From positions 4,774,001-4,838,000 of the forward strand of contig NZ_CP023699.1 in NCBI RefSeq assembly GCF_008704495.1: 64,000 nucleotides of DNA, written 5' to 3'. This document shows, in pieces, positions 1-64,000 of this stretch (the first letter of the stretch is position 1; each line of letters begins with the position of its first letter). This DNA is from Streptomyces kanamyceticus (GTDB lineage Bacteria; Actinomycetota; Actinomycetes; Streptomycetales; Streptomycetaceae). Under the pieces are notes generated by a model. That model saw only the letters and a list, made by a program, of their open reading frames with translations. It ran no database searches and was not told where the DNA came from. Both the position numbers and the translations under genes were made by a program.

Positions 1-577
1 TCTCGGCGACCTGCGCCTCGGTCATGTCGGCGAAGTAGCGCAGCACGAGGACCTCGCGCTGGCGCCGCTGGAGGCCACGCATCGCCTTGATCAGCTCGTC
101 GCGCTCGAGGAGGTCGTACGCCCCCTCCTCCGCGCTCGCCATGTCGGGCATCGGCTTGGAGAGCAGCTTGAGCCCGAGGATGCGCCGCCGCAGCGCGGAG
201 CGCGAGAGGTTCACGACGGTCTGGCGCAGATAGGCCAGCGTCTTCTCGGGGTCGCGCACCCGCTTGCGCGCCGAGTGGACCCGGATGAACGCCTCCTGCA
301 CGACGTCCTCGCAGGACGCCGTGTCGTCCAGGAGCAGCGCGGCGAGGCCGAGCAGCGACCGGTAGTGGGCGCGGTAGGTCTCGGTGAGGTGGTCGACTGT
401 GGTGCCCGCTGTCATCGCCTCGTCAGCACCCTCGCGCTGCGCCGGGATGCGGGTGGGCCGCGCTGCGGGCATGGGCGCGATCACCGGCATGCCGCCGGGC
501 GCGCGGGGACGACGAGGCGGACGCAGCGCCGCCGCGCCTCTCGCCTGTACCGCTGTGAAGTCGAGTACCTCTGCCAC
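1..577 (-). CDS. SigE-family RNA polymerase sigma factor (partial, C-terminus beyond the window edge)
   Basis: The reading frame is open to the left edge, so the C-terminus is missing. The translation carries sigma region 2 (TYRAHYRSLLGLAALLLDD, then CEDVVQEAFIRVH) and the beginning of region 4 (LQRRQREVLVLRYFADMTEAQ). This is the layout of SigE-family ECF-like factors, which direct RNA polymerase to alternative promoters. The start is uncertain. GTG at 577 gives a Pro/Arg-rich leader beginning VAEVLDFTAVQARG, which I recall from Streptomyces orthologues next to asd. In-frame ATGs at 490, 472 and 415 are alternatives, and 415 lies just before the conserved domain. No anti-sigma gene is visible in the window. 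It is followed upstream by asd on the same strand. Confidence 0.85.
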   Translation of the reverse strand, partial: MAEVLDFTAVQARGAAALRPPRRPRAPGGMPVIAPMPAARPTRIPAQREGADEAMTAGTTVDHLTETYRAHYRSLLGLAALLLDDTASCEDVVQEAFIRVHSARKRVRDPEKTLAYLRQTVVNLSRSALRRRILGLKLLSKPMPDMASAEEGAYDLLERDELIKAMRGLQRRQREVLVLRYFADMTEAQVAE

Positions 578-955
578 GCCTGTTGGACACGCTTCCCCCC
601 GTCAGGGTTGTACGCGTCCGGCATCGCGTTTGCGGCAGGCCGCTCGAGCACCGTTCCTGACGATGCATCAAATGCCCCCATGCGTACCAGCTCTTCCCCT
701 ATGCCCCATTTTTTTGTGGCGCTTGAGCGACCCCTGAAGGGCGACCGCTAAAGACGCCCCCCACCCCGGTGCCGGTTGCAGTGATCGGACACGAAATCTT
801 CGGACGCGGAGATGATCCAGTTCAAGCGGTCCAGACCATCAAGTTGGACACAGAACTTACACAGATCCCACAAAGACTTCCGCTCTCGGGGCACCCACAC
901 GGCACTCGACGGCACTCGACGGCGCCCGGCAGGGCACCCGACAGCGCCCGGGAGG
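578..955. other. Intergenic region between asd and the sigma-factor gene
   Basis: These 378 bases separate the 3' end of asd from the start of the sigma-factor gene; both genes read on the minus strand. I see no convincing coding frame. The stretch around 690-720 is the least GC-rich part and contains a T-run at about 707-714. It is the likeliest place for the sigma-gene promoter, but I cannot point to clear -35 and -10 boxes. A short direct repeat of GGCACTCGAC sits at 901-920. Confidence 0.4.
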
Positions 956-2011
956 TCAGACCGTGAACTCCGCGGCCACCAGCTCGGCGATCTGCACCGT
1001 GTTCAGCGCGGCCCCCTTGCGCAGGTTGTCCCCGCACACGAAGAGTTCGAGGGCGGTCGGGTCGTCGAGGGCCCGCCGCACCCGCCCCACCCAGGTCGGA
1101 TCGGTGCCCACGACGTCGGCGGGCGTGGGGAACTCCCCCGCGGCCGGATCGTCGAAGAGCACGACGCCGGGCGCGGTCGCGAGGATCTCGCGCGCGCGGT
1201 CGACGGTGACCTCGTCCTCGAACCGCGCGTGCACGGTGAGGGAGTGCGTGGTGATGACGGGAACGCGTACGCAGGTCGCCGCCACCCGCAGCGCGGGCAG
1301 CCCGAGGATCTTGCGCGACTCGTCGCGCACCTTCATCTCCTCGGAGGACCAGCCGTCGTCCTTCAGGGACCCGGCCCAGGGCACCACGTTGAGCGCCACG
1401 GGCGCCGGGAAGGGCCCGGTGTCGTCCCCCACGGCACGGCGTACGTCACCGGGGCTCGTACCCAGCTCGCCGCCCGCGACGAGGCTCAGCTGCCTGCGCA
1501 GCGTGTCGACGCCGTCGCGGCCCGCCCCGCTCACGGCCTGGTACGAGGAGACGATCAGCTCGCGCAGGCCGAACTCGGCGTGCAGCGCGCCGATGGCGAC
1601 GATCATCGAGAGGGTCGTGCAGTTGGGGTTGGCGACGATGCCGCGCGGCCGCACGCGCGCGGCGTGCGGATTGACCTCGGGCACCACGAGCGGCACGTCC
1701 GGGTCCATCCGGAAGGCGGCGGAGTTGTCGACCACGACGACGCCCTTGGCGGTGGCGATGGGCGCCCACTGCGCGGAGACGTCGTCGGGTACGTCGAACA
1801 GCGCGATGTCGACGCCGTCGAAGACCTCCTCGCCCAGCGCGAGGACCTCGACCTCCGCACCGCGCACGGCCAGCTTGCGGCCGGCCGAGCGCGGAGAGGC
1901 GACGAGACGGATCTCGCCCCAGATGTCGGCGTGCTGCGACAGGATCTGGAGCATGACCGTGCCGACGGCCCCGGTCGCTCCGACGACCGCGAGCGTCGGC
2001 TTGCGGCTCAT
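956..2011 (-). CDS. asd: Aspartate-semialdehyde dehydrogenase
   Basis: This enzyme makes L-aspartate-4-semialdehyde from aspartyl phosphate with NADPH, the branch point to lysine/diaminopimelate, threonine and methionine. The 351-aa protein opens with the nucleotide-binding motif VVGATGAVG (residues 9-17). It carries the catalytic cysteine in NPNCTT (about residue 130) and a substrate-binding EVNP upstream of it. Its length is normal for the actinobacterial family. The ATG overlaps the stop of the upstream aspartokinase gene as ATGA, so the two are translationally coupled as ask-asd. The 5'-end placement fits the conserved alignment from the first residues. Confidence 0.97.
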
Positions 2012-3282
2012 CGCCCGGTGCCTCCATAGACCACGGCCTCGTCCGTGTCGGAGTCGAGCCCGAAGGCGGTGTGCACGGCGCGCACGGCCTCGGTGACGTC
2101 ATCGGCGCGCGTGACGACCGAGATGCGGATCTCGGAGGTCGAGATGAGCTCGATGTTCACGCCCGCGTCGCTGAGCGCCTCGAAGAAGGTCGCGGTGACG
2201 CCGGGGTTGGTCTTCATGCCGGCGCCGACGAGGGAGATCTTGGCGATCTGGTCGTCGTAGCGCAGGGAGTCGAAGCCGACGGAGGACCGGGTCTTCTCCA
2301 GGGCGTCGATGGCCCTGCGGCCCTCGGCCTTGGGCAGCGTGAACGAGATGTCGGTGAGGCCGGTGGACGCGGCGGACACGTTCTGCACGACCATGTCGAT
2401 GTTGACCTCGGCGTCCGCGATGGCGCGGAAGATCGAGGCGGCCTCGCCCGGCTTGTCCGGCACGCCGACGACGGTGATCTTGGCCTCCGAGGTGTCGTGC
2501 GCGACACCGGAGATGATGGCCTGCTCCACCTTGCGGTCCCCTTGCTTCGGCTCATTGCTGACCCACGTGCCCTGCAGCCCGCTGAAGGACGACCGCACGT
2601 GGATCGGGATGTTGTAACGACGGGCGTACTCCACGCAGCGGTGGAGCAGCACCTTCGAACCGGAGCTGGCGAGCTCCAGCATGTCTTCGAAGGAGATCCA
2701 GTCGATCTTCCGGGCCTTCTTGACGACCCGCGGGTCGGCGGTGAAGACGCCGTCGACGTCCGTGTAGATCTCGCACACCTCGGCGTCGAGGGCCGCGGCG
2801 AGGGCGACAGCGGTCGTGTCGGACCCGCCACGCCCGAGCGTGGTGATGTTCTTGCCCTCCTGGCTGACGCCCTGGAACCCGGCGACGATGGCGATGTTGC
2901 CCTCGTCGATCGAGTCCCGGATGCGGCCGGGGGTCACATCGATGATCCGCGCTTTGTTGTGGACGGAGTCGGTGATGACGCCGGCCTGGCTGCCCGTGAA
3001 CGACTGGGCCTCGTGGCCCAGGTTTTTGATCGCCATGGCCAGCAGGGCCATGGCGATGCGCTCACCAGCGGTCAGCAGCATGTCGAATTCACGCCCGGCA
3101 GGAATCGGGGATACCTGCCCGGCAAGATCGATCAACTCATCCGTCGTGTCACCCATGGCGGACACCACGACAACGACCTGATGGCCGTTCTTCTTGGCGT
3201 CGACAATCCTCTTGGCGACCCGCTTGATGCCCTCGGCATCGGCTACGGAGGAGCCTCCGTACTTCTGCACGACAAGGCTCAC
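2008..3282 (-). CDS. ask: Aspartate kinase (aspartokinase), probably with an internal beta-subunit start
   Basis: This enzyme phosphorylates L-aspartate, the first step of the aspartate amino-acid family. The 424-aa protein begins with the family signature QKYGGSSV and carries [12 protein letters not shown] in the kinase domain (about residues 1-250). Two C-terminal ACT domains (about 265-330 and 345-415) would bind lysine/threonine for feedback control. The start is GTG at 3282 behind a GAGGAG ribosome site. An in-frame GTG at 2529 is preceded by AAGGGGA at good spacing and would begin [12 protein letters not shown]. That is the equivalent position to the separately translated beta subunit of other actinobacterial and Bacillus aspartokinases. 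It is coupled to asd by ATGA. Confidence 0.96.
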
Positions 3283-3487
3283 GTGCGCTCCTCGCTCAAT
3301 CCGTTGTGCGGTCGGCTCAGTCTAACGAGCGGCCGAAATTCGCCTCGCCAATATCACATCGTGAGATGTCCCGCTCACGAGTTGATCACCCACGGGCATA
3401 CGCCTCGCTTCTCGGGACGTACGTTCCGGCCGCTCCGACGAGTCACATGCCCGCTACGGAGCGAGGCACTCCGGAAAGTGGGGTGGG

Positions 3488-4021
3488 TCACAAGGACTGG
3501 TCGGGGGCCTTGGGCCACTGCCAGTGGGGCACCTCCCGCAGGGGGTGCAGCTCGTCGTCGCTCGCGGCGTGCGAATTCTGCTGGGCGACCCGGGTGCCGA
3601 ACTCGATGTGCGAGCGCACCGCGCCCAGGAACGGCTCGTCGTCCGGGAGACCGGCCTCCCGCAGCGCCTCCAGATAGAGCGCGGCGAACCGCTCCCGCTG
3701 CTCGTCGGTGATCTTCAGGTTCCGGTGTACGTCGATGAGGTGCCGGAAGCCGAGCTCGCGGGTGAACCGGTCGGGGCCGCCGAAGGACTCGGCCGTGAAC
3801 CAGGTCAAGTGGTCGACGTGGTGCGGCTGTCGGCGCGGGAAGACGGTGCGCAGGACGGGGTCGACGAGCGCCTTCGCATAGAAGATCTCCTCGAGCCGAT
3901 GGAGCGCTTCCTCCCCGCCCGCGTGGTCGTAGATGCTCCGCTCGCGAGGCTCCTCGCGGCTCTCCTCGCGGCTCTCCTCGCGCTGAGCGTCCTGACTGCC
4001 TTCGCTGCGGCGTTCGGCCAT
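3488..4021 (-). CDS. Group II truncated haemoglobin (globin)
   Basis: This is a small haem protein expected to bind O2 or NO and to help with redox or nitrosative stress. After a charged leader the sequence reads SIYDHAGGEEALHRLEEIFY, the 2-on-2 globin A-helix pattern. HHVDHLTWF and GFRHLIDVHRNLKI follow; the last contains the likely proximal haem histidine (HRNLKI). The 177-aa length is long for the family because of the leader and a C-terminal tail. I chose ATG at 4021 (MAERRSEG), behind AGGGGG, over the ATG at 4042. The leader contains EESREESREEPRE, encoded by a 12-bp direct repeat. It lies downstream of the DUF5063 gene on the same strand. Confidence 0.85.
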   Translation of the reverse strand: MAERRSEGSQDAQREESREESREEPRERSIYDHAGGEEALHRLEEIFYAKALVDPVLRTVFPRRQPHHVDHLTWFTAESFGGPDRFTRELGFRHLIDVHRNLKITDEQRERFAALYLEALREAGLPDDEPFLGAVRSHIEFGTRVAQQNSHAASDDELHPLREVPHWQWPKAPDQSL

Positions 4022-4112
4022 GGCGACCCCCTGGTGACCCACTGCCGCAATCCTGGGCCGTCCCCCTCGGCGCTGCCAAGGGTGCTGACCGCCATCTACG
4101 CCGTACGCATGG

Positions 4113-4139
4113 CTACTCGCGTTACTCGCGCTACTTGAC
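4113..4139 (-). repeat. 9-bp tandem repeat of the stop codon region of the DUF5063 gene
   Basis: On the coding (minus) strand the stop codon and the next six bases, TAG CGCGAG, are followed by TAA CGCGAG and then TAG CCA. The 9-bp period is a multiple of three, so three stop codons fall in the same frame. This is one of five stop-codon-anchored tandem repeats in the window. Confidence 0.8.
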
Positions 4140-4790
4140 CGTCCGCAGCCCCAGCGGCCCCGCGATCTCCTCCGCCATGACCTTCCCGGCCTCCTCCTCC
4201 AGCGCCGCCTCCGTCAGGTCCTCGTCCGTGTCCAGGCCGTCGAGGTCCTCAAGCGGCTGGTTGAGGCGGACGTGCGCGACCAGGGACTGCAGCGCGCGCA
4301 GGGCGGCCGATGCCGTGCTGCCCCAGTTGGAGAAGTAGGAGAACTGCCACCACCACAGGGCCTCCACCGTGCGTCCCGCGCGGTAGTGGGCCAGGCCGTG
4401 GGCGAGGTCCGTGACCACGTCGGCGAAGTCGTCCGAGATGCGGTGGGCGACGGGGGCCTTGCGGGGTTCGTACGGGTCGAAGACCTCGGAGTAGACGTCC
4501 ACCGGGTCGAGGAGCACCGCGAGGCGCTCGCGGAGGTCGTCCACGTCCTGTTCCGGACCGAGGTCCGGTTCGTAGCGGTCCTCGGGGACGATGTCCTCGT
4601 GGGCGCCCAGGCGGCCGCCCGCCAGGAGCAGTTGGGAGACCTCCAGGAGGAGGAAGGGCACGGCCGAGTCCGGCTCGTCGCCCTTCGCGACCTCCCTGAC
4701 CGAGACGATGAAGCTCTCGACCTGGTCGGAGATCTGTACGGCGAAGTCGTCCGGGTTCTGGGCGGTCGCGTGCAGCGTGGCGTCAGACAT
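4131..4790 (-). CDS. DUF5063 domain-containing protein
   Basis: This is a conserved actinobacterial protein of unknown biochemical role. The 219-aa acidic, soluble protein has the family features [20 protein letters not shown] at the N-terminus, [14 protein letters not shown] in the first third and [21 protein letters not shown] in the last third. It has no signal peptide or membrane segment. The start overlaps the end of recR by 8 bases (4783-4790), so it is translationally coupled to recR and belongs to the ybaB-recR cluster. That placement suggests, but does not prove, a link with DNA repair or nucleoid functions. Its stop codon heads a 9-bp tandem repeat. Confidence 0.85.
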
Positions 4791-5382
4791 CTAGGAGTCG
4801 TCTCCCCTCGAAGGCGCGGCCCAGGGTGACCTCGTCCGCGTATTCCAGATCTCCCCCGACAGGGAGCCCGCTGGCCAGGCGGGTGACCTTCAGGCCCATG
4901 GGCTTGATCATGCGGGCGAGGTACGTCGCCGTGGCCTCGCCCTCCAGGTTCGGGTCGGTGGCCAGGATCAGCTCCGTGACCGTGCCGTCCGCGAGGCGCG
5001 CGAGGAGTTCCCGTATGCGCAGATCGTCCGGGCCGACCCCCTCGATGGGGCTGATCGCGCCGCCCAGGACGTGGTACTTGCCCCGGAACTCACGGGTCCG
5101 CTCGATCGCCACGACGTCCTTGGGCTCCTCGACCACACAGATGACCGAGAGGTCGCGGCGCGGGTCGCGGCAGATGTTGCAGAGCTCTTCCTGCGCGACG
5201 TTCCCGCAGGTCGCGCAGAAGCGGACCTTGTCCTTCACCTCAAGCAGGGCGTGCGCGAGACGGCGTACGTCCGTGGGCTCCGCCTGGAGGATGTGGAAGG
5301 CGATCCGCTGCGCGCTCTTGGGACCGACGCCGGGCAGCCTGCCCAGCTCGTCGATGAGGTCCTGGACCACGCCTTCGTACAA
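4783..5382 (-). CDS. recR: Recombination protein RecR
   Basis: RecR works with RecF and RecO to load RecA at gapped DNA. The 199-aa protein has the helix-hairpin-helix region ([20 protein letters not shown], residues 11-30). A four-cysteine zinc motif follows (CATCG with CNICRD, about 57-75), then a Toprim domain ([18 protein letters not shown], about 79-100, and [10 protein letters not shown] near 142). Length and motif order are standard. It sits downstream of ybaB with an 89-base spacer when the GTG start of that gene's longer form is ignored. It overlaps the DUF5063 gene. Confidence 0.98.
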
Positions 5383-5471
5383 CGGAACGCCTTTCTGGGG
5401 GTACGTGTCCTGCTCGGTACGTACGGTAGTTGGCCCGGGGGGTTCTTAGAAGGTCGGACAGGGTCAGAAGG

Positions 5472-5813
5472 TCAGAACGGCAGGCCCGGGATGCCGCCGC
5501 CGCCCAGACCCTGCGCGAGCGGGCCGAGCTTCTGCTGCTGGAGCGCCTGCGCGTTCTCGTTGGCCGCCTGGACCGCGGCCACCACCAGGTCGGCCAGCGT
5601 CTCGGTGTCCTCCGGGTCGACCGCCTTCGGGTCGATCACCAGGCCGCGCAGCTCGCCGGAGCCGTTGACCGTCGCCTTGACGAGGCCACCGCCCGCCTGT
5701 CCTTCGACCTCGGTGCGCGCCAGCTCCTCCTGCGCGCTCGCGAGGTCCTGCTGCATCTTCTGGGCCTGCTGGAGCAGCTGCTGCATATTGGGCTGGCCAC
5801 CACCGGGGATCAC
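5472..5813 (-). CDS. YbaB/EbfC family nucleoid-associated protein
   Basis: This is a small dimeric DNA-binding protein, part of the widespread ybaB-recR gene pair. The 113-aa protein starts [17 protein letters not shown], then has the family segment [16 protein letters not shown] and a helical [13 protein letters not shown] stretch. It ends in a Gly-rich tail ([12 protein letters not shown]). I chose GTG at 5813 because AGGAG lies seven bases upstream. The ATG at 5834 would add MRNQELI but has no ribosome site. The neighbouring dnaX gene found with ybaB in many bacteria is absent here; instead a divergent SLATT gene follows at 6119. Confidence 0.93.
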
Positions 5814-6118
5814 GATCAGCTCCTGGTTTCGCATGGTCGACGCGGGGTTCGAAGCGCGGGTTTTCCGCCTGGAACGAGCCTACGTGGTCGGAGGTCCCCT
5901 CGCTCCAGCACTCTTTCGAGTGAGATCGAGCGTCCTCCTATACCTGATCAAGCAGCTCTTCCGGGCGGAAAAGCCGCGAAAGCGAGCTCATGGCCACCCA
6001 TTGGGCGGTAGGAAGGGGTGCTGCGCACCAACAGCACCAGTCGTCACGCGGAGGCCACGCGGAGGGGCTCGCGCAGGATCCCGCAAAGAGCTGTCGAAGA
6101 CGTAAGAGGGAGTGCCGG

Positions 6119-6940
6119 GTGAGCCAGCCGGAGATGCAGCCCGATGGGGTGCCCCAAGAGGGGCAGGGTGCGGGCGCGCAGCGGGAAGCCGGGGAAGCGG
6201 CGGGCGCCCCGGGCGCCGCGGACGCGCGGGGCGCGCGGGGCGCGCGGGGCGCCGGGGAACCGCGGCTCGGTGACCTCACCGGGCGGGCCTTCCCCCTCGG
6301 CGACTGGGGCGAGCCCGCCGAGCGCCTCGACGAGCTGTACCGCTGGGTGGAGCGCGGCGCCCTGAACACCGCCGAGTGGTATCTCGCCGACCGCGGCTTG
6401 AAGCGGCGCGGGGCCCGGGTGCTGCGGGCCGGGGCGGCGCTGGGTGCCGTCGGGGCGGGCGTGCTTCCGCTCCTCGACCTCGTGGGGGCCGTGGGCTCCG
6501 TCGCGACCTGGGGTTTCGTCTCGCTGCTCGCCGGGGTGGCGTGCGTGGGGTGCGACCGGTTCTTCGGCCTGACGTCCGGCTGGATGCGGAACGTGGCCAC
6601 CGCGCAGGCCGTGCAGCGGCGGCTCCAGGTGCTCCAGTTCGACTGGGCGTCCGAGAGCGTACGAGAGGTGCTCGGCCCCACGGAGGGCACGGCCGGGGAG
6701 GCGGCCGAGCGGTGCCTCGGGGTGCTGCGGAAGTTCTCCGAGGACGTGACGGAGCTGGTGCGGTCGGAGACGACGGACTGGATGGTGGAGTTCCGGGCGG
6801 GGCCTGTACCGCTGGTGATGCAGGCGATGGTGCCGGGGGCCTCCCGGGGGGAGGTGCCCTCTCAGCCCGGGCGGTTCGCCCTGCCGCCGCCGGGGGCCCG
6901 GCCCAATATGCCTCGGCAGCGGCCGCCTGAGCCTCGCTGA
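6119..6940 (+). CDS. SLATT domain-containing two-transmembrane protein
   Basis: The 273-aa protein has a low-complexity leader rich in Ala, Gly and Arg (an ARG-type tripeptide run near residue 40). The SLATT region follows: WVERGALNTAEWYLADRGLK, two hydrophobic helices (about 105-145, including GAALGAVGAGVLPLLDL and FVSLLAGVACV), then CDRFFGLTSGWMRN, AVQRRLQVLQFDW and a helical tail. SLATT proteins are predicted pore-forming effectors, usually encoded with SMODS/CD-NTase or SLOG partners. No such partner is encoded nearby. The start is GTG at 6119, with GAGGGAG six bases upstream. It is convergent with the 7129-7779 gene across a strong terminator. Function here is unknown. Confidence 0.82.
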   Translation: MSQPEMQPDGVPQEGQGAGAQREAGEAAGAPGAADARGARGARGAGEPRLGDLTGRAFPLGDWGEPAERLDELYRWVERGALNTAEWYLADRGLKRRGARVLRAGAALGAVGAGVLPLLDLVGAVGSVATWGFVSLLAGVACVGCDRFFGLTSGWMRNVATAQAVQRRLQVLQFDWASESVREVLGPTEGTAGEAAERCLGVLRKFSEDVTELVRSETTDWMVEFRAGPVPLVMQAMVPGASRGEVPSQPGRFALPPPGARPNMPRQRPPEPR

Positions 6941-7034
6941 AGCGGTTCCGTGCGGTCGGCGCCGTTGCCGGTGTCATCACCGGCTTCGCCGAGTTCGTCC
7001 TCAAGCGCCGGACGGGCTGAATATCTCCCGCCGA

Positions 7035-7060
7035 GCCCGTCCGGCGGCCACCGGACGGGC
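7035..7060. terminator. Stem-loop with a repeated CCGGACGGGCTGAA element
   Basis: GCCCGTCCGG (7035-7044) and CCGGACGGGC (7051-7060) form a perfect 10-bp stem with a 6-base loop. The arm plus flank, CCGGACGGGCTGAA, also occurs just upstream at about 7011-7024. This is a short element I recognise as common between Streptomyces genes. It lies downstream of the SLATT gene and probably contributes to termination. Confidence 0.6.
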
Positions 7061-7080
7061 TGAAATTTCTCCCACCGACT

Positions 7081-7115
7081 GGAGTTCCGCCCCGCTCGCG
7101 ACGGGGCGGAACTCC
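7081..7115. terminator. Bidirectional terminator stem-loop
   Basis: GGAGTTCCGCCCCG (7081-7094) pairs perfectly with CGGGGCGGAACTCC (7102-7115) around a 7-base loop. It lies between the convergent SLATT gene and the minus-strand gene ending at 7129, so it can serve both. Confidence 0.85.
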
Positions 7116-7128
7116 CAGCTGAAATTCC

Positions 7129-7779
7129 TCAGCTGTAGATGATCATCGAGCCCTGCGCCAGGCTCCTCGTCGTCGCCGCGTGCAGGCCGAGCCAGACGTG
7201 GCGTTCCCTGGCGAAGGGGCTCTCGTCCGGTGGGGCGGGGGCCGCCGGTTCCTCCAGGGACGTGGGGCCCGCGGGCGGGGTCGGTGCCAGGGGTGGGTTC
7301 GCGGGGTCTATGCCGATCGAGGGGGCCACGAACTCCAGCTCGCGCAGGAGCGCCTGGGCGGAGCCCAGCGGGCCGCCGCCCGCGAGGAGTTCGTCGTTGG
7401 ACAGCGGCGCGGGGAAGTCCACGGGGACGTACGCGCCCGCGTGGTCGTAGTGCCAGACCAGGTGCGACTGCTGGGCCGTGGCGTCGAACATCTCCAGGAG
7501 CTGTTCGTAGTCGCCGCCCAGTTCGTCGACCGGGGTGACCTCGAGGTTGCAGATCCGCAGCAGGTAGGCGCGGCGCAGGAAATGCAGCGCGTCGTAGTCG
7601 AAGCCCGCCACCGGGGCGACGTCGCCGGACAGGCCCGGCATGTAGGAGAAGACGGGGACCGACGGGAGTCCGGCCTCGTGCAGCGCCTTGTCGTAGGCGG
7701 CGATCTCTTCCGCGAAGGGGTTGTCGGGGCTGTGGCACAACACATCGACGAGCGGGACCAGCCACAGGTCGCAGGCCAA
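7129..7779 (-). CDS. Conserved hypothetical protein
   Basis: This is a 216-aa soluble protein that I recognise only as a Streptomyces conserved hypothetical. It begins MACDLWLVPLVDVLCHSPDN and has an aromatic/acidic central part (LVWHYDHAGAYVPVDFP). A Pro-rich linker (about residues 155-185) precedes a C-terminal ERHVWLGLHAATTRSLAQG. There is no signal peptide, membrane helix or recognisable catalytic motif. It is the downstream neighbour of the large glycosyltransferase gene, 91 bases away on the same strand. It ends against a perfect 14-bp terminator hairpin. I cannot assign a function. Confidence 0.7.
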   Translation of the reverse strand: MACDLWLVPLVDVLCHSPDNPFAEEIAAYDKALHEAGLPSVPVFSYMPGLSGDVAPVAGFDYDALHFLRRAYLLRICNLEVTPVDELGGDYEQLLEMFDATAQQSHLVWHYDHAGAYVPVDFPAPLSNDELLAGGGPLGSAQALLRELEFVAPSIGIDPANPPLAPTPPAGPTSLEEPAAPAPPDESPFARERHVWLGLHAATTRSLAQGSMIIYS

Positions 7780-7870
7780 GAAGGACTCCTCGGGTCGGCT
7801 CGGTAGACGTCGGACGTCGTGCGTCGTGCGTTGCCTCGCGTGCAGGCAGCGTAGTCGGGCGGCGGTCCTG

Positions 7871-10276
7871 TCAGGGACCGTTGTGCAGGTCCCAGATCCA
7901 TACTCCGCCTACCCACTTTCCGGGGCGGCCAAGGAGCGCGTCCACGGTCGCGCGCAGTTCCGTGTCGTGCTGCTGCGGCGCGAGGACCAGGAGGCCCGCC
8001 TTCCAGAACTCCAGGTCCTTGCGGGCGGCGGCCCGCCAGGCGGGCGTGACCTTCGGTACGCGGCCGAGCTCGCGGACGTCGTGCAGGAGGTTGGAGGTGT
8101 TGCGCGGCACGGGTCCGTAGATGCCGATGCGGTCCGGGCCCCAGGGTCCGTTGAAGTAGCCGCCGGGGAGGCGGAAGCCCAGGTCGGCGGTGGTCTGCCA
8201 GTGCAGGGCCTCGGCGCTCGCTGGCTCCGGCACGGGCACCGGGACGAGGGTCTCGTCGGGGCCGAGGTACGTCCGCCAGGTGCCGTCCGCGATGAACGGC
8301 GGCACCTCGATCCGGTCCACGGCCTTCAGCGGCGTGGGCACGATCGGCAGGAGCGCGAGGGCGACGGCCGCGAGCCCCAGGTGGCGCCCCCGCCCCCGGG
8401 AGGCGAGCAGCCGCGCGAGCGCCAGCGCGAGGAGCATGCCGAGCGCCGGGGCGCACACCATCGCCACCCGCGATTCGATGACCGATTCGAAGAGCGGCCG
8501 CCCCGCGAGGGCCTTCCAGGGCCCCGGCAGGACGATGTCCGTCAGCGGGATGCGGATCTTCTGCCCGAGGGAGAGCAGCGCGGCGCCGCACACCGTGAAC
8601 GCGAGCGCCTTGACGACGGCGCGGTCCCAGAGGCGTACGACGATCGCGAAGGAGAGCGCCACCAGGGGCCAGCCGAAGAACGCGTTCTCCTCGGTGGGGT
8701 TCATGGCGAGGCCCTGGACGCTCTCCGCGCTGCCCGCCAGGGAGCGCTCGGCGAAGGAGATCAGGGCGAGCGGGCTGTTGCCCGCGTTGTCGCCGTGCAG
8801 CACGCTCTTGTAGCTCTGCGCGCCGAAGAACTGCCACCACAGCGGGTACGCCACGAGCGGCACGGTCACCGCGAGGGCGACCCCGATGCCCTTGGCCAGC
8901 GGCCGCCACGCCGCGCGCGCCAGGTCGGGGCGGGCCACCGCGTAGCCGACGGCGAAGAGCAGCATGCCGAGGGCGGCGAGCAGCAGCGGCTCCTCGCCGA
9001 GGAAGATCTGGTACGTCACGAAGAGGCCGAGCAGCACCCCGTCGTGGACGACGCGGGTGCCCTCGCAGAGCCGCAGCGCCCTGTCGATGATCAGCGGGAT
9101 CATGAACAGGACGATGAAGTTGGGGTGGGCGTTCGCGTGGCTGACCATCGGGGGCGCGAAGGCGGCGAGGGCCGCGCCGACGGCGGCCGCGCCCCGGTGT
9201 CGTACGAGCCGCCGCAGGATCAGCCAGTACCAGGCGACGGCGGTGGCGGCGAGCCCCCCGGTCATGGCCACGTTCAGGGCGACCGCGGGGCCGAACAGCC
9301 AGGTCACGGGGGCCAGCGGGACGGAGAGGCCGAGCATGACCGTGTTGGCCATGAGGTTCACGCCGTCGGGGAAGTTCTGCAGGGTGGTGAAGAGCGGATC
9401 GTGCAGGTGGCGGACGTTGTCGGCCGTCACCGCGAAGAACCACTCCCACTGGTTCTGGTCCTGCATGGAGTCGGGGATGTAGCGCCCGCCGGGGTCCACC
9501 CAGCGGCCCGAGTAGAGCACGAACGCGAGGGCCAGGAAGAAGGCCGCGACGACGACGTCCGCACGCCGGACGGCACGCGCCTTGAGGAGGGTCAGTTCGG
9601 CCAGGACGCGGACGTAGTCCAGGGGGCGGACCTTGGAGCCCTCCTGGTGGGACCAGCGCACCGGGACCTCGGCGACCGACCAGCCGGCGCGCCGGAAGTA
9701 CTGCAGTATCTCGACGTCGATGCCCCAGCCCCGCAGCCGGGACTCGGCGAACGCCTCACGGGCCAGGTCGCCGTCGAAGAGCTTGAACCCGCACTGGGTG
9801 TCGCGCACTCCGGGGACGGCGACCGTGCGTATGAGGAAGTTGCCGGTACGCCCCAGGAGCTCGCGCAGCCGGTGCTGGTGGGTGCCGATGTCCGCGCCAG
9901 GCCTCGCCCGGGAGCCGATCGCGGCCGCGTGCCCCTCGCCGAGCGCCTTGGCGAGGTCGTCGAGCTCCTCGATGGGGGCGGCGAGGTCGGCGTCCGTGAT
10001 CAGGACGAGGCGGCCGTAGGAGGCGAGGACGCCGAGGCGCAGGGCGTGGCCCTTGCCGCGGTTGCGGTCGCCGCTGACGAGGTGGACGCGAGGGTCCTCG
10101 GCGGCCGTCTCCGCCGCGATCTGAGCGGTGCGGTCGGTGGAGCCGTCGTCCACGACGATCAGCTCCCACTCGCCGTGGTCCGAGGACTCCAGGTGCTCCC
10201 GGATCGCGGCAAGGGTGGGGCCCAGGCGCCGCTCCTCGTTGTAGGCGGGGACGACGACGGTGAGATCGACGTTCAT
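7871..10276 (-). CDS. Bifunctional membrane glycosyltransferase: GT2 (polyprenyl-phosphate hexosyltransferase type) fused to a GT-C-like polytopic domain
   Basis: The 801-aa protein has two parts. Residues 1 to about 235 are a family 2 glycosyltransferase of the ALG5/DPM type: VVVPAYNEERR, VVDDGSTDRT, GKGHALRLG and LITDADLAAPIEELDDL hold the nucleotide-sugar and metal sites. The rest has about ten membrane segments with loops such as GRYIPDSMQDQNQWEWFFAV and NFPDGVNLMANTVMLG, resembling lipid-linked-sugar GT-C enzymes. The likely job is to make a polyprenyl-phosphate sugar and transfer it outside the membrane; the acceptor is unknown. Its ATG overlaps the stop of the GntR regulator gene as ATGA, suggesting joint expression. 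Confidence 0.82.
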   Translation of the reverse strand: MNVDLTVVVPAYNEERRLGPTLAAIREHLESSDHGEWELIVVDDGSTDRTAQIAAETAAEDPRVHLVSGDRNRGKGHALRLGVLASYGRLVLITDADLAAPIEELDDLAKALGEGHAAAIGSRARPGADIGTHQHRLRELLGRTGNFLIRTVAVPGVRDTQCGFKLFDGDLAREAFAESRLRGWGIDVEILQYFRRAGWSVAEVPVRWSHQEGSKVRPLDYVRVLAELTLLKARAVRRADVVVAAFFLALAFVLYSGRWVDPGGRYIPDSMQDQNQWEWFFAVTADNVRHLHDPLFTTLQNFPDGVNLMANTVMLGLSVPLAPVTWLFGPAVALNVAMTGGLAATAVAWYWLILRRLVRHRGAAAVGAALAAFAPPMVSHANAHPNFIVLFMIPLIIDRALRLCEGTRVVHDGVLLGLFVTYQIFLGEEPLLLAALGMLLFAVGYAVARPDLARAAWRPLAKGIGVALAVTVPLVAYPLWWQFFGAQSYKSVLHGDNAGNSPLALISFAERSLAGSAESVQGLAMNPTEENAFFGWPLVALSFAIVVRLWDRAVVKALAFTVCGAALLSLGQKIRIPLTDIVLPGPWKALAGRPLFESVIESRVAMVCAPALGMLLALALARLLASRGRGRHLGLAAVALALLPIVPTPLKAVDRIEVPPFIADGTWRTYLGPDETLVPVPVPEPASAEALHWQTTADLGFRLPGGYFNGPWGPDRIGIYGPVPRNTSNLLHDVRELGRVPKVTPAWRAAARKDLEFWKAGLLVLAPQQHDTELRATVDALLGRPGKWVGGVWIWDLHNGP

Positions 10277-10971
10277 TCAGCGGCCAGCCGCTCGATGAGC
10301 CCCAGGGAGTGCGCGTTGTACTCCCTCACGATGTCGTGGGCGCCGCGCGGATCGCGGTGCGCCAGCGCGTCGACCAGCTCGGTGTGCCGGGACCAGAGTC
10401 TGCCGCGCAGGTCACCGCCGTTGCGGTCGCTCTCGCGGCGGAGGTGGGTGACAGCGCAGACCCAGGACTTCACCCGGAGCCTGTGCAGGAAGTCCGAGAG
10501 GTAGGGGTTGCCGAAGAGGGCGCTGAGCTCGCGCCAGAAGCGCAGGTCGTAGCCGATCAGTACGTTGAGGTCGCCCGCGCAGGCCGCGCGGGCCGCTTCC
10601 TCGCCCCTGCGGCGTACGGAGATGAGGGCCTCGCCCGCGTCCGGGCGGGCGTCGCCGTTCGCCATGAGCTCCCGGAAGATGCCGTCCGCGACGAGGCCGC
10701 GGGCCTCCAGCATGCCGCGGTAGTCGTCGAGGGTGTGCTCGTGGACGCGGAAGCCGCGGTGCTGGTCGGCGTCCAGGAGGCCCTGCGCGGTGAGGTTGAC
10801 CAGGGCCTCGCGGACCGGGGTCGCGGAGACGCCGTACTGCTCGGCGATCTCCTTGACCGTGAACTCCTGGCCCGGCTCGAGTCTGCCCGCGAGCACTTCG
10901 TCGCGGAGCGCGTCGGCGATCTGCTGGCGCAGAGTGCTGCGGATGACGGCGGGGCCGTCGGTGCCGGGCAT
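10273..10971 (-). CDS. GntR family transcriptional regulator (FadR/FCD subfamily)
   Basis: The 232-aa protein has an N-terminal winged helix (LRQQIADALRDEVLAGRLEP, then YGVSATPVREALVNLTAQGL, residues about 12-75). An all-helical FCD ligand domain follows, including LRFWRELSALFGNPYLSDFL. FCD regulators bind small carboxylates and repress nearby catabolic genes. I chose ATG at 10971 (MPGTDGPA), behind GGGGG, rather than 11022. It is coupled by ATGA to the glycosyltransferase gene downstream and lies 94 bases from the end of an aminotransferase gene upstream on the same strand. The target and ligand are not evident; the aminotransferase is the more usual kind of partner. Confidence 0.88.
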   Translation of the reverse strand: MPGTDGPAVIRSTLRQQIADALRDEVLAGRLEPGQEFTVKEIAEQYGVSATPVREALVNLTAQGLLDADQHRGFRVHEHTLDDYRGMLEARGLVADGIFRELMANGDARPDAGEALISVRRRGEEAARAACAGDLNVLIGYDLRFWRELSALFGNPYLSDFLHRLRVKSWVCAVTHLRRESDRNGGDLRGRLWSRHTELVDALAHRDPRGAHDIVREYNAHSLGLIERLAAE

Positions 10972-11064
10972 CTGGGTTCCCCCACGGAGTCTGACGTGGT
11001 CGGTCGTCTTGCTTACGAGCACGTCAGACTACGTGGTCCGGGTTCCCCGGGGCCGGGGCCTCCT

Positions 11065-12420
11065 TTACGCCGTGTGCTCGTCCGCGACCGACAGCGCCGC
11101 GTCCAGGGCCGCCAGGCCCTCCTTCGCCTCCGTCTCCGTGATGTTGCACGGGGGCACGACGTGGGTGCGGTTCATGTTGATGAAGGGCCACAGGCCGTGC
11201 TTCTTGGCGGCGGCGCCGAAGGCGGCCATGGGGGCGTTGGCCTCGCCGGTGGCGTTGTAGGGGACCAGGGGCTCGCGGGTTTCCCGGTTCTTCACCAGCT
11301 CAAGAGCCCAGAACATGCCGACGCCGCGCACCTCGCCGACCGACGGGTGGCGCTCGGCGAGGGCGCGCAGGCCCGGCTCGATGACCTGGGCGCCGAGGTT
11401 CGCCGCGTGGTCGACGACGCCCTCGTCCGCCATGACGTTGAGCGTGGCGACGGCCGCGGCGCAGGCCAGCGGGTGGCCGGAGTAGGTGAGCCCGCCCGGG
11501 TAGGGGCGCTTGGCGAAGGTCTCCGCGATCTCGCCGGAGATGGCGACGCCGCCCAGCGGTACGTACCCGGAGTTCACGCCCTTCGCGAAGGTCATCAGGT
11601 CCGGCGTGACGTCGAAGAGGTCGGCGGCGAACCACTCGCCGGTGCGGCCGAAACCGGCCATGACCTCGTCGAGGACGAAGACGATGCCGTACTTGTCGCA
11701 CAGCGCGCGCACGCCCGCGAGGTAGCCGGGCGGCGGGATCATGATGCCCGCGGTGCCGGGCACGGTCTCCAGGATGATCGCCGCGACGGTCTGGGCGCCC
11801 TCGAAGACGATGGTGTCCTCCAGGTGCTGGAGCGCGCGCTCGCACTCCTGCCGCTCCGTCTCCGCGTAGAACCGGGAGCGGTAGAGGTACGGCGCCCAGA
11901 AGTGGACGACGCCCGCGGTGCCGGTGTCGGAGGCCCAGCGGCGCGGGTCACCGGTGAGGTTGATGGCCTGCTGGGTACCGCCGTGGTACGAGCGGTAGGC
12001 GGCGAGCACCTTGGGCCGGCCCGTGTGCAGACGGGCCATGCGCGTGGCGTGCTCGACGGCGTCGGCGCCGCCGTTCGTGAAGAAGATCTTGTCCAGGTCG
12101 CCGGGGGTCCGCTCGGCGATGAGGCGTGCGGCCTCGGAGCGGGCCTCGACGGCGAAGGCGGGCGCGAACGTCGTCATCGTCGCCGCCTGCTCCTGGATCG
12201 CGGCGACGACCTTCGGGTGCTGGTACCCGATGTTGGTGTAGACGAGGCCGCTGGTGAAGTCGAGGTAGCGGTTGCCTTCGTAGTCCCAGAAGTACGAGCC
12301 TTCGGCACCGGCGACGGCGAGCGGGTCGATGAGCTCCTGCGCGGACCAGGAGTGGAACACGTGCGCGCGGTCCGCGGCCTTCACGGCGGCGCCGACCTGC
12401 GGATTCGGCTGAGGGGTCAT
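11065..12420 (-). CDS. Class III PLP-dependent aminotransferase (aspartate aminotransferase family, omega-amino-acid type)
   Basis: This is a fold-type I, class III aminotransferase of 451 aa. The PLP lysine lies in LMTFAKGVNSGYVPLGGV and the cofactor aspartate in VFVLDEVMAGFGRTGEW. FTNGGADAVEHATRMAR contributes the phosphate site. Such enzymes move the terminal amino group of beta-alanine, GABA, taurine or diamines to pyruvate or 2-oxoglutarate; the exact substrate cannot be read from sequence. I chose ATG at 12420 (MTPQPNPQ) because the alignment to the family begins a few residues later and the longer frame has no conserved N-terminus. The GntR gene directly downstream on the same strand may regulate it. 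Confidence 0.9.
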   Translation of the reverse strand: MTPQPNPQVGAAVKAADRAHVFHSWSAQELIDPLAVAGAEGSYFWDYEGNRYLDFTSGLVYTNIGYQHPKVVAAIQEQAATMTTFAPAFAVEARSEAARLIAERTPGDLDKIFFTNGGADAVEHATRMARLHTGRPKVLAAYRSYHGGTQQAINLTGDPRRWASDTGTAGVVHFWAPYLYRSRFYAETERQECERALQHLEDTIVFEGAQTVAAIILETVPGTAGIMIPPPGYLAGVRALCDKYGIVFVLDEVMAGFGRTGEWFAADLFDVTPDLMTFAKGVNSGYVPLGGVAISGEIAETFAKRPYPGGLTYSGHPLACAAAVATLNVMADEGVVDHAANLGAQVIEPGLRALAERHPSVGEVRGVGMFWALELVKNRETREPLVPYNATGEANAPMAAFGAAAKKHGLWPFINMNRTHVVPPCNITETEAKEGLAALDAALSVADEHTA

Positions 12421-12555
12421 GGGCCCGAGGGTAAGTGTCCGGGGAGTGGACACGACATGGGCGTCTTGTCTGACGTGCGGGACGTAACCCGACAATGTGT
12501 CGTGCGACTGGCTGGAACGGTGGGGTAGGCGCGGGGTCCACGGGGCTGGTGTTTT

Positions 12556-12574
12556 GCGCAGTTCCCCGCGCCCC
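12556..12574 (+). repeat. Copy 1 of the 19-nt dispersed intergenic repeat
   Basis: The sequence GCGCAGTTCCCCGCGCCCC occurs here and, identically, at five more places in the window. Here it is followed by two CCCCTTACGGGGC palindromes (to about 12600). It lies between the start of the aminotransferase gene and the end of the 12606-13130 gene, both on the minus strand, where a terminator for the latter is expected. Confidence 0.85.
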
Positions 12575-12605
12575 TTACGGGGCCCGCCCCTTACGGGGCC
12601 CTCTC

Positions 12606-13130
12606 TCAGTCGTCGTCCGTGTCCGGGATCACCTTGGCTTGGGGGCCCTGCTGGGTGCAGTGGATTTCGTAGTGGAGGTCCGGCTGTTCGTCGTCGTCGG
12701 CCGGCTCGGCCTCCAGGCGGGCCACTGCCGCTGGGCCGCGCTCCACGTCGTCGTCTATGTGGAAGCCGTCGGCCGGGCTCCAGGAGATCAGGCGTACGGT
12801 TCCGTCCTGGCGGCACTCCACCGTCGCGGAGCCGCCGGTGAATCGGACGGTGGACCGCTCGGCGGCGGGCGGGGTAGGCGGGGAACTGGGCTTGGCGGAT
12901 CCCGTCGCCGTACTCGGAGAGCCCGGGTCCGCCGGGGCGTTCGACGCGCGGGCCAGTGCCCTGCGGACCGCCGCCTCGTCCAGCGGACGACTGTGCGCGG
13001 CGTCACCGCCGTCCGCGTCCGCACCGGCCAACTGCCAGGCGCCGAGCGCCCCCGCCGCCGTGCCCACGGCCACCCACGCGGCGGTGACGACGGCGCTTCG
13101 CCACTTCCTCATCCCGCCACTGTGCCGCAT
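12606..13130 (-). CDS. Membrane-anchored or secreted hypothetical protein
   Basis: The 174-aa protein starts MRHSGGMRKWRSAVVTAAWV and has one N-terminal hydrophobic helix (about residues 10-33, ending near LAGADADGG). A Pro/Ser-rich linker (about 60-90) leads to a C-terminal domain with two cysteines (VECRQDG and IHCTQQG) that could form a disulfide outside the cell. I recognise no family. The gene is divergent from the response regulator at 13195, with 64 bases between the starts. It could therefore share control with, or be a target of, that two-component system. This is inference from position only. Confidence 0.7.
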   Translation of the reverse strand: MRHSGGMRKWRSAVVTAAWVAVGTAAGALGAWQLAGADADGGDAAHSRPLDEAAVRRALARASNAPADPGSPSTATGSAKPSSPPTPPAAERSTVRFTGGSATVECRQDGTVRLISWSPADGFHIDDDVERGPAAVARLEAEPADDDEQPDLHYEIHCTQQGPQAKVIPDTDDD

Positions 13131-13194
13131 CGTTTCCTAACGCCCGGTTAAGCCCCCGGAAAACTCCGGTTCCGCCCCTGACTACGGTGGTTGT

Positions 13195-13908
13195 ATGGCA
13201 CATCTTCTCGTTGTCGAGGACGATCCCCAGCTCCGCGGCGCCCTGGTACGGGCCCTGCGCGACAAGGGCCACGCGGTGGCGACCGCGCCGAGCGGCATGG
13301 CGGGCCTGGACGCGGCGGTGACGGACAGGCCCGACCTGGTCGTACTCGACCTCGGCCTGCCGGACGTCGACGGCGCCCAGGTCCTGCGCATGCTGCGCGC
13401 GATCAGCGACGTCCCGGTCATCGTGGCGACGGCCCGCGACGACGAGCCGGAGATGGTCACGGTCCTTGAGGCGGGCGCGGACGACTACATCATCAAGCCC
13501 TTCGGCGCCGCCCAACTGGACGCCCGCGTCAAGGCGGTGCTCCGTCGCCTCGGCATGACGGAGACGGAGGACCCCCTGCTCGTCGGAGACCTCCGGATCG
13601 ACCCGGCGTCCCGCGAGGTGGCCCTGTCGGACGCGACGATCGACCTCACGCCGCGCGAGTTCGACCTCCTCGCCTACCTGGCCCGCCGGGCCGGCCAGGT
13701 GGTCTCCCGCCGCGAACTCCTCGCCGAGGTCTGGCAACAGCCCCTGGGCGGCGCGGACAAGACGGTCGACGTCCACCTCTCCTGGCTGCGCCGCAAACTG
13801 GGCGAGACGGCCCAGTCCCCCCGCTACCTCCACACGGTCCGCACGGTGGGCGTGAAGCTCGCGGCACCGGACACCCCGCACGCACCAGACGCCCCGGACA
13901 CCCCCTGA
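13195..13908 (+). CDS. OmpR/PhoB-family response regulator
   Basis: The 237-aa protein has a receiver domain (LLVVEDDPQLRGAL; the phospho-acceptor Asp is in LVVLDLGLPDVDG, about residue 51; the Lys is in DDYIIKPFG). A winged-helix DNA-binding domain follows (LTPREFDLLAYLARRAGQVV, then DKTVDVHLSWLRRKLGE, about 140-225). The stop overlaps the start of the histidine kinase gene as TGATG, so the pair is translationally coupled. The input signal is unknown. The closest candidates for targets are the divergent secreted protein gene at 12606-13130 and the convergent VTC/DUF4956 genes. Confidence 0.95.
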   Translation: MAHLLVVEDDPQLRGALVRALRDKGHAVATAPSGMAGLDAAVTDRPDLVVLDLGLPDVDGAQVLRMLRAISDVPVIVATARDDEPEMVTVLEAGADDYIIKPFGAAQLDARVKAVLRRLGMTETEDPLLVGDLRIDPASREVALSDATIDLTPREFDLLAYLARRAGQVVSRRELLAEVWQQPLGGADKTVDVHLSWLRRKLGETAQSPRYLHTVRTVGVKLAAPDTPHAPDAPDTP

Positions 13909-15215
13909 TGCGCCGCAGCCTCCTCCTCCTGACGGCGGCGACCACCGCCCTGGTCCTCACCGCCCTCCTGGTCCCCCTGACCCTCCTCACCCGCACCCAC
14001 GCCGCCGACCGGGCGACCGCGGAGGCGACGGCGCGGGCCCAGTGGGTGGCCCACGCCATCGGTCCCGCCCTGGCCACCTCCAGCGAGAGGGAGACCGCCG
14101 AGCAGACCGTGGAGAGCGTCAACGGCACGCACCTGCCCGCCACTTCACTGATCCTGGCGAACGACACGACCATCGGCCAGGAGGAGCACCACACCACTCC
14201 TGTCACCGACGCCGTCCGCCTCGCCCGCACCGGCCGCGCCTTCACCTACGAACCGAAGACCGGCGGCCGCCAGATCCTGGTCCCCGTGCAGGGCGCCAAG
14301 GACGGCACGGCGGTGGTCCAAGTGACGGTCACCGAGCAGCAGTTGTACGCGGGCACCCTCGCTCCCTGGCTGGCCATGGCGGGCATCGGCGTGGGCCTCG
14401 TACTCCTCGGCCTGCTCCTGGCCGACCGGCTCGGTGCCCGTCTGGTGGGCGCGACCCGCCGCCTCGCCCGCACCGCCGACCGCCTGGCGGCGGGCGATCT
14501 GACGGCCAGGGCCACCCCCGAGGGCCCGCCCGAACTCCGCCTGGTGGCGGGCGAACTGAACCGCCTGGCCGCCCGCATCGACGAACTCCTCACCGCCGAA
14601 CGCGAGAACGCCGCCGACCTCGCCCACCGCCTGCGCACCCCGGTGGCCGCCCTGCGCCTGGACGCGGAGACGCTCCGCGACGCGGACGAGGCGGACCGCA
14701 TCGCCGCGGACGTCACGGCGCTGGAACGGAGCGTGGACGACGTCATCCGCAAGGCGAGACGCCCGCTGCGCGAGACACCGCGCGCGGACCTGGCGGCGGT
14801 GGCGCGCGAACGGGCGGCGTTCTGGCTCCCGTTGGCAGAGGACCAGAACCGTACGACCGCGACGAGGACGCCTCCCGAGGCCGCCCCGGTCCTGGTCCCC
14901 GTGCCGGAGGACGAACTGGCGGCGGCCCTGGACGCGCTCATCGGCAACGTCCTCGACCACACCCCGCAGGGCACGCCGTTCACCGTCGTGGTCCGCAGGA
15001 CGGCGGACGACAGGGCGGAGCTGACCGTCGCCGACGAGGGCCCGGGCTTCCCCGACGGAACGGCCCCCGACCGCGGCACGAGCGGCGCGGGCTCCACGGG
15101 CCTCGGCCTGGACATCGCACGCCGCACGGCCGAGGAGGCGGACGGCGGCTTCGAGACGACGAGCACCCCGCAGGGCGCCCGCGTCACGCTGACGTTCCCC
15201 CTCGCTCAGCCGTGA
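13908..15215 (+). CDS. Sensor histidine kinase (HAMP type)
   Basis: The 435-aa membrane kinase is the partner of the response regulator just upstream. It has a first membrane helix (about 3-28) and a periplasmic-side sensor region of roughly 125 residues (including THLPATSLILAND). A second helix (about 155-178), a HAMP region, and the dimerisation/phosphorylation helix with the phospho-His in DLAHRLRTPVAALRLDAE follow. The ATPase has N (IGNVLDHTP), G1 (VADEGPGFP) and G2 (GSTGLGLDIARRTA) boxes. All catalytic elements are present. The ligand sensed is unknown. Confidence 0.94.
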   Translation: MRRSLLLLTAATTALVLTALLVPLTLLTRTHAADRATAEATARAQWVAHAIGPALATSSERETAEQTVESVNGTHLPATSLILANDTTIGQEEHHTTPVTDAVRLARTGRAFTYEPKTGGRQILVPVQGAKDGTAVVQVTVTEQQLYAGTLAPWLAMAGIGVGLVLLGLLLADRLGARLVGATRRLARTADRLAAGDLTARATPEGPPELRLVAGELNRLAARIDELLTAERENAADLAHRLRTPVAALRLDAETLRDADEADRIAADVTALERSVDDVIRKARRPLRETPRADLAAVARERAAFWLPLAEDQNRTTATRTPPEAAPVLVPVPEDELAAALDALIGNVLDHTPQGTPFTVVVRRTADDRAELTVADEGPGFPDGTAPDRGTSGAGSTGLGLDIARRTAEEADGGFETTSTPQGARVTLTFPLAQP

Positions 15216-15224
15216 GGTTCCGGC

Positions 15225-16019
15225 TCACGCCGCCCGGGGAAAGGCGGTCCGGACGGCCCGGGCCCACTTGTTGATGCCCAACTCGGGCCGTACGGCGGCG
15301 TACCCGCCGCAGTACTTGGTGAAGTCCGCCGCACGCACCCCGTACCGGTGGAGGACGCGGTCGGCTTCGGTGAGGTGCCCCTTGGTCTTGGTCTCCACGA
15401 GGACGAGACCCGTGTCGGCCGCGGCGGACCGCCCGGAGACCGTGTCGCGCACGACGAGCCCCGCGTCACAGGTGACGCGCTGCCCGTCGGCGACGAACGT
15501 GGCGCGCTGGTAGTCGGTGACCAGCGAGGTGGTGAGCCCGTCGGGCGCCTCCACTCCGTACGACCCGCGCAGCACACCGGCGAGGAAGCCGCGCCTGGCC
15601 TCGTCCAGGACGTGGTCGTCGCCTTCGAGGCGCTGGCGGTGCTTGACGGTCTCGCCGCGCCCGCTCTTCAGCTTGATCTCGAACTGCCGCTCACCGCTGT
15701 CCTGGTAGACGCGCTCACGGATGCGGTAGCGCAGCCGCCGCCCCTGCCGGTGGTCGTGGAAGGTCACGAGATCAGGGGTGTCGTAGTACGTGGAGTGATA
15801 GCGGAACCACCTCTTTCCGCCGACGCTGAGGGACCGGAAGGGGCCTCCGGCGCGGCGTGGATCGGTGAGGAGCGCCGCGAGATCCTCGAAGATCTCGACG
15901 GGCACGAGGTAGCTGTTGTCGTACCGGGCGAGCAGCTCCGCCCTGGCGTTGACCTCGTCAAGCGCGATGGGGTGCGCGGCGAGGGCGGCGCGGCCGATGG
16001 CGCGTACGGCGGGGTTCAC
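15225..16019 (-). CDS. VTC domain protein (bacterial polyphosphate polymerase-like, triphosphate tunnel fold)
   Basis: This 264-aa soluble protein belongs to the VTC/CYTH tunnel superfamily. That family includes the catalytic domain of the eukaryotic VTC polyphosphate polymerase. Basic tunnel residues are visible in KRWFRYHSTYYDTP, RRLRYRIRERVYQ and FEIKLKSGRGETVKHR, followed by LVLVETKTKGH. The start is GTG at 16019, overlapping the stop of the DUF4956 gene as GTGA. The membrane partner and this protein form the usual bacterial pair. A role in polyphosphate or cell-surface chemistry is inferred from the family, not shown. It ends 9 bases from the convergent kinase gene. Confidence 0.83.
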   Translation of the reverse strand: MNPAVRAIGRAALAAHPIALDEVNARAELLARYDNSYLVPVEIFEDLAALLTDPRRAGGPFRSLSVGGKRWFRYHSTYYDTPDLVTFHDHRQGRRLRYRIRERVYQDSGERQFEIKLKSGRGETVKHRQRLEGDDHVLDEARRGFLAGVLRGSYGVEAPDGLTTSLVTDYQRATFVADGQRVTCDAGLVVRDTVSGRSAAADTGLVLVETKTKGHLTEADRVLHRYGVRAADFTKYCGGYAAVRPELGINKWARAVRTAFPRAA

Positions 16020-16663
16020 ACGGTCTCCTTCGGGTGACGGGGGGCGATCGTGTTGGACCGGGTCGTGCGTCGTCGTACCGTCAACTCCCGAGACCGTACG
16101 GAAGGTTCCGGTTGACGGAAACGGACTTCCAGCACCATGAGATCGCGTACGTAGTCGACTTCCTGGACGGTCCATCCCAGGGGCGTTCCGAGGCGCCGCT
16201 CCAGCTCGGCGCGGAGCGGGCCCTCCTCTCGGTGGACGGCGTCAAGGGTGACGATCGCGCGCCGGTCGCGCGCGAACAGCTTCGGGTGGTCGGCGCCGTA
16301 CATCACGGCGAGCAGCACGGCGGCGAGCAGCGCCGCCACGGGCAGGCTCAGGGCGGGCAGTCCGCAGAGCAGCCCGAGGACCAGGGTGATGAAGTAGTAG
16401 GCGACTTCCTGGTGCTGGAGCGCGTCGGAGCGCAGGCGCACGATCGAGAGCACGCCGAAGAGCCCGAAGCCGAGGGCGAGCCCACCGTCCCCGCCGACCG
16501 TGCCGAGCCCCGCGACGACCGCGAACAGGGCGACGTTCAGGGCGAGGTACGCCGGAACGAGCTCGCGCCTGCGGTGTCGTGGATAGAAGACGCCGAAGGT
16601 CAGCAGCGTGACGGCGGCCAGGTCGAGGCCCAGGTGGGCGCTGAGGGTCAGTGTGCTGTCCAT
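16016..16663 (-). CDS. DUF4956 integral membrane protein
   Basis: The 215-aa protein has about four membrane helices in its first 120 residues (LGLDLAAVTLLTFGVFYP, LNVALFAVVAGLGTV, FGLFGVLSIVRLRSDALQ, VLGLLCGLPALSLPVAALL). A cytoplasmic basic domain follows (QEVDYVRDLMVLEVRFRQPE). The conserved SIVRLRSDALQHQEVAYYF loop is typical of DUF4956, which is usually encoded with VTC-domain proteins as here (GTGA overlap). In the VTC complex analogy it would provide the membrane channel or anchor; this is inference. The gene starts at 16663, divergent from the PfpI operon. Confidence 0.85.
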   Translation of the reverse strand: MDSTLTLSAHLGLDLAAVTLLTFGVFYPRHRRRELVPAYLALNVALFAVVAGLGTVGGDGGLALGFGLFGVLSIVRLRSDALQHQEVAYYFITLVLGLLCGLPALSLPVAALLAAVLLAVMYGADHPKLFARDRRAIVTLDAVHREEGPLRAELERRLGTPLGWTVQEVDYVRDLMVLEVRFRQPEPSVRSRELTVRRRTTRSNTIAPRHPKETV

Positions 16664-16724
16664 GCCGAGGACGCTAGGGACGGCCGGGTTAAGGCCGCCC
16701 CCTGAGGACGTTAACGATGCTCAT

Positions 16725-16759
16725 TGACAGCATGCTGCCAGTTTGACAGCATGCTTACA
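16725..16759. promoter_or_regulatory. Twin palindromic operator candidates upstream of the PfpI-MarR operon
   Basis: Two 16-bp imperfect palindromes, TGACAGCATGCTGCCA (16725-16740) and TGACAGCATGCTTACA (16744-16759), share the core AGCATGCT and the TG...CA ends. They are spaced 19 bp centre to centre. Both include TTGACA at the left, so one may overlap a -35 box. They lie between the divergent DUF4956 gene and the PfpI-marR operon. The MarR protein encoded downstream is the obvious candidate to bind here. Confidence 0.6.
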
Positions 16760-16762
16760 TAC

Positions 16763-16870
16763 ACACCTCGAAGCACACCTCGAAGCACACCTCGAAGCAC
16801 ACCTCGAAGCACACCTCGAAGCACACCTCGAAGCACAGCTCGAAGCGCAGCTCGAAGCACACCCCGAAGC
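16763..16870 (+). repeat. Nine-unit 12-bp tandem repeat in the leader of the PfpI gene
   Basis: ACACCTCGAAGC is repeated nine times without gaps: six perfect units (16763-16834), then ACAGCTCGAAGC, GCAGCTCGAAGC and ACACCCCGAAGC. It ends 19 bases before the ATG at 16889. A frame running through it would encode repeated TPRS tetrapeptides, but the good ribosome site lies after the array. I therefore treat it as 5' untranslated. Confidence 0.9.
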
Positions 16871-16888
16871 CCTGCACCGGAGGTACTC

Positions 16889-17485
16889 ATGTCCCGCAAG
16901 CCCGTGCACCTGGCCGTCTACGACACGCTCGCCGACTGGGAGACAGGACACACCACCGCGTGGCTCGCCCGCTTCGGCTACGAGATCCGCACCGTCGCGC
17001 TCTCCACCGCCCCCGTCACCAGCATCGGCGGCCTCCGCGTCCAACCCGACATGGCGCTCGCGGAGCTGCGCCCCGAGGACAGTTCGCTGCTGGTCCTGCC
17101 GGGCGCCGACCTGTGGGACACCGGCGACGGCCTCGCCCCCTTCGCCCGCACGGCCCGCGCGTTCCTCGCCGCGGGGGTGCCGGTCGGCGCGATCTGCGGG
17201 GCCACCGCGGGCCTCGCCCGCGAGGGCCTGCTCGACGACCGGGCGCACACCAGCGCGGTGTCGATGTACCTGGCGGCCACCGGCTACAAGGGCGCCGAGC
17301 GCTACGTCGACGCGGACGCGGTCACCGACGGCGACCTGGTCACGGCGGGCCCGACCGAGCCGGTCGCGTTCGCGCGAGAGATCTTCGGGCGGCTCGGCGA
17401 CGTCCTCGACGACGAGAAGCTGGACGCCTGGTACCGCCTGTTCCACGATTCGGACCCGGCGGCGTACGAGACGCTCAACTCCTAG
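16889..17485 (+). CDS. DJ-1/PfpI family protein (class I glutamine amidotransferase-like)
   Basis: The 198-aa protein has the DJ-1/PfpI fold: VHLAVYDTLADWETGH at the start, SLLVLPGADLWD in the middle, and the nucleophile elbow with Cys in PVGAICGATAGLAREG (about residue 99). The VSMYLAATGY segment follows where family members carry a His. Relatives act as glyoxalases, chaperones, proteases or regulators of stress metabolites, so the reaction is uncertain. ATG at 16889 has GGAGG seven bases upstream. The next gene, marR, starts 14 bases after the stop, so they form an operon. Confidence 0.88.
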   Translation: MSRKPVHLAVYDTLADWETGHTTAWLARFGYEIRTVALSTAPVTSIGGLRVQPDMALAELRPEDSSLLVLPGADLWDTGDGLAPFARTARAFLAAGVPVGAICGATAGLAREGLLDDRAHTSAVSMYLAATGYKGAERYVDADAVTDGDLVTAGPTEPVAFAREIFGRLGDVLDDEKLDAWYRLFHDSDPAAYETLNS

Positions 17486-17499
17486 GCGGTAAGGGACAG

Positions 17500-17970
17500 A
17501 TGACCGACGAAGAAGTCCGTGCCCAGCAGGACCTGCTCAGCCGCACGGCCCTGACCGTCTTCCGGCTGAACGGCCAGTTCCTCGGCGCGTCCGAGGAACT
17601 GGCGCGCCCCGCCGGGCTCACCGCCGCCTGGTGGCAGGTGCTCGGCGCCGTACTGCGCGAGCCCCTGCCGGTCGCCGGGATCGCCCGCGCGATGGGCATC
17701 ACGCGGCAGAGCGTGCAGCGCGTGGCGGACCTCCTCGTGCGCGACGGCCTCGCCGAGTACACGGCCAACCCCGCGCACCGCCGCGCCAAACTGCTGCGGC
17801 CGACCGACGAGGGCCGGGCCGCCGTCGCGCGGATCGGCCCGGGCCACGCGGAGCTCGCGGGACGGCTCGCCGGGCTGCTCGGCGAGGACGAATTCGCCGA
17901 GACCGTACGGGTGTTGGAGCGGCTTTCCACCGTCCTCGACGACATCCGGTGGCCGGAAACAGCCGGATAA
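17500..17970 (+). CDS. MarR family transcriptional regulator
   Basis: The 156-aa winged-helix protein is co-transcribed with the PfpI gene. The DNA-binding part is LPVAGIARAMGITRQSVQRV with the wing NPAHRRAKLLRPTDEGRA (residues about 48-110), flanked by the helices that form the dimer interface. MarR proteins typically repress their own operon and release on binding small phenolics or electrophiles. The twin AGCATGCT palindromes at 16725-16759 are the likely site. ATG at 17500 is preceded by AAGGGA. Confidence 0.9.
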   Translation: MTDEEVRAQQDLLSRTALTVFRLNGQFLGASEELARPAGLTAAWWQVLGAVLREPLPVAGIARAMGITRQSVQRVADLLVRDGLAEYTANPAHRRAKLLRPTDEGRAAVARIGPGHAELAGRLAGLLGEDEFAETVRVLERLSTVLDDIRWPETAG

Positions 17971-18035
17971 GGGGGCGATATCGCCCGCGGCTAGCGTTCC
18001 GACGTCCTGTACCGCCGGTAACGAAAGGCCTTCTC

Positions 18036-18464
18036 ATGAGACGACTCCTGAACGCGGCTCTTCTCACAGCACTCGTCGGCAGCACGACAGCGGTCATGGC
18101 GCCCGCGGCACTCGCGTCCCCCGGCCCGGCCGCGAACACGGTGCCCGGCTGCGTCACCAAGAGCGACACGATCGAGGGGGCGACCGGCGAGATCAAGGTC
18201 TGCGTCGAGAACGGCGTGGCCCGCGTCTCGGGGACCCTGACCGACACCCTGCCCGGCCCCGGCTTCGGAGAGCCCGACGGAGCGTGCGCGGTCTGGTGGA
18301 TCAAGTGGGACACCACCGAAGGACCGAAGAACGACTCGGTCCTCGCCTGCGGTCACTTCTCGGACCCGGTGCTGAACTTCGACTTCGACCCCGCCGCCGG
18401 CTCCGGCGGCGTGAAGGGCATCACCGGGGTGAAGGAAGTCTCCCTCGACATCGGCTTCATGTAG
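18036..18464 (+). CDS. Small secreted protein of unknown function
   Basis: The 142-aa protein has a classical Sec signal peptide: basic MRRLLN, a hydrophobic core (AALLTALVGSTTAVM) and ALASP as the probable cleavage point near residue 28. The mature part of about 115 residues has four cysteines (GCVTK, KVCVE, GACAVW and LACGH) that can form two disulfides. It also contains a WWIKWDTTEG motif. I recognise no named family. ATG at 18036 sits behind a GAAAGG site. The stop codon is the first element of a 14-bp tandem repeat. The gene is alone between marR and the kinase gene. Confidence 0.8.
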   Translation: MRRLLNAALLTALVGSTTAVMAPAALASPGPAANTVPGCVTKSDTIEGATGEIKVCVENGVARVSGTLTDTLPGPGFGEPDGACAVWWIKWDTTEGPKNDSVLACGHFSDPVLNFDFDPAAGSGGVKGITGVKEVSLDIGFM

Positions 18465-18510
18465 GACCCCTCGCGTAAGACCCTTCGTGTAAGACCCTTC
18501 GTGTAGGACC
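18461..18510 (+). repeat. 14-bp tandem repeat beginning at a stop codon
   Basis: GTAGGACCCCTCGC, GTAAGACCCTTCGT, GTAAGACCCTTCGT and a partial GTAGGACC follow one another. The first unit holds the TAG stop (18462-18464) of the secreted-protein gene, and each later unit carries TAA or TAG at the same position. The period of 14 puts these in different frames. Confidence 0.85.
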
Positions 18511-18589
18511 GGACATCTGCCTGGACCGCGTGATCGGCCAGTACACTCCTCACTCTGTTGCACACCAACGGGGGAAGGCCGGTGCGGCG

Positions 18590-20437
18590 ATGGAGAGGCT
18601 CGGACCAGGAGATCCACCACGGATCGGCGCGTACCGGCTGCTGGCGCGGCTCGGCGCCGGCGGCATGGGTCAGGTCTATCTCGCACGGTCCGGGCGCGGC
18701 CGGACCGTGGCGGTGAAACTGGTCCGCCAGGAACTCGCCGAGCAGGAGGAGTTCAGGAACCGCTTCCGGCAGGAGGTCGCGGCGGCGCGGCAGGTCGGCG
18801 GCGTCTGGACCGCGCCGGTGCTCGACGCGGACACCGAGGCGGCGACCCCGTGGGTGGCCACGGGATACGTCGCGGGGCCCTCGCTGCAGAGCGTCGTCTC
18901 GCACGAACACGGACCGCTGCCCGAGCGGTCGGTGAACATCCTCGCGGCCGGTCTCGCCAACGCGCTCAAGGACATTCACGCCGCGGGCCTGGTCCACCGC
19001 GACCTGAAGCCGTCGAACGTCCTGGTCACCATCGACGGCCCGCGCGTCATCGACTTCGGCATCGCGCGCGCCCTGGAGACGATCACCGACGGCGGCCTCA
19101 CCCGCACCGGGGCGCTGATCGGCTCGCCCGGTTTCATGGCGCCGGAACAGGTGCGCGGGGACCGGATCACCCCGGCGTGCGACGTGTTCTGCCTGGGCTC
19201 CGTCCTCGCGTACGCGGCGTCCGGCATGCTGCCGTTCGGCACCGCCAACAGCGGGGTGCACGCACTGATGTTCCGCATCGCGCAGGAGGAGCCCGACCTG
19301 GAGGGCATCCCCGAGAGCCTCGCCGAGCTGATCGGCGCGTGCCTGCACAAGGACCCCGCGGCCCGCCCCCCGCTGGACGACATCCTGGAACGCACGGGCG
19401 CGCAGGACACCCTCAGCGAGGGAGGCAGCACCCTCGAACCGTGGCTGCCCGGCTCCCTGGTGGCCCAACTGGGGCGGCACGCCGTGCAGTTGCTGGACGC
19501 GGAGGACCCGGACGACGAGACGGACGCGGGAACGAACGCGGGCAGGGACGCGGGCACGGACGACACTCCGCCCCCACGCCCGGCCTCCGCTCCCACACCC
19601 ACGCCTGCTCCCGCTCCCACGGGCGGCGGCGACGCCACGCCCCCGCCCCCCGGCAGACCGGGCACCGCACCCCTCAACCACCTCCCCACCATGGTCTCGG
19701 GCCAGCCCCCTGCCCTCACACCCCCGCCGTCGGCCCCGGCCCCGGCGTACGGCTACCCGCAACAGCCCCAGCAGCCCCAACACCCCCACCAGCCCTCGGG
19801 CTTCGGCCCCACCCCGCCCTACGGCCCCGGCGGCGGCTACCTCCCCCCGCCCGAGCCCCCGCGCCGCAGCACCCGCTCGACCGTCGCGCTCATCGTCGTG
19901 GCGGTGATAGTGGCCATAGGAGCGGGCGGCACCGTCTACGCGGTGATGAACGACGAAGGCACCGACAACAAGGGGAGCACGGACGCCAAGAACTCCGCGA
20001 GCAGCGCCCCGACGACCCCTGGGCCCACCGCGTCGAGCACGGCGCCGTCCGAGCGGGCATCGGCGACGTCCAGCGCCGAAGAGGGCACCGTGCCGGAGAA
20101 GTACCTGGGCACGTGGCGCGGCGGACTGAAGAGCGACGCGGGGAGCAGCACCCGTGAACTCGCCCTCCAGCAGGGCGAGGTGGGCGACACGGTCCTCTCC
20201 GTGACGGCGGACGGACCGGCCAAGGGCGGCGGCACCTACCACTGCGTCTTCCAGGGGAAGCTGGAGTCCGCCTCGGACGACCGGCTGCACATCGGCCCCA
20301 CCGAGGTCACCGTCGGCGAGCCCATGACGTCCTGCACACCGGGCCAGCCGAGCGTCGTGACGATCCTCGGCAACGGCAAGCTGCGGCGCGCGAACACGGA
20401 CGGCAGCGGCGAGTTGACGTACGACCGCTCCAACTGA
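18590..20437 (+). CDS. Transmembrane Ser/Thr protein kinase with a novel extracytoplasmic domain
   Basis: The 615-aa protein has a complete kinase domain (about 12-270): glycine loop LARLGAGGMGQVYLAR, lysine in VAVKLVRQE, catalytic HRDLKPSNVLV, metal site VIDFGIAR and FMAPEQVRGD. A Pro-rich disordered linker (about 320-425) follows, then one membrane helix (STVALIVVAVIVAIGAGG, about 430-452) and a Thr/Ser-rich stalk. The outside domain of about 110 residues begins YLGTWRGGLKSD and has two cysteines (YHCVFQG, TSCTPGQ). No PASTA repeats are present. ATG at 18590 was chosen because the kinase alignment begins there. It is followed 75 bases later by a PstS-like gene. Confidence 0.92.
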   Translation: MERLGPGDPPRIGAYRLLARLGAGGMGQVYLARSGRGRTVAVKLVRQELAEQEEFRNRFRQEVAAARQVGGVWTAPVLDADTEAATPWVATGYVAGPSLQSVVSHEHGPLPERSVNILAAGLANALKDIHAAGLVHRDLKPSNVLVTIDGPRVIDFGIARALETITDGGLTRTGALIGSPGFMAPEQVRGDRITPACDVFCLGSVLAYAASGMLPFGTANSGVHALMFRIAQEEPDLEGIPESLAELIGACLHKDPAARPPLDDILERTGAQDTLSEGGSTLEPWLPGSLVAQLGRHAVQLLDAEDPDDETDAGTNAGRDAGTDDTPPPRPASAPTPTPAPAPTGGGDATPPPPGRPGTAPLNHLPTMVSGQPPALTPPPSAPAPAYGYPQQPQQPQHPHQPSGFGPTPPYGPGGGYLPPPEPPRRSTRSTVALIVVAVIVAIGAGGTVYAVMNDEGTDNKGSTDAKNSASSAPTTPGPTASSTAPSERASATSSAEEGTVPEKYLGTWRGGLKSDAGSSTRELALQQGEVGDTVLSVTADGPAKGGGTYHCVFQGKLESASDDRLHIGPTEVTVGEPMTSCTPGQPSVVTILGNGKLRRANTDGSGELTYDRSN

Positions 20438-20512
20438 ACCGGCGGCGAACAACGGCCGACGGAACGGCGATACCGGCACCGGGGCCCGCCACGCCCCCTA
20501 CTGTCACCGGCC

Positions 20513-22075
20513 ATGGACTGGCTGAGCACCGAAAACGTCATCGCCGTGCTCACGGCGGTCCTCGGCCTGCTCGCCACCGTCGGCGCCCTCTGGTACGAAC
20601 GCCGGGTGCCGCGCCGCAAGCGCGTCGGCTACCGCGTGCAGATGGACACGGCCATAGGGGACAACGTGCCGAGCGGCGGCGCCAACACGCGCCTCGGGCT
20701 CTTCGACGAGACCCCCGAGATGTCGGACGCCACGCTCGTCCTGCTGCGCGTCGAGAACGACGGCTCTCAGGAGATCACCGACGCCGACTACACCGGCCGC
20801 GCGCTGCACGGCCTCACCGCCGTCTTCACCGGCCGCACGGTCCGCGGCGTCGCGGTCACCGCGCAGGCCGGTGCGGACCATCTGATGGAGCACTTCACGC
20901 CGGGCGCGGGCCTGCGCTACGAGGGCAGCACGCTGCGCATCCCGCGCGTCCCGCTCAACCGGGGCCAGCACTACAAGCTCCTCGTGCTGCTCACCGGCGG
21001 GCCTGTCGGCGGCGAGATCACCATGTCGGGCGGCATCCAGGCGGGCGAGGTGCGGCCGAACCGTTCGACGACCCCGGACGACAAGCCGCCGGTCCTGTCC
21101 CGGCCCGCCAGGATCCTGACGGTGCTGCTCACCCTGTCCGTCGTCACGCTGGCCTCGATCATCGTGCTGCGGAACGACGATCCGCCGCCGATCGAGTGCG
21201 CGACGGGCAAGCTGACGGTGCTCGGCTCGACGGCGTTCGCGCCGGTCGCCCAGGAGCTGGCGGAGAAGTACGAGGACGACTGCCCGGGCTCGGACATCAC
21301 GGTCAGCGCGCACGGCAGTACGTCGGGGGTGCGCGAACTGGACGACGAGGGAAGGAAGTTCGCGGGGCCCGACACCGGTCAGGCGAAGCGGAAGGGCGCC
21401 CCGCCCCTCCTCAGCTTCTCCGACGGGCCCAAGTCGGACGGCCTCCCGCGCCTGGCCGAGACGCGCGTCGCGGTCTCCCTCTTCGCGCTCGTACTCAACG
21501 ACCGTGTACCGCTGCGCAATCTGACGCTGGCGCAGGTGCGGCGGATCTACCGCGGCGACGTACACAACTGGAAGGAACTCGGCGGGCCCGATCTGCCGGT
21601 GGTCCTGGTCAGTCGCGGCTCCAGCTCGGGAACCCGCGACACGCTCCAACGCCGCGTCCTGGCCGGGGCGTTCGAGATCAAGGCGTCGTCGAACGACTGC
21701 CTGAGCAAGGACGACCCCTCCGTCCCCGTGACCCGCTGCGAACTGGACTCCACCGACCAGGTCCTGGACGCCGTCGAGCGCATCCCCGGCGCCCTCGGCT
21801 ACAGCGAGCTGCGCGCCGCCGCCGACCTGAAGGGCCTGCACCGCCTCGACCTCGAAGGACACGAGCCCTCCGTCGAGCAACTCACCAGGACCGGCTACCC
21901 CTACCGCGAGATCGAGTACGCCTACACGTACGGCCTGCCACCCGCCGACTCGCTGGCCTCCAGCTTCCTCGCCTACGCCCGCGGCAACGGCCTCGACGTC
22001 ATCCGCACCCACGGCCATCTGCCCTGCGCGACCCCGGAGGGCCTGCGCGTCTGCGGCGCGGACACGGGCGGCTGA
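20513..22075 (+). CDS. Membrane-anchored PstS-like substrate-binding domain protein
   Basis: The 520-aa protein has an unusual layout. It has a membrane helix at 7-26 and a beta-rich domain of about 165 residues (GYRVQMDTAIGDNVPSGGAN onward). A second helix follows (about 200-218, ILTVLLTLSVVTLASIIVL), then a PstS-type phosphate-binding-like domain (about 229-515: LTVLGSTAFAPVAQELAEKY, ISVSAHGSTSGVRE-like segment, SRGSSSGTRDTLQRRV). The topology implies the first domain is cytoplasmic if the PstS domain is outside. No transporter genes adjoin it. The kinase gene directly upstream suggests a sensing partnership, which is inference. Confidence 0.8.
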   Translation: MDWLSTENVIAVLTAVLGLLATVGALWYERRVPRRKRVGYRVQMDTAIGDNVPSGGANTRLGLFDETPEMSDATLVLLRVENDGSQEITDADYTGRALHGLTAVFTGRTVRGVAVTAQAGADHLMEHFTPGAGLRYEGSTLRIPRVPLNRGQHYKLLVLLTGGPVGGEITMSGGIQAGEVRPNRSTTPDDKPPVLSRPARILTVLLTLSVVTLASIIVLRNDDPPPIECATGKLTVLGSTAFAPVAQELAEKYEDDCPGSDITVSAHGSTSGVRELDDEGRKFAGPDTGQAKRKGAPPLLSFSDGPKSDGLPRLAETRVAVSLFALVLNDRVPLRNLTLAQVRRIYRGDVHNWKELGGPDLPVVLVSRGSSSGTRDTLQRRVLAGAFEIKASSNDCLSKDDPSVPVTRCELDSTDQVLDAVERIPGALGYSELRAAADLKGLHRLDLEGHEPSVEQLTRTGYPYREIEYAYTYGLPPADSLASSFLAYARGNGLDVIRTHGHLPCATPEGLRVCGADTGG

Positions 22076-22090
22076 CCGGCCGGGATGGCC

Positions 22091-22125
22091 GAAGGGGCGT
22101 CCCGGCGGTGCCGGAACGCCCCTTC
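22091..22125. terminator. Bidirectional terminator
   Basis: GAAGGGGCGT (22091-22100) pairs with ACGCCCCTTC (22116-22125), with an inner CCGG/CCGG pair. It lies between the convergent PstS-like gene and purA. Confidence 0.8.
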
Positions 22126-22152
22126 AGGGTGCGGCCTGAGCCGCGGGACGCG

Positions 22153-23436
22153 CTAGATGAACGAGTTGATCTCGATCGTCTCCGTGCGGCCGGGGCCCAC
22201 GCCGATCGCGGAGATCGGGGCGCCGGACATCTCCTCCAGGGCCTTCACGTAGTCCTGCGCGTTCTTCGGCAGGTCGGCGAAGGTCTGGGCCTTGGTGATG
22301 TCCTCGGACCAGCCGGGCAGCGTCTCGTAGATCGGCTTCGCGTGGTGGAAGTCGGTCTGGTTGTAGGGCAGCTCCTCGACGCGCTTGCCGTCGATCTCGT
22401 ACGCGACGCAGACCGGGATGCGCTCCCAGCCCGTGAGCACGTCGAGCTTGGTGAGGAAGAAGTCCGTCAGGCCGTTGACGCGCGTTGCGTAGCGGGCGAT
22501 CGGGGCGTCGAACCAGCCGCAGCGACGGTCCCGGCCCGTGGTGACACCGCGCTCGCCGCCGATGGTGCGCAGCGCCTCGCCGTCCGCGTCGAAGAGCTCC
22601 GTCGGGAACGGGCCCGCGCCGACGCGGGTCGTGTACGCCTTCAGGATGCCGATGACCCGGCTGATCTTCGTCGGGCCCACGCCCGTACCCGTGCAGGCGC
22701 CGCCCGCGGTCGGGTTCGAGGAGGTGACGAAGGGGTACGTGCCGTGGTCCACGTCCAGGAGCGTGCCCTGGCCGCCCTCGAACAGGACGACCTTGTCCTC
22801 GTCGAGCGCGTTGTTCAGGATCAGCGTGGTGTCGGCGACGTACTGCTTGATGTTCTCGCCGTGCTCCAGGAGCTGCTCGACGATCTGCTCCGCCTCGATG
22901 GCTCGGCGGTTGAACACCTTCGTCAGGAGCTGGTTCTTCTGCTCCAGGGCCGCTTCGACCTTCTGCTGCAGGATCGACTCGTCATAGAGGTCCTGCACGC
23001 GGATGCCGGTGCGGTTGATCTTGTCGGCGTACGTCGGGCCGATGCCACGGCCCGTCGTGCCGATCTTGCGCTTGCCGAGGAAGCGCTCCGTCACCTTGTC
23101 CACGGTCACGTTGTACGGCGTGATGATGTGCGCGTTGCCGCTGATCAGCAGCTTCGACGTGTCGACGCCGCGCTCGTTCAGACCGCTCAGCTCGGAGAGC
23201 AGGACCGACGGGTCGACGACGACTCCATTGCCGATGACAGGCACACAGTCCGGGGAGAGGATCCCGGAAGGGAGGAGATGCAGCGCGTACTTCTGGTCGC
23301 CTACGACGACCGTGTGGCCGGCGTTGTTGCCGCCCTGGTAGCGCACTACATAGTCCACGGAGCCACCGAGCAGGTCAGTGGCCTTTCCCTTGCCTTCGTC
23401 ACCCCACTGAGCACCGAGCAGCACAAGTGCGGGCAC
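22153..23436 (-). CDS. purA: Adenylosuccinate synthetase
   Basis: PurA joins IMP and aspartate using GTP, the committed step from IMP to AMP. The 427-aa protein starts [20 protein letters not shown] with the GTP-binding loop and the catalytic Asp and His (GNNAGHTV). It contains the signature [14 protein letters not shown] and the GTP-specificity and substrate segments [27 protein letters not shown] and TKLDVLTGW. Length and all motifs are normal. It is monocistronic, convergent with the PstS-like gene and divergent from a diacylglycerol-kinase-like gene. Confidence 0.98.
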
Positions 23437-23528
23437 AGGCGTACACCCCTTCCGGGCGGGGCATGTCCAAGGTCAGGGGCCGTAGCCGCCGTATGGGTGT
23501 GCCTTGGATGCTGCCCCGGAATAGACGA

Positions 23529-23556
23529 AGCCCCTGGCGCAATAGCGCAAGGGGCT
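23529..23556. promoter_or_regulatory. Stem-loop in the purA / DAGK-like divergent region
   Basis: AGCCCCT (23529-23535) plus GCGC (23537-23540) pair with GCGC (23545-23548) plus AGGGGCT (23550-23556) around AATA, with one G-A mismatch. It lies in the 176-base divergent region, upstream of both genes, rather than at a gene end. It could be a leader structure of either transcript; no known riboswitch fold is recognised. Confidence 0.45.
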
Positions 23557-23612
23557 CTTGCACAAAGATGCTACCCGAGGTCTCAATGAACGGCTAAAAG
23601 AAAGGGCGCACG

Positions 23613-24518
23613 TTGTCGGCTCGCGACCAGCTCCTAGTCGTCATCGACCCGGTCGCCCGGCGCACGGACGGTGAGTCGGTAAGGATCGCGAAGGATGTGC
23701 TCAGCGCGGGCGCGACGGTCCGTTTCTGCCTCCCCGACGGCCCCGAGGACTTCGCGAAAGCCCTGGCCAGACGGGGTGCGCGGCGCCTCGTGGTGGTCGG
23801 CGACGACCGGGCTCTGCTGCGCGCCGTCGGCACGCTGCACCGGGAGCGGGACCTCGCGGGAAGCGCGCTTTCGGTCGTTCCCGTCGGCGCCGCGCAGACG
23901 CTCGCGCGGACTCTCGGCGTGCCCTCGGGAGCGGTCGCCGCGGCCCGCGCGGTCCTCGAAGGGGTCGAACGCAGGCTCGATCTGCTGGTGGACGACAGCG
24001 ACGGCGTCGTCCTCGGGGATCTACGGATCCCGCCGGTCGGGGCGGGGGCCGCGGAGTCGGGGGCGGCGAGGTCAGGAGCGGCGGGTTCACGGGCGGCGGG
24101 GCCGGAGGCGGCCGACGGAGCCGCGAACGGCACCACCGCCGTCGAGGGCCACGCCTGGCTGCGGACCTGCCAGTCCTTCGTACGCACCCTCGCCGCGCGC
24201 CCCGCGCGGGTGGCGGCGCCACCGGGACCCTCGCCCGCGCGGCTGCGGGTCGAGGCGGACGGCGTCACGCTCGTCGACCTGGACCAGCCGGTCGAGGGCG
24301 TCCTGGTCACCGCGGGCCACGGCGGCGGCCTGGCGCAGGTGGAGGTCCGCCCTTCCTCGGTCGGCGCGGAGGCGGCACCGCTGCGGGTGCGGGCGCGCAC
24401 GGTGACGGTCTCCGGAGCGGACTTCCGCTACCGCGCGGACGCGGTGGTCGCGGGCCCGGTCCGCACGAGGACGTGGACGGTACGGCCACGGGCGTGGGGG
24501 CTGACCCTGCCGAGATGA
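23613..24518 (+). CDS. Diacylglycerol kinase-like protein with a degenerate active-site loop
   Basis: The 301-aa protein resembles the DAGK/lipid-kinase catalytic family: LLVVIDPVARRTDGESV at the N-terminus, an alpha/beta domain, SVVPVGAAQTLARTLGVP in place of the usual P-G-T-N-D-F/ALG segment, and a C-terminal beta domain (LVDLDQPVEGVLVTAGHGGG). The nucleotide-binding GGDGT motif is replaced by VGDDRALL, so it may not be an active kinase. An Ala/Gly/Ser-rich insertion (about residues 148-172) interrupts the fold. The start is TTG at 23613 behind AAAGGG. It is divergent from purA. Pseudo-enzyme or altered substrate are both possible. Confidence 0.75.
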   Translation: MSARDQLLVVIDPVARRTDGESVRIAKDVLSAGATVRFCLPDGPEDFAKALARRGARRLVVVGDDRALLRAVGTLHRERDLAGSALSVVPVGAAQTLARTLGVPSGAVAAARAVLEGVERRLDLLVDDSDGVVLGDLRIPPVGAGAAESGAARSGAAGSRAAGPEAADGAANGTTAVEGHAWLRTCQSFVRTLAARPARVAAPPGPSPARLRVEADGVTLVDLDQPVEGVLVTAGHGGGLAQVEVRPSSVGAEAAPLRVRARTVTVSGADFRYRADAVVAGPVRTRTWTVRPRAWGLTLPR

Positions 24519-24542
24519 GGGGCGCGGACGACCGCCCGCCGG

Positions 24543-24930
24543 GCGCTCAGCGGCTCCCGAACAGCACCCTGAGCGCTCAACCGCCCCCAGACAACACCCC
24601 GCGCGCTCAACCGCCTCCAAACAGCACCCCGCGCGCTCAGCCGCCCCCGAACAGCACCCCGCGCGCTCCGCCGCCCCCAAACAACACCCTGAGCGCTCAA
24701 CCGCCCCCAAACAACACCCTGAGCGCTCAACCGCCCCCAGACGACACCCCGCGCGCTCAGCCGCCCCCAAACAGCACCCCGGGCGCTCAACCGCCCCCAG
24801 ACAACACCCCGCGCGCTCAGCCGCTCTCAAACAGCACCCCGGGCGCTCAGACTCCCCCAAACAACACCCCCGCGCGCTCAGCCGCCCCGAACCGCACCCC
24901 CGGCGCTCACTCGCTCCCGAACAACATCTC
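24543..24930. repeat. 30-bp tandem repeat array, 13 units
   Basis: Units begin with GCGCTCA at 24543, then every 30 bases to 24843, then at 24874 and 24903. A typical unit reads GCGCTCAACCGCCCCCAAAC then ARCACCCYGV. The last unit contains the stop codon (24907-24909) and final codons of the GbsR-type regulator gene, so the array looks like repeated copies of that gene's 3' end. The join TGAGCGCTCA is a perfect 10-bp palindrome at several junctions. This array fills the 388-base gap between the two genes. I see no other gene in it. Confidence 0.92.
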
Positions 24931-25416
24931 CCTGTGCACGCGCCAGCGGTCCATCATCCCCGCCAGTTCCCCCTGCACGAACTCGAAGAACGCCAGCGTC
25001 TCCGCGACGCGGCGCCCGGCGGGGGTGTCCTCGCCGAGGTAGGCGACGCCTTCCCGCATGGCGTCCTCCCATCGCTTGAGCACTCCGTCCCGATTGCCGA
25101 GCGCCTCGTACCACTGGTTGCTGTGCACCCGGAAGATGTCGCGCCGCGTGCCCGGCTCCCGCTCGCGGTTGACCATGTGCTGCTGGGTCAGATAGCGCAC
25201 CCCGCCGGAGACCGCGGCGGGGCTGACCTGGAGCCGCTCGCCGAGTTCCGCCGCGGTGAGCGCGCCCGAGTCCGAGGCGAGCAGGGCGGCGAAGATCCGG
25301 GCGGGCATCCGCGGCATGCCCCCCTCGACCAGGTGGGAGGCGAACTTCTCCACGAAGCGGGAGGCCCCCTCCCCGTCGGGCCGTCCACGGGTGGCGCTCG
25401 TCTCTTGCTCGGCCAT
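24907..25416 (-). CDS. GbsR/MarR-type transcriptional regulator
   Basis: The 169-aa protein has an N-terminal winged helix (RMPARIFAALLASDSGALTA, ELGERLQVSPAAVSGGVRYL, residues about 33-80). A C-terminal helical part includes YEALGNRDGVLKRWEDAMRE and ETLAFFEFVQGELAGMMDRW. This is the GbsR type often found divergent from drug or lipid ABC exporters, as here. I chose ATG at 25416 (MAEQETS), behind AGGGGAG; the ATG at 25440 has no room for a ribosome site. It likely represses the ABC genes at 25521 through the palindrome at 25485-25500. Its 3' end heads a 13-unit tandem array. Confidence 0.87.
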   Translation of the reverse strand: MAEQETSATRGRPDGEGASRFVEKFASHLVEGGMPRMPARIFAALLASDSGALTAAELGERLQVSPAAVSGGVRYLTQQHMVNREREPGTRRDIFRVHSNQWYEALGNRDGVLKRWEDAMREGVAYLGEDTPAGRRVAETLAFFEFVQGELAGMMDRWRVHREMLFGSE

Positions 25417-25484
25417 CTGTCGATCATCTCCCCTGGTCATCCCTCGGTGGCCCTTACACGAACGACTTTACACGCTTCCTTAAC

Positions 25485-25500
25485 TTCACAACTTTGTGAA
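25485..25500. promoter_or_regulatory. Operator candidate between gbsR-type gene and ABC transporter
   Basis: TTCACAACTTTGTGAA is a perfect inverted repeat (7 + 2 + 7) lying 21 bases before the ABC ATPase start and 69 bases before the regulator start. Its position in the divergent promoter region makes it the best candidate site for the adjacent GbsR-type regulator. Confidence 0.7.
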
Positions 25501-25520
25501 AGTAGCGTACGTTCAAAAAC

Positions 25521-26429
25521 ATGACGAAGGCAATCACCGTCTCCGGACTGCACAAGTCGTTCGGCAGGACACACGCGCTGGACGACCTCGACCTAGACGT
25601 CGAGACCGGTGAGGTGCACGGCGTCCTCGGGCCCAACGGCGCGGGGAAGTCCACCACCATCCGGGTCCTGCTCGGCCTGCTGCGCGCCGACTCCGGCGCC
25701 GCGCAGCTGCTCGGCGGCGACCCGTGGCAGGACGCGGTCGCCCTGCACCGCCGCATCGCGTACGTCCCCGGGGACGTCACCCTGTGGCGCAACCTCTCCG
25801 GGGGCGAAGTCATCGACCTGTACGGGAAGTTGCGCGGCGGACTCGACCAGGCGCGCCGCGCCGACCTCGTCGAACGGTTCGAGCTCGACCCCACCAAGAA
25901 GGGCCGCACCTACTCCAAGGGCAACCGGCAGAAGGTCGCCCTCGTCGCGGCGTTCGCCTCCGACGTCGACCTGCTGATCCTCGACGAACCCACCTCGGGG
26001 CTCGACCCGTTGATGGAGGGCGTCTTCCAGAGCTGCGTCGAGGAGGCGCGCGACCGGGGCCGGACCGTCCTGCTCTCGTCGCACCTCCTCAGCGAGGTCG
26101 AGACGCTCTGCGACCGCGTCAGCATCATCAGGAAGGGACGGACCGTCGAGACCGGTTCGCTGGCCGACCTGCGCCACCTGACGCGGACCAGCGTCAGCGC
26201 CGAGCTCGCGGGCGCCCCCGACGACCTCGCGCGCCTGCCCGGCGTGCACGACCTCGACGTGCAGGGCAGGCGGGTCGGGCTCCAGGTCGACACCGACAAG
26301 CTCGACGCCGTCCTCAAGTCCCTGACGGAGTCCGGGATCCGCTCGCTGACCTGCACACCGCCCACCCTGGAGGAGCTGTTCCTGCGGCACTACCAGGACG
26401 ACGTACGCGAAGAGGCGATGGCGCGATGA
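25521..26429 (+). CDS. ABC transporter ATP-binding protein (drug/lipid exporter type)
   Basis: The 302-aa ATPase has Walker A ([12 protein letters not shown], about 36-47) and Q-loop region [17 protein letters not shown]. The ABC signature is atypical: [15 protein letters not shown] instead of LSGGQ. Walker B is [13 protein letters not shown] and the H-loop is [14 protein letters not shown]-terminal DUF4162-like region follows. It powers the permease encoded immediately downstream, with which it overlaps by ATGA. The atypical signature is common among actinobacterial exporters of this group. Expression is probably controlled by the divergent GbsR-type regulator. Confidence 0.93.
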
Positions 26430-28081
26430 CCACCGCACTCGGCACCGCGCCCGGCACCGACTTCGCGCCGCGCACCGGGGCATCGCGGCAACTGGCGGGC
26501 ACCGGCACCCTGTTCCGGCTCGCGCTGCGCCGCGACCGGGTCATGATGCCGGTCTGGATCCTGATCGTCTCCGGCATGGTCCTCGCCATTCCGGGCTCCC
26601 TGGAAAGCGTCTACCCGACCGCCGCCGAACGCGCCGACGCCATGGAGTCGATGAACTCCAACTCCTCGATGCGCGCCATGTACGGCCCCGTCTTCGGCGA
26701 CTCGCTCGGCGCCCTCTCCGTCTGGCGCATCGGCGTCTACGCGGGGGTCCTGGCCGCCGTGATGAGCCTGGTCATCGTCATCAGGCACACCCGCGACGAG
26801 GAGGAGACCGGGCGCCAGGAAATGCTCTCGGCGTCCATGGTGGGCCGCCGCGCGCCGCTCACCGCCGCGCTGCTCGCCGCCTTCGCCGCAAACGCGGCCG
26901 CCGGGCTCCTCATCGCCGCGGGTCTGGCGGGCCGGGGCGCGGCGGGGGCGCTCGCGCTCGGCCTCGGCGTCGCGGGCACCGGCATGCTCTTCGCCACCAT
27001 GGCGGCGATCGCCGCGCAGTTCACCGAGAGCGCGCGGCTGGCCAAGGGCCTGACGGCGGCGGTGCTCGGCGCGGCGTTCGTGCTCCGGGCCGCGGGCGAC
27101 GCCGGGACGGAAGGGGGTACCTCCCAGGCGTTCAGCTCTGGGGGAGGTTCGTCCGCGCTGACCTGGCTCTCGCCGCTCGGCTGGCAGGAGAACCTGCGGG
27201 CGTACGCCGGTGAGCGCTGGTGGGTCATCGCGCTCGTCGGCGCCGCGATCGTGGCCCAGGGCGTCGGCGCGTACGTACTTGCGGGGCGCAGGGACGTCGG
27301 CATGAGCTTCCTGCCGACGCGGCCGGGTCCCGCGCGCGGGCGCCTCGGCACGGCGGGCGGCCTCGCCTGGCGGCTCCAGCGGGGCAGCGTGCTCGGCTGG
27401 CTCGCCGGGTTCCTGGTCGCGGGGACCGTGTTCGGCGGGATGGCGGACGGCGCGGCCGACATCGTCGGCGACAGCGAGAACACCCGCGACATCATCGAAC
27501 GGATGGGCGGCCAGTCCGGTCTGACCGACGCCTTCCTCGCCACCATCGTCGGCATGTTCGGCATGATCGCCGCGCTCTACGTCGCCACCTCCGTCCTGCG
27601 CCTGCACGGCGAGGAGACCTCGCAGCGGGCCGAGCCGGTCCTGGCGGGCGCGGTGGGGCGGCTGCGCTGGGCAGCGGGCCACCTGGTCATCGCGTTCGGC
27701 GGCGCGGTCCTGCTGATGCTGACCGCCGGGCTCGGCATAGCCCTCGGGCACGGCGGGGACACCGGGGCCGTCCTGGGGGCGTGCCTGGCGCAGCTCCCCG
27801 CGGTCTGGGTGCTCGGCGGGCTCGCGGTGTTCCTCGTCGGCGCGTTCCCGAAGGCCGCGGCGGCCTCCTGGGCGGTGGTCGGGATCTGCCTCGCGATCGG
27901 CTGGATCGGCCCGGCGCTCGACCTGCCGCAGGCGGCCATGGACCTGTCGCCCTTCGGCCACCTGCCGAAACTGCCGGGCGGCGACGCGAGCTGGCCGCCG
28001 TTCGTGGTCCTCACGCTGATCGCTGCGGCGCTGGTGGGGGCGGGCCTGGCGGGGTTGCGGCGCCGGGACATGATCAACTGA
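26426..28081 (+). CDS. ABC transporter permease (12-helix exporter type)
   Basis: The 551-aa permease is the membrane half of the exporter encoded with the ATPase (ATGA overlap). It has about twelve membrane segments in two halves, the first starting near [15 protein letters not shown] and the second near [16 protein letters not shown]. Conserved cytoplasmic loops are [15 protein letters not shown] and [15 protein letters not shown]. The cargo is unknown; relatives export drugs or lipids. Bases 27116-27150, inside the coding sequence, match a palindromic repeat I recall from Streptomyces intergenic DNA. They add a Gly/Ser-rich loop ([13 protein letters not shown]) before a conserved [14 protein letters not shown]. 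Confidence 0.9.
27116..27150. repeat. Imperfect palindromic element within the permease coding sequence
   Basis: ACCTCCCAG (27119-27127) and CTGGGGGAGGT (27138-27148) form a bulged stem around a 10-base loop. The GGTACCTCCCAG...CTGGGGGAGG form is one I recall as a dispersed Streptomyces repeat. Here it stays in frame and encodes a flexible Gly/Ser stretch between membrane helices. Confidence 0.6.
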
Positions 28082-28116
28082 CGGTGCCGCGAGGGGTTTG
28101 TGGAGGGGCTTGTGCC

Positions 28117-29331
28117 TCACACCTCGACCAGCAGCTCCGCCATCCCCCGCATGACGAAGTTCGGCCTCCGTACGGGCTCCGCGGCCAGTGTCAGCCGCGG
28201 GGCCCCGCGCAGCAACGCCCGCAGGGAGGCGGCCAGTTCGATGCGGGCGAGCGGTGCGCCGATGCAGTAGTGGATGCCCGCGCTGAAGGAGATGTGCGGG
28301 TTGTCCGCGCGGGCGAGGTCGAGCTCGCCGGGGGCGTCGAAGACGGCCGGGTCGTGGTTGGCCGAGCCGAAGAGCAGGGCGACCTCCGAGCCGCGCGGGA
28401 TCCGCACGCCGCCGACCTCGATGTCATCGAGGACCCACCGTTCGAAGAGCTGGAGCGGAGTGTCGTAGCGCAGCAGCTCCTCCACGGCGGTGGGCACCAG
28501 CTTCGCCGGATCTGCGCGCAGGGCGGCGAGTTGGGCCGGGTGACGGAACAGCGCGTGCCACCCATTGACCGTGGCGTTCACCGTCGCCTCGTGTCCCGCG
28601 TTCAGGAGCAGCACGCAGGTGGAGATCATCTCCTGCTCGCTGAGCGACTCGCCGTCCTCGTGGGCGGCGATGAGCCCGGAGATCAGATCCCCGCCGGGAC
28701 GCGCACGCCGGAACTCGATCAACTCCCGCAAATACGCCGTGAATTCGATCGAGGCACGGACGGCGCGGGCCGCCGTCTCCTCGGCCGGGTTCAGCTCGTA
28801 CATGCCGCAGATGTCGGCCGACCAGGGCCGCAGCAGGTGCCTGTCGCCCTCGGGGACGCCCAGCATTTCGGCGATGACCGCGACGGGGAGGGGTTCGGCG
28901 ACCCGCGAGACGAGATCACCCCCGCCGTCGGCGACGAACTCGCGGACGAGCCGGTCCGCCAACTCCTCCACATGCGGCTTGAGTTGCTCGACCGTACGCG
29001 GTGTGAACGCCTTGGCGACCAGGCGGCGGATGCGGGTGTGCGTGGGGGCTTCCAGGTCGAGCATGCCGTTGTCGTTGAGGACGTGGAACGGTTCGTGCTC
29101 GGGAGGCGGGGCCGCGCGGCCGAACTCCTCGTGGGTGAATCGGTGCAGGTAGGTACGGCCGAGCCTGCGGTCGCGGAGGAGGGCGGAGACGTCGGCGTGG
29201 TGCGGGATCAGCCACTGGCCGGTCGACGCGTAGTGGTGGGCCCGCCCCGCGTCACGGAGGGCCGCGTACGCGGGGTAGGGATCGGCCAGGAACTCCGGCG
29301 AGGCCGCGGGGGCGGCGGGAACGGTGTCCAT
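28117..29331 (-). CDS. Cytochrome P450, CYP107U-like
   Basis: The 404-aa soluble P450 has all catalytic landmarks. The I-helix is LLLNAGHEATVNATVN (about 235-250) and the ExxR pair is in VEELLRYDTPLQ. The haem loop FSAGIHYCIGAPLAR (about 340-354) holds the axial Cys. By synteny and sequence it matches the CYP107U position in S. coelicolor (SCO3636, from memory), which has been linked there to sporulation and antibiotic production. The physiological substrate is unknown and no ferredoxin gene adjoins it. It stands alone, separated from the upstream two-component operon by a strong hairpin. Confidence 0.88.
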   Translation of the reverse strand: MDTVPAAPAASPEFLADPYPAYAALRDAGRAHHYASTGQWLIPHHADVSALLRDRRLGRTYLHRFTHEEFGRAAPPPEHEPFHVLNDNGMLDLEAPTHTRIRRLVAKAFTPRTVEQLKPHVEELADRLVREFVADGGGDLVSRVAEPLPVAVIAEMLGVPEGDRHLLRPWSADICGMYELNPAEETAARAVRASIEFTAYLRELIEFRRARPGGDLISGLIAAHEDGESLSEQEMISTCVLLLNAGHEATVNATVNGWHALFRHPAQLAALRADPAKLVPTAVEELLRYDTPLQLFERWVLDDIEVGGVRIPRGSEVALLFGSANHDPAVFDAPGELDLARADNPHISFSAGIHYCIGAPLARIELAASLRALLRGAPRLTLAAEPVRRPNFVMRGMAELLVEV

Positions 29332-29392
29332 GGGCCGACGTTAGGCGCCGGGGGCGGATTGCGGTACACACCTGCGGGCCCGCTGTGGCTGA

Positions 29393-29471
29393 TCGCGCAG
29401 TTCCCCGCGCCCCTTACGGGGCGCCCCCTCGGCGCGGGTGGGCCCCTTTAGGGGCGCGGGGAACTGCGCGA
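29393..29471. terminator. Inverted pair of the 19-nt dispersed repeat forming a long hairpin
   Basis: The 19-nt repeat (29395-29413) and its reverse complement (29451-29469) extend to a 22-bp perfect stem (29393-29414 with 29450-29471) around 35 bases. It sits just downstream of the response regulator gene and upstream of the P450 gene, both minus strand. It therefore probably terminates the two-component transcript. These are copies 2 and 3 of the dispersed repeat. Confidence 0.85.
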
Positions 29472-29513
29472 CAAGCCCCCACCGGCCCGCGGTCAAAAAA
29501 CAACCGAAGCCCC

Positions 29514-30188
29514 TCAGCCCGGTGTCACGAGGCGCGCCTCGTACGCGAATACGGCGGCCTGCGTCCGATCCCGCAACCCCAACTTCACCAAGATCCGACT
29601 GACATGCGTCTTGATCGTGGACTCCGCAACCACCAAATGCGACGCGATCTCCGCATTGGACAGCCCCTGCGCGATGAGCACGAGAACCTCCGTCTCCCGC
29701 TCGGTAAGCTCCCCGTACTGCTGGGACTGGACCGCCGCGGACAGCCGAGGCGCCTCCGCCAGCTTGGAGAACTCCGTGATCAGGCGGCGCGTGACGGTGG
29801 GCGCGAGGAGTGCCTCGCCGGCGGCCACCACCCGTACGCCGTCCGCCAGTTGGCGAGCCGACGCGTCCTTGAGGAGGAACCCGGACGCACCCGCGCGCAG
29901 CGCCTGGTAGACGTACTCGTCGAGGTCGAACGTCGTCAGGACGAGCACCTTCGGCGTACCGTCCGACGCCCCCGCGACGATCTCCCTGGTCGCCTCGATG
30001 CCGTTCAACTCCGGCATGCGGATGTCCATCAGGACGACGTCGGGGGAGAGCTCGCGGACCCGCCGGACCGCCTCCAGGCCGTTCACCGCCTCGCCGACCA
30101 CCTCCATGTCGGGCATGGCGTTCAGCAGCACGGAGAAGCCCTCGCGGACCATCATCTGGTCGTCCGCGATCAGAATCCGGATGGTCAT
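29514..30188 (-). CDS. NarL/FixJ-family response regulator
   Basis: The 224-aa protein has a receiver domain (ILIADDQMMVREGFSVLL; phospho-Asp in VVLMDIRMPELNG; Lys in GFLLKDAS). A LuxR-type helix-turn-helix follows (LTERETEVLVLIAQGLSNAE, then HLVVAESTIKTHVSRIL, about 150-210). It overlaps the upstream histidine kinase gene by ATGA. Such DesK/NarL pairs are numerous in Streptomyces. The signal and targets are unknown. The pair lies downstream of the kynurenine genes on the same strand. Confidence 0.95.
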   Translation of the reverse strand: MTIRILIADDQMMVREGFSVLLNAMPDMEVVGEAVNGLEAVRRVRELSPDVVLMDIRMPELNGIEATREIVAGASDGTPKVLVLTTFDLDEYVYQALRAGASGFLLKDASARQLADGVRVVAAGEALLAPTVTRRLITEFSKLAEAPRLSAAVQSQQYGELTERETEVLVLIAQGLSNAEIASHLVVAESTIKTHVSRILVKLGLRDRTQAAVFAYEARLVTPG

Positions 30189-31540
30189 GCGTCCTCCCCC
30201 GCGGGATCGATGCGCTGCTCCATCGCGACCGGCAGGAAGACCGTGACCTCGTAGCCGCCCTCCGCCGTCGTCTCCGCCGTCATCTCGCCGTCCAGCATCG
30301 TGACCCGCTCCCGCATCCCGGTGATCCCGTGCCCCGCCCCGGGCGACGGCTTGACCAGGCCCCGCGCGGGGCCGTTCACGATGCGCAGGCCGAGGCCGCC
30401 GAGCACGTATCCCACCTCGACCCGGGCCGCGGCGCCCGGCGCGTGGCGCAGGGTGTTGCTCAGCGCCTCCTGCACGATGCGGTACGCCGAGAGCTCGACG
30501 CCCTGCGGGAGCTCCCTGACCGCGCCGGTGATGACCTTGTCGACGGTCTGGCCCGCGTCCCGGACGTTGTCGAGCAGCCGGTCGAGGTCGGCGAGCGTGG
30601 GCTGCGGGGCGTCGGGCGCCTCGTAGTCCTCGGCCCGTACGACGCCGAGGACCCGGCGCAGCTCGGTGAGCGCGGCCACCGCGTTCTCCCGGATGGTCAC
30701 GAACGCCTGTTCGAGCTCGGGCGGCGGGTTCTCCACCCGGTAGGGCGCCGCCTCGGCCTGGATGGCGACCACCGACATGTGGTGCGCGACGACGTCGTGC
30801 AGCTCACGGGCGATGGTGGTGCGCTCCTCCAGGAGCGTGCGCTTGTCGCGTTCGATGGCGGTGACGGTGCGCTGCACGGTGACCTCGCGCTGCGCCTCGC
30901 GGCGCACGTGCACCATCGTGGTGACGAGCAGCGCGAGCGCCGAGAAGAACAGCATCTGCGGGGTGTCGGAGCCGAAGCCCCCGAGGAACACCTCGGAGCT
31001 CGCCCCGTACGCCGCCGTCGCGATCCACATCCACAGGGCGGTCCGCGGGCCGGTCCGTGCCGCCACCACGACCATCACCACGATGTGCGCGAAGAAGGCG
31101 CTCGGCGTCCACGGCTGGCCGTCCCAGCTGTCCCCGAGCACTCCCGTGAAGGGGGTGGAGATCAGCGAGATCCAGAAGGCACCCACCGGCCTGACCAGCG
31201 TCATCATCACGGCGCCCGCCGGAATGAGGCCGATGAGGAGCTGCGGGGCCCCGTGGAACCCGAGGTTCACCTGGTAGCCGATGAACACGGTGATCAGGGC
31301 CGCCACCGTCACCTGGATGTGCGGCGCCCAGGCCGCGTACCCGCGTATCCGCCGGGGGAGCAGCTTGGCGAAGAGCCCGTCCGAGGCGGACTCCCTCGGG
31401 GGCAGCAGGCGGTAGTCGAAGGCACCGCGGAACAGTGCCTCGCGCATCCCGCCGAAGACCTCGCGCGCGAGGTGGAACTCGGGGCTGCCGCCCGGCTTGC
31501 CCGGCCTGCCCGCCTGGGTCTGAGTGGTCGTCTCTGTCAC
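30185..31540 (-). CDS. DesK-type sensor histidine kinase
   Basis: The 451-aa kinase has about five to six membrane helices between residues 65 and 190 (for example VTVAALITVFIGYQVNLGF and AFFAHIVVMVVVAAR). A linker coiled coil precedes the HisKA_3 dimerisation box with the phospho-His in IARELHDVVAHHMSVVAIQAE. The ATPase domain has a QEALSNTLRHAPG N-box and GHGITGMRERV G-box. I chose GTG at 31540 (VTETTTQTQ); no better ribosome site was seen, so the start is less sure. It is coupled by ATGA to its response regulator. Confidence 0.92.
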   Translation of the reverse strand: MTETTTQTQAGRPGKPGGSPEFHLAREVFGGMREALFRGAFDYRLLPPRESASDGLFAKLLPRRIRGYAAWAPHIQVTVAALITVFIGYQVNLGFHGAPQLLIGLIPAGAVMMTLVRPVGAFWISLISTPFTGVLGDSWDGQPWTPSAFFAHIVVMVVVAARTGPRTALWMWIATAAYGASSEVFLGGFGSDTPQMLFFSALALLVTTMVHVRREAQREVTVQRTVTAIERDKRTLLEERTTIARELHDVVAHHMSVVAIQAEAAPYRVENPPPELEQAFVTIRENAVAALTELRRVLGVVRAEDYEAPDAPQPTLADLDRLLDNVRDAGQTVDKVITGAVRELPQGVELSAYRIVQEALSNTLRHAPGAAARVEVGYVLGGLGLRIVNGPARGLVKPSPGAGHGITGMRERVTMLDGEMTAETTAEGGYEVTVFLPVAMEQRIDPAGEDA

Positions 31541-31635
31541 GTCTACGACGGTACGGGGCCGCGCGAGACGCGGCGTCCACAGCAAGACGGGTTCTGCCGG
31601 GTCCGTCGCAGGTACTACGAGACCGGCCCCACGCC

Positions 31636-32520
31636 TCAGAACGCCAGCTGCGCGATCTCCTCCGCCACGACGGCGCACGCGTCCGCCGCCGGGTCGATCA
31701 GCGGGAAGTGCCCGACGTCCTCCAGGAGCGTGAGGCCGACGACCTCGCCCGCCCGCGCGGCCGCGTCGGCGTACGCCTCGGCGACCGCCTCCGGGACCAC
31801 GATGTCGGTACGGCCCTGCACCACCGTCGTGGCGATGCCCGTCGGGAGCAGCAGGGCGGGATCGGCGTAGGCGAGGCGCTCCTCGAACCTGGTGTCGCCG
31901 CCCAGGAACTGGCTCGCCGCGCCGCCGCAGACCGCGAGCTCCTCGGCGACCCGGAAGTCGGCGATCGGCGCGAGCGCGACGACGCCGCGCAGCGCGGCGG
32001 GCCGACCGGTGCGCCAGGGCGCGTCGTCGGGCAGCAGGTGCCGGGCGGCCGCCCAGAGCGCGAGGTGGCCGCCCGCCGAGTGCCCCGTCACGACGGTGCG
32101 GCGCGTGTCGGCCGACGGCACGGCCTCGCGCACCAGGGCGGGCAGCGCGTCGAACGCGGCGGCCACGTCGTCGAAGGTCTCCGGCCAGCGCCCGGCGACC
32201 GGCCCCGCGCCGCCCTGCGCGGGGATCGAACTGCCCCTGCGGTACTCGACGTTGGCCACCGCGAAGCCGCGCCTGGCGAGGAAGTCGGCGAACGGCGTGA
32301 TGTGCTGCCGGTCGTAGGGGGCCCGCCAGGCGCCGCCGTGCAGGAGGACCACGAGGGGCACGGTCCCGTCGGCTCCCTGACCGCCGTGCGGCGCGTGGAA
32401 GTCGATCACCTGGTCGGGGTGTTCGCCGTACGCGGCGGTGGCGTCCGGCTTCACGGCGGGATGCGACAAGGCGGCTTCGGCCTCGGCGGCATCGCGGGCC
32501 ACGGCGGCGTCGTCCGTCAT
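31636..32520 (-). CDS. Alpha/beta hydrolase, probable kynurenine formamidase
   Basis: The 294-aa hydrolase has the oxyanion motif LLHGGAWRAPYD, the nucleophile elbow TGHSAGGHLALW, an acid in VVQGRTDIVVP and the His in LEDVGHFPLID. These features fit the arylformamidase-like branch of the superfamily. Lying directly behind kynU and kynA, it is the obvious enzyme for N-formylkynurenine to kynurenine, the step between them. It is not homologous to the metal-dependent KynB type. I chose ATG at 32520 (MTDDAAV), behind GAGAGG. There is a 114-base gap to kynU. Confidence 0.82.
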   Translation of the reverse strand: MTDDAAVARDAAEAEAALSHPAVKPDATAAYGEHPDQVIDFHAPHGGQGADGTVPLVVLLHGGAWRAPYDRQHITPFADFLARRGFAVANVEYRRGSSIPAQGGAGPVAGRWPETFDDVAAAFDALPALVREAVPSADTRRTVVTGHSAGGHLALWAAARHLLPDDAPWRTGRPAALRGVVALAPIADFRVAEELAVCGGAASQFLGGDTRFEERLAYADPALLLPTGIATTVVQGRTDIVVPEAVAEAYADAAARAGEVVGLTLLEDVGHFPLIDPAADACAVVAEEIAQLAF

Positions 32521-32634
32521 GCGCAAACCTCTCAACTGCAGTGCGGCCAACAGGCGGGAGCGCCCGCTCCGCCCGGTCGGTCCGGGTGCCCCGACCGGCC
32601 GGGAAGAAACGGGAGCAAGATCCGCCGGACGCTA

Positions 32635-33855
32635 TCAGCCCAGCGTGCGCGCCAGTACCCGGGCCGCCCGCTCGGCGTCGGCGAACGACACGTACAACGG
32701 CGTGAATCCGAAGCGCAGCACGTCCGGCGCGCGGTAGTCGCCGACCACGCCCTGCTCGATCAGCCGCTTCATGACATCGCCCGCACCCTCGCAGCGCAGC
32801 GCGACCTGGCTGCCGCGCTCGGCGTGCGCCCGCGGGGTGACGGGCTCGACGAGCCCCTCGGGGACGTACGCCTCGACGCAGCGCAGGAAGAAGTCGGTCA
32901 GGGCGAGGGACTTGGCCCGCACCGCGTCGACCGTGACACCGTCCCACACGTCGAGCGCCGCCTCCAGGGCGAGCATCGACAGGATGTCGGGCGTCCCCAC
33001 GCGACCGCGCAGCGCGCCGTCCGCGGCCTCGAACTCGGGCCGCATGCCGAAGGGTTCGGCGTGCGAGTTCCAGCCGGGCAGCGGCGAGTCGAAACGGTCC
33101 TGCAGTTCGCGCCGTACGTAGAGGTAGGCGGGCGCACCGGGACCGCCGTTCAGGTACTTGTAGGTGCAGCCCACCGCCAGGTCCACGCCGTGCTCGTCGA
33201 GGCCGACGGGCAGGGCGCCCGCCGTGTGGCACAGGTCCCAGACGGCGAGCGCGCCCGCCGCGTGGACGGCGGCCGTCAGACCGGGCAGGTCGTGCAGGCG
33301 CCCGGTGCGGTAGTCGGCGTGGTTGAGCAGGACGGCCGCGGTGCGCTCGCCGAGGACGCCGGGCACGTCGGCCGGGGCCACCGGGACGAGGCGGCAGCCG
33401 GTGAGGCGCGCGGCGGACTGTGCGATGTACCCGTCCGTGGGGAAGGTCGTCGCGTCAACGACGATCTCGTCACGCCCCCCTTCCGGGTGACCCTCCCCCG
33501 TCCCGCGTGCGATGCGGACCGCGGCCACCAGCGCCTTGAAGACGTTCACGCTGGTCGAGTCGCCGACCACGATCTGCCCCGGGGCCGCGCCGACCAGCGG
33601 GGCGATGCGGTCACCGATACGCTCGGGGGCGGTCCACCAGCCGCTCTCGTCCCAGGAGCGGATGCGCAGGCTGCCCCATTGCCGGGTGATGACGTCGGCG
33701 ACGCGCTCCGGCACGTGCGCGGGCAGCGCGCCCAGCGAGTTCCCGTCGAGGTAGACGGTGTCGTCGAGGGCGAACTCCGCGCGCTTGGCGCTCAGTTCGT
33801 CCTCGCCATCCAGTTTCGCCGCCTGCGCCTGGAGGTCCCGTGCGGCGTCAGACAT
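32635..33855 (-). CDS. kynU: Kynureninase
   Basis: This is a PLP enzyme that splits kynurenine into anthranilate and alanine. The 406-aa protein has YLDGNSLGALPAHVPERV near the start, the PLP lysine in GCTYKYLNGGPGAPAYLYV (about 224), and LLNHADYRTGRLHDL and LWDLCHTAGALPVG for cofactor binding. Length is typical. It overlaps the end of kynA by eight bases, so the two are coupled. Together with the hydrolase gene downstream, a tryptophan-to-anthranilate route is encoded. Confidence 0.95.
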   Translation of the reverse strand: MSDAARDLQAQAAKLDGEDELSAKRAEFALDDTVYLDGNSLGALPAHVPERVADVITRQWGSLRIRSWDESGWWTAPERIGDRIAPLVGAAPGQIVVGDSTSVNVFKALVAAVRIARGTGEGHPEGGRDEIVVDATTFPTDGYIAQSAARLTGCRLVPVAPADVPGVLGERTAAVLLNHADYRTGRLHDLPGLTAAVHAAGALAVWDLCHTAGALPVGLDEHGVDLAVGCTYKYLNGGPGAPAYLYVRRELQDRFDSPLPGWNSHAEPFGMRPEFEAADGALRGRVGTPDILSMLALEAALDVWDGVTVDAVRAKSLALTDFFLRCVEAYVPEGLVEPVTPRAHAERGSQVALRCEGAGDVMKRLIEQGVVGDYRAPDVLRFGFTPLYVSFADAERAARVLARTLG

Positions 33856-34699
33856 GGCTCCTCGCAGTCCACAGCTCGGGGAACACGTTCTTGACCGCGC
33901 GCTTCTCCAGCCAGGCCACGCCCGCCGAGCCGCCGGTGCCCGTCTTGGAGCCCATCGCGCGGCGGGTGGCGACCAGGTGGTCGTTGCGCCATCGCCAGAC
34001 CAGTTCGCCGACGTCCGTCAACGTCTCCCCCAGGCGCGCGAGTTCACCGCTCTCGTCGCCCGAGTAGAGCTCGGTCCAGACGGCCTCGACCTCGGCGGAC
34101 GGCTCGTACTTCTTGGCGAGGTCGCGCTCAAGGACCTCCGTCGGGACCGCGTACCCGCGCCGCGCGAGGAGGCCGAGCACCTCGTCGTACAGGCTCGGTT
34201 CCTGCAGCGCCTTCTCCAGCTCGGCGTGCACGCGGGGCGCGCCCCGGTGCGGGACCAGCATGGAGGCGGACTTCTCGCCGAGCAGGAACTCCATGCGGCG
34301 GTACATCGCGGACTGGAACCCGGAGCCCTCGCCGAGCGCGCCGCGGTAGGAGTTGAACTGCGCGGGGGTCAGCTGGGCGAGCGGGCGCCAGGACGCGTTC
34401 AGGGCGTCCAGCTCGCGGATGCTGCGCTTGAGCGCCGCCACGGCGACGGGCACGTCGTCGCGGCGCAGGGCGTGCGCCGCGGTCTCCCACTCGTGCACGA
34501 TCACGGTGAACCACAGCTCCATGACCTGGGTGGTGACCAGGAAGACCATCTCGCCGGGGTCGTCCGAGCGCAGGTGCTGGAGGTGGGTGAGGACGTCCGC
34601 CTGGACGTAGTCCTCGTACGGGGTGGTGCCCGCGAAGTCGAGGTTCGGACTCTCGGTCTCGGCCGCCTCGGTGGACGCGTCGCGCGTCTCTGGGGACAT
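33848..34699 (-). CDS. kynA: Tryptophan 2,3-dioxygenase
   Basis: This haem dioxygenase opens the indole ring of tryptophan to give N-formylkynurenine. The 283-aa protein begins the family match at TPYEDYVQADVLTHLQHLRS. It has MVFLVTTQVMELWF, the propionate-side segment LTPAQFNSYRGALGEGSGFQ, and the haem-ligand His and substrate loop in WRNDHLVATRRAMG followed by KTGTGGSAGVAWL. ATG at 34699 has GAGGAGAC upstream. The first gene of the kynurenine set, it overlaps kynU at its 3' end. Confidence 0.96.
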   Translation of the reverse strand: MSPETRDASTEAAETESPNLDFAGTTPYEDYVQADVLTHLQHLRSDDPGEMVFLVTTQVMELWFTVIVHEWETAAHALRRDDVPVAVAALKRSIRELDALNASWRPLAQLTPAQFNSYRGALGEGSGFQSAMYRRMEFLLGEKSASMLVPHRGAPRVHAELEKALQEPSLYDEVLGLLARRGYAVPTEVLERDLAKKYEPSAEVEAVWTELYSGDESGELARLGETLTDVGELVWRWRNDHLVATRRAMGSKTGTGGSAGVAWLEKRAVKNVFPELWTARSHV

Positions 34700-34830
34700 C
34701 GCTGTCTCCTCGATACGTACTCCGGGTAGCGGTCCGCCCCTGCCGTTACCGGCACGGGGGCCCCGGTCCCCACCGGAATCTTCTGCAACTTTCGCGGAAA
34801 CAGCAAGGCGCACCCATCCGCGAACAGCAG

Positions 34831-35445
34831 CTAAAGCTCTACGCCACTTTCCTGCTGCGTACGGCGCCGCTCCCTGCACGCCCGCAGATGGGCGGCGTTC
34901 CCGCAGCCGCGCACCGAGTGCCAGACGCCGCTGTTGTTGCGGGAGCGGTCGTAGAACGCGGCACGGCAGGAGTCGTTGCGGCAGATCTTCAGGCGCCGCC
35001 ACAGCCCCGAAGCCTGGGCGAGCAGCGCCTCGGCGAGCACGGCGGAGGCCAGCCAGCGGGCGCCCGCGCCCTCCGGCTCCACGGTCAGCACGCCGTCACC
35101 CGAGAGCGCGACCACGACCGGCGCCGAGGTGAAGCGCACCGCGCCCCCGCTCCCGTCGTCCGCGGCGAGCGCGCGCCCCAGCTGGTCGCGCAGGCAGCGC
35201 AGCTTGAGCAGGTCGTCGGCCGCGAGCACCAGACGCACGTCGCCGCGCCCCGTCTCCCCCGCCCAGCCGCGTACGGCCAGGTCGGCCCAGTCCTGGGCAC
35301 GGTCGAGCGCCCCGTCGGCGAGCAGGTCGACGGAGTCGGGGTGGCCGGCGGACGCGGTGTTCAGGAGCTCCTGAACGAGGGCGAGGCCGCCGGGCGCGGG
35401 GGTCAGACAGTGGCGCTCGGTCGCGGGCCAGTTCATGCCGTTCAC
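34831..35445 (-). CDS. CGNR zinc-finger domain protein (ABATE-type putative regulator)
   Basis: The 204-aa protein has an N-terminal stress-responsive-like domain (LTPAPGGLALVQELLNTASA onward). A C-terminal CGNR zinc finger follows: LKICRNDSCRAAFYDRSRNN, then VRGCGNAAHLRACRERRR, giving four cysteines for one zinc. Members are thought to bind nucleic acid as regulators. GTG at 35445 lies behind GAGG; ATG at 35436 is the alternative. It is directly upstream of kynA on the same strand (131 bases) and divergent from the OYE gene. It could control either. Confidence 0.87.
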   Translation of the reverse strand: MNGMNWPATERHCLTPAPGGLALVQELLNTASAGHPDSVDLLADGALDRAQDWADLAVRGWAGETGRGDVRLVLAADDLLKLRCLRDQLGRALAADDGSGGAVRFTSAPVVVALSGDGVLTVEPEGAGARWLASAVLAEALLAQASGLWRRLKICRNDSCRAAFYDRSRNNSGVWHSVRGCGNAAHLRACRERRRTQQESGVEL

Positions 35446-35547
35446 GGTACCCGCCTCGACGTAGACATGGGCAATCGGCTTACAGTGCTGTCATGCACGG
35501 ATGCCCACGTCCGCGCCGGAAGCACCGCTGACCCTTCAGGAGACCGC

Positions 35548-36696
35548 ATGGAAGCCACGGAAACCACGGAAGCCACGGAAACCACCACGTCACGAGCCGC
35601 GCGGATCCTCGGGCGCCCCTTCGACATCAACGGCCTCACGGTGCGCAACCGCATCGCGATGGCCCCGATGACCCGCCAGTTCTCGCCGGACGGCGTGCCG
35701 GGCGCGGACGTGGCGGAGTACTACGCGCGGCGCGCCGCGGGCGGCGTCGGCCTGATCATCACCGAGGGCACCTACGTCGACCACGCCTCCGCGGGCTCCA
35801 GCCACAGCGTCCCGCGCTTCCACGGCGAGGCCCCGCTCGCGGGCTGGCGCCGGGTCGCCGACGCGGTGCACGCCGCGGGCGGCGCGATCGTCCCGCAGCT
35901 GTGGCACGTGGGCGCGACCCGCAACGAGGGCGAAGGCCCCTTCACCGACGCGCCCCCCGCGGGCCCCTCCGGGCTGGGCCTCGACGGCAACCCCAAGGGC
36001 CACGCGCTGACGTCCGCCGATGTCGACGAGGTCATCGAAGCTTTCGCTGCCGCAGCGGCCGCCGCGGAGCAGGCGGGCTTCGACGGCATCGAACTGCACG
36101 GCGCGCACGGCTACTTGATCGACCAGTTCTTCTGGGACCGCACCAACCGCCGCACCGACGGCTACGGCGGCGACCTCGCATCGCGTACCCGCTTCGCGCG
36201 CGAGATCGTCGAGGCGGTGCGCGCGGCGGTCTCGCCGGACTTCCCCCTGATCTTCCGCCTCTCCCAGTGGAAGTCGAACGCCTACGACATGAAGCTGGCC
36301 GCGTCCCCGGCCGAACTGGACTCCCTGCTCGCCCCGTTGGCGGCCGCGGGCGTCGACGCCTTCCACGCCTCCACGCGCCGCTACTGGCTCCCCGAGTTCG
36401 AGGGCGACGACCTCAACCTCGCGGGCTGGATCAAGAAGCTCACCGGCAAGGCCGCGCTGTCCGTAGGTTCGGTCGGCCTCGACAAGGAGTTCACGGTCGC
36501 GGAGACCTTCTCCACGGAGACCACGTCGGTCACCGGCATCGACCTGCTCCTGGACCGCATGGAGCGCGAGGAGTTCGACGTCATCGCGGTGGGCCGCTCG
36601 CTGATCGCGGACCCGGAGTGGGCGAACAAGGCGATGGCTGGGCGCCTGGCCGAAGCGGTGCCGTACGAGGCGGGCCAGCTGCGCTCGCTGATCTGA
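35548..36696 (+). CDS. Old yellow enzyme family NADH:flavin oxidoreductase
   Basis: This 382-aa FMN enzyme is expected to reduce activated C=C bonds using NAD(P)H. After an N-terminal EATETTEATETTT leader (18-bp direct repeat) it has NGLTVRNRIAMAPMTR, VPQLWHVGATR, FDGIELHGAHGYLIDQFFW, NRRTDGYGGDLASR and AVGRSLIADPEWANKAM. This is the standard order for OYE flavin and substrate sites. ATG at 35548 has CAGGAG seven bases upstream. It is divergent from the CGNR regulator and converges on DUF3151 across a perfect palindrome. The substrate is unknown. Confidence 0.93.
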   Translation: MEATETTEATETTTSRAARILGRPFDINGLTVRNRIAMAPMTRQFSPDGVPGADVAEYYARRAAGGVGLIITEGTYVDHASAGSSHSVPRFHGEAPLAGWRRVADAVHAAGGAIVPQLWHVGATRNEGEGPFTDAPPAGPSGLGLDGNPKGHALTSADVDEVIEAFAAAAAAAEQAGFDGIELHGAHGYLIDQFFWDRTNRRTDGYGGDLASRTRFAREIVEAVRAAVSPDFPLIFRLSQWKSNAYDMKLAASPAELDSLLAPLAAAGVDAFHASTRRYWLPEFEGDDLNLAGWIKKLTGKAALSVGSVGLDKEFTVAETFSTETTSVTGIDLLLDRMEREEFDVIAVGRSLIADPEWANKAMAGRLAEAVPYEAGQLRSLI

Positions 36697-36728
36697 GCTG
36701 TCTTCCGCGGGCTCGGTGGGGGCTGGGC

Positions 36729-36747
36729 GCGCAGTTCCCCGCGCCCC
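36729..36747 (+). repeat. Copy 4 of the 19-nt dispersed intergenic repeat
   Basis: GCGCAGTTCCCCGCGCCCC lies two bases before a 46-bp perfect palindrome, downstream of the OYE gene. Confidence 0.85.
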
Positions 36748-36748
36748 T

Positions 36749-36794
36749 GAAAAGATCCCCCCGCGCCCCGTACGGGGCGCGGGGGGATCTTTTC
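36749..36794. terminator. 46-bp perfect palindrome, bidirectional terminator
   Basis: GAAAAGATCCCCCCGCGCCC (36749-36768) is followed by CGTACG and the exact reverse complement, ending at 36794, with no mismatch and effectively no loop. An A-tract/T-tract flanks a GC-rich stem. This is the ideal form of an intrinsic terminator reading both ways, between the convergent OYE and DUF3151 genes. The DUF3151 stop codon begins at the next base. Confidence 0.93.
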
Positions 36795-37208
36795 TCAGCC
36801 GAGCGTCTCGGCCGCAGTAGCTGACGAATCCCGCAAGAAGCCCGCGCAGCGCTCGTACTCCTCCTGCTCACCGATCGCCTGCGCGGCCCGCGCCAGGCCG
36901 TGCAGGGCGCGCAGGAAGCCCCGGTTGGGCTCGTGCTCCCACGGCACCGGGCCGTGGCCCTTCCAGCCCGCGCGGCGCAGGGAGTCCAGGCCGCGGTGGT
37001 AGCCGGTACGGGCGTACGCGTACGACTCGACGACGCGGCCGCCCTCGTACGCCTCGTCGGCGAGCCGGGCCCACGCGAGCGAGGACGTGGGGTACTTCGC
37101 CGCGACGTCAGCGGGGTCGGCCCCGCCCGCGAGCAGCTCGCGCGGCTCCGGGTCGTCGGGCAGGTGGGTCGGGGGCGGTCCCCCGAGCAGATCCTTGTGA
37201 ATGGCCAT
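36795..37208 (-). CDS. DUF3151 domain-containing protein
   Basis: This 137-aa soluble actinobacterial protein of unknown function is regularly found beside fba. It has LLAGGADPADVAAKYPTSSL, LADEAYEGGRVVESYAYART, GYHRGLDSLRRAGWKGHGPV and FLRALHGLARAAQAIGEQEE. This gives an all-helical, repeat-like fold reminiscent of short TPR proteins. It lies 80 bases downstream of fba on the same strand. A strong hairpin in that gap suggests it is transcribed separately, at least in part. Its own 3' end abuts the 46-bp palindrome. Confidence 0.88.
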   Translation of the reverse strand: MAIHKDLLGGPPPTHLPDDPEPRELLAGGADPADVAAKYPTSSLAWARLADEAYEGGRVVESYAYARTGYHRGLDSLRRAGWKGHGPVPWEHEPNRGFLRALHGLARAAQAIGEQEEYERCAGFLRDSSATAAETLG

Positions 37209-37238
37209 GGGCCCAAGTCTGCGGCATGCCGGTACGGA

Positions 37239-37269
37239 GCGGGCCCCGGGTCACCGACCCGGGGCCCGC
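37239..37269. terminator. Terminator hairpin downstream of fba
   Basis: GCGGGCCCCGGGTC (37239-37252) pairs perfectly with GACCCGGGGCCCGC (37256-37269) around ACC. It lies 20 bases after the fba stop and before DUF3151 on the same strand. Confidence 0.8.
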
Positions 37270-37288
37270 ACGTGACGTACTGGGGGGA

Positions 37289-38320
37289 CTACTTCAGCTT
37301 CGTGCCCGTGGAGCGCAGGTTCGCGCAGGCCTCGGTGACGCGCTTGGCCATGCCCGCCTCGGCGGACTTGCCCCAGGTGCGCGGGTCGTAGGTCTTCTTG
37401 GAGCCGACCTCGCCGTCGACCTTCAGGACGCCGTCGTAGTTCTTGAACATGTGGTCGGCGACGGGACGCGTGAAGGCGTACTGCGTGTCCGTGTCGAGGT
37501 TCATCTTCACGACGCCGTTCTCCAGGGCGGTCGCGATCTCCTCGGCGGTCGAGCCGGAGCCGCCGTGGAAGACGAAGTCGAACGGCTGCGCGCCCGCGGG
37601 CTTGCCGTACTTCGCGCCGACGCCCTCCTGGAGGTCCTTGAGGAGCTCGGGACGCAGGACGACGTTGCCCGGCTTGTAGACGCCGTGGACGTTGCCGAAG
37701 GACGCGGCGAGCAGGTAGCGGCCCTTGTCGCCGAGGCCGAGGGCCTCCGCCGTGCGCAGCGCGTCGTCGACGGTCGTGTACAGCTCGTCGTTGATCTCGT
37801 GCGTGACGCCGTCCTCCTCGCCGCCGGTCGGGGTGATCTCGACCTCAAGGATGATCTTCGCGGCGGCGGCCTTCGCGAGCAGCTCCTGGCCGATGGCCAG
37901 GTTGTCGGCGAGGGTCTCGGCGGAGCCGTCCCACATGTGCGACTGGAAGAGCGGGTTGCGACCGGCCTTGACGCGCTCGGCGGAGACGTCGATCAGCGGA
38001 CGGACGTAGGTGTCCAGCTTGTCCTTGGGGCAGTGGTCGGTGTGCAGCGCGACCGTGATGTCGTACTTGGCGGCGACGATGTGCGCGAACTCGGCGAGCG
38101 CGACCGCGCCGGTCACCATGTCCTTGTTGTGCTGGCCACCCAGGAACTCCGCGCCACCGGTGGAGATCTGGATGATGCCGTCGCTCTCCGCCTCCGCGAA
38201 GCCGCGCAGGGCCGCGTGCAGGGTCTGCGAAGAGGTCACGTTGATCGCCGGGTAGGCGAACTTGCCTGCCTTCGCCCGGTCGAGCATCTCGGCGTAGACC
38301 TCGGGGGTTGCGATGGGCAT
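37289..38320 (-). CDS. fba: Fructose-bisphosphate aldolase, class II
   Basis: This is the zinc-dependent aldolase of glycolysis and gluconeogenesis. The 343-aa protein has FAYPAINVTSSQTLHAALRG, the zinc site VALHTDHCPKDKL, LEVEITPTGGEEDGVTHE, FVFHGGSGSTAEEI and MNLDTDTQYAFTRPVADHM. This is the complete class IIA motif set at the usual length. ATG at 38320 is behind AAGGAGCGG. It is preceded by a 136-base gap to pyrE and followed by a hairpin and DUF3151. Confidence 0.97.
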   Translation of the reverse strand: MPIATPEVYAEMLDRAKAGKFAYPAINVTSSQTLHAALRGFAEAESDGIIQISTGGAEFLGGQHNKDMVTGAVALAEFAHIVAAKYDITVALHTDHCPKDKLDTYVRPLIDVSAERVKAGRNPLFQSHMWDGSAETLADNLAIGQELLAKAAAAKIILEVEITPTGGEEDGVTHEINDELYTTVDDALRTAEALGLGDKGRYLLAASFGNVHGVYKPGNVVLRPELLKDLQEGVGAKYGKPAGAQPFDFVFHGGSGSTAEEIATALENGVVKMNLDTDTQYAFTRPVADHMFKNYDGVLKVDGEVGSKKTYDPRTWGKSAEAGMAKRVTEACANLRSTGTKLK

Positions 38321-38456
38321 GTGTCCGCTCCTTGTGATGTGCGGGTGTGTGCTTGGCCCTGACCTAAGGGGGGCGACGTCATCGTCGCCCCCATCTTTCC
38401 AGACTTGCCGGACAGCTCCGGCCGCGGTGCGGCCGCAGTGACGGGGACCTAGGTCC

Positions 38457-39011
38457 TCAGTCGGCGAGCCCGAGGTCGTCCTTCGAGTACGCGAAGAGGT
38501 ACGGAACGCCCGCGCCTTCGGTGATCTTCTCGCCCGCGCCGGTCGCGCGGTCCACGATCGTGGCGACGCCCACGACCTCGGCGCCCGCCTCGCGGACGGC
38601 CTCGACGGCGGTCAGCGGCGAGCCGCCGGTGGTGGAGGTGTCCTCGACGACCAGGACGCGGCGGCCCTTGATGTCCGGGCCCTCGACGCGGCGCTGCATG
38701 CCGTGCGCCTTGGCGGCCTTGCGGACGACGAAGGCGTCCAGGCGCTTGCCGCGCGCGGCGGCCGCGTGCAGCATCGAGCCCGCGACGGGGTCGGCGCCCA
38801 TGGTCAGGCCGCCCACGGCGTCGAAGTCCAGGTCCTTGGTGAGGTCGAGCAGCACCTGCCCGACCAGCGGCGCGGCCTCGCCGTCGAGGGTGACCCGGCG
38901 GAGATCGACGTAGTAGTCGGCCTCCAGGCCGGAGGAGAGCGTCACCTTGCCGTGCACGACGGCCTTGTCCTTGATCTGCTGCAGCAGCTCGCCGCGTACG
39001 TCGTCAGTCAT
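38457..39011 (-). CDS. pyrE: Orotate phosphoribosyltransferase
   Basis: PyrE converts orotate and PRPP to OMP in pyrimidine synthesis. The 184-aa protein has LSSGLEADYYVDLRRVTLDG, the catalytic loop (VVRKAAKAHGMQRRVEGP) and the PRPP-binding motif VLVVEDTSTTGGSPLTAVEA. It lies 10 bases downstream of the aldose epimerase gene, so they are probably co-transcribed. Length and motifs are normal for the short bacterial type. Confidence 0.96.
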   Translation of the reverse strand: MTDDVRGELLQQIKDKAVVHGKVTLSSGLEADYYVDLRRVTLDGEAAPLVGQVLLDLTKDLDFDAVGGLTMGADPVAGSMLHAAAARGKRLDAFVVRKAAKAHGMQRRVEGPDIKGRRVLVVEDTSTTGGSPLTAVEAVREAGAEVVGVATIVDRATGAGEKITEGAGVPYLFAYSKDDLGLAD

Positions 39012-39021
39012 GCCTATGAGC

Positions 39022-39819
39022 TTAAAGCCGCCGCCAGGTCCAGGTCGTCGCCGTCTCCAGGGGCTCGACGGGCGTGACCAGGCGCGGTGCGGTGTTGAGG
39101 CCGTTGGGCGGTCCCGTCTGCGGCTCGACGCAGACCGCGGCCTCCTGCTCGTCGTAGACGACGACCCACTGCTCGCGGCTCTTGACGTTCAGCTCCAGCT
39201 GGCCCGGCCAGGTCAGCGTCACGTCGACGCCGTCGGGCATGCCGAAGCAGTCGTCCCAGGGGCCCGGCGCGGGCTCGACGCGGCGTCCGGTGGGCAGGTG
39301 GTCGTCGCCTCGCTCCTCCTGCCAGGCGGGCGTGAAGTCGACGCGGACGTCCCCGTCGCCGAGGTTCCTGTTGAACCACGGGTGCCAGCCCGCCTGCGCG
39401 GGGAACGAGTCGCCGTACGTCTCGATGCCGAGCCGCAGCGTCAACGCGTCCTCGCCGAGTTCCACGATCTGGGTGACGCGCCCCGGGTAGGGCCAGGGGT
39501 CGGCCAGCTCGTACGTGAAGACGGCGCGGTCCGCCGCGAGGTGCGCCGCGCGCGCGGTGCGCCACTCGGCGTCGCGGGCGAAGCCGTGGATGGCGTGCGG
39601 CGGGGAGTTCAGCGGCATCTGGTGGACGGTTCCGCCGTCGCGGAACCGGCCGTCCGCGATCCGGCCGCACCAGGGCACCATCGGGAAGCAGCCGTACTTC
39701 TCGCCCTGCCGCAACAGCTCGGTGCCACCGATGCGCAGGCTCTGGATGCGGCAGCCGTTGCCCGGCCGCACGGTCACTTCCGCGTCGCCCGCGGTGAGGG
39801 TCACGTCTTCGGTACTCAC
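39022..39819 (-). CDS. Aldose 1-epimerase family protein
   Basis: The 265-aa galactose-mutarotase-like protein has the substrate and catalytic segments [30 protein letters not shown] (catalytic His), [16 protein letters not shown] and the catalytic Glu near [13 protein letters not shown]. The role is interconversion of sugar anomers; the sugar is not evident. The start is GTG at 39819. It is 10 bases upstream of pyrE and 25 bases downstream of the SRPBCC gene on the same strand, consistent with one operon. Confidence 0.9.
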
Positions 39820-39844
39820 GGCCCCGACCCTACGGTGTGGCCCC

Positions 39845-40702
39845 TCAGCGGCGGCGGCGCAGGGCCCTGCCGACCACGATGGCCGAGGCGAGGGCCAGGG
39901 CGGCGGCGGGCGCGGCCCAGCGGAGCGTGGCGCTGGTGGAGTACGCCTCGGGGGCGGGCGCGGGCGCGTACCTGCCGCGCGGCGGCGCGTGGTCGACCTC
40001 CTCGGCGCTCCGCCCGATCATGGTGCGGCGCGCGTGCGCGGCCTCGACGGGCTGGATCCCGATGTCCACGGCGTCGGTGTCGCTCTCGATCCCGTCGAGC
40101 CCCGCGAGCTCGTCGGCGTCCTCGGCCATGCCCGCGGTCACGTCCCCGGCGTCCTCGATGCCGTCGAGATCGTCGAGGTCGTCGGCGAGCGGGTCCAGGG
40201 ACGGCGGCGGCACCTCGGCCTCGAAGACGGTGCCCTTCGGCGCCTCCGGGTGCGGGTCGGGCAAGGAGTCCGGCGGCGCGGCGGCCCCGAGCCCCTCGGC
40301 GAACCGTTCGAGCAGTTTTCGCACAGCTGATTCCACAGCCTGTGGAGAACTTTCCGCGATCCGCCCGTCGGCGGCGGCCGTCCCGCCGAGCACCAGCGTG
40401 GTCCCCTCGACGGCGGGCACCAGGCGCACGGTCAGCGCGACCTTCACCGATCCTTCGCCCCGCACCTCGGCACCCTCGCCCGCGATCGTGTACGTCCCGT
40501 CGGCGCGGCCGTCGATCCGCGCGACCCCGCGGTACGTGATCGAGTGCCCGCCGACCCGCGCCTTCAGCCGCCCGGAGATCGGTTCGGCCGTCTCCTCCGC
40601 GTCGCGCTGAAGCCCGGGGACCGCCCCGGCCACCCGTTCGGGATCGGCCAGGACCTCCCGGAGACGCTCTGCCGAAACCGGAACGAACACCTCATGCTCC
40701 AT
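39845..40702 (-). CDS. SRPBCC (CoxG-like) protein with a C-terminal membrane anchor
   Basis: The 285-aa protein begins MEHEVFVPVSAERLREVLAD and has an SRPBCC lipid/ligand-binding domain over about 150 residues, related to carbon monoxide dehydrogenase subunit G (LKARVGGHSITYRG). A long acidic linker with DDLDDLDGIED-type repeats follows. One hydrophobic helix near the C-terminus (ALRWAAPAAALALASAIVVG-like) ends in RALRRRR, so the domain is held on the cytoplasmic face. No CODH genes are nearby. I chose ATG at 40702. Confidence 0.83.
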   Translation of the reverse strand: MEHEVFVPVSAERLREVLADPERVAGAVPGLQRDAEETAEPISGRLKARVGGHSITYRGVARIDGRADGTYTIAGEGAEVRGEGSVKVALTVRLVPAVEGTTLVLGGTAAADGRIAESSPQAVESAVRKLLERFAEGLGAAAPPDSLPDPHPEAPKGTVFEAEVPPPSLDPLADDLDDLDGIEDAGDVTAGMAEDADELAGLDGIESDTDAVDIGIQPVEAAHARRTMIGRSAEEVDHAPPRGRYAPAPAPEAYSTSATLRWAAPAAALALASAIVVGRALRRRR

Positions 40703-40761
40703 GGCAGCCGAGCCTACCCACGCTCTCGCCACCATGTACGTCAGTTCGTCAGTTCACGTCG

Positions 40762-42330
40762 TCAGTTCGCGTACCGCGGGTGCACCAGTGTGGAGGGCGC
40801 GGTCCCCGGCAGCCGGGTCCTCGCGGCCGCCCGCGCCCCGGCCCGCACCACCTCCGAATCGGCCGCCCGCAGCAGCACGGGGGCGCTGCGCGCGGCGAGC
40901 ACGAACCCCCAGTCGCGCGGCGCCCGCGCCCCCTCCGCCGTCCGGTCGGGCCCGGCGGCGAACCCCGACTGCCGGCCGCCCACCCGGTACGGCACGGTCC
41001 GCAGGCCCGCCGCGCGCAGCGTCGCCTCCACCGTCCAGAAGACGTGCGCCCTGGTCGAGACGGGCCCCGCGTGCACGGCGATGCGGCCGTCGCCCGCCAG
41101 GACGCGGGTGGCCAGGCCGTAGAACTCCTGCGAGTACAGCTTCGTGCTGGCCGTGATGCCCGGGTCGGGCAGGTCGCAGATCACCACGTCGTACGTCCCG
41201 TGCGCGGAGCGCAGCCAGCGGAAGGCGTCGGCGGTCACCACGCGCACCCGCGGGTCGCGGTAGACGTGGGCGTTGAGGTCGCTCAGCTCGGGGTCGTGCC
41301 TGGCCAGGTCGACGACGCCCGCGTCAAGATCGACGACGTCGACGCGGCGCACCCCCGGATGGCGCAGGACCTCGCGGGCCGCGAGCCCGTCGCCGCCGCC
41401 GAGGATCAGCACGCGCGCGTGCGGGCCGCGCATCGCCGGGTGCACGAGCCCTTGGTGGTAGCGGTGCTCGTCGCGGCCGCTGATGCGCAGGCGCCCGTCG
41501 AGGAAGAGGTCGAGGGAGTCGCGCCCTCCGCCGGTGAGGACGACCTCCTGGACGTCGGTCTGCACCGCGACCCGCACGTCCCCGCCGTACACCGCGCGCC
41601 GCGCCGCCCGCTCGAAGTCGTCGACGAGCACGGCGGCCGACGCGAGCACGGACAGGACGAGGACGTTCGCGGCGAGCAGCACCCAGCGGCCGCGCGTGCT
41701 CAGGTCGCGCCCGAACAGGCCGAAGACGAGGGCGCCGCCCGCGACCGCGTTGACCGCGCCGGTGAACAGGGCGCCCGTCAGCTGCCCGAGCACCGGGAGC
41801 AGCAGGAAGGGGAAGGCGAGGCCGCCCACGAGCGCGCCCACGTAGTCGGCGGCGAACAGGTCGGCGACGGCGCCGCTCGCGTCCTGCCGTCTGATGCGCT
41901 GGATGAGCACCATCAGGAGCGGCACCTCGGCGCCGATGAGCACGCCGATGGCCAGGGAGAACGCGACGAACAGGTACCGCGAGCCGTGGGCCCACACCTC
42001 GCCCCGGTCGCCGGTCCACGCGAACGCCGCGTACAACGCCATCGCACTGCACCCGCCGACCAGCGCGAGCGCCGTCTCGACCAGGCCGAACCAGGCGGCG
42101 GCCCGGCACCGCAGCCGCTTGGCGAGCAGCGAGCCGATGCCCATGGCGAAGACCATCACGGAGAGCACGACGGACGCCTGGGTGACCGAGTCACCGATCA
42201 AGTACGAGGCGAGGGCGACGAGTTCGAGTTCATAGACGAGTCCGCAGGCAGCGCAGGTGAACACACCCGCGAGAACAAGGAACCTGCCCGCCCCGGGCGA
42301 GACGGGCAGACGCACCGACGACTCGATCAC
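40762..42330 (-). CDS. Membrane-fused polyamine aminopropyltransferase (spermidine synthase-like)
   Basis: The 522-aa protein joins about seven N-terminal membrane helices (20-230, from [20 protein letters not shown]) to a cytoplasmic class I methyltransferase-fold domain. That domain is of the spermidine synthase type: [47 protein letters not shown] and [12 protein letters not shown]. The family transfers an aminopropyl group from decarboxylated SAM to a diamine. The polytopic fusion is common in actinobacteria and its exact substrate is unsettled. The GTG start lies near 42330. It is downstream of the DUF2617 gene on the same strand. Confidence 0.9.
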
Positions 42331-42414
42331 GCCAGAACGCTACGTCACCGCACGCTTACGTCCAGTCACCCACAAGGGTTCAACTCGCCGCGGAAGGTGT
42401 AACACCGCGATATG

Positions 42415-42469
42415 TGGATCACAGCGCACGGCGGCTGGATCACAGCGCGCGACGCGTGGATCACAGCGC
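42415..42469. repeat. 21-bp tandem repeat, three units, containing the DUF2617 stop codon
   Basis: TGGATCACAGCGC occurs at 42415-42427, 42436-42448 and 42457-42469, a 21-bp period. The right-hand unit contains the TGA stop (42461-42463, read on the minus strand), and both downstream copies keep a TGA in the same frame. Confidence 0.88.
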
Positions 42470-42985
42470 CGCGGGCACCGGCACCCGCGCGCCCACCCGC
42501 GTACGCGTCGCCACGAGTTGGCCGTCCTGGGGGTAGGCGTGCCAGGTGCGCCACTGCACCGAGCCCTCGTGGCGCTGCGCCAGCATGGCCGTGAACGCGT
42601 GCGGGCTGCCGGGGAAGACGCCCGCGAGGCCGTGCGGATGCTCGGCGACGAGGGCGAGCAACTCCTGCGCGCGGCCCGCGAACTGCCCCCGCGAGAGGGT
42701 CTCGACGCGCGCCGCGAACTCGTACTCCCAGTCCCCCATGCGCTTGGAGACGCCGAGCGGCAGCGGCGTGCTGCTGCCCGGGATGCAGGCCACGGTCTCG
42801 GAGCAGGTGCCCTGCTCCTCCTCGAGAAGCACCTGGTGGGAGGCCCCGAGCAGTCTCAACTGCATCTTCGCGCCGGTCAGTTCGAGTTCGAGCGTGGCGA
42901 GCGCGGGCAGCGGCTCGCGCCCCAGGGCCCAGGCGAGGTCCGCGGCGCACGTGTCGGTATAGACAGTCTTCAGGGTCGTGAGCAT
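42461..42985 (-). CDS. DUF2617 family protein
   Basis: This 174-aa soluble protein of unknown function is conserved in actinobacteria. It has TVYTDTCAADLAWALGREPL, LELELTGAKMQLRLLGASHQ, ACIPGSSTPLPLGVSKRMGD and LLALVAEHPHGLAGVFPGSP followed by QWRTWHAYPQDGQLVATRTR. This pattern of beta strands and one amphipathic helix gives no membrane segment. It lies upstream of the spermidine-synthase-like gene on the same strand (130 bases). Its 3' end carries the three-unit 21-bp repeat. Confidence 0.85.
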   Translation of the reverse strand: MLTTLKTVYTDTCAADLAWALGREPLPALATLELELTGAKMQLRLLGASHQVLLEEEQGTCSETVACIPGSSTPLPLGVSKRMGDWEYEFAARVETLSRGQFAGRAQELLALVAEHPHGLAGVFPGSPHAFTAMLAQRHEGSVQWRTWHAYPQDGQLVATRTRVGARVPVPAAL

Positions 42986-43351
42986 GGGTCGGCTCCGCTA
43001 ACACGCAATGGAGGTGGGGCCGGCGCACCCGGATCGGAACACCGGGAGGTCGGAATGCCGGCTCGTGCCCACGAGAACGTCCGGGGATTCGGGACGGCCG
43101 AGGGCGGTGCTGACGTTTAAGAGGGAATCATGGTCGGCGACAGTGCCACAGCGTTTTTACCCAACTTCGTGTGGTTTCCATCCCCCTGGGGGCTGCACAG
43201 TTCAACTGTTCAGGCCCTCAATCACCCGTTGGCGCCGGAGCGCACCCCCCTCGCACTACGCCGCACCTCGCCGCACCACGCCGAAGCGCCCGGTGCGAGT
43301 GGTCTCCCGCACCGAGCGCCCCGCTGGAACCGGTGGACCAGCTGCCCCGTG
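42986..43351. other. Intergenic region upstream of the DUF2617 gene
   Basis: These 366 bases lie between the 3' end of the Gly/Cys/His-rich gene and the start of the DUF2617 gene, both minus strand. I see no credible coding frame. Notable elements are ACAGTTCAACTGT (43197-43209), a perfect palindrome about one central base, and CCCCCTGGGGG (43182-43192) beside it. The T-run near 43154-43159 makes this the least GC-rich part. These look like a promoter or operator for DUF2617 but are unproven. Confidence 0.4.
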
Positions 43352-43648
43352 TCAGCTGCCTCCGCCGCATCCGCCCCCGCCGCCCCCGCACGAGGACCCG
43401 CCACCACCGCAGGACGACCCGCCGCCACAGGAGTGTCCGCCGCCGTGGCCGCCACCACCGTGGTGGTGCCCGCTGTTCCCGTCGGAGGACCCGGCCCACC
43501 AGCTGCCGCCCGCCACGCCGGACGCCGCGGTACCGCCGGTGCCCCAGCCCTTGCCCTTGCCGCGCCGCTTGCCCTGGCGTACGCCGAGCACCGCCACCAG
43601 ACCGAACACGATTGCCACCATGAAGACGAAGGCCAGGATCACGGCCAT
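43352..43648 (-). CDS. Small membrane protein with a Gly/Cys/His-rich tail
   Basis: The 98-aa protein starts MAVILAFVFMVAIVFGLVAV, a single hydrophobic helix of about 22 residues, then a strongly basic GKRRGKGKGWG hinge. The last 40 residues are almost entirely Gly, Ser, Cys and His (HHHGGGGHGGGHSCGGG, then four cysteines separated by Gly/Ser runs), which suggests metal binding or a cross-linkable tail. The ribosome site GGAAGGAGAG is excellent, which supports this as a real gene despite low complexity. It is divergent from an aminotransferase gene. Function is unknown. Confidence 0.75.
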   Translation of the reverse strand: MAVILAFVFMVAIVFGLVAVLGVRQGKRRGKGKGWGTGGTAASGVAGGSWWAGSSDGNSGHHHGGGGHGGGHSCGGGSSCGGGGSSCGGGGGGCGGGS

Positions 43649-43779
43649 CACTCTCCTTCCGTTCCCCCGAAGCGGGTCCCCCGTGGGCCTCGCTTCCTGT
43701 GTGACAGGGGAATGCCCCCACCCGCCCCGCGCCAAAGCAGAGTTGAGGAAGTCCAGAGGTTCGGCGCAGGATGGCGGCC

Positions 43780-44970
43780 ATGACCTCCACTTCCGGGAGC
43801 GGGCGCCCGCTGCTCAACCGCCGCCTCGCCGAGTTCGGTACGACGATTTTCGCCGAGATGTCCGCACTCGCGGTGAAAACGGGTGCGATCAACCTGGGCC
43901 AGGGCTTCCCGGACACGGACGGCCCCGAGTCCGTGCGCGAGGCGGCCGTCCGCGCGCTGCGCGACGGCCGCGGCAACCAGTACCCGCCGGGCCCCGGCGT
44001 CCCCGAGCTGCGCACGGCGATCGCCGAGCACCAACTCGCCCGCTACGCCCTCACCTACGACCCCGACCGCGAGGTCCTGGTGACGGCGGGCGCCACCGAG
44101 GCGATCGCCGCCTCGCTGCTCGCCCTCGTCGAGCCGGGCGACGAGGTGATCGCGCTGGAGCCCTATTACGACTCGTACGCCGCCTCGATCGCGCTGGCGG
44201 GCGGCGCCCGCGTGCCGGTCACCCTGCGCCCGCGCGGTGGCCGCTTCCGCCTCGACCTGGACGAGCTGCGCGACGCGGTCACCGACCGCACCCGGCTGAT
44301 CCTCCTGAACACCCCGCACAACCCCACCGGCACGGTGCTCACCCGTGCCGAGCTCACCGAGATCGCGAAGCTGGCCGTCGAGCGCGACCTGCTCGTCGTC
44401 ACCGACGAGGTCTACGAACACCTCGTCTTCGACGACGCCGAGCACATCCCGCTCGCCTCCTTCCCCGGCATGCGCGAGCGCACGGTCACCATCGGCTCGG
44501 CGGGCAAGACGTTCTCGTTCACCGGCTGGAAGGTCGGCTGGGTGACGGCAACGCCGGAGCTGGTCGGCGCCGTCCGCTCGGCGAAGCAGTTCCTCACGTA
44601 CGTCTCCTCGGGCCCCTTCCAGTACGCGATCGCCGAGGCGCTCGCGCTGCCCGACTCCTACTTCGCCGACTTCCGCGCGGACATGCTGGCCAAGCGGGAC
44701 CTGCTGAGCGAGGGCCTGCGGGCGGCGGGCTTCGACGTGTACGTCCCGGCCGGGACGTACTTCGTGACCACCGACATCACACCGCTCGGCGAGAGCGACG
44801 GCTTCGCCTTCTGCCGCTCGCTCCCGGAGCGGGCGGGCGTGGTCGCCATCCCCAACGCGGTCTTCTACGACCACCGGGACGCGGGCGCCCCCTTCGTACG
44901 GTTCGCCTTCTGCAAGCGGACGTCCGTCCTGGAGGAGGCCGTGTCCCGGCTGAAGTCGCTGGCGGGCTAG
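43780..44970 (+). CDS. Class I/II PLP-dependent aminotransferase
   Basis: This is a 396-aa fold-type I aminotransferase. INLGQGFPDTDGPE and RGNQYPPGPGVPELR-like segments open the protein. LVTAGATEAIAASLLA, NTPHNPTGTVLTR, VVTDEVYEHLVFDD and the PLP lysine in IGSAGKTFSFTGWKVGWV (about 237) follow, and FVRFAFCKR holds the carboxylate Arg. It resembles kynurenine/glutamine-type and DapC-type aminotransferases; the substrate cannot be fixed. ATG at 43780 was preferred over 43771 for ribosome-site spacing. It is divergent from the Gly/Cys/His-rich gene. Confidence 0.92.
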   Translation: MTSTSGSGRPLLNRRLAEFGTTIFAEMSALAVKTGAINLGQGFPDTDGPESVREAAVRALRDGRGNQYPPGPGVPELRTAIAEHQLARYALTYDPDREVLVTAGATEAIAASLLALVEPGDEVIALEPYYDSYAASIALAGGARVPVTLRPRGGRFRLDLDELRDAVTDRTRLILLNTPHNPTGTVLTRAELTEIAKLAVERDLLVVTDEVYEHLVFDDAEHIPLASFPGMRERTVTIGSAGKTFSFTGWKVGWVTATPELVGAVRSAKQFLTYVSSGPFQYAIAEALALPDSYFADFRADMLAKRDLLSEGLRAAGFDVYVPAGTYFVTTDITPLGESDGFAFCRSLPERAGVVAIPNAVFYDHRDAGAPFVRFAFCKRTSVLEEAVSRLKSLAG

Positions 44971-45049
44971 GGCTCTGCCGGACTGACGGGCCTACCCCGC
45001 ACGGGTCCCCCGAGTCGCGCCCGCGGCGGGGGGCCCGCAGGGTTCCTGT

Positions 45050-46255
45050 GTGAGTCAGTCCACTGCCCTTCTTCCTGCCCCCACCACGGAACTCGGCGAC
45101 GGGGGTTGTGCGCGCCCGTCCCGCACGACGGTGGCGGGCCCCGTCCTCGCCCTCGGTGCCTTCGCCGCCGCCCGGCTCACCGGCATGGTGTGCGTCGCCC
45201 TCGTCTCGCACCTCACCCACCAGGACACCTTCCGGCTGCTCGGGCGGTCGTGGGACTCGCGGTGGTACACGGGGATCGCCGCGCACGGCTACGGGCGCAC
45301 CCTCTTCTTCGAGCCCGGCGTGGTCCAGAGCGACCTCGCGTTCTTCCCGCTCTATCCGGGGCTCGTGCGCGCCGTCGCCACCGTCCTGCCCATCGGGTAC
45401 GGCGCGGCCGGGCTGCTCCTGGCCTGGCTCGCGGCAGGGGCCGCCGCGTGGGGCGTGTACGCGATCGGGGAGCGGCTGCACGGGCGGCGCACCGGCACGC
45501 TCCTGGTGCTGCTCTGGGCGCTCATGCCGCACTCCGTGGTGCTCTCCCTCGCCTACACGGAGCCGGTCCTCACCGCGCTCGCCGCCTGGTCGTTGTACGC
45601 GGTGCTGAGCGGGCGCTGGCTGTGGGCCGGGTCGCTCGCGGCGCTCGCGGGACTCGCCAGGCCCAACGGGTTCGCGGTGGCGGCGGCCGTCTGCGTCACG
45701 GCGGCGTACGAGATCGTCGTACGCACCAGGGGGCGCGGCCGGAAAGTTCCCCACAGCCTGTGGAAAGTCTGCGCGGGCGCGGCGCTCGCCCCGCTCGGCT
45801 GGGCGACATTCGTCCTCTATGTGGGCATTCGCAAGGGCGATCCGCTGCACGGGTACTTCGCGGTGCAGCGCGGCTGGGGGTCCACCTTCGACTTCGGCGC
45901 GGGCTCACTGGTCTTCGTCAAGCACCTGCTGCGCGACGGCGACAAGCTCGTCTTCTCGATGACCCTCGTCATCGTCGCGGTGGCGCTGCTGCTCTTCGCG
46001 CTGCTCGTCGCGGACCGCGCGCCGCTGCCACTGGTCGTATACACCGGCGTACTCGTCCTCATCACCATCGGCGGCTCCGGCTTCTTCGAGTCCAAGCCGC
46101 GCTTCCTGCTCCCGGCGTTCCCGCTGCTCATCCCGCTGGCCCTGGCCATGACGAGAGCCCGGCCGAAGAGCGCCCACCTGGTGGTGTGCGCCCTGGCCGG
46201 GCTCTCGCTCGCCTATGGGACGTATCTGGTGACGACCGCCCACATGCCGTTGTAG
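45050..46255 (+). CDS. GT-C membrane mannosyltransferase (PIG-V-like)
   Basis: The 401-aa polytopic protein has about ten membrane helices and the PIG-V-like lumenal/outside signature SWDSRWYTGIAAHGYG near residue 65, followed by FFPLYPGLVRA. The acidic-aromatic loop is where GT-C enzymes bind the polyprenyl-phosphate sugar donor. LARPNGFAVAAAV and FFESKPRFLLPAFPLL match later family motifs. The probable role is extracytoplasmic glycosylation of protein or lipid; the acceptor is unknown. The GTG start at 45050 lies behind GCAGGG. It converges on the YbjN gene 15 bases away. Confidence 0.87.
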   Translation: MSQSTALLPAPTTELGDGGCARPSRTTVAGPVLALGAFAAARLTGMVCVALVSHLTHQDTFRLLGRSWDSRWYTGIAAHGYGRTLFFEPGVVQSDLAFFPLYPGLVRAVATVLPIGYGAAGLLLAWLAAGAAAWGVYAIGERLHGRRTGTLLVLLWALMPHSVVLSLAYTEPVLTALAAWSLYAVLSGRWLWAGSLAALAGLARPNGFAVAAAVCVTAAYEIVVRTRGRGRKVPHSLWKVCAGAALAPLGWATFVLYVGIRKGDPLHGYFAVQRGWGSTFDFGAGSLVFVKHLLRDGDKLVFSMTLVIVAVALLLFALLVADRAPLPLVVYTGVLVLITIGGSGFFESKPRFLLPAFPLLIPLALAMTRARPKSAHLVVCALAGLSLAYGTYLVTTAHMPL

Positions 46256-46269
46256 GACGAAGGCTCAGG

Positions 46270-46824
46270 TCAGGCCTGGTCGTCGCCGGGCGTGTCCTCG
46301 CCCTTGCCCTCGGTCTCGGCCGAGTCGACGTCGGCCTCCAGGCCGAGCTGCTCGACGAGCCACTTGTCGAACTCGATCGCGGCGCGCACCCAGCTGACGG
46401 TCGACGAGACGAAGTGCTCCAGGGAGACTCCGGTGCCGATCAGCATCTGGGCCTCGCCGATGAGGCGGACCGTGCCGTCGTCGTGCGTGTGGCTGTAGAC
46501 CTTGGGCCACAGCGTGCGGCGGTTCCAGTCGTCGATCGACTCCAGGAGCTGCTGCTTGGTCTCGATCGCATGGGGGCGGTCGTAGAAGGTCCGCACCGAG
46601 AAGACCTGCTGGTCGTCCTCGCCGCGGAACATGAAGTACGTACGGAACTCCTCCCACGGCGCCGCGAGGTCACCCTCGTCGTCGACGACGTGCTTGAGCT
46701 CCATCTGGTCCAGAAGCTGCTTGACCAGGTCCTGGTCGGGGACGACGGGGCCCGCCGGTCCTGCGCCCTGCTGCGGATCGGGCTGGCCCCCGAAATTCGG
46801 AATGGAGGACGGGTCGATGCTCAC
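46270..46824 (-). CDS. YbjN domain-containing protein
   Basis: The 184-aa soluble protein is of the YbjN type, which resembles a type III secretion chaperone fold and has no settled biochemical function. It has DLVKQLLDQMELKHVVDDEG, EEFRTYFMFRGEDDQQVFSV and TFYDRPHAIETKQQLLESID. A C-terminal acidic tail (EGKGEDTPGDDQA) ends the protein. The GTG start at 46824 has GAAGGGACC upstream. It lies between clpB (same strand, upstream, separated by a strong hairpin) and the convergent mannosyltransferase gene. Confidence 0.87.
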   Translation of the reverse strand: MSIDPSSIPNFGGQPDPQQGAGPAGPVVPDQDLVKQLLDQMELKHVVDDEGDLAAPWEEFRTYFMFRGEDDQQVFSVRTFYDRPHAIETKQQLLESIDDWNRRTLWPKVYSHTHDDGTVRLIGEAQMLIGTGVSLEHFVSSTVSWVRAAIEFDKWLVEQLGLEADVDSAETEGKGEDTPGDDQA

Positions 46825-46868
46825 GTGCTTGGTCCCTTCGTATGGATGGGCCCATCCTCTCCCAGGAA

Positions 46869-46919
46869 GGGCCCCCGGGGGCAAGCCCGGGGGCCCTCTA
46901 GGGGCGCGGGGAACTGCGC
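46869..46919. terminator. Hairpin plus copy 5 of the 19-nt dispersed repeat downstream of clpB
   Basis: GGGCCCCCGGG (46869-46879) pairs with CCCGGGGGCCC (46886-46896) around a 6-base loop. Directly beside it, 46901-46919 is the reverse complement of the 19-nt repeat. The element follows the clpB stop at 46977 on the minus strand and precedes the YbjN gene. Confidence 0.82.
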
Positions 46920-46976
46920 GAGGACGGACCACTGCCCGCGGTCGGCGGCGGAGCGGGCCCGGCAGACGAGATTCCG

Positions 46977-49580
<2,604 letters not shown>

Positions 49581-49659
49581 GTGCGTCTTCTCCTCCTTGC
49601 GGGCGGCCGGGTCCCGACGCGACCTGGCCACGAAGTCTGCCTTACTCAGCGTACATAAA

Positions 49660-49680
49660 GTTGAGTCTATTCCACTCAAG
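49660..49680. promoter_or_regulatory. HAIR operator (HspR site) upstream of clpB
   Basis: GTTGAGT (49660-49666), seven bases, then ACTCAAG (49674-49680) match the HspR-associated inverted repeat CTTGAGT-N7-ACTCAAG with one arm substitution. It lies in the clpB promoter region. HspR, encoded at 58058-58522 in this window, is known to repress clpB in Streptomyces. Confidence 0.88.
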
Positions 49681-49707
49681 AAGGGGGTGGAAGCCCGGGC
49701 TGCGCGC

Positions 49708-49755
49708 GGGTGGCTTGTGTCCCGGTCGTACGGGTGGCTTATGTTCCGGTCATGA
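49708..49755 (+). repeat. Imperfect 24-bp tandem duplication at the start of the PPOX gene
   Basis: GGGTGGCTTGTGTCCCGGTC (from 49708) and GGGTGGCTTATGTTCCGGTC (from 49732) are two copies at a 24-bp period. The second runs into the ATG at 49752. It may have duplicated part of the promoter or leader. Confidence 0.65.
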
Positions 49756-50207
49756 CGACCACTCCCGGCACGAGTTCCCACAAGGGCAAGGACCGCATCG
49801 ACCCGCGCAACCCCCCGGCCGACTTCCTCGGCTTCTGGCGGGAGCGGCACCTGTGCACCCTGACGACGCTGCGCCCCGACGGCACGCCGCACGTCGTGCC
49901 GGTCGGCGTCACCTACGACCCGGAGGCGGGAGTCGCCCGCGTACTCGCCCGCAAGACGAGCAGGAAGGTCGTGCACGTCCTCGCGGCCGCAGGGGTCGAC
50001 GGGCCGGGGGCACGGGTCGCGGTCTGCCAGTTCGCGGGCAGGCGCTGGGCGACCCTGGAGGGCCGCGCGGAGATCAAGACGGACCCGGCGGAGATCGACG
50101 CGGCGGAACGGCGCTACGAGGAGCGCTACGAGCGCCGCCCGTCCCCCAACCCGGACCGGGTCCTGATCGAGATCACGGTGACGCGGGCGCTGGGCAAGCC
50201 GCGATGA
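49752..50207 (+). CDS. PPOX-class (split beta-barrel) F420-dependent oxidoreductase
   Basis: The 151-aa protein has the flavin/deazaflavin split-barrel layout: [60 protein letters not shown] and [18 protein letters not shown]. It ends with [20 protein letters not shown]. Homologues of the same length use F420 or FMN to reduce small organic compounds; the substrate is unknown. I chose ATG at 49752 (MTTTPGT). An in-frame upstream ATG at 49710 would add 14 residues but falls in the tandem duplication. It is divergent from clpB. Confidence 0.85.
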
Positions 50208-50240
50208 GCCGCGGGCCCCGCAGGAGATGCGCACACACCA

Positions 50241-50280
50241 CAGCGGCGCCACCGTGTTCAGGTCCACGGTGACGCCGCTG
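50241..50280. terminator. Bidirectional terminator hairpin
   Basis: CAGCGGCGCCACCGTG (50241-50256) pairs with CACGGTGACGCCGCTG (50265-50280), with one mismatch, around an 8-base loop. It lies between the convergent PPOX gene and the mini-Rieske gene. Confidence 0.82.
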
Positions 50281-50324
50281 CTGGGGGAAGCACCTGCGCG
50301 ATTTACAACGACGGGGGAATCGCG

Positions 50325-50690
50325 TCAGGCGCTGCGGGGGGTGGCTGTGATGGTTCCTGCGCCCGGGGCGTTCGCAGCGCCCCGGTCCTGGTCCTGATCA
50401 CCGTCGCCGACCAGCTGGTGGTCGCGCCGGTCGAGATTCACGAAGACCATCCCGTACCGAATGGCACACCGCACGGGCTGCGGCGCACCCCTCGGACGGC
50501 GGAGGCACCGGTAGGCCCGGATCTCCTCCTCGTCGTCCCGGGTGACGACGATCGGCTCGCCGAGGAGGGTCACCATCAACGAGTCACCGCGGTGGGGGAT
50601 CGCGGTCACGAGGTCGATGAAGTGCCAACCGGAGCGGTAGGCGGTGGCCATTTCGCGGCGGAAGGTGCGGTCGTCGGGGGGTGTGCTCAT
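50325..50690 (-). CDS. Small protein resembling a degenerate, shortened Rieske domain
   Basis: The 121-aa protein reads like the ends of a Rieske 2Fe-2S domain with the middle missing. DSLMVTLLGEPIVVTRDDEE then EIRAYRC (residues 36-62) matches the family approach to the first cluster box. RYGMVFVNLDRRDH (79-91) resembles the strand after the domain in ring-hydroxylating oxygenases. The usual CxH is replaced by CLRRPRG, and the second CxxH box is absent, so no cluster can bind. The start overlaps the stop of the DIVW-repeat gene as ATGA, so both are made together. It may be a degenerate relic or a repurposed partner for the DIVW protein. Confidence 0.6.
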   Translation of the reverse strand: MSTPPDDRTFRREMATAYRSGWHFIDLVTAIPHRGDSLMVTLLGEPIVVTRDDEEEIRAYRCLRRPRGAPQPVRCAIRYGMVFVNLDRRDHQLVGDGDQDQDRGAANAPGAGTITATPRSA

Positions 50691-50983
50691 GCCGCCGCTC
50701 CCTCCGTACCGGAAGGCACGTTCTTGCCTTCGGCCGAGCTGGTACCCCAGACGATGTCGTTGGTCGACATCGAGGTCCAGACAATGTCTCCGGCCGGAGC
50801 GGAACTCCAGACGATATCCGGCGGGGACACCTGCGGCCCGGAGACTGCCCCCGTCACATTCTCAGATCCTGAGCGCAGTTCAAGACCGCTGAACGCGCTG
50901 ATGGCCAACCCAACGGAGAAGGCACCGACAAGCACTGAGCGAAGCTTTCCCTTGCACATAGCGGGCTTCGTCCTCACTTCCAT
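50687..50983 (-). CDS. 98-aa putative exported peptide precursor with three DIVW repeats
   Basis: The N-terminus MEVRTKPAMCKGKLRSVLVG, with the hydrophobic run SVLVGAFSVGLAISAF (residues 16-31), looks like a signal peptide or anchor. The second half carries DIVW at 56-59, 66-69 and 76-79, exactly every 10 residues (PDIVWSSAPA, GDIVWTSMST, NDIVWGTSSA), then a short hydrophilic tail. I know of no family with this pattern. The ATG at 50983 has GGGGGAG seven bases upstream; the longer frame to 51007 lacks this. It overlaps the mini-Rieske gene (ATGA) and is divergent from three regulator genes. A multi-core modified peptide, a signal or a surface peptide are possible. Confidence 0.7.
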   Translation of the reverse strand: MEVRTKPAMCKGKLRSVLVGAFSVGLAISAFSGLELRSGSENVTGAVSGPQVSPPDIVWSSAPAGDIVWTSMSTNDIVWGTSSAEGKNVPSGTEGAAA

Positions 50984-51010
50984 CGCGACTCTCCCCCGGC
51001 CTTCCAAGAC

Positions 51011-51029
51011 GATGGCTCATTCAGCCATC
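51011..51029. promoter_or_regulatory. Inverted repeat in the divergent DIVW / regulator promoter region
   Basis: GATGGCT (51011-51017) and AGCCATC (51023-51029) form a perfect 7-bp inverted repeat around CATTC. It lies between the DIVW gene start (50983) and the first regulator gene (51091). A site this placed could serve both promoters and is a candidate target of the adjacent regulators. Confidence 0.5.
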
Positions 51030-51090
51030 CGAACACCACAGAAGCGATGCATCATGTTCCTGCACGTTCAGGACCCTGGGGGGTGGAGTT

Positions 51091-52080
51091 ATGGCAACAA
51101 AAGGTCCAATTGGGACACATCCGCACTCTGTGGTTGAACTATGCGCCGACGGCAAGCGGCTTTACGCCAGCGCGCTGCGCTCCGGACGCGTCCGCCGCAG
51201 CGAAGTGGAGACCGCTCCCTGCCTGATGGAGTTCGCTCTTCTGCACCCAGACCCAGAAGACACCGACTGGCTCCGGCCTGCTTCACCCACGGCCGTGCTC
51301 GCGCAGCGCCTCTACCCGATCGAGCGGGAGATCCTGAAGCGCAGGACGCTCGCCATCGAACTGACCGATTCCTTTGAGCCATTTATGGCCCTCAGTGCCG
51401 TGGACCGGTCGGCCGACCACGCCATCACCGTCCTGGAGGGCGCCACTCGGATCAACTCGGCCATCGACGCCGCCACGGCGGAATGCCAGTCCGAGATACT
51501 CACCGTGCAGCCCGGCGGCGGGCGGAGCGAAGCAGTTCTCACCGAAGCCGTGGAGCGGAGCCAGGGCATCATCGAGCGCGGCATCACCATGCGTACGCTC
51601 TATCAGCACACCGCCAGGCACAGCCAGGGAACCATTGCCTACGCCGAGTACATGAGGCAGGGCAAGGTAGAGGTGCGCACGCTGGAAGAACTCATAGAGC
51701 GGCTGATGATCTTCGACCGGACGGTCGCCTTCATACCCGCCCAGGACGACCGTCAAGTGGCCCTGGAACTCCGGCACAGCGGACTCGTCGAGTATCTGGC
51801 AAAGGTCTTCGAGCAACACTGGCGCCGCGCGTCCCCCCTCCTCGACGAGGCCCCCTACGACCCTCCGACCGGAGGAATCACGGGTGTTCAACGCTCCATC
51901 GCCAAACTCCTCATCGAAGGCCACGTCGACGAGGCCATCGCCCGACGCCTCGGCATGAACGTCCGCACCTGCCGCGCCCACATAGCCAAGATCGCGGCGG
52001 CCCTGGGCAGCGGCAGCCGGGCCCAACTCGGGTATCTGATCGCTCAGTCGGGGATCCTCGACGAGGGCAGCTCCAAATGA
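51091..52080 (+). CDS. Regulator 1 of 3: TrmB-like sensor domain with LuxR-type helix-turn-helix
   Basis: The 329-aa protein begins with a short helical region (VVELCADGKRLYASALRSGR, CLMEFALLHPDPEDTDW). A central domain (about 110-235) of the TrmB/phospholipase-D-like sensor type follows, with EILTVQPGGGRSE, MRTLYQHTARHS and EVRTLEELIERLMIFDRTVAF. It ends with a LuxR/GerE-like helix-turn-helix (KLLIEGHVDEAIARRLGMNV, CRAHIAKIAAALGSGSRAQL, about 270-320). No receiver domain is present. It is divergent from the DIVW gene. Its stop overlaps the next regulator's start as ATGA. Confidence 0.8.
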   Translation: MATKGPIGTHPHSVVELCADGKRLYASALRSGRVRRSEVETAPCLMEFALLHPDPEDTDWLRPASPTAVLAQRLYPIEREILKRRTLAIELTDSFEPFMALSAVDRSADHAITVLEGATRINSAIDAATAECQSEILTVQPGGGRSEAVLTEAVERSQGIIERGITMRTLYQHTARHSQGTIAYAEYMRQGKVEVRTLEELIERLMIFDRTVAFIPAQDDRQVALELRHSGLVEYLAKVFEQHWRRASPLLDEAPYDPPTGGITGVQRSIAKLLIEGHVDEAIARRLGMNVRTCRAHIAKIAAALGSGSRAQLGYLIAQSGILDEGSSK

Positions 52081-53072
52081 CCGTCGACGCCCACCCGCAC
52101 GGCCCGGACGAGTTGTGTGCGGCGGGTTCGGAGCTGTACGCCCGCGCCCTGCGCGAAGGCCATGTGGCGAGCGAGGACGCGGACCAGGCCCCGTGCCTCG
52201 TGGATCTGGGCCTGCTCCGACCAGCGTCCCAGGGCAACGAACAGCTGCGCCCCGTCCCACCCTCAGTCGCCCTGCCCCGCTTGCTCGAAGGCATCGAGGA
52301 CCGCATCGCTCATCACCGGCGCCAGGAATCCCTGCTCGCCGCGGCATTCGAGCCGCTCATGGCCGTCGCCGCGCAACAGCCGGTCTCCCAACAGGCTGAC
52401 GTCACGCCCTCAGCCATCACCGTGCTGAATGGACTTCCCCGGATCCAGGAAGCGGTCCGTAAGGCGATAAGTGACTCCAGCCGAGAGATGCTCGTCATCC
52501 AGCCCGGCGGCTTCCGGACTCCCGAGGAACTCGCCCTGTCCCTCGACGACGCGCGAGTCGCCCTTGCCAGGGGCGTCCGCTTGCGGACCCTCTACCAGCA
52601 CACCACGCGGCACTCGCTGCCCGTCCTTGCCTACTACGAGCTGCTCGACGGTGATGCCGAGGTCCGCACCCTGGACGAAGTCACCGAGCGGCTCTTCGTC
52701 TTCGACCGCACCGTGGCCTTCATCCCGGCGAACAAGGAACGTGACGTCGCACTGGAGATCCAGCACCCCGCGCTCGTCGACTACCTCGGCACGACCTTCG
52801 AGCGATTCTGGCGCCTTGCCACCCCCATGTACCCGACACAGGTGCCGATCGCCTCGGACAACGGCTTCTCCCCCCGCCAACGCGCCGCCGCCGTCCTCCT
52901 CACCGAGGGCCTCACTGACGGTGAGATCGCCGCCCGCCTCGGCATGAACATCCGCACCGCCCGCGTACACATCGCCAAGCTCAGCGAACGACTGGGCAGT
53001 CACAGCCGGGCCCAGCTCGGTTTCCTGATCGGGCAGTCCGGGATCCTCGACCACGGAGAACAGTCCGTCTAG
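52077..53072 (+). CDS. Regulator 2 of 3: TrmB-like sensor domain with LuxR-type helix-turn-helix
   Basis: This 331-aa paralogue of the previous gene has the same layout: ELCAAGSELYARALREGHVA, LVIQPGGFRTPEELALSLDD, LRTLYQHTTRHSLPVLAYYE and EVRTLDEVTERLFVFDRTVA. The C-terminal helix-turn-helix is LTEGLTDGEIAARLGMNIRT, then ARVHIAKLSERLGSHSRAQL. It is visibly closer to regulator 3 than to regulator 1. The ATG at 52077 lies inside the stop of regulator 1, so the two are made in a fixed order and ratio. A 167-base gap follows before regulator 3. Confidence 0.8.
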   Translation: MTVDAHPHGPDELCAAGSELYARALREGHVASEDADQAPCLVDLGLLRPASQGNEQLRPVPPSVALPRLLEGIEDRIAHHRRQESLLAAAFEPLMAVAAQQPVSQQADVTPSAITVLNGLPRIQEAVRKAISDSSREMLVIQPGGFRTPEELALSLDDARVALARGVRLRTLYQHTTRHSLPVLAYYELLDGDAEVRTLDEVTERLFVFDRTVAFIPANKERDVALEIQHPALVDYLGTTFERFWRLATPMYPTQVPIASDNGFSPRQRAAAVLLTEGLTDGEIAARLGMNIRTARVHIAKLSERLGSHSRAQLGFLIGQSGILDHGEQSV

Positions 53073-53239
53073 AACCGGGCACGCGAACACCCTTGGCGCC
53101 GCGAAGGCGCCTCTGACACCCGAAACAAGCCCTTCAAAGCGAACCACGAGAAGTGGACACTTCAACCACGGTCTGTAATCCGGCCCGCACACCCCCTGCA
53201 TAGAATTTCGGCGCTTCAACCGAGCGGGAGGGAGCTCGC

Positions 53240-54217
53240 ATGACTCGGAACCACGGGACCCACAGCGCGGAGGAACTGTGCGAGACAGGTTCAGTCGTCT
53301 ACGCGCGCGCCCTGAGCGAAGGCTGCGTCCGAACCGAGGACGCCGAAGAGGCCCCCTGCCTGGTCGATTTCGGCCTCCTCCACCCCGACCTGGACGACAT
53401 GCGCTGGCTGCGCCCCACCGCCCCCAACGTCGCCCTCCCCCGCCTCCTGCGCACGATCGAGGACCGCATCGCCGACCAACGCCTACGCGAGGAGAAGCTG
53501 ACCGCCGCGTTCGAGCCGCTCATGGCCCTCGACGCGCAGTTCTCCGCCGCCTCGGACCAAGCGCCCACGATCACCGTCCTGGACGGGCTCGAACGCATAA
53601 ATTCAGCCATTGACCGGGCCATGAGTGAGGCCCGGGAAGAGTTCCTCGCCGTACAACCGGGCGGCACCCGCCCCCCGGAAACCCTGGCCGAAGCGCTCCC
53701 CCGCGACCAGGCCCTCCTCTCCCGCGGCTGCCGCATGCGCACCCTCTACCAGCACACGACCCGGCACTCCCTGCCCGTGCTCGGCTACTTCGAGCGGTTG
53801 GAGGGCGACGCCGAGGCCCGCACGCTCGACGAGGTCACCGAGCGGCTCTTCGTCTTCGACAGGACCGTGGCGTTCATCCCGGCGAGCAAGGACCGCAGCC
53901 TCGCCCTGGAACTGCGCCACCCGGCCCTGGTCGAGTACTTCGCCACCACCTTCTGGCGCCTGTGGCGGCTCGCCCTGCCCATGTGGCCCCAAGCCGCCCC
54001 GCAGCTCTCCGAGAACGGCATCACCCCACGCCAGCGCGCCATCGCGAGCCTCCTCATCGAAGGCCTCACGGACGCGGAAATCGCCACGCGCCTCGGCATG
54101 AACATCCGCACCGCGCGCGTCCACATCGCCAAACTCGCCGCCACACTCGGCAGCGGCAGCCGGGCCCAGCTCGGCTATCTCATCGGCCAGTCGGGGATCC
54201 TCGGCCAGCAGAGCTGA
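53240..54217 (+). CDS. Regulator 3 of 3: TrmB-like sensor domain with LuxR-type helix-turn-helix
   Basis: The 325-aa third paralogue carries the same domains: ELCETGSVVYARALSEGCVR, LAVQPGGTRPPETLAEALPR, MRTLYQHTTRHSLPVLGYFE, EARTLDEVTERLFVFDRTVA and a C-terminal LIEGLTDAEIATRLGMNIRT helix-turn-helix. The ribosome site is GGGAGGGAG just before the ATG. A 167-base leader separates it from regulator 2, so it may have its own promoter. Three near copies in a row point to local gene duplication and divergent specificity. Confidence 0.8.
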   Translation: MTRNHGTHSAEELCETGSVVYARALSEGCVRTEDAEEAPCLVDFGLLHPDLDDMRWLRPTAPNVALPRLLRTIEDRIADQRLREEKLTAAFEPLMALDAQFSAASDQAPTITVLDGLERINSAIDRAMSEAREEFLAVQPGGTRPPETLAEALPRDQALLSRGCRMRTLYQHTTRHSLPVLGYFERLEGDAEARTLDEVTERLFVFDRTVAFIPASKDRSLALELRHPALVEYFATTFWRLWRLALPMWPQAAPQLSENGITPRQRAIASLLIEGLTDAEIATRLGMNIRTARVHIAKLAATLGSGSRAQLGYLIGQSGILGQQS

Positions 54218-54279
54218 AGTCCCACACGGCAGTGTGGACGACGAGCAGGGACGCCCATCACACCCACATGAGGAGAGAG

Positions 54280-54609
54280 ATGGCCGACGAAACCTCCCCA
54301 GCTGCCGTTGACAGAGACAGCGAGTTCAATCGGCTCCGCTATCTCGTCCCTTACATACTGTTCGTCATCGCCAACGCCGGAACCAGTCGCGCTTCCCTCT
54401 CGGAGAGGCCGATCGCCTTCTGGATTTTCGCCGCGTGTGCCGTGCTCGGCGTCCTGACAACCGCTGGCTGCCTGAAGAGCATGAGGAACAGCCTCGGCTC
54501 CCGCAGCGACGGGCAGCACCGCCCGGCCTTCTGGCTGGACTTCTGGGGCATCCTTCTCGTGCTCTACGGGCTCTACGTCATCCTCTCGGTCCTCAACCAC
54601 GCGTCGTAG
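54280..54609 (+). CDS. Small integral membrane protein
   Basis: The 109-aa protein has three predicted membrane helices: YLVPYILFVIANAG (about 25-40), IAFWIFAACAVLGVLTTAG (about 48-67) and FWGILLVLYGLYVILSVL (about 90-107). A charged N-terminus and a basic loop (KSMRNSLGSRSDGQHR) complete it. AGGAGAG directly precedes ATG at 54280, which decides the start. It lies 62 bases after regulator 3 on the same strand and may be the last gene of that transcript. I recognise no family and no function. Confidence 0.72.
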   Translation: MADETSPAAVDRDSEFNRLRYLVPYILFVIANAGTSRASLSERPIAFWIFAACAVLGVLTTAGCLKSMRNSLGSRSDGQHRPAFWLDFWGILLVLYGLYVILSVLNHAS

Positions 54610-54622
54610 CCAGCCCTCATAG

Positions 54623-55273
54623 TCACCCGCGCCGTGCCCCCGTGATCGCCTCGGTGATCGTGAATCCCTTGGCGGGCCCCTCGGGGATCATGACCTCCGT
54701 CCCGTACGGGACGCGGTGGACGCCGACCCAGTCGGCCTTCTCCGGCTGCGGCTCGGTCAGGATGGTGACGGTGCCTTCGGCGTCGTGGTCGTCGATGATG
54801 ACGTAGACGGGGATGTTGGCGCGGGCGTACTCGCGGCGCTTCTTGACCCGGTCGCGCTCCTGGTTGCGTTTGCCGGGAGAGACGACTTCGACGACTAGGC
54901 GGACGGCCGCAGCGGTGACGCCGAGGCCGTCGTCCGTCAGGTACCGCTCCCTGTCCTTCGGCGCGACGTAGAGGTCAGGGATCCACACCCGCCCTTCGTG
55001 GATGACGTTTCCGTCGTTGCGCACGACGAAGTCGCCACCGCGCAGGAACAGCGCCAGTTCGTCCCGGAGGAGATTGATGGTCTCCGCGTGGGCGTAGCGA
55101 CCGGTGGGCGACACCTCGATGGCTCCCTCGATGATCTCAGCGCGGTAGCCCTCGGGGAGTTCCATGGCCTTCCATGCCTGCCACAACACCTCGTCCAGCT
55201 CGGAAGGAGACGGGGTCGACTCGGTCGTGGCTTCGGGCATGGTCTCGGGCCTCTCAGCTGCAAGAGCGGTCAT
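54623..55273 (-). CDS. Uma2 family (DUF820) putative restriction-endonuclease-fold protein
   Basis: The 216-aa protein has the Uma2 PD-(D/E)XK-like core: MELPEGYRAEIIEGAIEVSP, RVWIPDLYVAPKDRERY with the conserved PD, VRLVVEVVSPGKRNQERD with the E-x-x-S, and YARANIPVYVIID. These genes are abundant in Streptomyces and cyanobacteria, often as multiple copies. Nuclease activity is predicted from fold only. The ATG at 55273 follows GGAGGTG. It is convergent with the small membrane protein gene (14 bases apart) and downstream of the ATPase gene on the same strand. Confidence 0.87.
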   Translation of the reverse strand: MTALAAERPETMPEATTESTPSPSELDEVLWQAWKAMELPEGYRAEIIEGAIEVSPTGRYAHAETINLLRDELALFLRGGDFVVRNDGNVIHEGRVWIPDLYVAPKDRERYLTDDGLGVTAAAVRLVVEVVSPGKRNQERDRVKKRREYARANIPVYVIIDDHDAEGTVTILTEPQPEKADWVGVHRVPYGTEVMIPEGPAKGFTITEAITGARRG

Positions 55274-55378
55274 GGTGGCGCACCTCCTTTCCAGTGTGGG
55301 CTTGGCGTCCTTGCGACACAAGCAACGCGATCACGGTATGTACGTTCATGGGGCTGGCCTGGGGGAATCCCTCCCCAG

Positions 55379-55876
55379 TCACCCGATCCGGCGAGGACGG
55401 AAGGGTTCCGCTCCACCCCCGACTCCCACCCCCAGCTCGAACCACACCCCCTTCGCATACCGCCCCGCCCGCTCGTCCGCGACGCCCCACGTGTCCGCCA
55501 TCTCCTGGACCAAGGCCAGCCCGCGCCCCCAGCAGGCGGCCGCCCCCGCCGCGGGGTGCGTGACGACCGGTGGGTCCGGGCTCTCGTCGAAGACCGTGAG
55601 GCGGAGGCGGGCCGGGGTCAGCAGGAGTCGGAGCATCGCCGAGCCCTTGGTGTGCAGGTGCACGTTCGTGACGAGTTCTGACGTGCAGAGGGTCGCGGGC
55701 ATGACCAGCTGCTCTCGGTCCAGAGCGCGGAGGACTGTGCGTACGAAGTCTCGGCAGACCTTGGGGGCGGTTGCGTCGCCGGGGGCGAAGAGGCTGTAGG
55801 CGTACGTGAGTTGGCGGGTGGAGCGGTGTGGTGCGCGTGGCCCGTCCGGGCAGGCGGGGGCGGGGGCAGGGGGCAT
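55379..55876 (-). CDS. RsbW-like ATP-binding protein (anti-sigma-factor-type ATPase)
   Basis: The 165-aa protein has a GHKL-type ATPase fold: RDFVRTVLRALDREQLVMPA, the N-box LCTSELVTNVHLHTKGSAML, the G1-like VFDESPDPPVV and the G2 RGLALVQEMADTWGV. It lacks a kinase dimerisation domain, as in anti-sigma kinases. Such genes accompany WhiJ-type XRE regulators in Streptomyces, and here one is divergent from exactly such a gene at 56129. The ATG at 55876 is behind GGGAGAAG. It may modulate the regulator or a sigma factor. Confidence 0.85.
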   Translation of the reverse strand: MPPAPAPACPDGPRAPHRSTRQLTYAYSLFAPGDATAPKVCRDFVRTVLRALDREQLVMPATLCTSELVTNVHLHTKGSAMLRLLLTPARLRLTVFDESPDPPVVTHPAAGAAACWGRGLALVQEMADTWGVADERAGRYAKGVWFELGVGVGGGAEPFRPRRIG

Positions 55877-56128
55877 GGCGGCTTCTCCCGTCGGGAGGTG
55901 AGTGAGGATGCCCCATGCCGGGCGATGGCGCTGCCCGCACGCCCCCTTGGCGGGGGCCTCGGGTGCCTTTCGGCTTATGGGCAAGGGGAGTTGAACGATT
56001 CCAGCGAGTGACTGGTTACACACTCAAGGTAGGGCAGGCGGGCTTTCATGTACAACCTTCTTACCTCTATTGGTGGACCAACTCCCTTGGTCAGGGCAGA
56101 CTTTGGGCACACCGGCAAGGAGAGACGC

Positions 56129-57010
56129 GTGGGACTTCGCACCACCATCACCGAGCGACAGCGACGACTCGGCTTCGAACTCAAACAACTGCGCGAACAG
56201 GCGGGATTAGCCGCTGGAGAGGCCGCCGATCGAATCGGCATGGGGCGCGTCCGACTGAGCCAGATCGAAACCGCCAAGACGACCATCCTGACGGCACGGC
56301 TCCGCGATCTCTGCCACATCTACGGCTGCACCGACAGGGCGTACATTGAATCCCTCGTCGCGCTGTCCGAGTCGACCGGCAAAGGCTGGTGGAGCGCCTA
56401 CAAGAAGCACCTGGGGCCTGGTCCGCTCAACCTGGCCGAGCTGGAGGCAGGGGCCGTATCGCTACGGATGCACGAGTCGATGTTCATCCCTGGCCTCTTC
56501 CAGACCGCCGACTACGCGCGGGCCATCTTCAACAGCCCCAAGCTGGGCTTCGAGAACATCGAGGAGGCCCTACGGTTCCGGATGGAGCGGCAGCAGATCC
56601 TCACAGCCGACAACCCACCATCAGTGCATGCCGTGGTCCATGAAGCCGCGCTGCACATGCGCTTCGGCGGCACACAGGTGGTGCGCGAGCAACTGCTGCG
56701 ACTGATCGAGCTGGCACGAATGCCGAACGTGACCATCCAGGTCTATCCGTTCAGCGCGCAGGCGTACGCGGCTCTCACCGGGAACTTCGCCCACGTCGTC
56801 CCCAGCACCCCGCAGCTCGGCACCGTAGTGCTTGAACAAGCCTTGGGCTTCAGCTACTTGGGCGGACCTGATCCGCTGCAGAAATACGCCGCACTGTTCG
56901 ACCGTCTCGCCGAGAACGCCCTCGCCCCCATCGACGTATCGTTGGCCCCGGAAGCACGCTCAGTGAAGGACTCGCTGGCTCTCATCCAGCACCTTCTCTA
57001 CACGCTCTAG
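56129..57010 (+). CDS. XRE-family helix-turn-helix regulator with DUF5753 (WhiJ-like)
   Basis: The 293-aa protein has an N-terminal helix-turn-helix (FELKQLREQAGLAAGEAADR, then IGMGRVRLSQIETAKTT, about 15-65). A DUF5753 domain follows (ESMFIPGLFQTADYARAIFN, RMERQQILTADNPPSVHAVV, LARMPNVTIQVYPFSAQAYA). This is the WhiJ architecture. WhiJ in S. coelicolor controls development together with a DUF397 partner and an ATPase, and all three partners are present here. The start is GTG at 56129, behind AAGGAGAGA. The first DUF397 gene begins 8 bases after the stop. Confidence 0.93.
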   Translation: MGLRTTITERQRRLGFELKQLREQAGLAAGEAADRIGMGRVRLSQIETAKTTILTARLRDLCHIYGCTDRAYIESLVALSESTGKGWWSAYKKHLGPGPLNLAELEAGAVSLRMHESMFIPGLFQTADYARAIFNSPKLGFENIEEALRFRMERQQILTADNPPSVHAVVHEAALHMRFGGTQVVREQLLRLIELARMPNVTIQVYPFSAQAYAALTGNFAHVVPSTPQLGTVVLEQALGFSYLGGPDPLQKYAALFDRLAENALAPIDVSLAPEARSVKDSLALIQHLLYTL

Positions 57011-57018
57011 GAGGCCCG

Positions 57019-57225
57019 ATGTCCGAACTGCACTGGCAGAAGTCATCGTTCAGCGGTGGTCCGGAAGGCAACTGCCTCTACCTCGCCACCGCCGCAGACG
57101 GAACGATCCGCCTCCGCGAAAGCGACACCCCGAGCACCATCCTGAGCACAACGCCGCGCACGCTGGCCGCCCTCCTGAGTCACACAAGGCGCGCACACGG
57201 CCACCCCGCTGGGGAAAACTGGTGA
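57019..57225 (+). CDS. DUF397 protein 1
   Basis: The 68-aa protein has the DUF397 signature ELHWQKSSFSGGPEGNCLYL, then DGTIRLRESDTPSTIL. DUF397 proteins are small Streptomyces regulatory partners of XRE/DUF5753 regulators and usually counter or modulate them. It starts 8 bases after the XRE gene, behind AGGAGGCC. It ends overlapping the second DUF397 gene as GTGA. The usual C-terminal WXXF motif is replaced by a longer basic tail. Confidence 0.92.
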   Translation: MSELHWQKSSFSGGPEGNCLYLATAADGTIRLRESDTPSTILSTTPRTLAALLSHTRRAHGHPAGENW

Positions 57226-57407
57226 CACCCCAACTCACCTGGCAGAAGTCCTCGTTCAGCGAGGACCAGGCGAACTGCGTCTACATAGCCACCACCGCAG
57301 ACGGAACGATCCGCCTACGCGAAAGCGACACCCCCCGCACCATCCTGGCCACCGCCCCCGCCCAACTGACCGCCCTCCTGGAGCACCTCAAACGTCAGCC
57401 GCGCTGA
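57222..57407 (+). CDS. DUF397 protein 2
   Basis: The 61-aa paralogue of the preceding gene begins QLTWQKSSFSEDQANCVYIA and keeps DGTIRLRESDTPRTIL. The start is GTG at 57222, overlapping the previous stop (GTGA), so both are produced together. Tandem DUF397 genes behind one WhiJ-type regulator suggest duplication. Its last 20 bases overlap the 3' end of a convergent minus-strand gene. Confidence 0.92.
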   Translation: MTPQLTWQKSSFSEDQANCVYIATTADGTIRLRESDTPRTILATAPAQLTALLEHLKRQPR

Positions 57408-57936
57408 CCCACTCCCTGAGCAACGCCTCCCGCTCCCCCGCCCGAGGCGATCCCCCCTCGTGCGCCCGCCCCCACCGCGCCATCTCCGCCAGCGTCGTGT
57501 GCAACGTCGCCGCCCCCTCCGTCATCCTGGAGAGCAGCGCCCGCGACAGGTCGTACTCCGTCTGGGAGTAACCCGACGCCGCCGCCGTGTACGCCGTCAG
57601 CTCGACGTAGGCGTCGGCGTCGGCGTCCACCTCCGCGTCAGCCGTCCCCGTACGCATACGCATACGCACCGTCACCGTCGGCGCCTCGTCATCCCCGCCC
57701 AGGCCCAGCGTCAGCGCCATGTCGACCATCGTGCCCAGGTGGAGCTTGAGGGACTTCACGGGGACGTTCTCGACCGTCAGTTCATGGATGTCGTCCCAGA
57801 GCCAGAACGCCGACTGCTTGTCGCCGAGCGCCGTGACGCCCTCCGGGGAGAGCCGTACCCCGGGCGCCAGCCCCGCCGGCTTCGCGCCCACGTACACGTC
57901 GCCCTCGGCGATCCAGAACAGCCCCACCATGGCCAT
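57388..57936 (-). CDS. Hypothetical soluble protein
   Basis: The 182-aa protein begins MAMVGLFWIAEGDVYVGAKP and has a beta-rich first half (FWLWDDIHELTVENVPVKSL, MALTLGLGGDDEAPTVTVRM). A low-complexity Asp/Ala stretch (DAEVDADADAYVEL) follows, then a helical C-terminus (LLSRMTEGAATLHTTLAEMA). The first part resembles PH/GRAM-like or immunoglobulin-like folds, but I cannot name a family. The stop lies inside the convergent DUF397 gene, a 20-base tail-to-tail overlap. The upstream hairpin at 57979 separates it from the hspR operon. Confidence 0.7.
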   Translation of the reverse strand: MAMVGLFWIAEGDVYVGAKPAGLAPGVRLSPEGVTALGDKQSAFWLWDDIHELTVENVPVKSLKLHLGTMVDMALTLGLGGDDEAPTVTVRMRMRTGTADAEVDADADAYVELTAYTAAASGYSQTEYDLSRALLSRMTEGAATLHTTLAEMARWGRAHEGGSPRAGEREALLREWVSAADV

Positions 57937-57978
57937 GGCCAGCTCAACTCCCCCACACAGCGGACAACACGCAGAACA

Positions 57979-58008
57979 GGGGCCGGAGGGTGGTCACCCT
58001 CCGGCCCC
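57979..58008. terminator. Terminator at the end of the dnaK-grpE-dnaJ-hspR operon
   Basis: GGGGCCGGAGGGT (57979-57991) pairs perfectly with ACCCTCCGGCCCC (57996-58008) around GGTC. It lies 50 bases downstream of the hspR stop. Confidence 0.85.
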
Positions 58009-58020
58009 TACTTCAAGCCT

Positions 58021-58060
58021 ACGAAACCCAAGATCACGAAACCCAAGATTACGAAACCTA
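58021..58060. repeat. 15-bp tandem repeat reaching into the hspR stop codon
   Basis: ACGAAACCCAAGATC (58021-58035), ACGAAACCCAAGATT (58036-58050) and ACGAAACCTA (58051-58060) follow one another. The last partial unit contains the hspR stop (58058-58060, read on the minus strand). Confidence 0.82.
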
Positions 58061-58522
58061 CTGCTCCGACGACCGCTTGGGCCGCCACACCACCAACGCA
58101 CTCGCCTGCTGAACGTCCTGGTAAGGAACCAGGTCGCGGCGGTACGACGCATGCACCGCCGCCTCACGTTGCTGCATCGTGGCGGCGGCTCCCTCCACGG
58201 CCGCGGACAGTTCCGCGACGCGTGACTGAAGCGCGGCGACCTGGTTCTCCAGCTCGATGATGCGCTTGATGCCGGCGAGGTTGATGCCCTCCTCCTGCGA
58301 CAGCTGCTGGACGGTGCGCAGCAGCTCGATGTCGCGGGCGGAGTAGCGCCTGCCCCGGCCCGCGGTGCGGTCCGGGGAGACCAGGCCCAGGCGGTCGTAC
58401 TGGCGGAGGGTCTGGGGATGGAGGCCGCTCAGCTGGGCGGCCACCGAGATGACGTACACCGGCGTCTCGTCGGTGAGCTGATACGCCCTACTGAATCCGG
58501 ACTGTCGACGACGGCCGTCCAT
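58058..58522 (-). CDS. hspR: Heat-shock repressor HspR (MerR family)
   Basis: HspR represses the dnaK operon, clpB and lon by binding HAIR sites, with DnaK as co-repressor. The 154-aa protein has the MerR-type helix-turn-helix VYVISVAAQLSGLHPQTLRQ, YDRLGLVSPDRTAGRGRRYS (residues about 22-62). A coiled coil (IKRIIELENQVAALQSRVAE) and a hydrophobic tail (ASALVVWRPKRSSEQ) typical of HspR follow. It starts one base from the dnaJ stop, as the last gene of the operon it represses. Confidence 0.96.
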   Translation of the reverse strand: MDGRRRQSGFSRAYQLTDETPVYVISVAAQLSGLHPQTLRQYDRLGLVSPDRTAGRGRRYSARDIELLRTVQQLSQEEGINLAGIKRIIELENQVAALQSRVAELSAAVEGAAATMQQREAAVHASYRRDLVPYQDVQQASALVVWRPKRSSEQ

Positions 58523-58523
58523 C

Positions 58524-59717
58524 TCATGCTCCCTTCGCGGCCTTGAACAGTTCTGCCCGCGGATCGTCGCCCGCAGTCGCCTTGCGGTAGGACTCCAGTG
58601 CTTCCTTCGCGCCGTCGGACAGCGAGGTCGGTACCACGACGTCCACCGTCACGAGCAGGTCGCCGCGGGTGCCGTCCTTGCGGACCGCTCCCTTGCCACG
58701 CGCCCGCATCGTACGACCGTTGGGCGTGCCCGGGGGCAGCTTCAGCGTGACCGGCGGGCCGCCCAGGGTGGGCACCTTGACCTCGCCGCCCAGCGCGGCC
58801 TCCGCGTACGTCACGGGAACCGTGACCGTGAGGTTGTCGCCCTTGCGGCCGAAGACCGGGTGGGCCTCCACGTGCACGACCACGTACAGGTCGCCCGCCG
58901 GGCCGCCCCGTTCGCCGGGTGCGCCCTTGCCGCGAAGGCGGATGCGCTGCCCGTCCGAGACGCCTGCCGGGATCCGCACCTGCATCGTGCGGGACGACTT
59001 GGCGCGGCCCGAGCCGCCGCAGACCTCGCACGCGTCCTGGGCGATGAGCCCGCGACCCTTGCAGTCCACGCACGGGTCGGTGAGGGAGAACCCTCCGCCG
59101 CCACCCCGCGAGACCTGGCCGGTGCCGACGCACGTCGGGCACACGCGCGGCGTGCCGTTCTTGTCGCCGGTGCCCGAGCACGCCTTGCAGGGCGCCTGGG
59201 AGGACATGCGGAGCGGCACCGTCGCGCCGTCCACCGCCTCCGTGAAGTTCAGCGTGACCTCGGACTCGATGTCCTGGCCGCGCCTCGGCTGCGTACGCGT
59301 GCCGGTCCCGGCACCTCCGCCGCCGCGGTTGAACAGGCCCCCGAAGACGTCACCGAGACCGCCCCCGAAACCACCGGCGGCCGCTCCACCGCCGCCCGGG
59401 GCGTTGCCTCCGAAGAGGTCGCCCAGGTCGAAGTTGAACGAACCGCCGCCGGCTCCGGGACCCGGCCGGAATCCGCCGTTGCCGAAGAGAGCACGCGCTT
59501 CGTCGTACTCCTTGCGCTTCTTGGGGTCACCGAGGATGTCGTTCGCCTCGGAGATCTCCTTGAAGCGCTCCTCCGCCTTGGCGTTGCCCTTGTTGGCGTC
59601 CGGGTGGTTCTCGCGGGCGAGCTTCCGGTACGCCTTCTTGATCTCGGCTTCGGTGGCGTCCTTGGGGACGCCGAGGACCTTGTAGTAGTCCTTCTCGATG
59701 AAGTCCTTGGTGCTCAT
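58524..59717 (-). CDS. dnaJ: Chaperone DnaJ (type I Hsp40)
   Basis: DnaJ is the co-chaperone that stimulates DnaK ATPase and delivers substrates. The 397-aa protein has a J domain (YYKVLGVPKDATEAEIKKAY with HPD in ARENHPDANKG). A Gly/Phe-rich linker with an expanded GGG/AGG section follows (about 85-140). The four zinc repeats CKACSGTG, CPTCVGTG, CVDCKGRG and CEVCGGSG come next, then C-terminal substrate-binding domains. All elements of type I DnaJ are present. It lies 48 bases downstream of grpE. Confidence 0.97.
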   Translation of the reverse strand: MSTKDFIEKDYYKVLGVPKDATEAEIKKAYRKLARENHPDANKGNAKAEERFKEISEANDILGDPKKRKEYDEARALFGNGGFRPGPGAGGGSFNFDLGDLFGGNAPGGGGAAAGGFGGGLGDVFGGLFNRGGGGAGTGTRTQPRRGQDIESEVTLNFTEAVDGATVPLRMSSQAPCKACSGTGDKNGTPRVCPTCVGTGQVSRGGGGGFSLTDPCVDCKGRGLIAQDACEVCGGSGRAKSSRTMQVRIPAGVSDGQRIRLRGKGAPGERGGPAGDLYVVVHVEAHPVFGRKGDNLTVTVPVTYAEAALGGEVKVPTLGGPPVTLKLPPGTPNGRTMRARGKGAVRKDGTRGDLLVTVDVVVPTSLSDGAKEALESYRKATAGDDPRAELFKAAKGA

Positions 59718-59765
59718 CCCCGACGTCCCTCCTCTCTGGTCAGTGCAACTCTGGTCAGTGCAACG

Positions 59766-60463
59766 TCAGCCCTCGTCCGGGCCACCGTTGTCCTTGTCCG
59801 GTGCCTCCGCCTGCTCGGCGTCGGCGTCGACCGTCTCGCCCTTGACCGTCTGCGCACCCGGCTGCGGCTCGGCCACGGCCACCCGCGCGGGGCGGATGGT
59901 GCGCTCGCCGATCCGATACCCGGGCTGCAGGATCGCCACGCAGGTCGTCTCTGTGACGTCCGGCGCGTACGAATGCATCAGGGCTTCGTGGATCGTCGGG
60001 TCGAAGGGCTCGCCCTCCTTGCCGAACTGCTGCAGGCCCAGCTTGGCGACGACGGTCTCCAGGGACTCCGCCACCGACTTGAACCCGCCCACCAGCTCGC
60101 CGTGCTCACGGGCCCGGCCGACGTCGTCGAGGGTCGGGAGCAGCTCACCCAGGAGGTTCGCCGCGGCGATCTCCTTGACGGTGACCTTGTCCCGCTCCAC
60201 CCGACGGCGGTAGTTCTGGTACTCGGCCTGCAGCCGCTGGAGGTCCGCCGTGCGCTCGTTGAGCGCGGTGCGCACCTGGTCCAGCTGGGCGGTCAGGCCC
60301 ACGTCCTGCGCGGACGTCTTGCTTTCAGCGTCCCCGGCCGGGGCCGCCGGGCCCTCCTCGGTGGAGGGCTCGGCGGACTTCGGCGCGGCGTCATCGGGGG
60401 TGGCGCCGGAGGGGACGTCAGGGTTCTCGGCGTTCTCGCCGAGGCCCGGGGTCTCCTCGGTCA

Positions 60464-60464
<1 letters not shown>
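59766..60464 (-). CDS. grpE: Nucleotide exchange factor GrpE
   Basis: GrpE releases ADP from DnaK. The 232-aa protein has an acidic, disordered N-terminus and the long dimer coiled coil (QLDQVRTALNERTADLQRLQ, EYQNYRRRVERDK). The conserved LLPTLDDVGRAREHGELVGG, GEPFDPTIHEALMHSYAPDV and the short beta domain (ILQPGYRIGERTIRPARVAV) follow. An Ala/Gly-rich tail completes it. Its ATG overlaps the dnaK stop as TGATG, so DnaK and GrpE synthesis are coupled. Confidence 0.96.
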
Positions 60465-62335
<1,871 letters not shown>

Positions 62336-62357
62336 TTCGATTCCTCCAGAGGTACTT

Positions 62358-62378
62358 CTTGAGTGGATCTGGCTCAAG
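62358..62378. promoter_or_regulatory. HAIR operator 1 upstream of dnaK
   Basis: CTTGAGT (62358-62364), seven bases, GCTCAAG (62372-62378) matches the HspR inverted repeat with one substitution. It lies 23 bases upstream of the dnaK start, so it overlaps the leader or promoter. Confidence 0.9.
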
Positions 62379-62409
62379 AGTGCACGAACGCTCCGCTGGA
62401 GTCAACAGA

Positions 62410-62430
62410 GCTGAGTCGAGGTGACTCAAC
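62410..62430. promoter_or_regulatory. HAIR operator 2 upstream of dnaK
   Basis: GCTGAGT (62410-62416), seven bases, ACTCAAC (62424-62430) is a second HspR-type inverted repeat, 52 bases from the first (five helical turns). Paired HAIR sites are the known arrangement for the Streptomyces dnaK promoter. Confidence 0.88.
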
Positions 62431-62506
62431 TCTTATCCCGGGCTTACGCGCAACTCGGGGCTTCACCTGGGCCCGGCACCCGCCCGCGGGCCGGATGTGG
62501 CTGGTC

Positions 62507-62525
62507 GCGCAGTTCCCCGCGCCCC
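62507..62525 (+). repeat. Copy 6 of the 19-nt dispersed intergenic repeat
   Basis: GCGCAGTTCCCCGCGCCCC occurs here in the dnaK/etfD divergent region (62336-62690, 355 bases). This is not a gene end. The rest of that region holds the two HAIR sites, this repeat and the TTAC/GTAA palindrome. I see no coding frame in it. Confidence 0.85.
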
Positions 62526-62644
62526 TACGGGCACTACCCCTGCGGGACGCGGACACGGCAAGGGTGACCTGAGCGACACAGATCACCGCCGTGCTGGCTA
62601 CAGTGCGGCTGAGTAAGTGGGTAGTCTCAGACGGACTGCATAAG

Positions 62645-62658
62645 TTACCGCTTAGTAA
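62645..62658. promoter_or_regulatory. Operator candidate upstream of the EtfD-like gene
   Basis: TTAC (62645-62648), six bases, GTAA (62655-62658) is an inverted repeat of the TetR type, 33 bases before the ATG at 62691. Similar TTAC...GTAA sites precede fatty-acid catabolism genes in actinobacteria, which suits an electron acceptor for acyl-CoA dehydrogenases. The assignment is tentative. Confidence 0.45.
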
Positions 62659-62690
62659 TAGTCCGCCTCGCAGGCCCGAGGAGCCCCCAA

Positions 62691-64000
62691 ATGCAACTCG
62701 CCGCGATCATCGTGTCGCTGGTCCTCATCGCAGTCGGCGTCGCGCTGTTCGGCCGAGCCATCCTGCAGATCTACCAGTTCATGCGGCTCGGCCAGAACGT
62801 GCCCGCCGGCACGCGGACCGACCAGCCCGCCCAGCGCACGCTCACCGTGGCCAAGGAATTCTTCGGCCACACGCGCATGAACAGGTGGGGCATCGTCGGT
62901 GTCGCGCACTGGTTCGTGGCGGTGGGCTTCTTCTCGCTGCTCCTGACGATCGTCAACGCCATCGGCCAGCTCTTCAAGGCCGACTGGATGCTGCCGATCA
63001 TCGGCGAATGGCCGCCGTACAACATGTTCGTCGAGTTCATCGGCACGATGACGGTGCTCGGCATCCTGGCGCTGATCGTGATCCGCCAGCTGAGCCGCCC
63101 CGACAAGCCGGGCCGCAAGTCCCGCTTCGCGGGCTCCAACTTCGGCCAGGCGTACTTCGTCGAGGCCGTCATCCTCATCGTCGGCGTCTGCATCTTCATG
63201 CTGCACGCCCTTGAGGGCGCCCAGCACCACGTGGACAGCTACGAGGCGTCGTTCTTCATCTCGTACCCGGTGATCTCCTGGCTCGGGGACATGGACGTCT
63301 CCACGCTCCAGAACCTCACGTACTTCTTCGCGGGCCTGAAGATCGCGACGTCCTTCATCTGGATGATCACGGTCGCCCTGAAGACCGACATGGGTGTGGC
63401 CTGGCACCGCTTCCTGGCCTTCCCGAACATCTGGTTCAAGCGCGACGCCGACGGCTCCACCACCCTCGGCGAGCTGCAGCCCATGACGTCCGGCGGCAAG
63501 CCGATCGACTGGGAGGACCCGGGCGAGGACGACACCTTCGGCGTGTCCCAGGTCGAGCAGTTCTCCTGGAAGGGCCTGCTCGACTTCTCCACGTGTACGG
63601 AATGTGGCCGCTGCCAGTCGCAGTGCCCCGCCTGGAACACCGGCAAGCCGCTCTCCCCGAAGCTCCTCATCATGTCCCTCCGGGACCACGCGCACGCGAA
63701 GGCCCCCTACCTGCTCGCCGGTGGCGGCAAGGACATGGAGGGCAACGAGAAGGCGACGGAGGAGCAGCTGAAGGACGTTCCGGCCGCCGCCATCGCGGAG
63801 GCCGAGCGCCCCCTCATCGGCACCGTCGAAGAGAACGGCGTCATCGACCCGGACGTCCTGTGGTCCTGCACCACCTGCGGCGCCTGTGTCGAGCAGTGCC
63901 CGGTCGACATCGAGCACATCGACCACATCGTCGACATGCGCCGCTACCAGGTGATGATCGAGTCCGCGTTCCCGTCCGAGGCGGGCACGATGCTCAAGAA
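62691..64000 (+). CDS. EtfD-like membrane Fe-S oxidoreductase (partial, C-terminus beyond the window edge)
   Basis: The visible 436 residues show about five to six membrane helices in an NarI/cytochrome-b-like part (IIVSLVLIAVGVALFGRAIL, IVGVAHWFVAVGFFSLLLTI, AVILIVGVCIFMLHALEGAQ). Two 4Fe-4S sites follow (CTECGRCQSQCPAW and CTTCGACVEQCPVD). A HdrD/CCG domain is expected beyond the edge. Mycobacterial Rv0338c (EtfD) of this type takes electrons from electron-transfer flavoprotein in beta-oxidation, and it also lies near dnaK. ATG at 62691 is behind GAGGAG. Confidence 0.9.
   Translation, partial: MQLAAIIVSLVLIAVGVALFGRAILQIYQFMRLGQNVPAGTRTDQPAQRTLTVAKEFFGHTRMNRWGIVGVAHWFVAVGFFSLLLTIVNAIGQLFKADWMLPIIGEWPPYNMFVEFIGTMTVLGILALIVIRQLSRPDKPGRKSRFAGSNFGQAYFVEAVILIVGVCIFMLHALEGAQHHVDSYEASFFISYPVISWLGDMDVSTLQNLTYFFAGLKIATSFIWMITVALKTDMGVAWHRFLAFPNIWFKRDADGSTTLGELQPMTSGGKPIDWEDPGEDDTFGVSQVEQFSWKGLLDFSTCTECGRCQSQCPAWNTGKPLSPKLLIMSLRDHAHAKAPYLLAGGGKDMEGNEKATEEQLKDVPAAAIAEAERPLIGTVEENGVIDPDVLWSCTTCGACVEQCPVDIEHIDHIVDMRRYQVMIESAFPSEAGTMLK

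Follow-up and report, generated by a model that had tools for sequence, protein, structure and literature searches.

A divergent D-x-x-W-x peptide precursor and regulator locus as a candidate peptide-communication system in Streptomyces

The window analyzed here, a stretch of 64,000 nucleotides from Streptomyces kanamyceticus (NZ_CP023699.1, positions 4,774,001 to 4,838,000), carries two short minus-strand genes that face three tandem plus-strand regulator genes. An earlier, sequence-only reading had proposed a repeat peptide with a Rieske-like partner and paralogous regulators as a signaling locus, and all of its open reading frames were found where it had placed them, as were the 4-base ATGA overlaps that join the peptide gene to the mini-Rieske gene and the first regulator to the second. 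The frame of the precursor gene, PEP, spans 98 aa from an ATG at 50983 (50687-50983, minus strand), the length originally given, but its relatives begin at GTG 50977 (read as MRTKP...), which yields 96 aa (50687..50977, minus strand). The product has a basic N-terminus, then a hydrophobic leader, and then three D-I-V-W-x words, DIVWS (50804..50818), DIVWT (50774..50788), and DIVWG (50744..50758), all on the minus strand. The repeats originally described are borne out: all three DIVW cores are spaced exactly 10 residues apart and are written in differing synonymous codons (GATATCGTC, GACATTGTC, and GACATCGTC). Two other matches to the peptide in the same genome, at 4798656 and 4798776, proved to be readings of a 30-base tandem repeat and no family members.

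On the plus strand lie REG1 (51091..52080), which we propose to be both receptor and transcription factor, and its tandem paralogues REG2 (52077..53072) and REG3 (53240..54217), with 47% and 54% identity to REG1, respectively. A C-terminal GerE-type HTH was found by Pfam in REG2 (8.7e-7) and REG3 (2.3e-6); the REG1 match (0.0019) falls under the curated cut-off, with profile and fold matches besides. In its AlphaFold model, REG1 starts with a winged helix, followed by a long helix, a PLD/TrmB-like domain, and the LuxR HTH, and the protein is thus predicted to combine the winged helix, coiled coil, and PLD-like ligand domain expected of a TrmB-like regulator. Together, the identities, the LuxR-type HTH, and the REG1 fold model uphold the original description of three paralogous TrmB/LuxR-type regulators. 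At E values up to 1, the Pfam TrmB model itself gave no match, and only sub-threshold matches to TbsP_N, DUF7436, and DUF6885 covered the REG1 sensor; no TPR was among the Pfam matches to REG1 in that range, the modeled sensor being alpha/beta and PLD-like without a paired-helix array, and no autoinducer (acyl-homoserine-lactone) binding domain was among them.

In a PDB profile search, the mini-Rieske protein (121 aa; 50325..50690, minus strand) hit the alpha subunits of Rieske dioxygenases in their N-terminal part (7.8e-5); it also matches NCBIfam GbcA (7.9e-8), with a Pfam Rieske match under the cut-off (0.022). Rieske [2Fe-2S] clusters are held by the motif C-x-H ... C-x-x-H; here, C-x-R and C-x-x-R occupy those sites, and C62-x-R64 and C75-x-x-R78 are invariant across the 14 aligned sequences, none of which carries the cluster ligands. 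In one further mini-Rieske protein outside that alignment (L034), Ser replaces the second Cys. The gene occurs in 327/392 genomes of the genus, and the order clpB, F420/PPOX gene, mini-Rieske, PEP, and divergent REG1 was kept in all 20 relatives examined, in a survey that sought relatives of nine window genes rather than annotating every ORF (at two loci, L041 and L050, PEP fell under the tblastn cut-off but had been located by earlier searches). The partnership first suggested for this protein holds for the core locus but not for the 20 distant loci described below, where the gene was undetected. The small membrane gene that the sequence-only reading had also placed in the system had no relative in the 20 loci surveyed and, for that reason, probably lies outside it. 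Between PEP and REG1, an inverted repeat, TCCTG-N6-CAGGA (51058..51073), has intact arms in 144/168 loci and is a possible operator. It occurs once in exact form in the S. kanamyceticus genome, and a search at up to two mismatches (15 matches, one place being counted on both strands, versus 10 in the control) gave no clear regulon beyond the locus.

Relatives of PEP, located by whole-genome search, form a family of fast-evolving short precursors in which a conserved hydrophobic leader is followed by 1 to 10 copies of D-x1-x2-W-x3. One search round gave 32 matching relatives, at least one of which (G060, L032) is a chance match. We gathered 159 distinct precursors; [DEN]xxW is present in every one of these, which had been selected by their N-terminal motif. 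Among the 133 multi-copy Streptomyces precursors, 122 carry one uniform tetrad, and x1x2 identity is 0.94 within a precursor versus 0.05 between precursors; outside the word, per-position identity in multi-copy precursors is about 0.13-0.38. Core tetrads are of 36 kinds among 168 loci of this one genus. DIVW-type repeats therefore exceed chance, because the family is found in many species and the word is uniform in most precursors. Synonymous codons differ between repeats in 10-42% of comparisons versus 27-71% in random draws, and by this codon measure the repeats partly reflect some recent duplication. Conservation of the DIVW frame, whose absence was to have counted against the original proposal, was found: the word is kept as protein, with differing codons.

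Evidence on function comes from the co-variation of the word with the REG1 sensor across 168 loci (two of 170 were dropped for regulator length or completeness, and L177 was left out because its peptide gene looks broken). Residue 136 (51496..51498, plus strand, as for the residues below; Ile in S. kanamyceticus) and residue 157 (51559..51561; Ser here) together track x1. Specifically, Ser at x1 goes with Met136 in 80/80 loci, Met136 occurring nowhere else; Thr goes with Val136 in 39/40, Val136 also occurring in 29/48 Ile/Leu/Val/Pro words; and Asp157 accompanies Ser or Thr in 120/120 loci versus 0/48 for other words. Within residues 143-145 (51517..51525), 143 and 145 track x2, and words with His have Asp143 in 9/9 loci versus 10/159 others. 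Residue 221 (51751..51753), with residue 149, tracks x3, the residue after Trp: in the 157 loci used for these counts, x3 Asp (+1) goes with Arg221 in 28/28 (Arg221 being found in 85/157 overall), Pro with Gln221 in 36/38, and Val with Gly221 in 16/18. An offset scan over 162 loci placed the coupling at -2, -1, and +1 (z 4.5-4.7), with -6 to -4 and +2 to +5 weak (best z 3.2). On the tree, 14/17 Ser/Thr switches coincide with Met/Val switches and 3/17 occur without one, with hypergeometric p values of 2.7e-9 (column 136), 1e-7 (157), 5e-10 (145), and 3e-7 (143); in all three sister pairs with a Ser/Thr difference, the regulators differ in Met/Val too. Some N-terminal columns also score, namely column 35 for x2 (1.9e-5) and columns 37, 41, and 89 for x1 (about 1e-3). 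From this sequence co-variation, we strongly infer that REG1 recognizes the pentapeptide. The original idea that neighboring regulators sense the repeat peptide is, given the co-varying sensor residues, better supported than the sequence-only reading could know, but the full code applies to REG1 alone. Tandem paralogues conform only in part, at position 157 (REG2 has Met136 and Ala157; REG3 has Phe136 and Asp157), and opposite-strand paralogues at the same loci show no variation with the local word.

Distant regulators provided a further set of pairs. A small, leader-bearing, divergent frame ending in the word lies beside 9/20 of them versus 5/1240 other long ORFs (10/20 versus 15/1240 without the end condition). 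In a scan at a hydrophobicity cut of 1.7, no upstream peptide was recognized for 10 of these 20 regulators, nor, by the criterion of the scan, for five further REG relatives in the S. kanamyceticus genome (L244-L248); a later, looser scan at 1.55 had no background control of its own. Six extra candidate frames comprise a core peptide (L050), one ending in DSAWS (L095), and four that look like chance frames. In 17 distant pairs, 15 of them from other genera, the Asp157 rule held out of sample (8/9 versus 0/8; Fisher p = 4e-4, or 1.4e-3 without L279). The rule for x2 did not extend to this set, in which Gly143 and Arg145 are near constant (16/17 each) whatever x2 is; x1 Ser here pairs with Leu136 in 4/5, and the regulators paired with DSQW (L315) and DMGW (L267) have Glu157. 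Two frames were left out, DTSWGG at L339, which has no clear leader, and DSQWG at L281, which lies downstream and whose Asp157 would fit. By eye, the leaders in other genera look unrelated. The concern that such regulators might mostly occur without the small genes is answered in part: when REG1 alone was the query, each of the top ten loci, counting that of the window, had PEP, but 176/282 scanned regulators lack a peptide by the criterion of the scan.

We consider it likely that the locus serves peptide communication, in which an exported propeptide is cut into words that are re-imported and read by REG1. Specifically, the hydrophobic leader would direct export of PEP, extracellular proteases would release pentapeptides D-x1-x2-W-x3 (here DIVWS/T/G), and an oligopeptide permease would return them to the cell. 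There, to judge from the co-varying positions, the pentapeptide would bind the PLD/TrmB-like domain, with 136/157 reading x1, 143/145 reading x2, and 221/149 reading x3, and binding would alter how the LuxR HTH contacts DNA, with the inverted repeat in the divergent intergenic region as the probable first site. Species carry different words, which would therefore act as pherotypes; REG2 and REG3 may, at a guess, listen to the same or related words. One output is probably the control of antibiotic production with REG1 as a brake, by way of SCO3664 of S. coelicolor, a reported brake on actinorhodin in that species and, by synteny only, the probable REG1 orthologue.

One alternative is that the word serves for docking, as a linear motif of a small protein that remains in the cell or membrane and would there bind REG1 directly as an anti-regulator or co-activator without any exported signal. 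The co-variation data speak for recognition rather than export, and no protease, permease, or other processing or import gene was recognized in the locus (by the survey of relatives of nine window genes). Against this stand hydrophobic leaders followed by variable spacers, the copy number of 1 to 10, the word, or word plus one residue, forming the C-terminus in 39/159 precursors, and the unrelated look of leaders in other genera; these traits are typical of exported propeptides, though none of the four is proof, and we regard the docking motif as unlikely. A second alternative, that each repeat is a core peptide from which a modified ribosomal antibiotic is produced under the regulators' control, draws on the existence of multi-core precursors among RiPPs and on the overlap of PEP with a gene for a Rieske-derived protein. 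It is very improbable, as no modifying enzyme was recognized in the conserved block by the same survey, the mini-Rieske protein lacks cluster ligands and was undetected in the 20 distant loci surveyed, and a natural product by itself would leave the residue-by-residue coupling to the regulator sensor unexplained. Finally, adjacent genes, related species, possible horizontal locus replacement, and the scoring N-terminal columns would suit co-variation arising merely from shared ancestry or from linkage of genes exchanged as a block, but this reading is disfavored and scarcely credible, since coupling peaks at a few sensor columns, falls below average in the winged helix (nearer the peptide gene) and in the HTH, and is weaker in mini-Rieske columns, the tree holds 14 parallel double switches, and the Asp157 rule extends to distant pairs having other leaders.

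The preferred reading thus remains peptide communication: a small, probably exported D-x-x-W-x protein and its adjoining regulator look like an undescribed peptide "language", because the regulator beside the word changes in step with it. On balance, we favor a new communication class, mainly of Streptomycetaceae, with multi-copy D-x-x-W-x pheromones, one-component PLD/TrmB-LuxR receptors, a residue code, paralogue arrays that perhaps hear neighbors, and antibiotic control. If true, a linear-peptide language shared across the genus, with a receptor code that can be read, would constitute a second signaling layer in Streptomyces, hosts that make many of our antibiotics, and could account for the species-specific control of antibiotic clusters. 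Five-residue synthetic peptides would then be a cheap tool; with the code, the matching of receptors to ligands can be tested directly, and words are suggested for those regulators that still lack a recognized peptide.

No description of a D-x-x-W-x peptide/REG1 system was found among the open-licence papers listed by the literature searches. In Streptomyces, gamma-butyrolactone receptors of the ArpA/ScbR type are TetR-type proteins with a small-molecule signal; by description, these systems are alike in that their signals control antibiotics in the same organisms, and are set apart by signal and receptor type. A BldK-dependent extracellular signal was also reportedly described long ago in S. 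coelicolor. Archaeal TrmB and TrmBL2 (PDB 2f5t, 3qph, and 5box) share the winged helix, helix, and PLD-like ligand domain with REG1, but the title of 2f5t gives TrmB a sugar-binding domain, whereas REG1 carries an additional LuxR HTH at its C-terminus and is a proposed peptide binder. LuxR-type quorum-sensing receptors share the C-terminal HTH (fold matches to VqmA and CviR; sequence matches to DevR and NarL) and differ in the acyl-homoserine-lactone domain, which is unmatched in REG1. According to a passage of PMC10075063, Actinomycetota typically signal through small molecules, one in PMC13220807 names gamma-butyrolactones as Streptomyces signals, and part of an older review lists cyclic or modified peptides besides these (PMC4748050). 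A close likeness is to RRNPP(A) systems of Bacillota (Rap-Phr, PlcR-PapR, Rgg-SHP), in which, as here, a small propeptide gene adjoins that of a one-protein receptor, with a short linear signal (proposed here) and pherotype diversity; RRNPP peptides are re-imported and bound by their receptors, and for PEP the co-variation supports the recognition step; PEP, at 96 aa with its basic N-terminus and hydrophobic leader, can be set beside their Sec-secreted propeptides of 10-100 aa, and tandemly duplicated propeptides, in some cases with several putative signals each, are mentioned in part of PMC11343458. RRNPP receptors have TPR domains, according to a passage in PMC10075063, whereas REG1 pairs a PLD/TrmB-like sensor with a LuxR HTH, and the present words are of the D-x-x-W-x form in hosts that are mainly Streptomycetaceae rather than Bacillota. 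Thus, the PEP/REG1 pair most likely resembles RRNPP systems but is built from unrelated parts.

The peptide precursor gene (PEP, 50687-50983, minus strand) carries three DIVW words at a spacing of 10 residues, as the sequence-only reading had described, and their synonymous codons differ. The gene coordinates of that reading hold in the window, as do both of its ATGA overlaps, one joining PEP to the gene for a small Rieske-like protein (mini-Rieske) and the other joining REG1, the divergent TrmB/PLD-like and LuxR-HTH regulator proposed as receptor, to its tandem paralogue REG2, after which REG3 follows. Because relatives of PEP begin at GTG 50977 (VRTKP, read as MRTKP), its product is most likely a protein of 96 aa. 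Matches to the DIVW protein occur in 32 of 120 relatives, the window's own genome counted, at an E value of up to 0.01. Every one of these relatives belongs to the same genus, at least one match (G060) is due to chance, and the translated match sites share the leader VRTKPTMxxKMLRSVL... followed by D-x-x-W copies. Gene order was compared in 20 relatives drawn from these matches, and all 20 keep clpB - F420/PPOX gene - mini-Rieske - PEP - divergent REG1, with zero to five further regulators per locus beyond REG1; in L041 and L050, PEP fell below the tblastn cut-off of this comparison and is known from other searches. For the gene of a small membrane protein that follows REG3 (54268-54609), no relative was found in the 20 loci examined, and it is probably not a member of the system. 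Just upstream of REG1, an inverted repeat, TCCTG-N6-CAGGA (51058-51073), keeps both arms in 144 of 168 loci, occurs in exact form once in the window's genome, and may be the operator of the PEP/REG1 pair.

PEP is one of a conserved family of precursors whose internal words are uniform. We gathered 211 stretches with mini-Rieske and a divergent REG1, from overlapping named and unnamed sets, the 80 named records kept being all Streptomyces except one "Actinobacteria bacterium". The leader motif is present in 199 of the 211, giving 159 distinct precursors, and the other 12 also contain the word but differ in their starts or leaders (including GEPTW, GEPSW, DSVW, DITW, and NSSW). Since similarity to mini-Rieske or to the peptide was the basis for retrieving the stretches, they are biased towards peptide presence. 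As a check on this bias, the ten best loci from a search with REG1 only, the window included, all have the peptide (seven by leader motif, three by inspection), so that REG1, at least, is not a regulator found mostly without the small genes. Individual loci depart from the pattern. In L177 (G386, a 2.8 kb locus), which is among the 12, PEP looks broken, with leader and word in different frames and a REG1 match adjoining. In L050, DNA for the VRTKP start is apparently present but out of frame (three frames inspected), and the same string suggests a like frameshift in L259; translation in both probably starts elsewhere.

The tetrad [DEN]xxW is found in 159 of 159 precursors, which had been chosen by their N-terminal motif, and among the 133 that have at least two Trp words, 122 use one uniform tetrad. 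Identity of the two central residues, x1 and x2, is 0.94 within precursors versus 0.05 between them; by offset from Trp, identity is 1.00, 0.99, 0.95, 1.00, and 0.73 at -3 to +1 and 0.13-0.38, mostly near 0.17, outside the word. Synonymous codons differ between repeats in 10-42% of comparisons, versus 27-71% expected for random draws, which points to some recent repeat duplication. The protein identity of the word is nevertheless preserved while codons drift, and the DIVW frame is thus conserved. Elsewhere in the window, a tandem array with roughly 13 copies of a 30-base unit (24539-24926) has open frames on both strands; its minus-strand VVWG-like words match the peptide query weakly and are unrelated to the PEP family.

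The word co-varies with single residues inside the sensor of the linked regulator. Each alignment column of REG1 was set against the tetrad in 168 loci with full-length REG1 and 36 tetrad types. Ser at x1 and Met136 accompany each other in 80 of 80 loci in both directions, 39 of 40 Thr loci have Val136 (a residue shared by 29 of 48 Ile/Leu/Val/Pro words), and Asp157 occurs in all 120 loci with Ser or Thr versus 0 of 48 others. Pro at x1 comes with Leu136 and Val157 (6/6, all E-P-x-W words). At x2, His is paired with Asp143 in 9/9 loci versus 10/159 elsewhere, and Gly with Gly143, Arg145, and Thr181 in 38/38 each, residues that are common without it too (46, 78, and 56 of 130). For x3, the residue after Trp, 157 loci were compared: Asp comes with Arg221 in 28/28 (Arg221 overall in 85/157), Pro with Gln221 in 36/38, and Val with Gly221 in 16/18. 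The chemistry is sensible, with an acidic residue for a hydroxyl, Met for the smaller Ser, Val for the larger Thr, and Arg for Asp. Among 162 loci, the best z is 4.5-4.7 for offsets -2, -1, and +1, and no comparable column was found for offsets -6 to -4 and +2 to +5 (best z 3.2); because coupling is confined in this way, REG1 most likely recognises a pentapeptide.

Linkage of neighbouring genes could by itself make peptide and regulator vary together. Mean coupling, however, exceeds the average in the sensor and falls short of it in both the winged helix and the HTH, so linkage alone is an insufficient explanation. In a tree of the mini-Rieske protein together with REG1 minus residues 100-260, x1 changes on 35 branches; the 17 Ser/Thr switches comprise 11 from Ser to Thr that fall on the same branch as Met-to-Val, three from Thr to Ser that do so with Val-to-Met, and three that are uncoupled. 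Hypergeometric p values are 2.7e-9 for column 136, 1e-7 for 157, 5e-10 for 145, and 3e-7 for 143; some further columns score too, among them winged-helix column 35 for x2 (1.9e-5) and 37, 41, and 89 for x1 (about 1e-3). Within 46 two-tip clades, all three that differ in Ser/Thr also differ in Met/Val, and of the 39 whose tips agree in x1, one differs at 136.

Part of this code, at 157 and partly at 136, transfers to pairs with other leaders. Among the REG1-search matches listed, 20 distant regulators (37-49% local identity) came from Streptomyces and other Streptomycetaceae genera, and 10 of them have an upstream opposite-strand small frame with a hydrophobic stretch and then a word, such as DSQWG twice (L273), DTGWG twice (L277 and L279, same genus), or DPAWG at the extreme C-terminus (L265), behind leaders that by eye are unlike the core one. 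With the word required near the C-terminus, 9/20 distant regulators qualify versus 5/1240 other long ORFs, the five (from L050, L095, and L114) looking like true peptides; without the end condition, the counts are 10/20 and 15/1240. A control-free second round with a looser cut added seven pairs, among them one from another family with DTGWD (L291) and one with two DPGWQ words (L309), for 17 in total, 15 of them outside Streptomyces. Asp157 is found with 8/9 Ser/Thr words versus 0/8 others (Fisher 4e-4; 1.4e-3 without L279), the ninth Ser/Thr word (L315) and a DMGW pair (L267) having Glu157. The DPAW pair has Leu136/Val157, as do the core Pro words, while Thr comes with Val136 in 3/4 and Ser with Leu136 in 4/5. 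The x2 rule did not carry over in the 17 pairs, Gly143 and Arg145 each being present in 16/17 whatever x2. The regulator family (E up to 1e-30) occurs in 118/150 genomes and 12/17 genera of Streptomycetaceae, but in only 12/296 genomes sampled across the phylum, of which nine are Streptomyces; among the other three, a peptide was seen only at L291.

That neighbouring regulators sense the repeat peptide is supported for REG1 by the co-variation; REG1 is the one regulator that obeys the code in full. Among 282 regulators in 100 loci of 4.8-16 kb, 100 adjoin the core peptide, six have another candidate frame, and 176 have none by the criterion applied. One of the six frames is the core peptide of L050 with an altered start, another (L095) ends in DSAWS, and the remaining four have the look of chance frames. 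Among tandem same-strand paralogues, Asp157 occurs in 61/67 when the local x1 is Ser/Thr versus 8/33 otherwise, uncorrected for kinship. Opposite-strand paralogues (n=67) have Val136 in 66 and Ala157 in 65 regardless of the local word, and are a useful negative control for the code; this near-invariant paralogue faces the tandem array in many species and may read a constant ligand. In the window, positions 136/157 are Ile/Ser in REG1, Met/Ala in REG2, and Phe/Asp in REG3, and we would guess that REG2 and REG3 hear related or foreign words. Further family regulators lie, judging from spacing elsewhere, apparently beyond clpB in L095 (9665-10432), beside its own DSAWS-ending frame, and in L114 (9779-10420), where a DSGWG-ending frame is present in the same locus.

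The mini-Rieske gene (50325-50690) is found in 327/392 Streptomyces genomes (E up to 1e-8). In profile comparison, the protein aligns with ring-hydroxylating dioxygenase alpha subunits over their N-terminal part; the best match resumes at a strand about 60 residues on, in a weak second stretch not significant alone, and the cluster-binding segment seems to be missing. Since Arg stands at both expected His-ligand positions and the L034 protein also lacks the second Cys, an ordinary Rieske cluster is unlikely. As a system partner, the protein shows strong conservation in the core locus but went undetected in 20 distant loci, and is therefore an accessory of the former; binding or handling of the peptide is our guess at its role.

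SCO3664 of S. coelicolor is probably the REG1 orthologue, as the gene order there fits clpB ... REG1 - paralogue - paralogue, with SCO3661 as clpB. SCO3661 and clpB co-occur in papers such as PMC2687793, and both SCO3665 (327 aa) and SCO3666 (394 aa) are given as regulators of the LuxR family (PMC3282765). Insertions in SCO3664, named there as "regulator", are among those that raised actinorhodin >50-fold in a study that lists a complementation plasmid for SCO3664; 12 of 16 tested regulator mutants were restored, a group that may or may not include SCO3664 (PMC6585502).

In the mechanism we propose, the PEP precursor would be exported and cut and the peptide imported, its binding to REG1 being the putative physical cause of the co-variation; the REG1/PEP pair would be autoregulated, and the system may control antibiotics. 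No prior description of such a peptide-receptor system was found in the open-licence literature, where passages on signals name small molecules for Actinomycetota (PMC10075063) and gamma-butyrolactones for Streptomyces (PMC13220807). The arrangement resembles RRNPP in Bacillota, where an adjacent receptor reads a secreted propeptide that in some cases contains tandem signals (PMC11343458). However, because the sensor of REG1 is PLD-like, not TPR, the system described here stands outside RRNPP.
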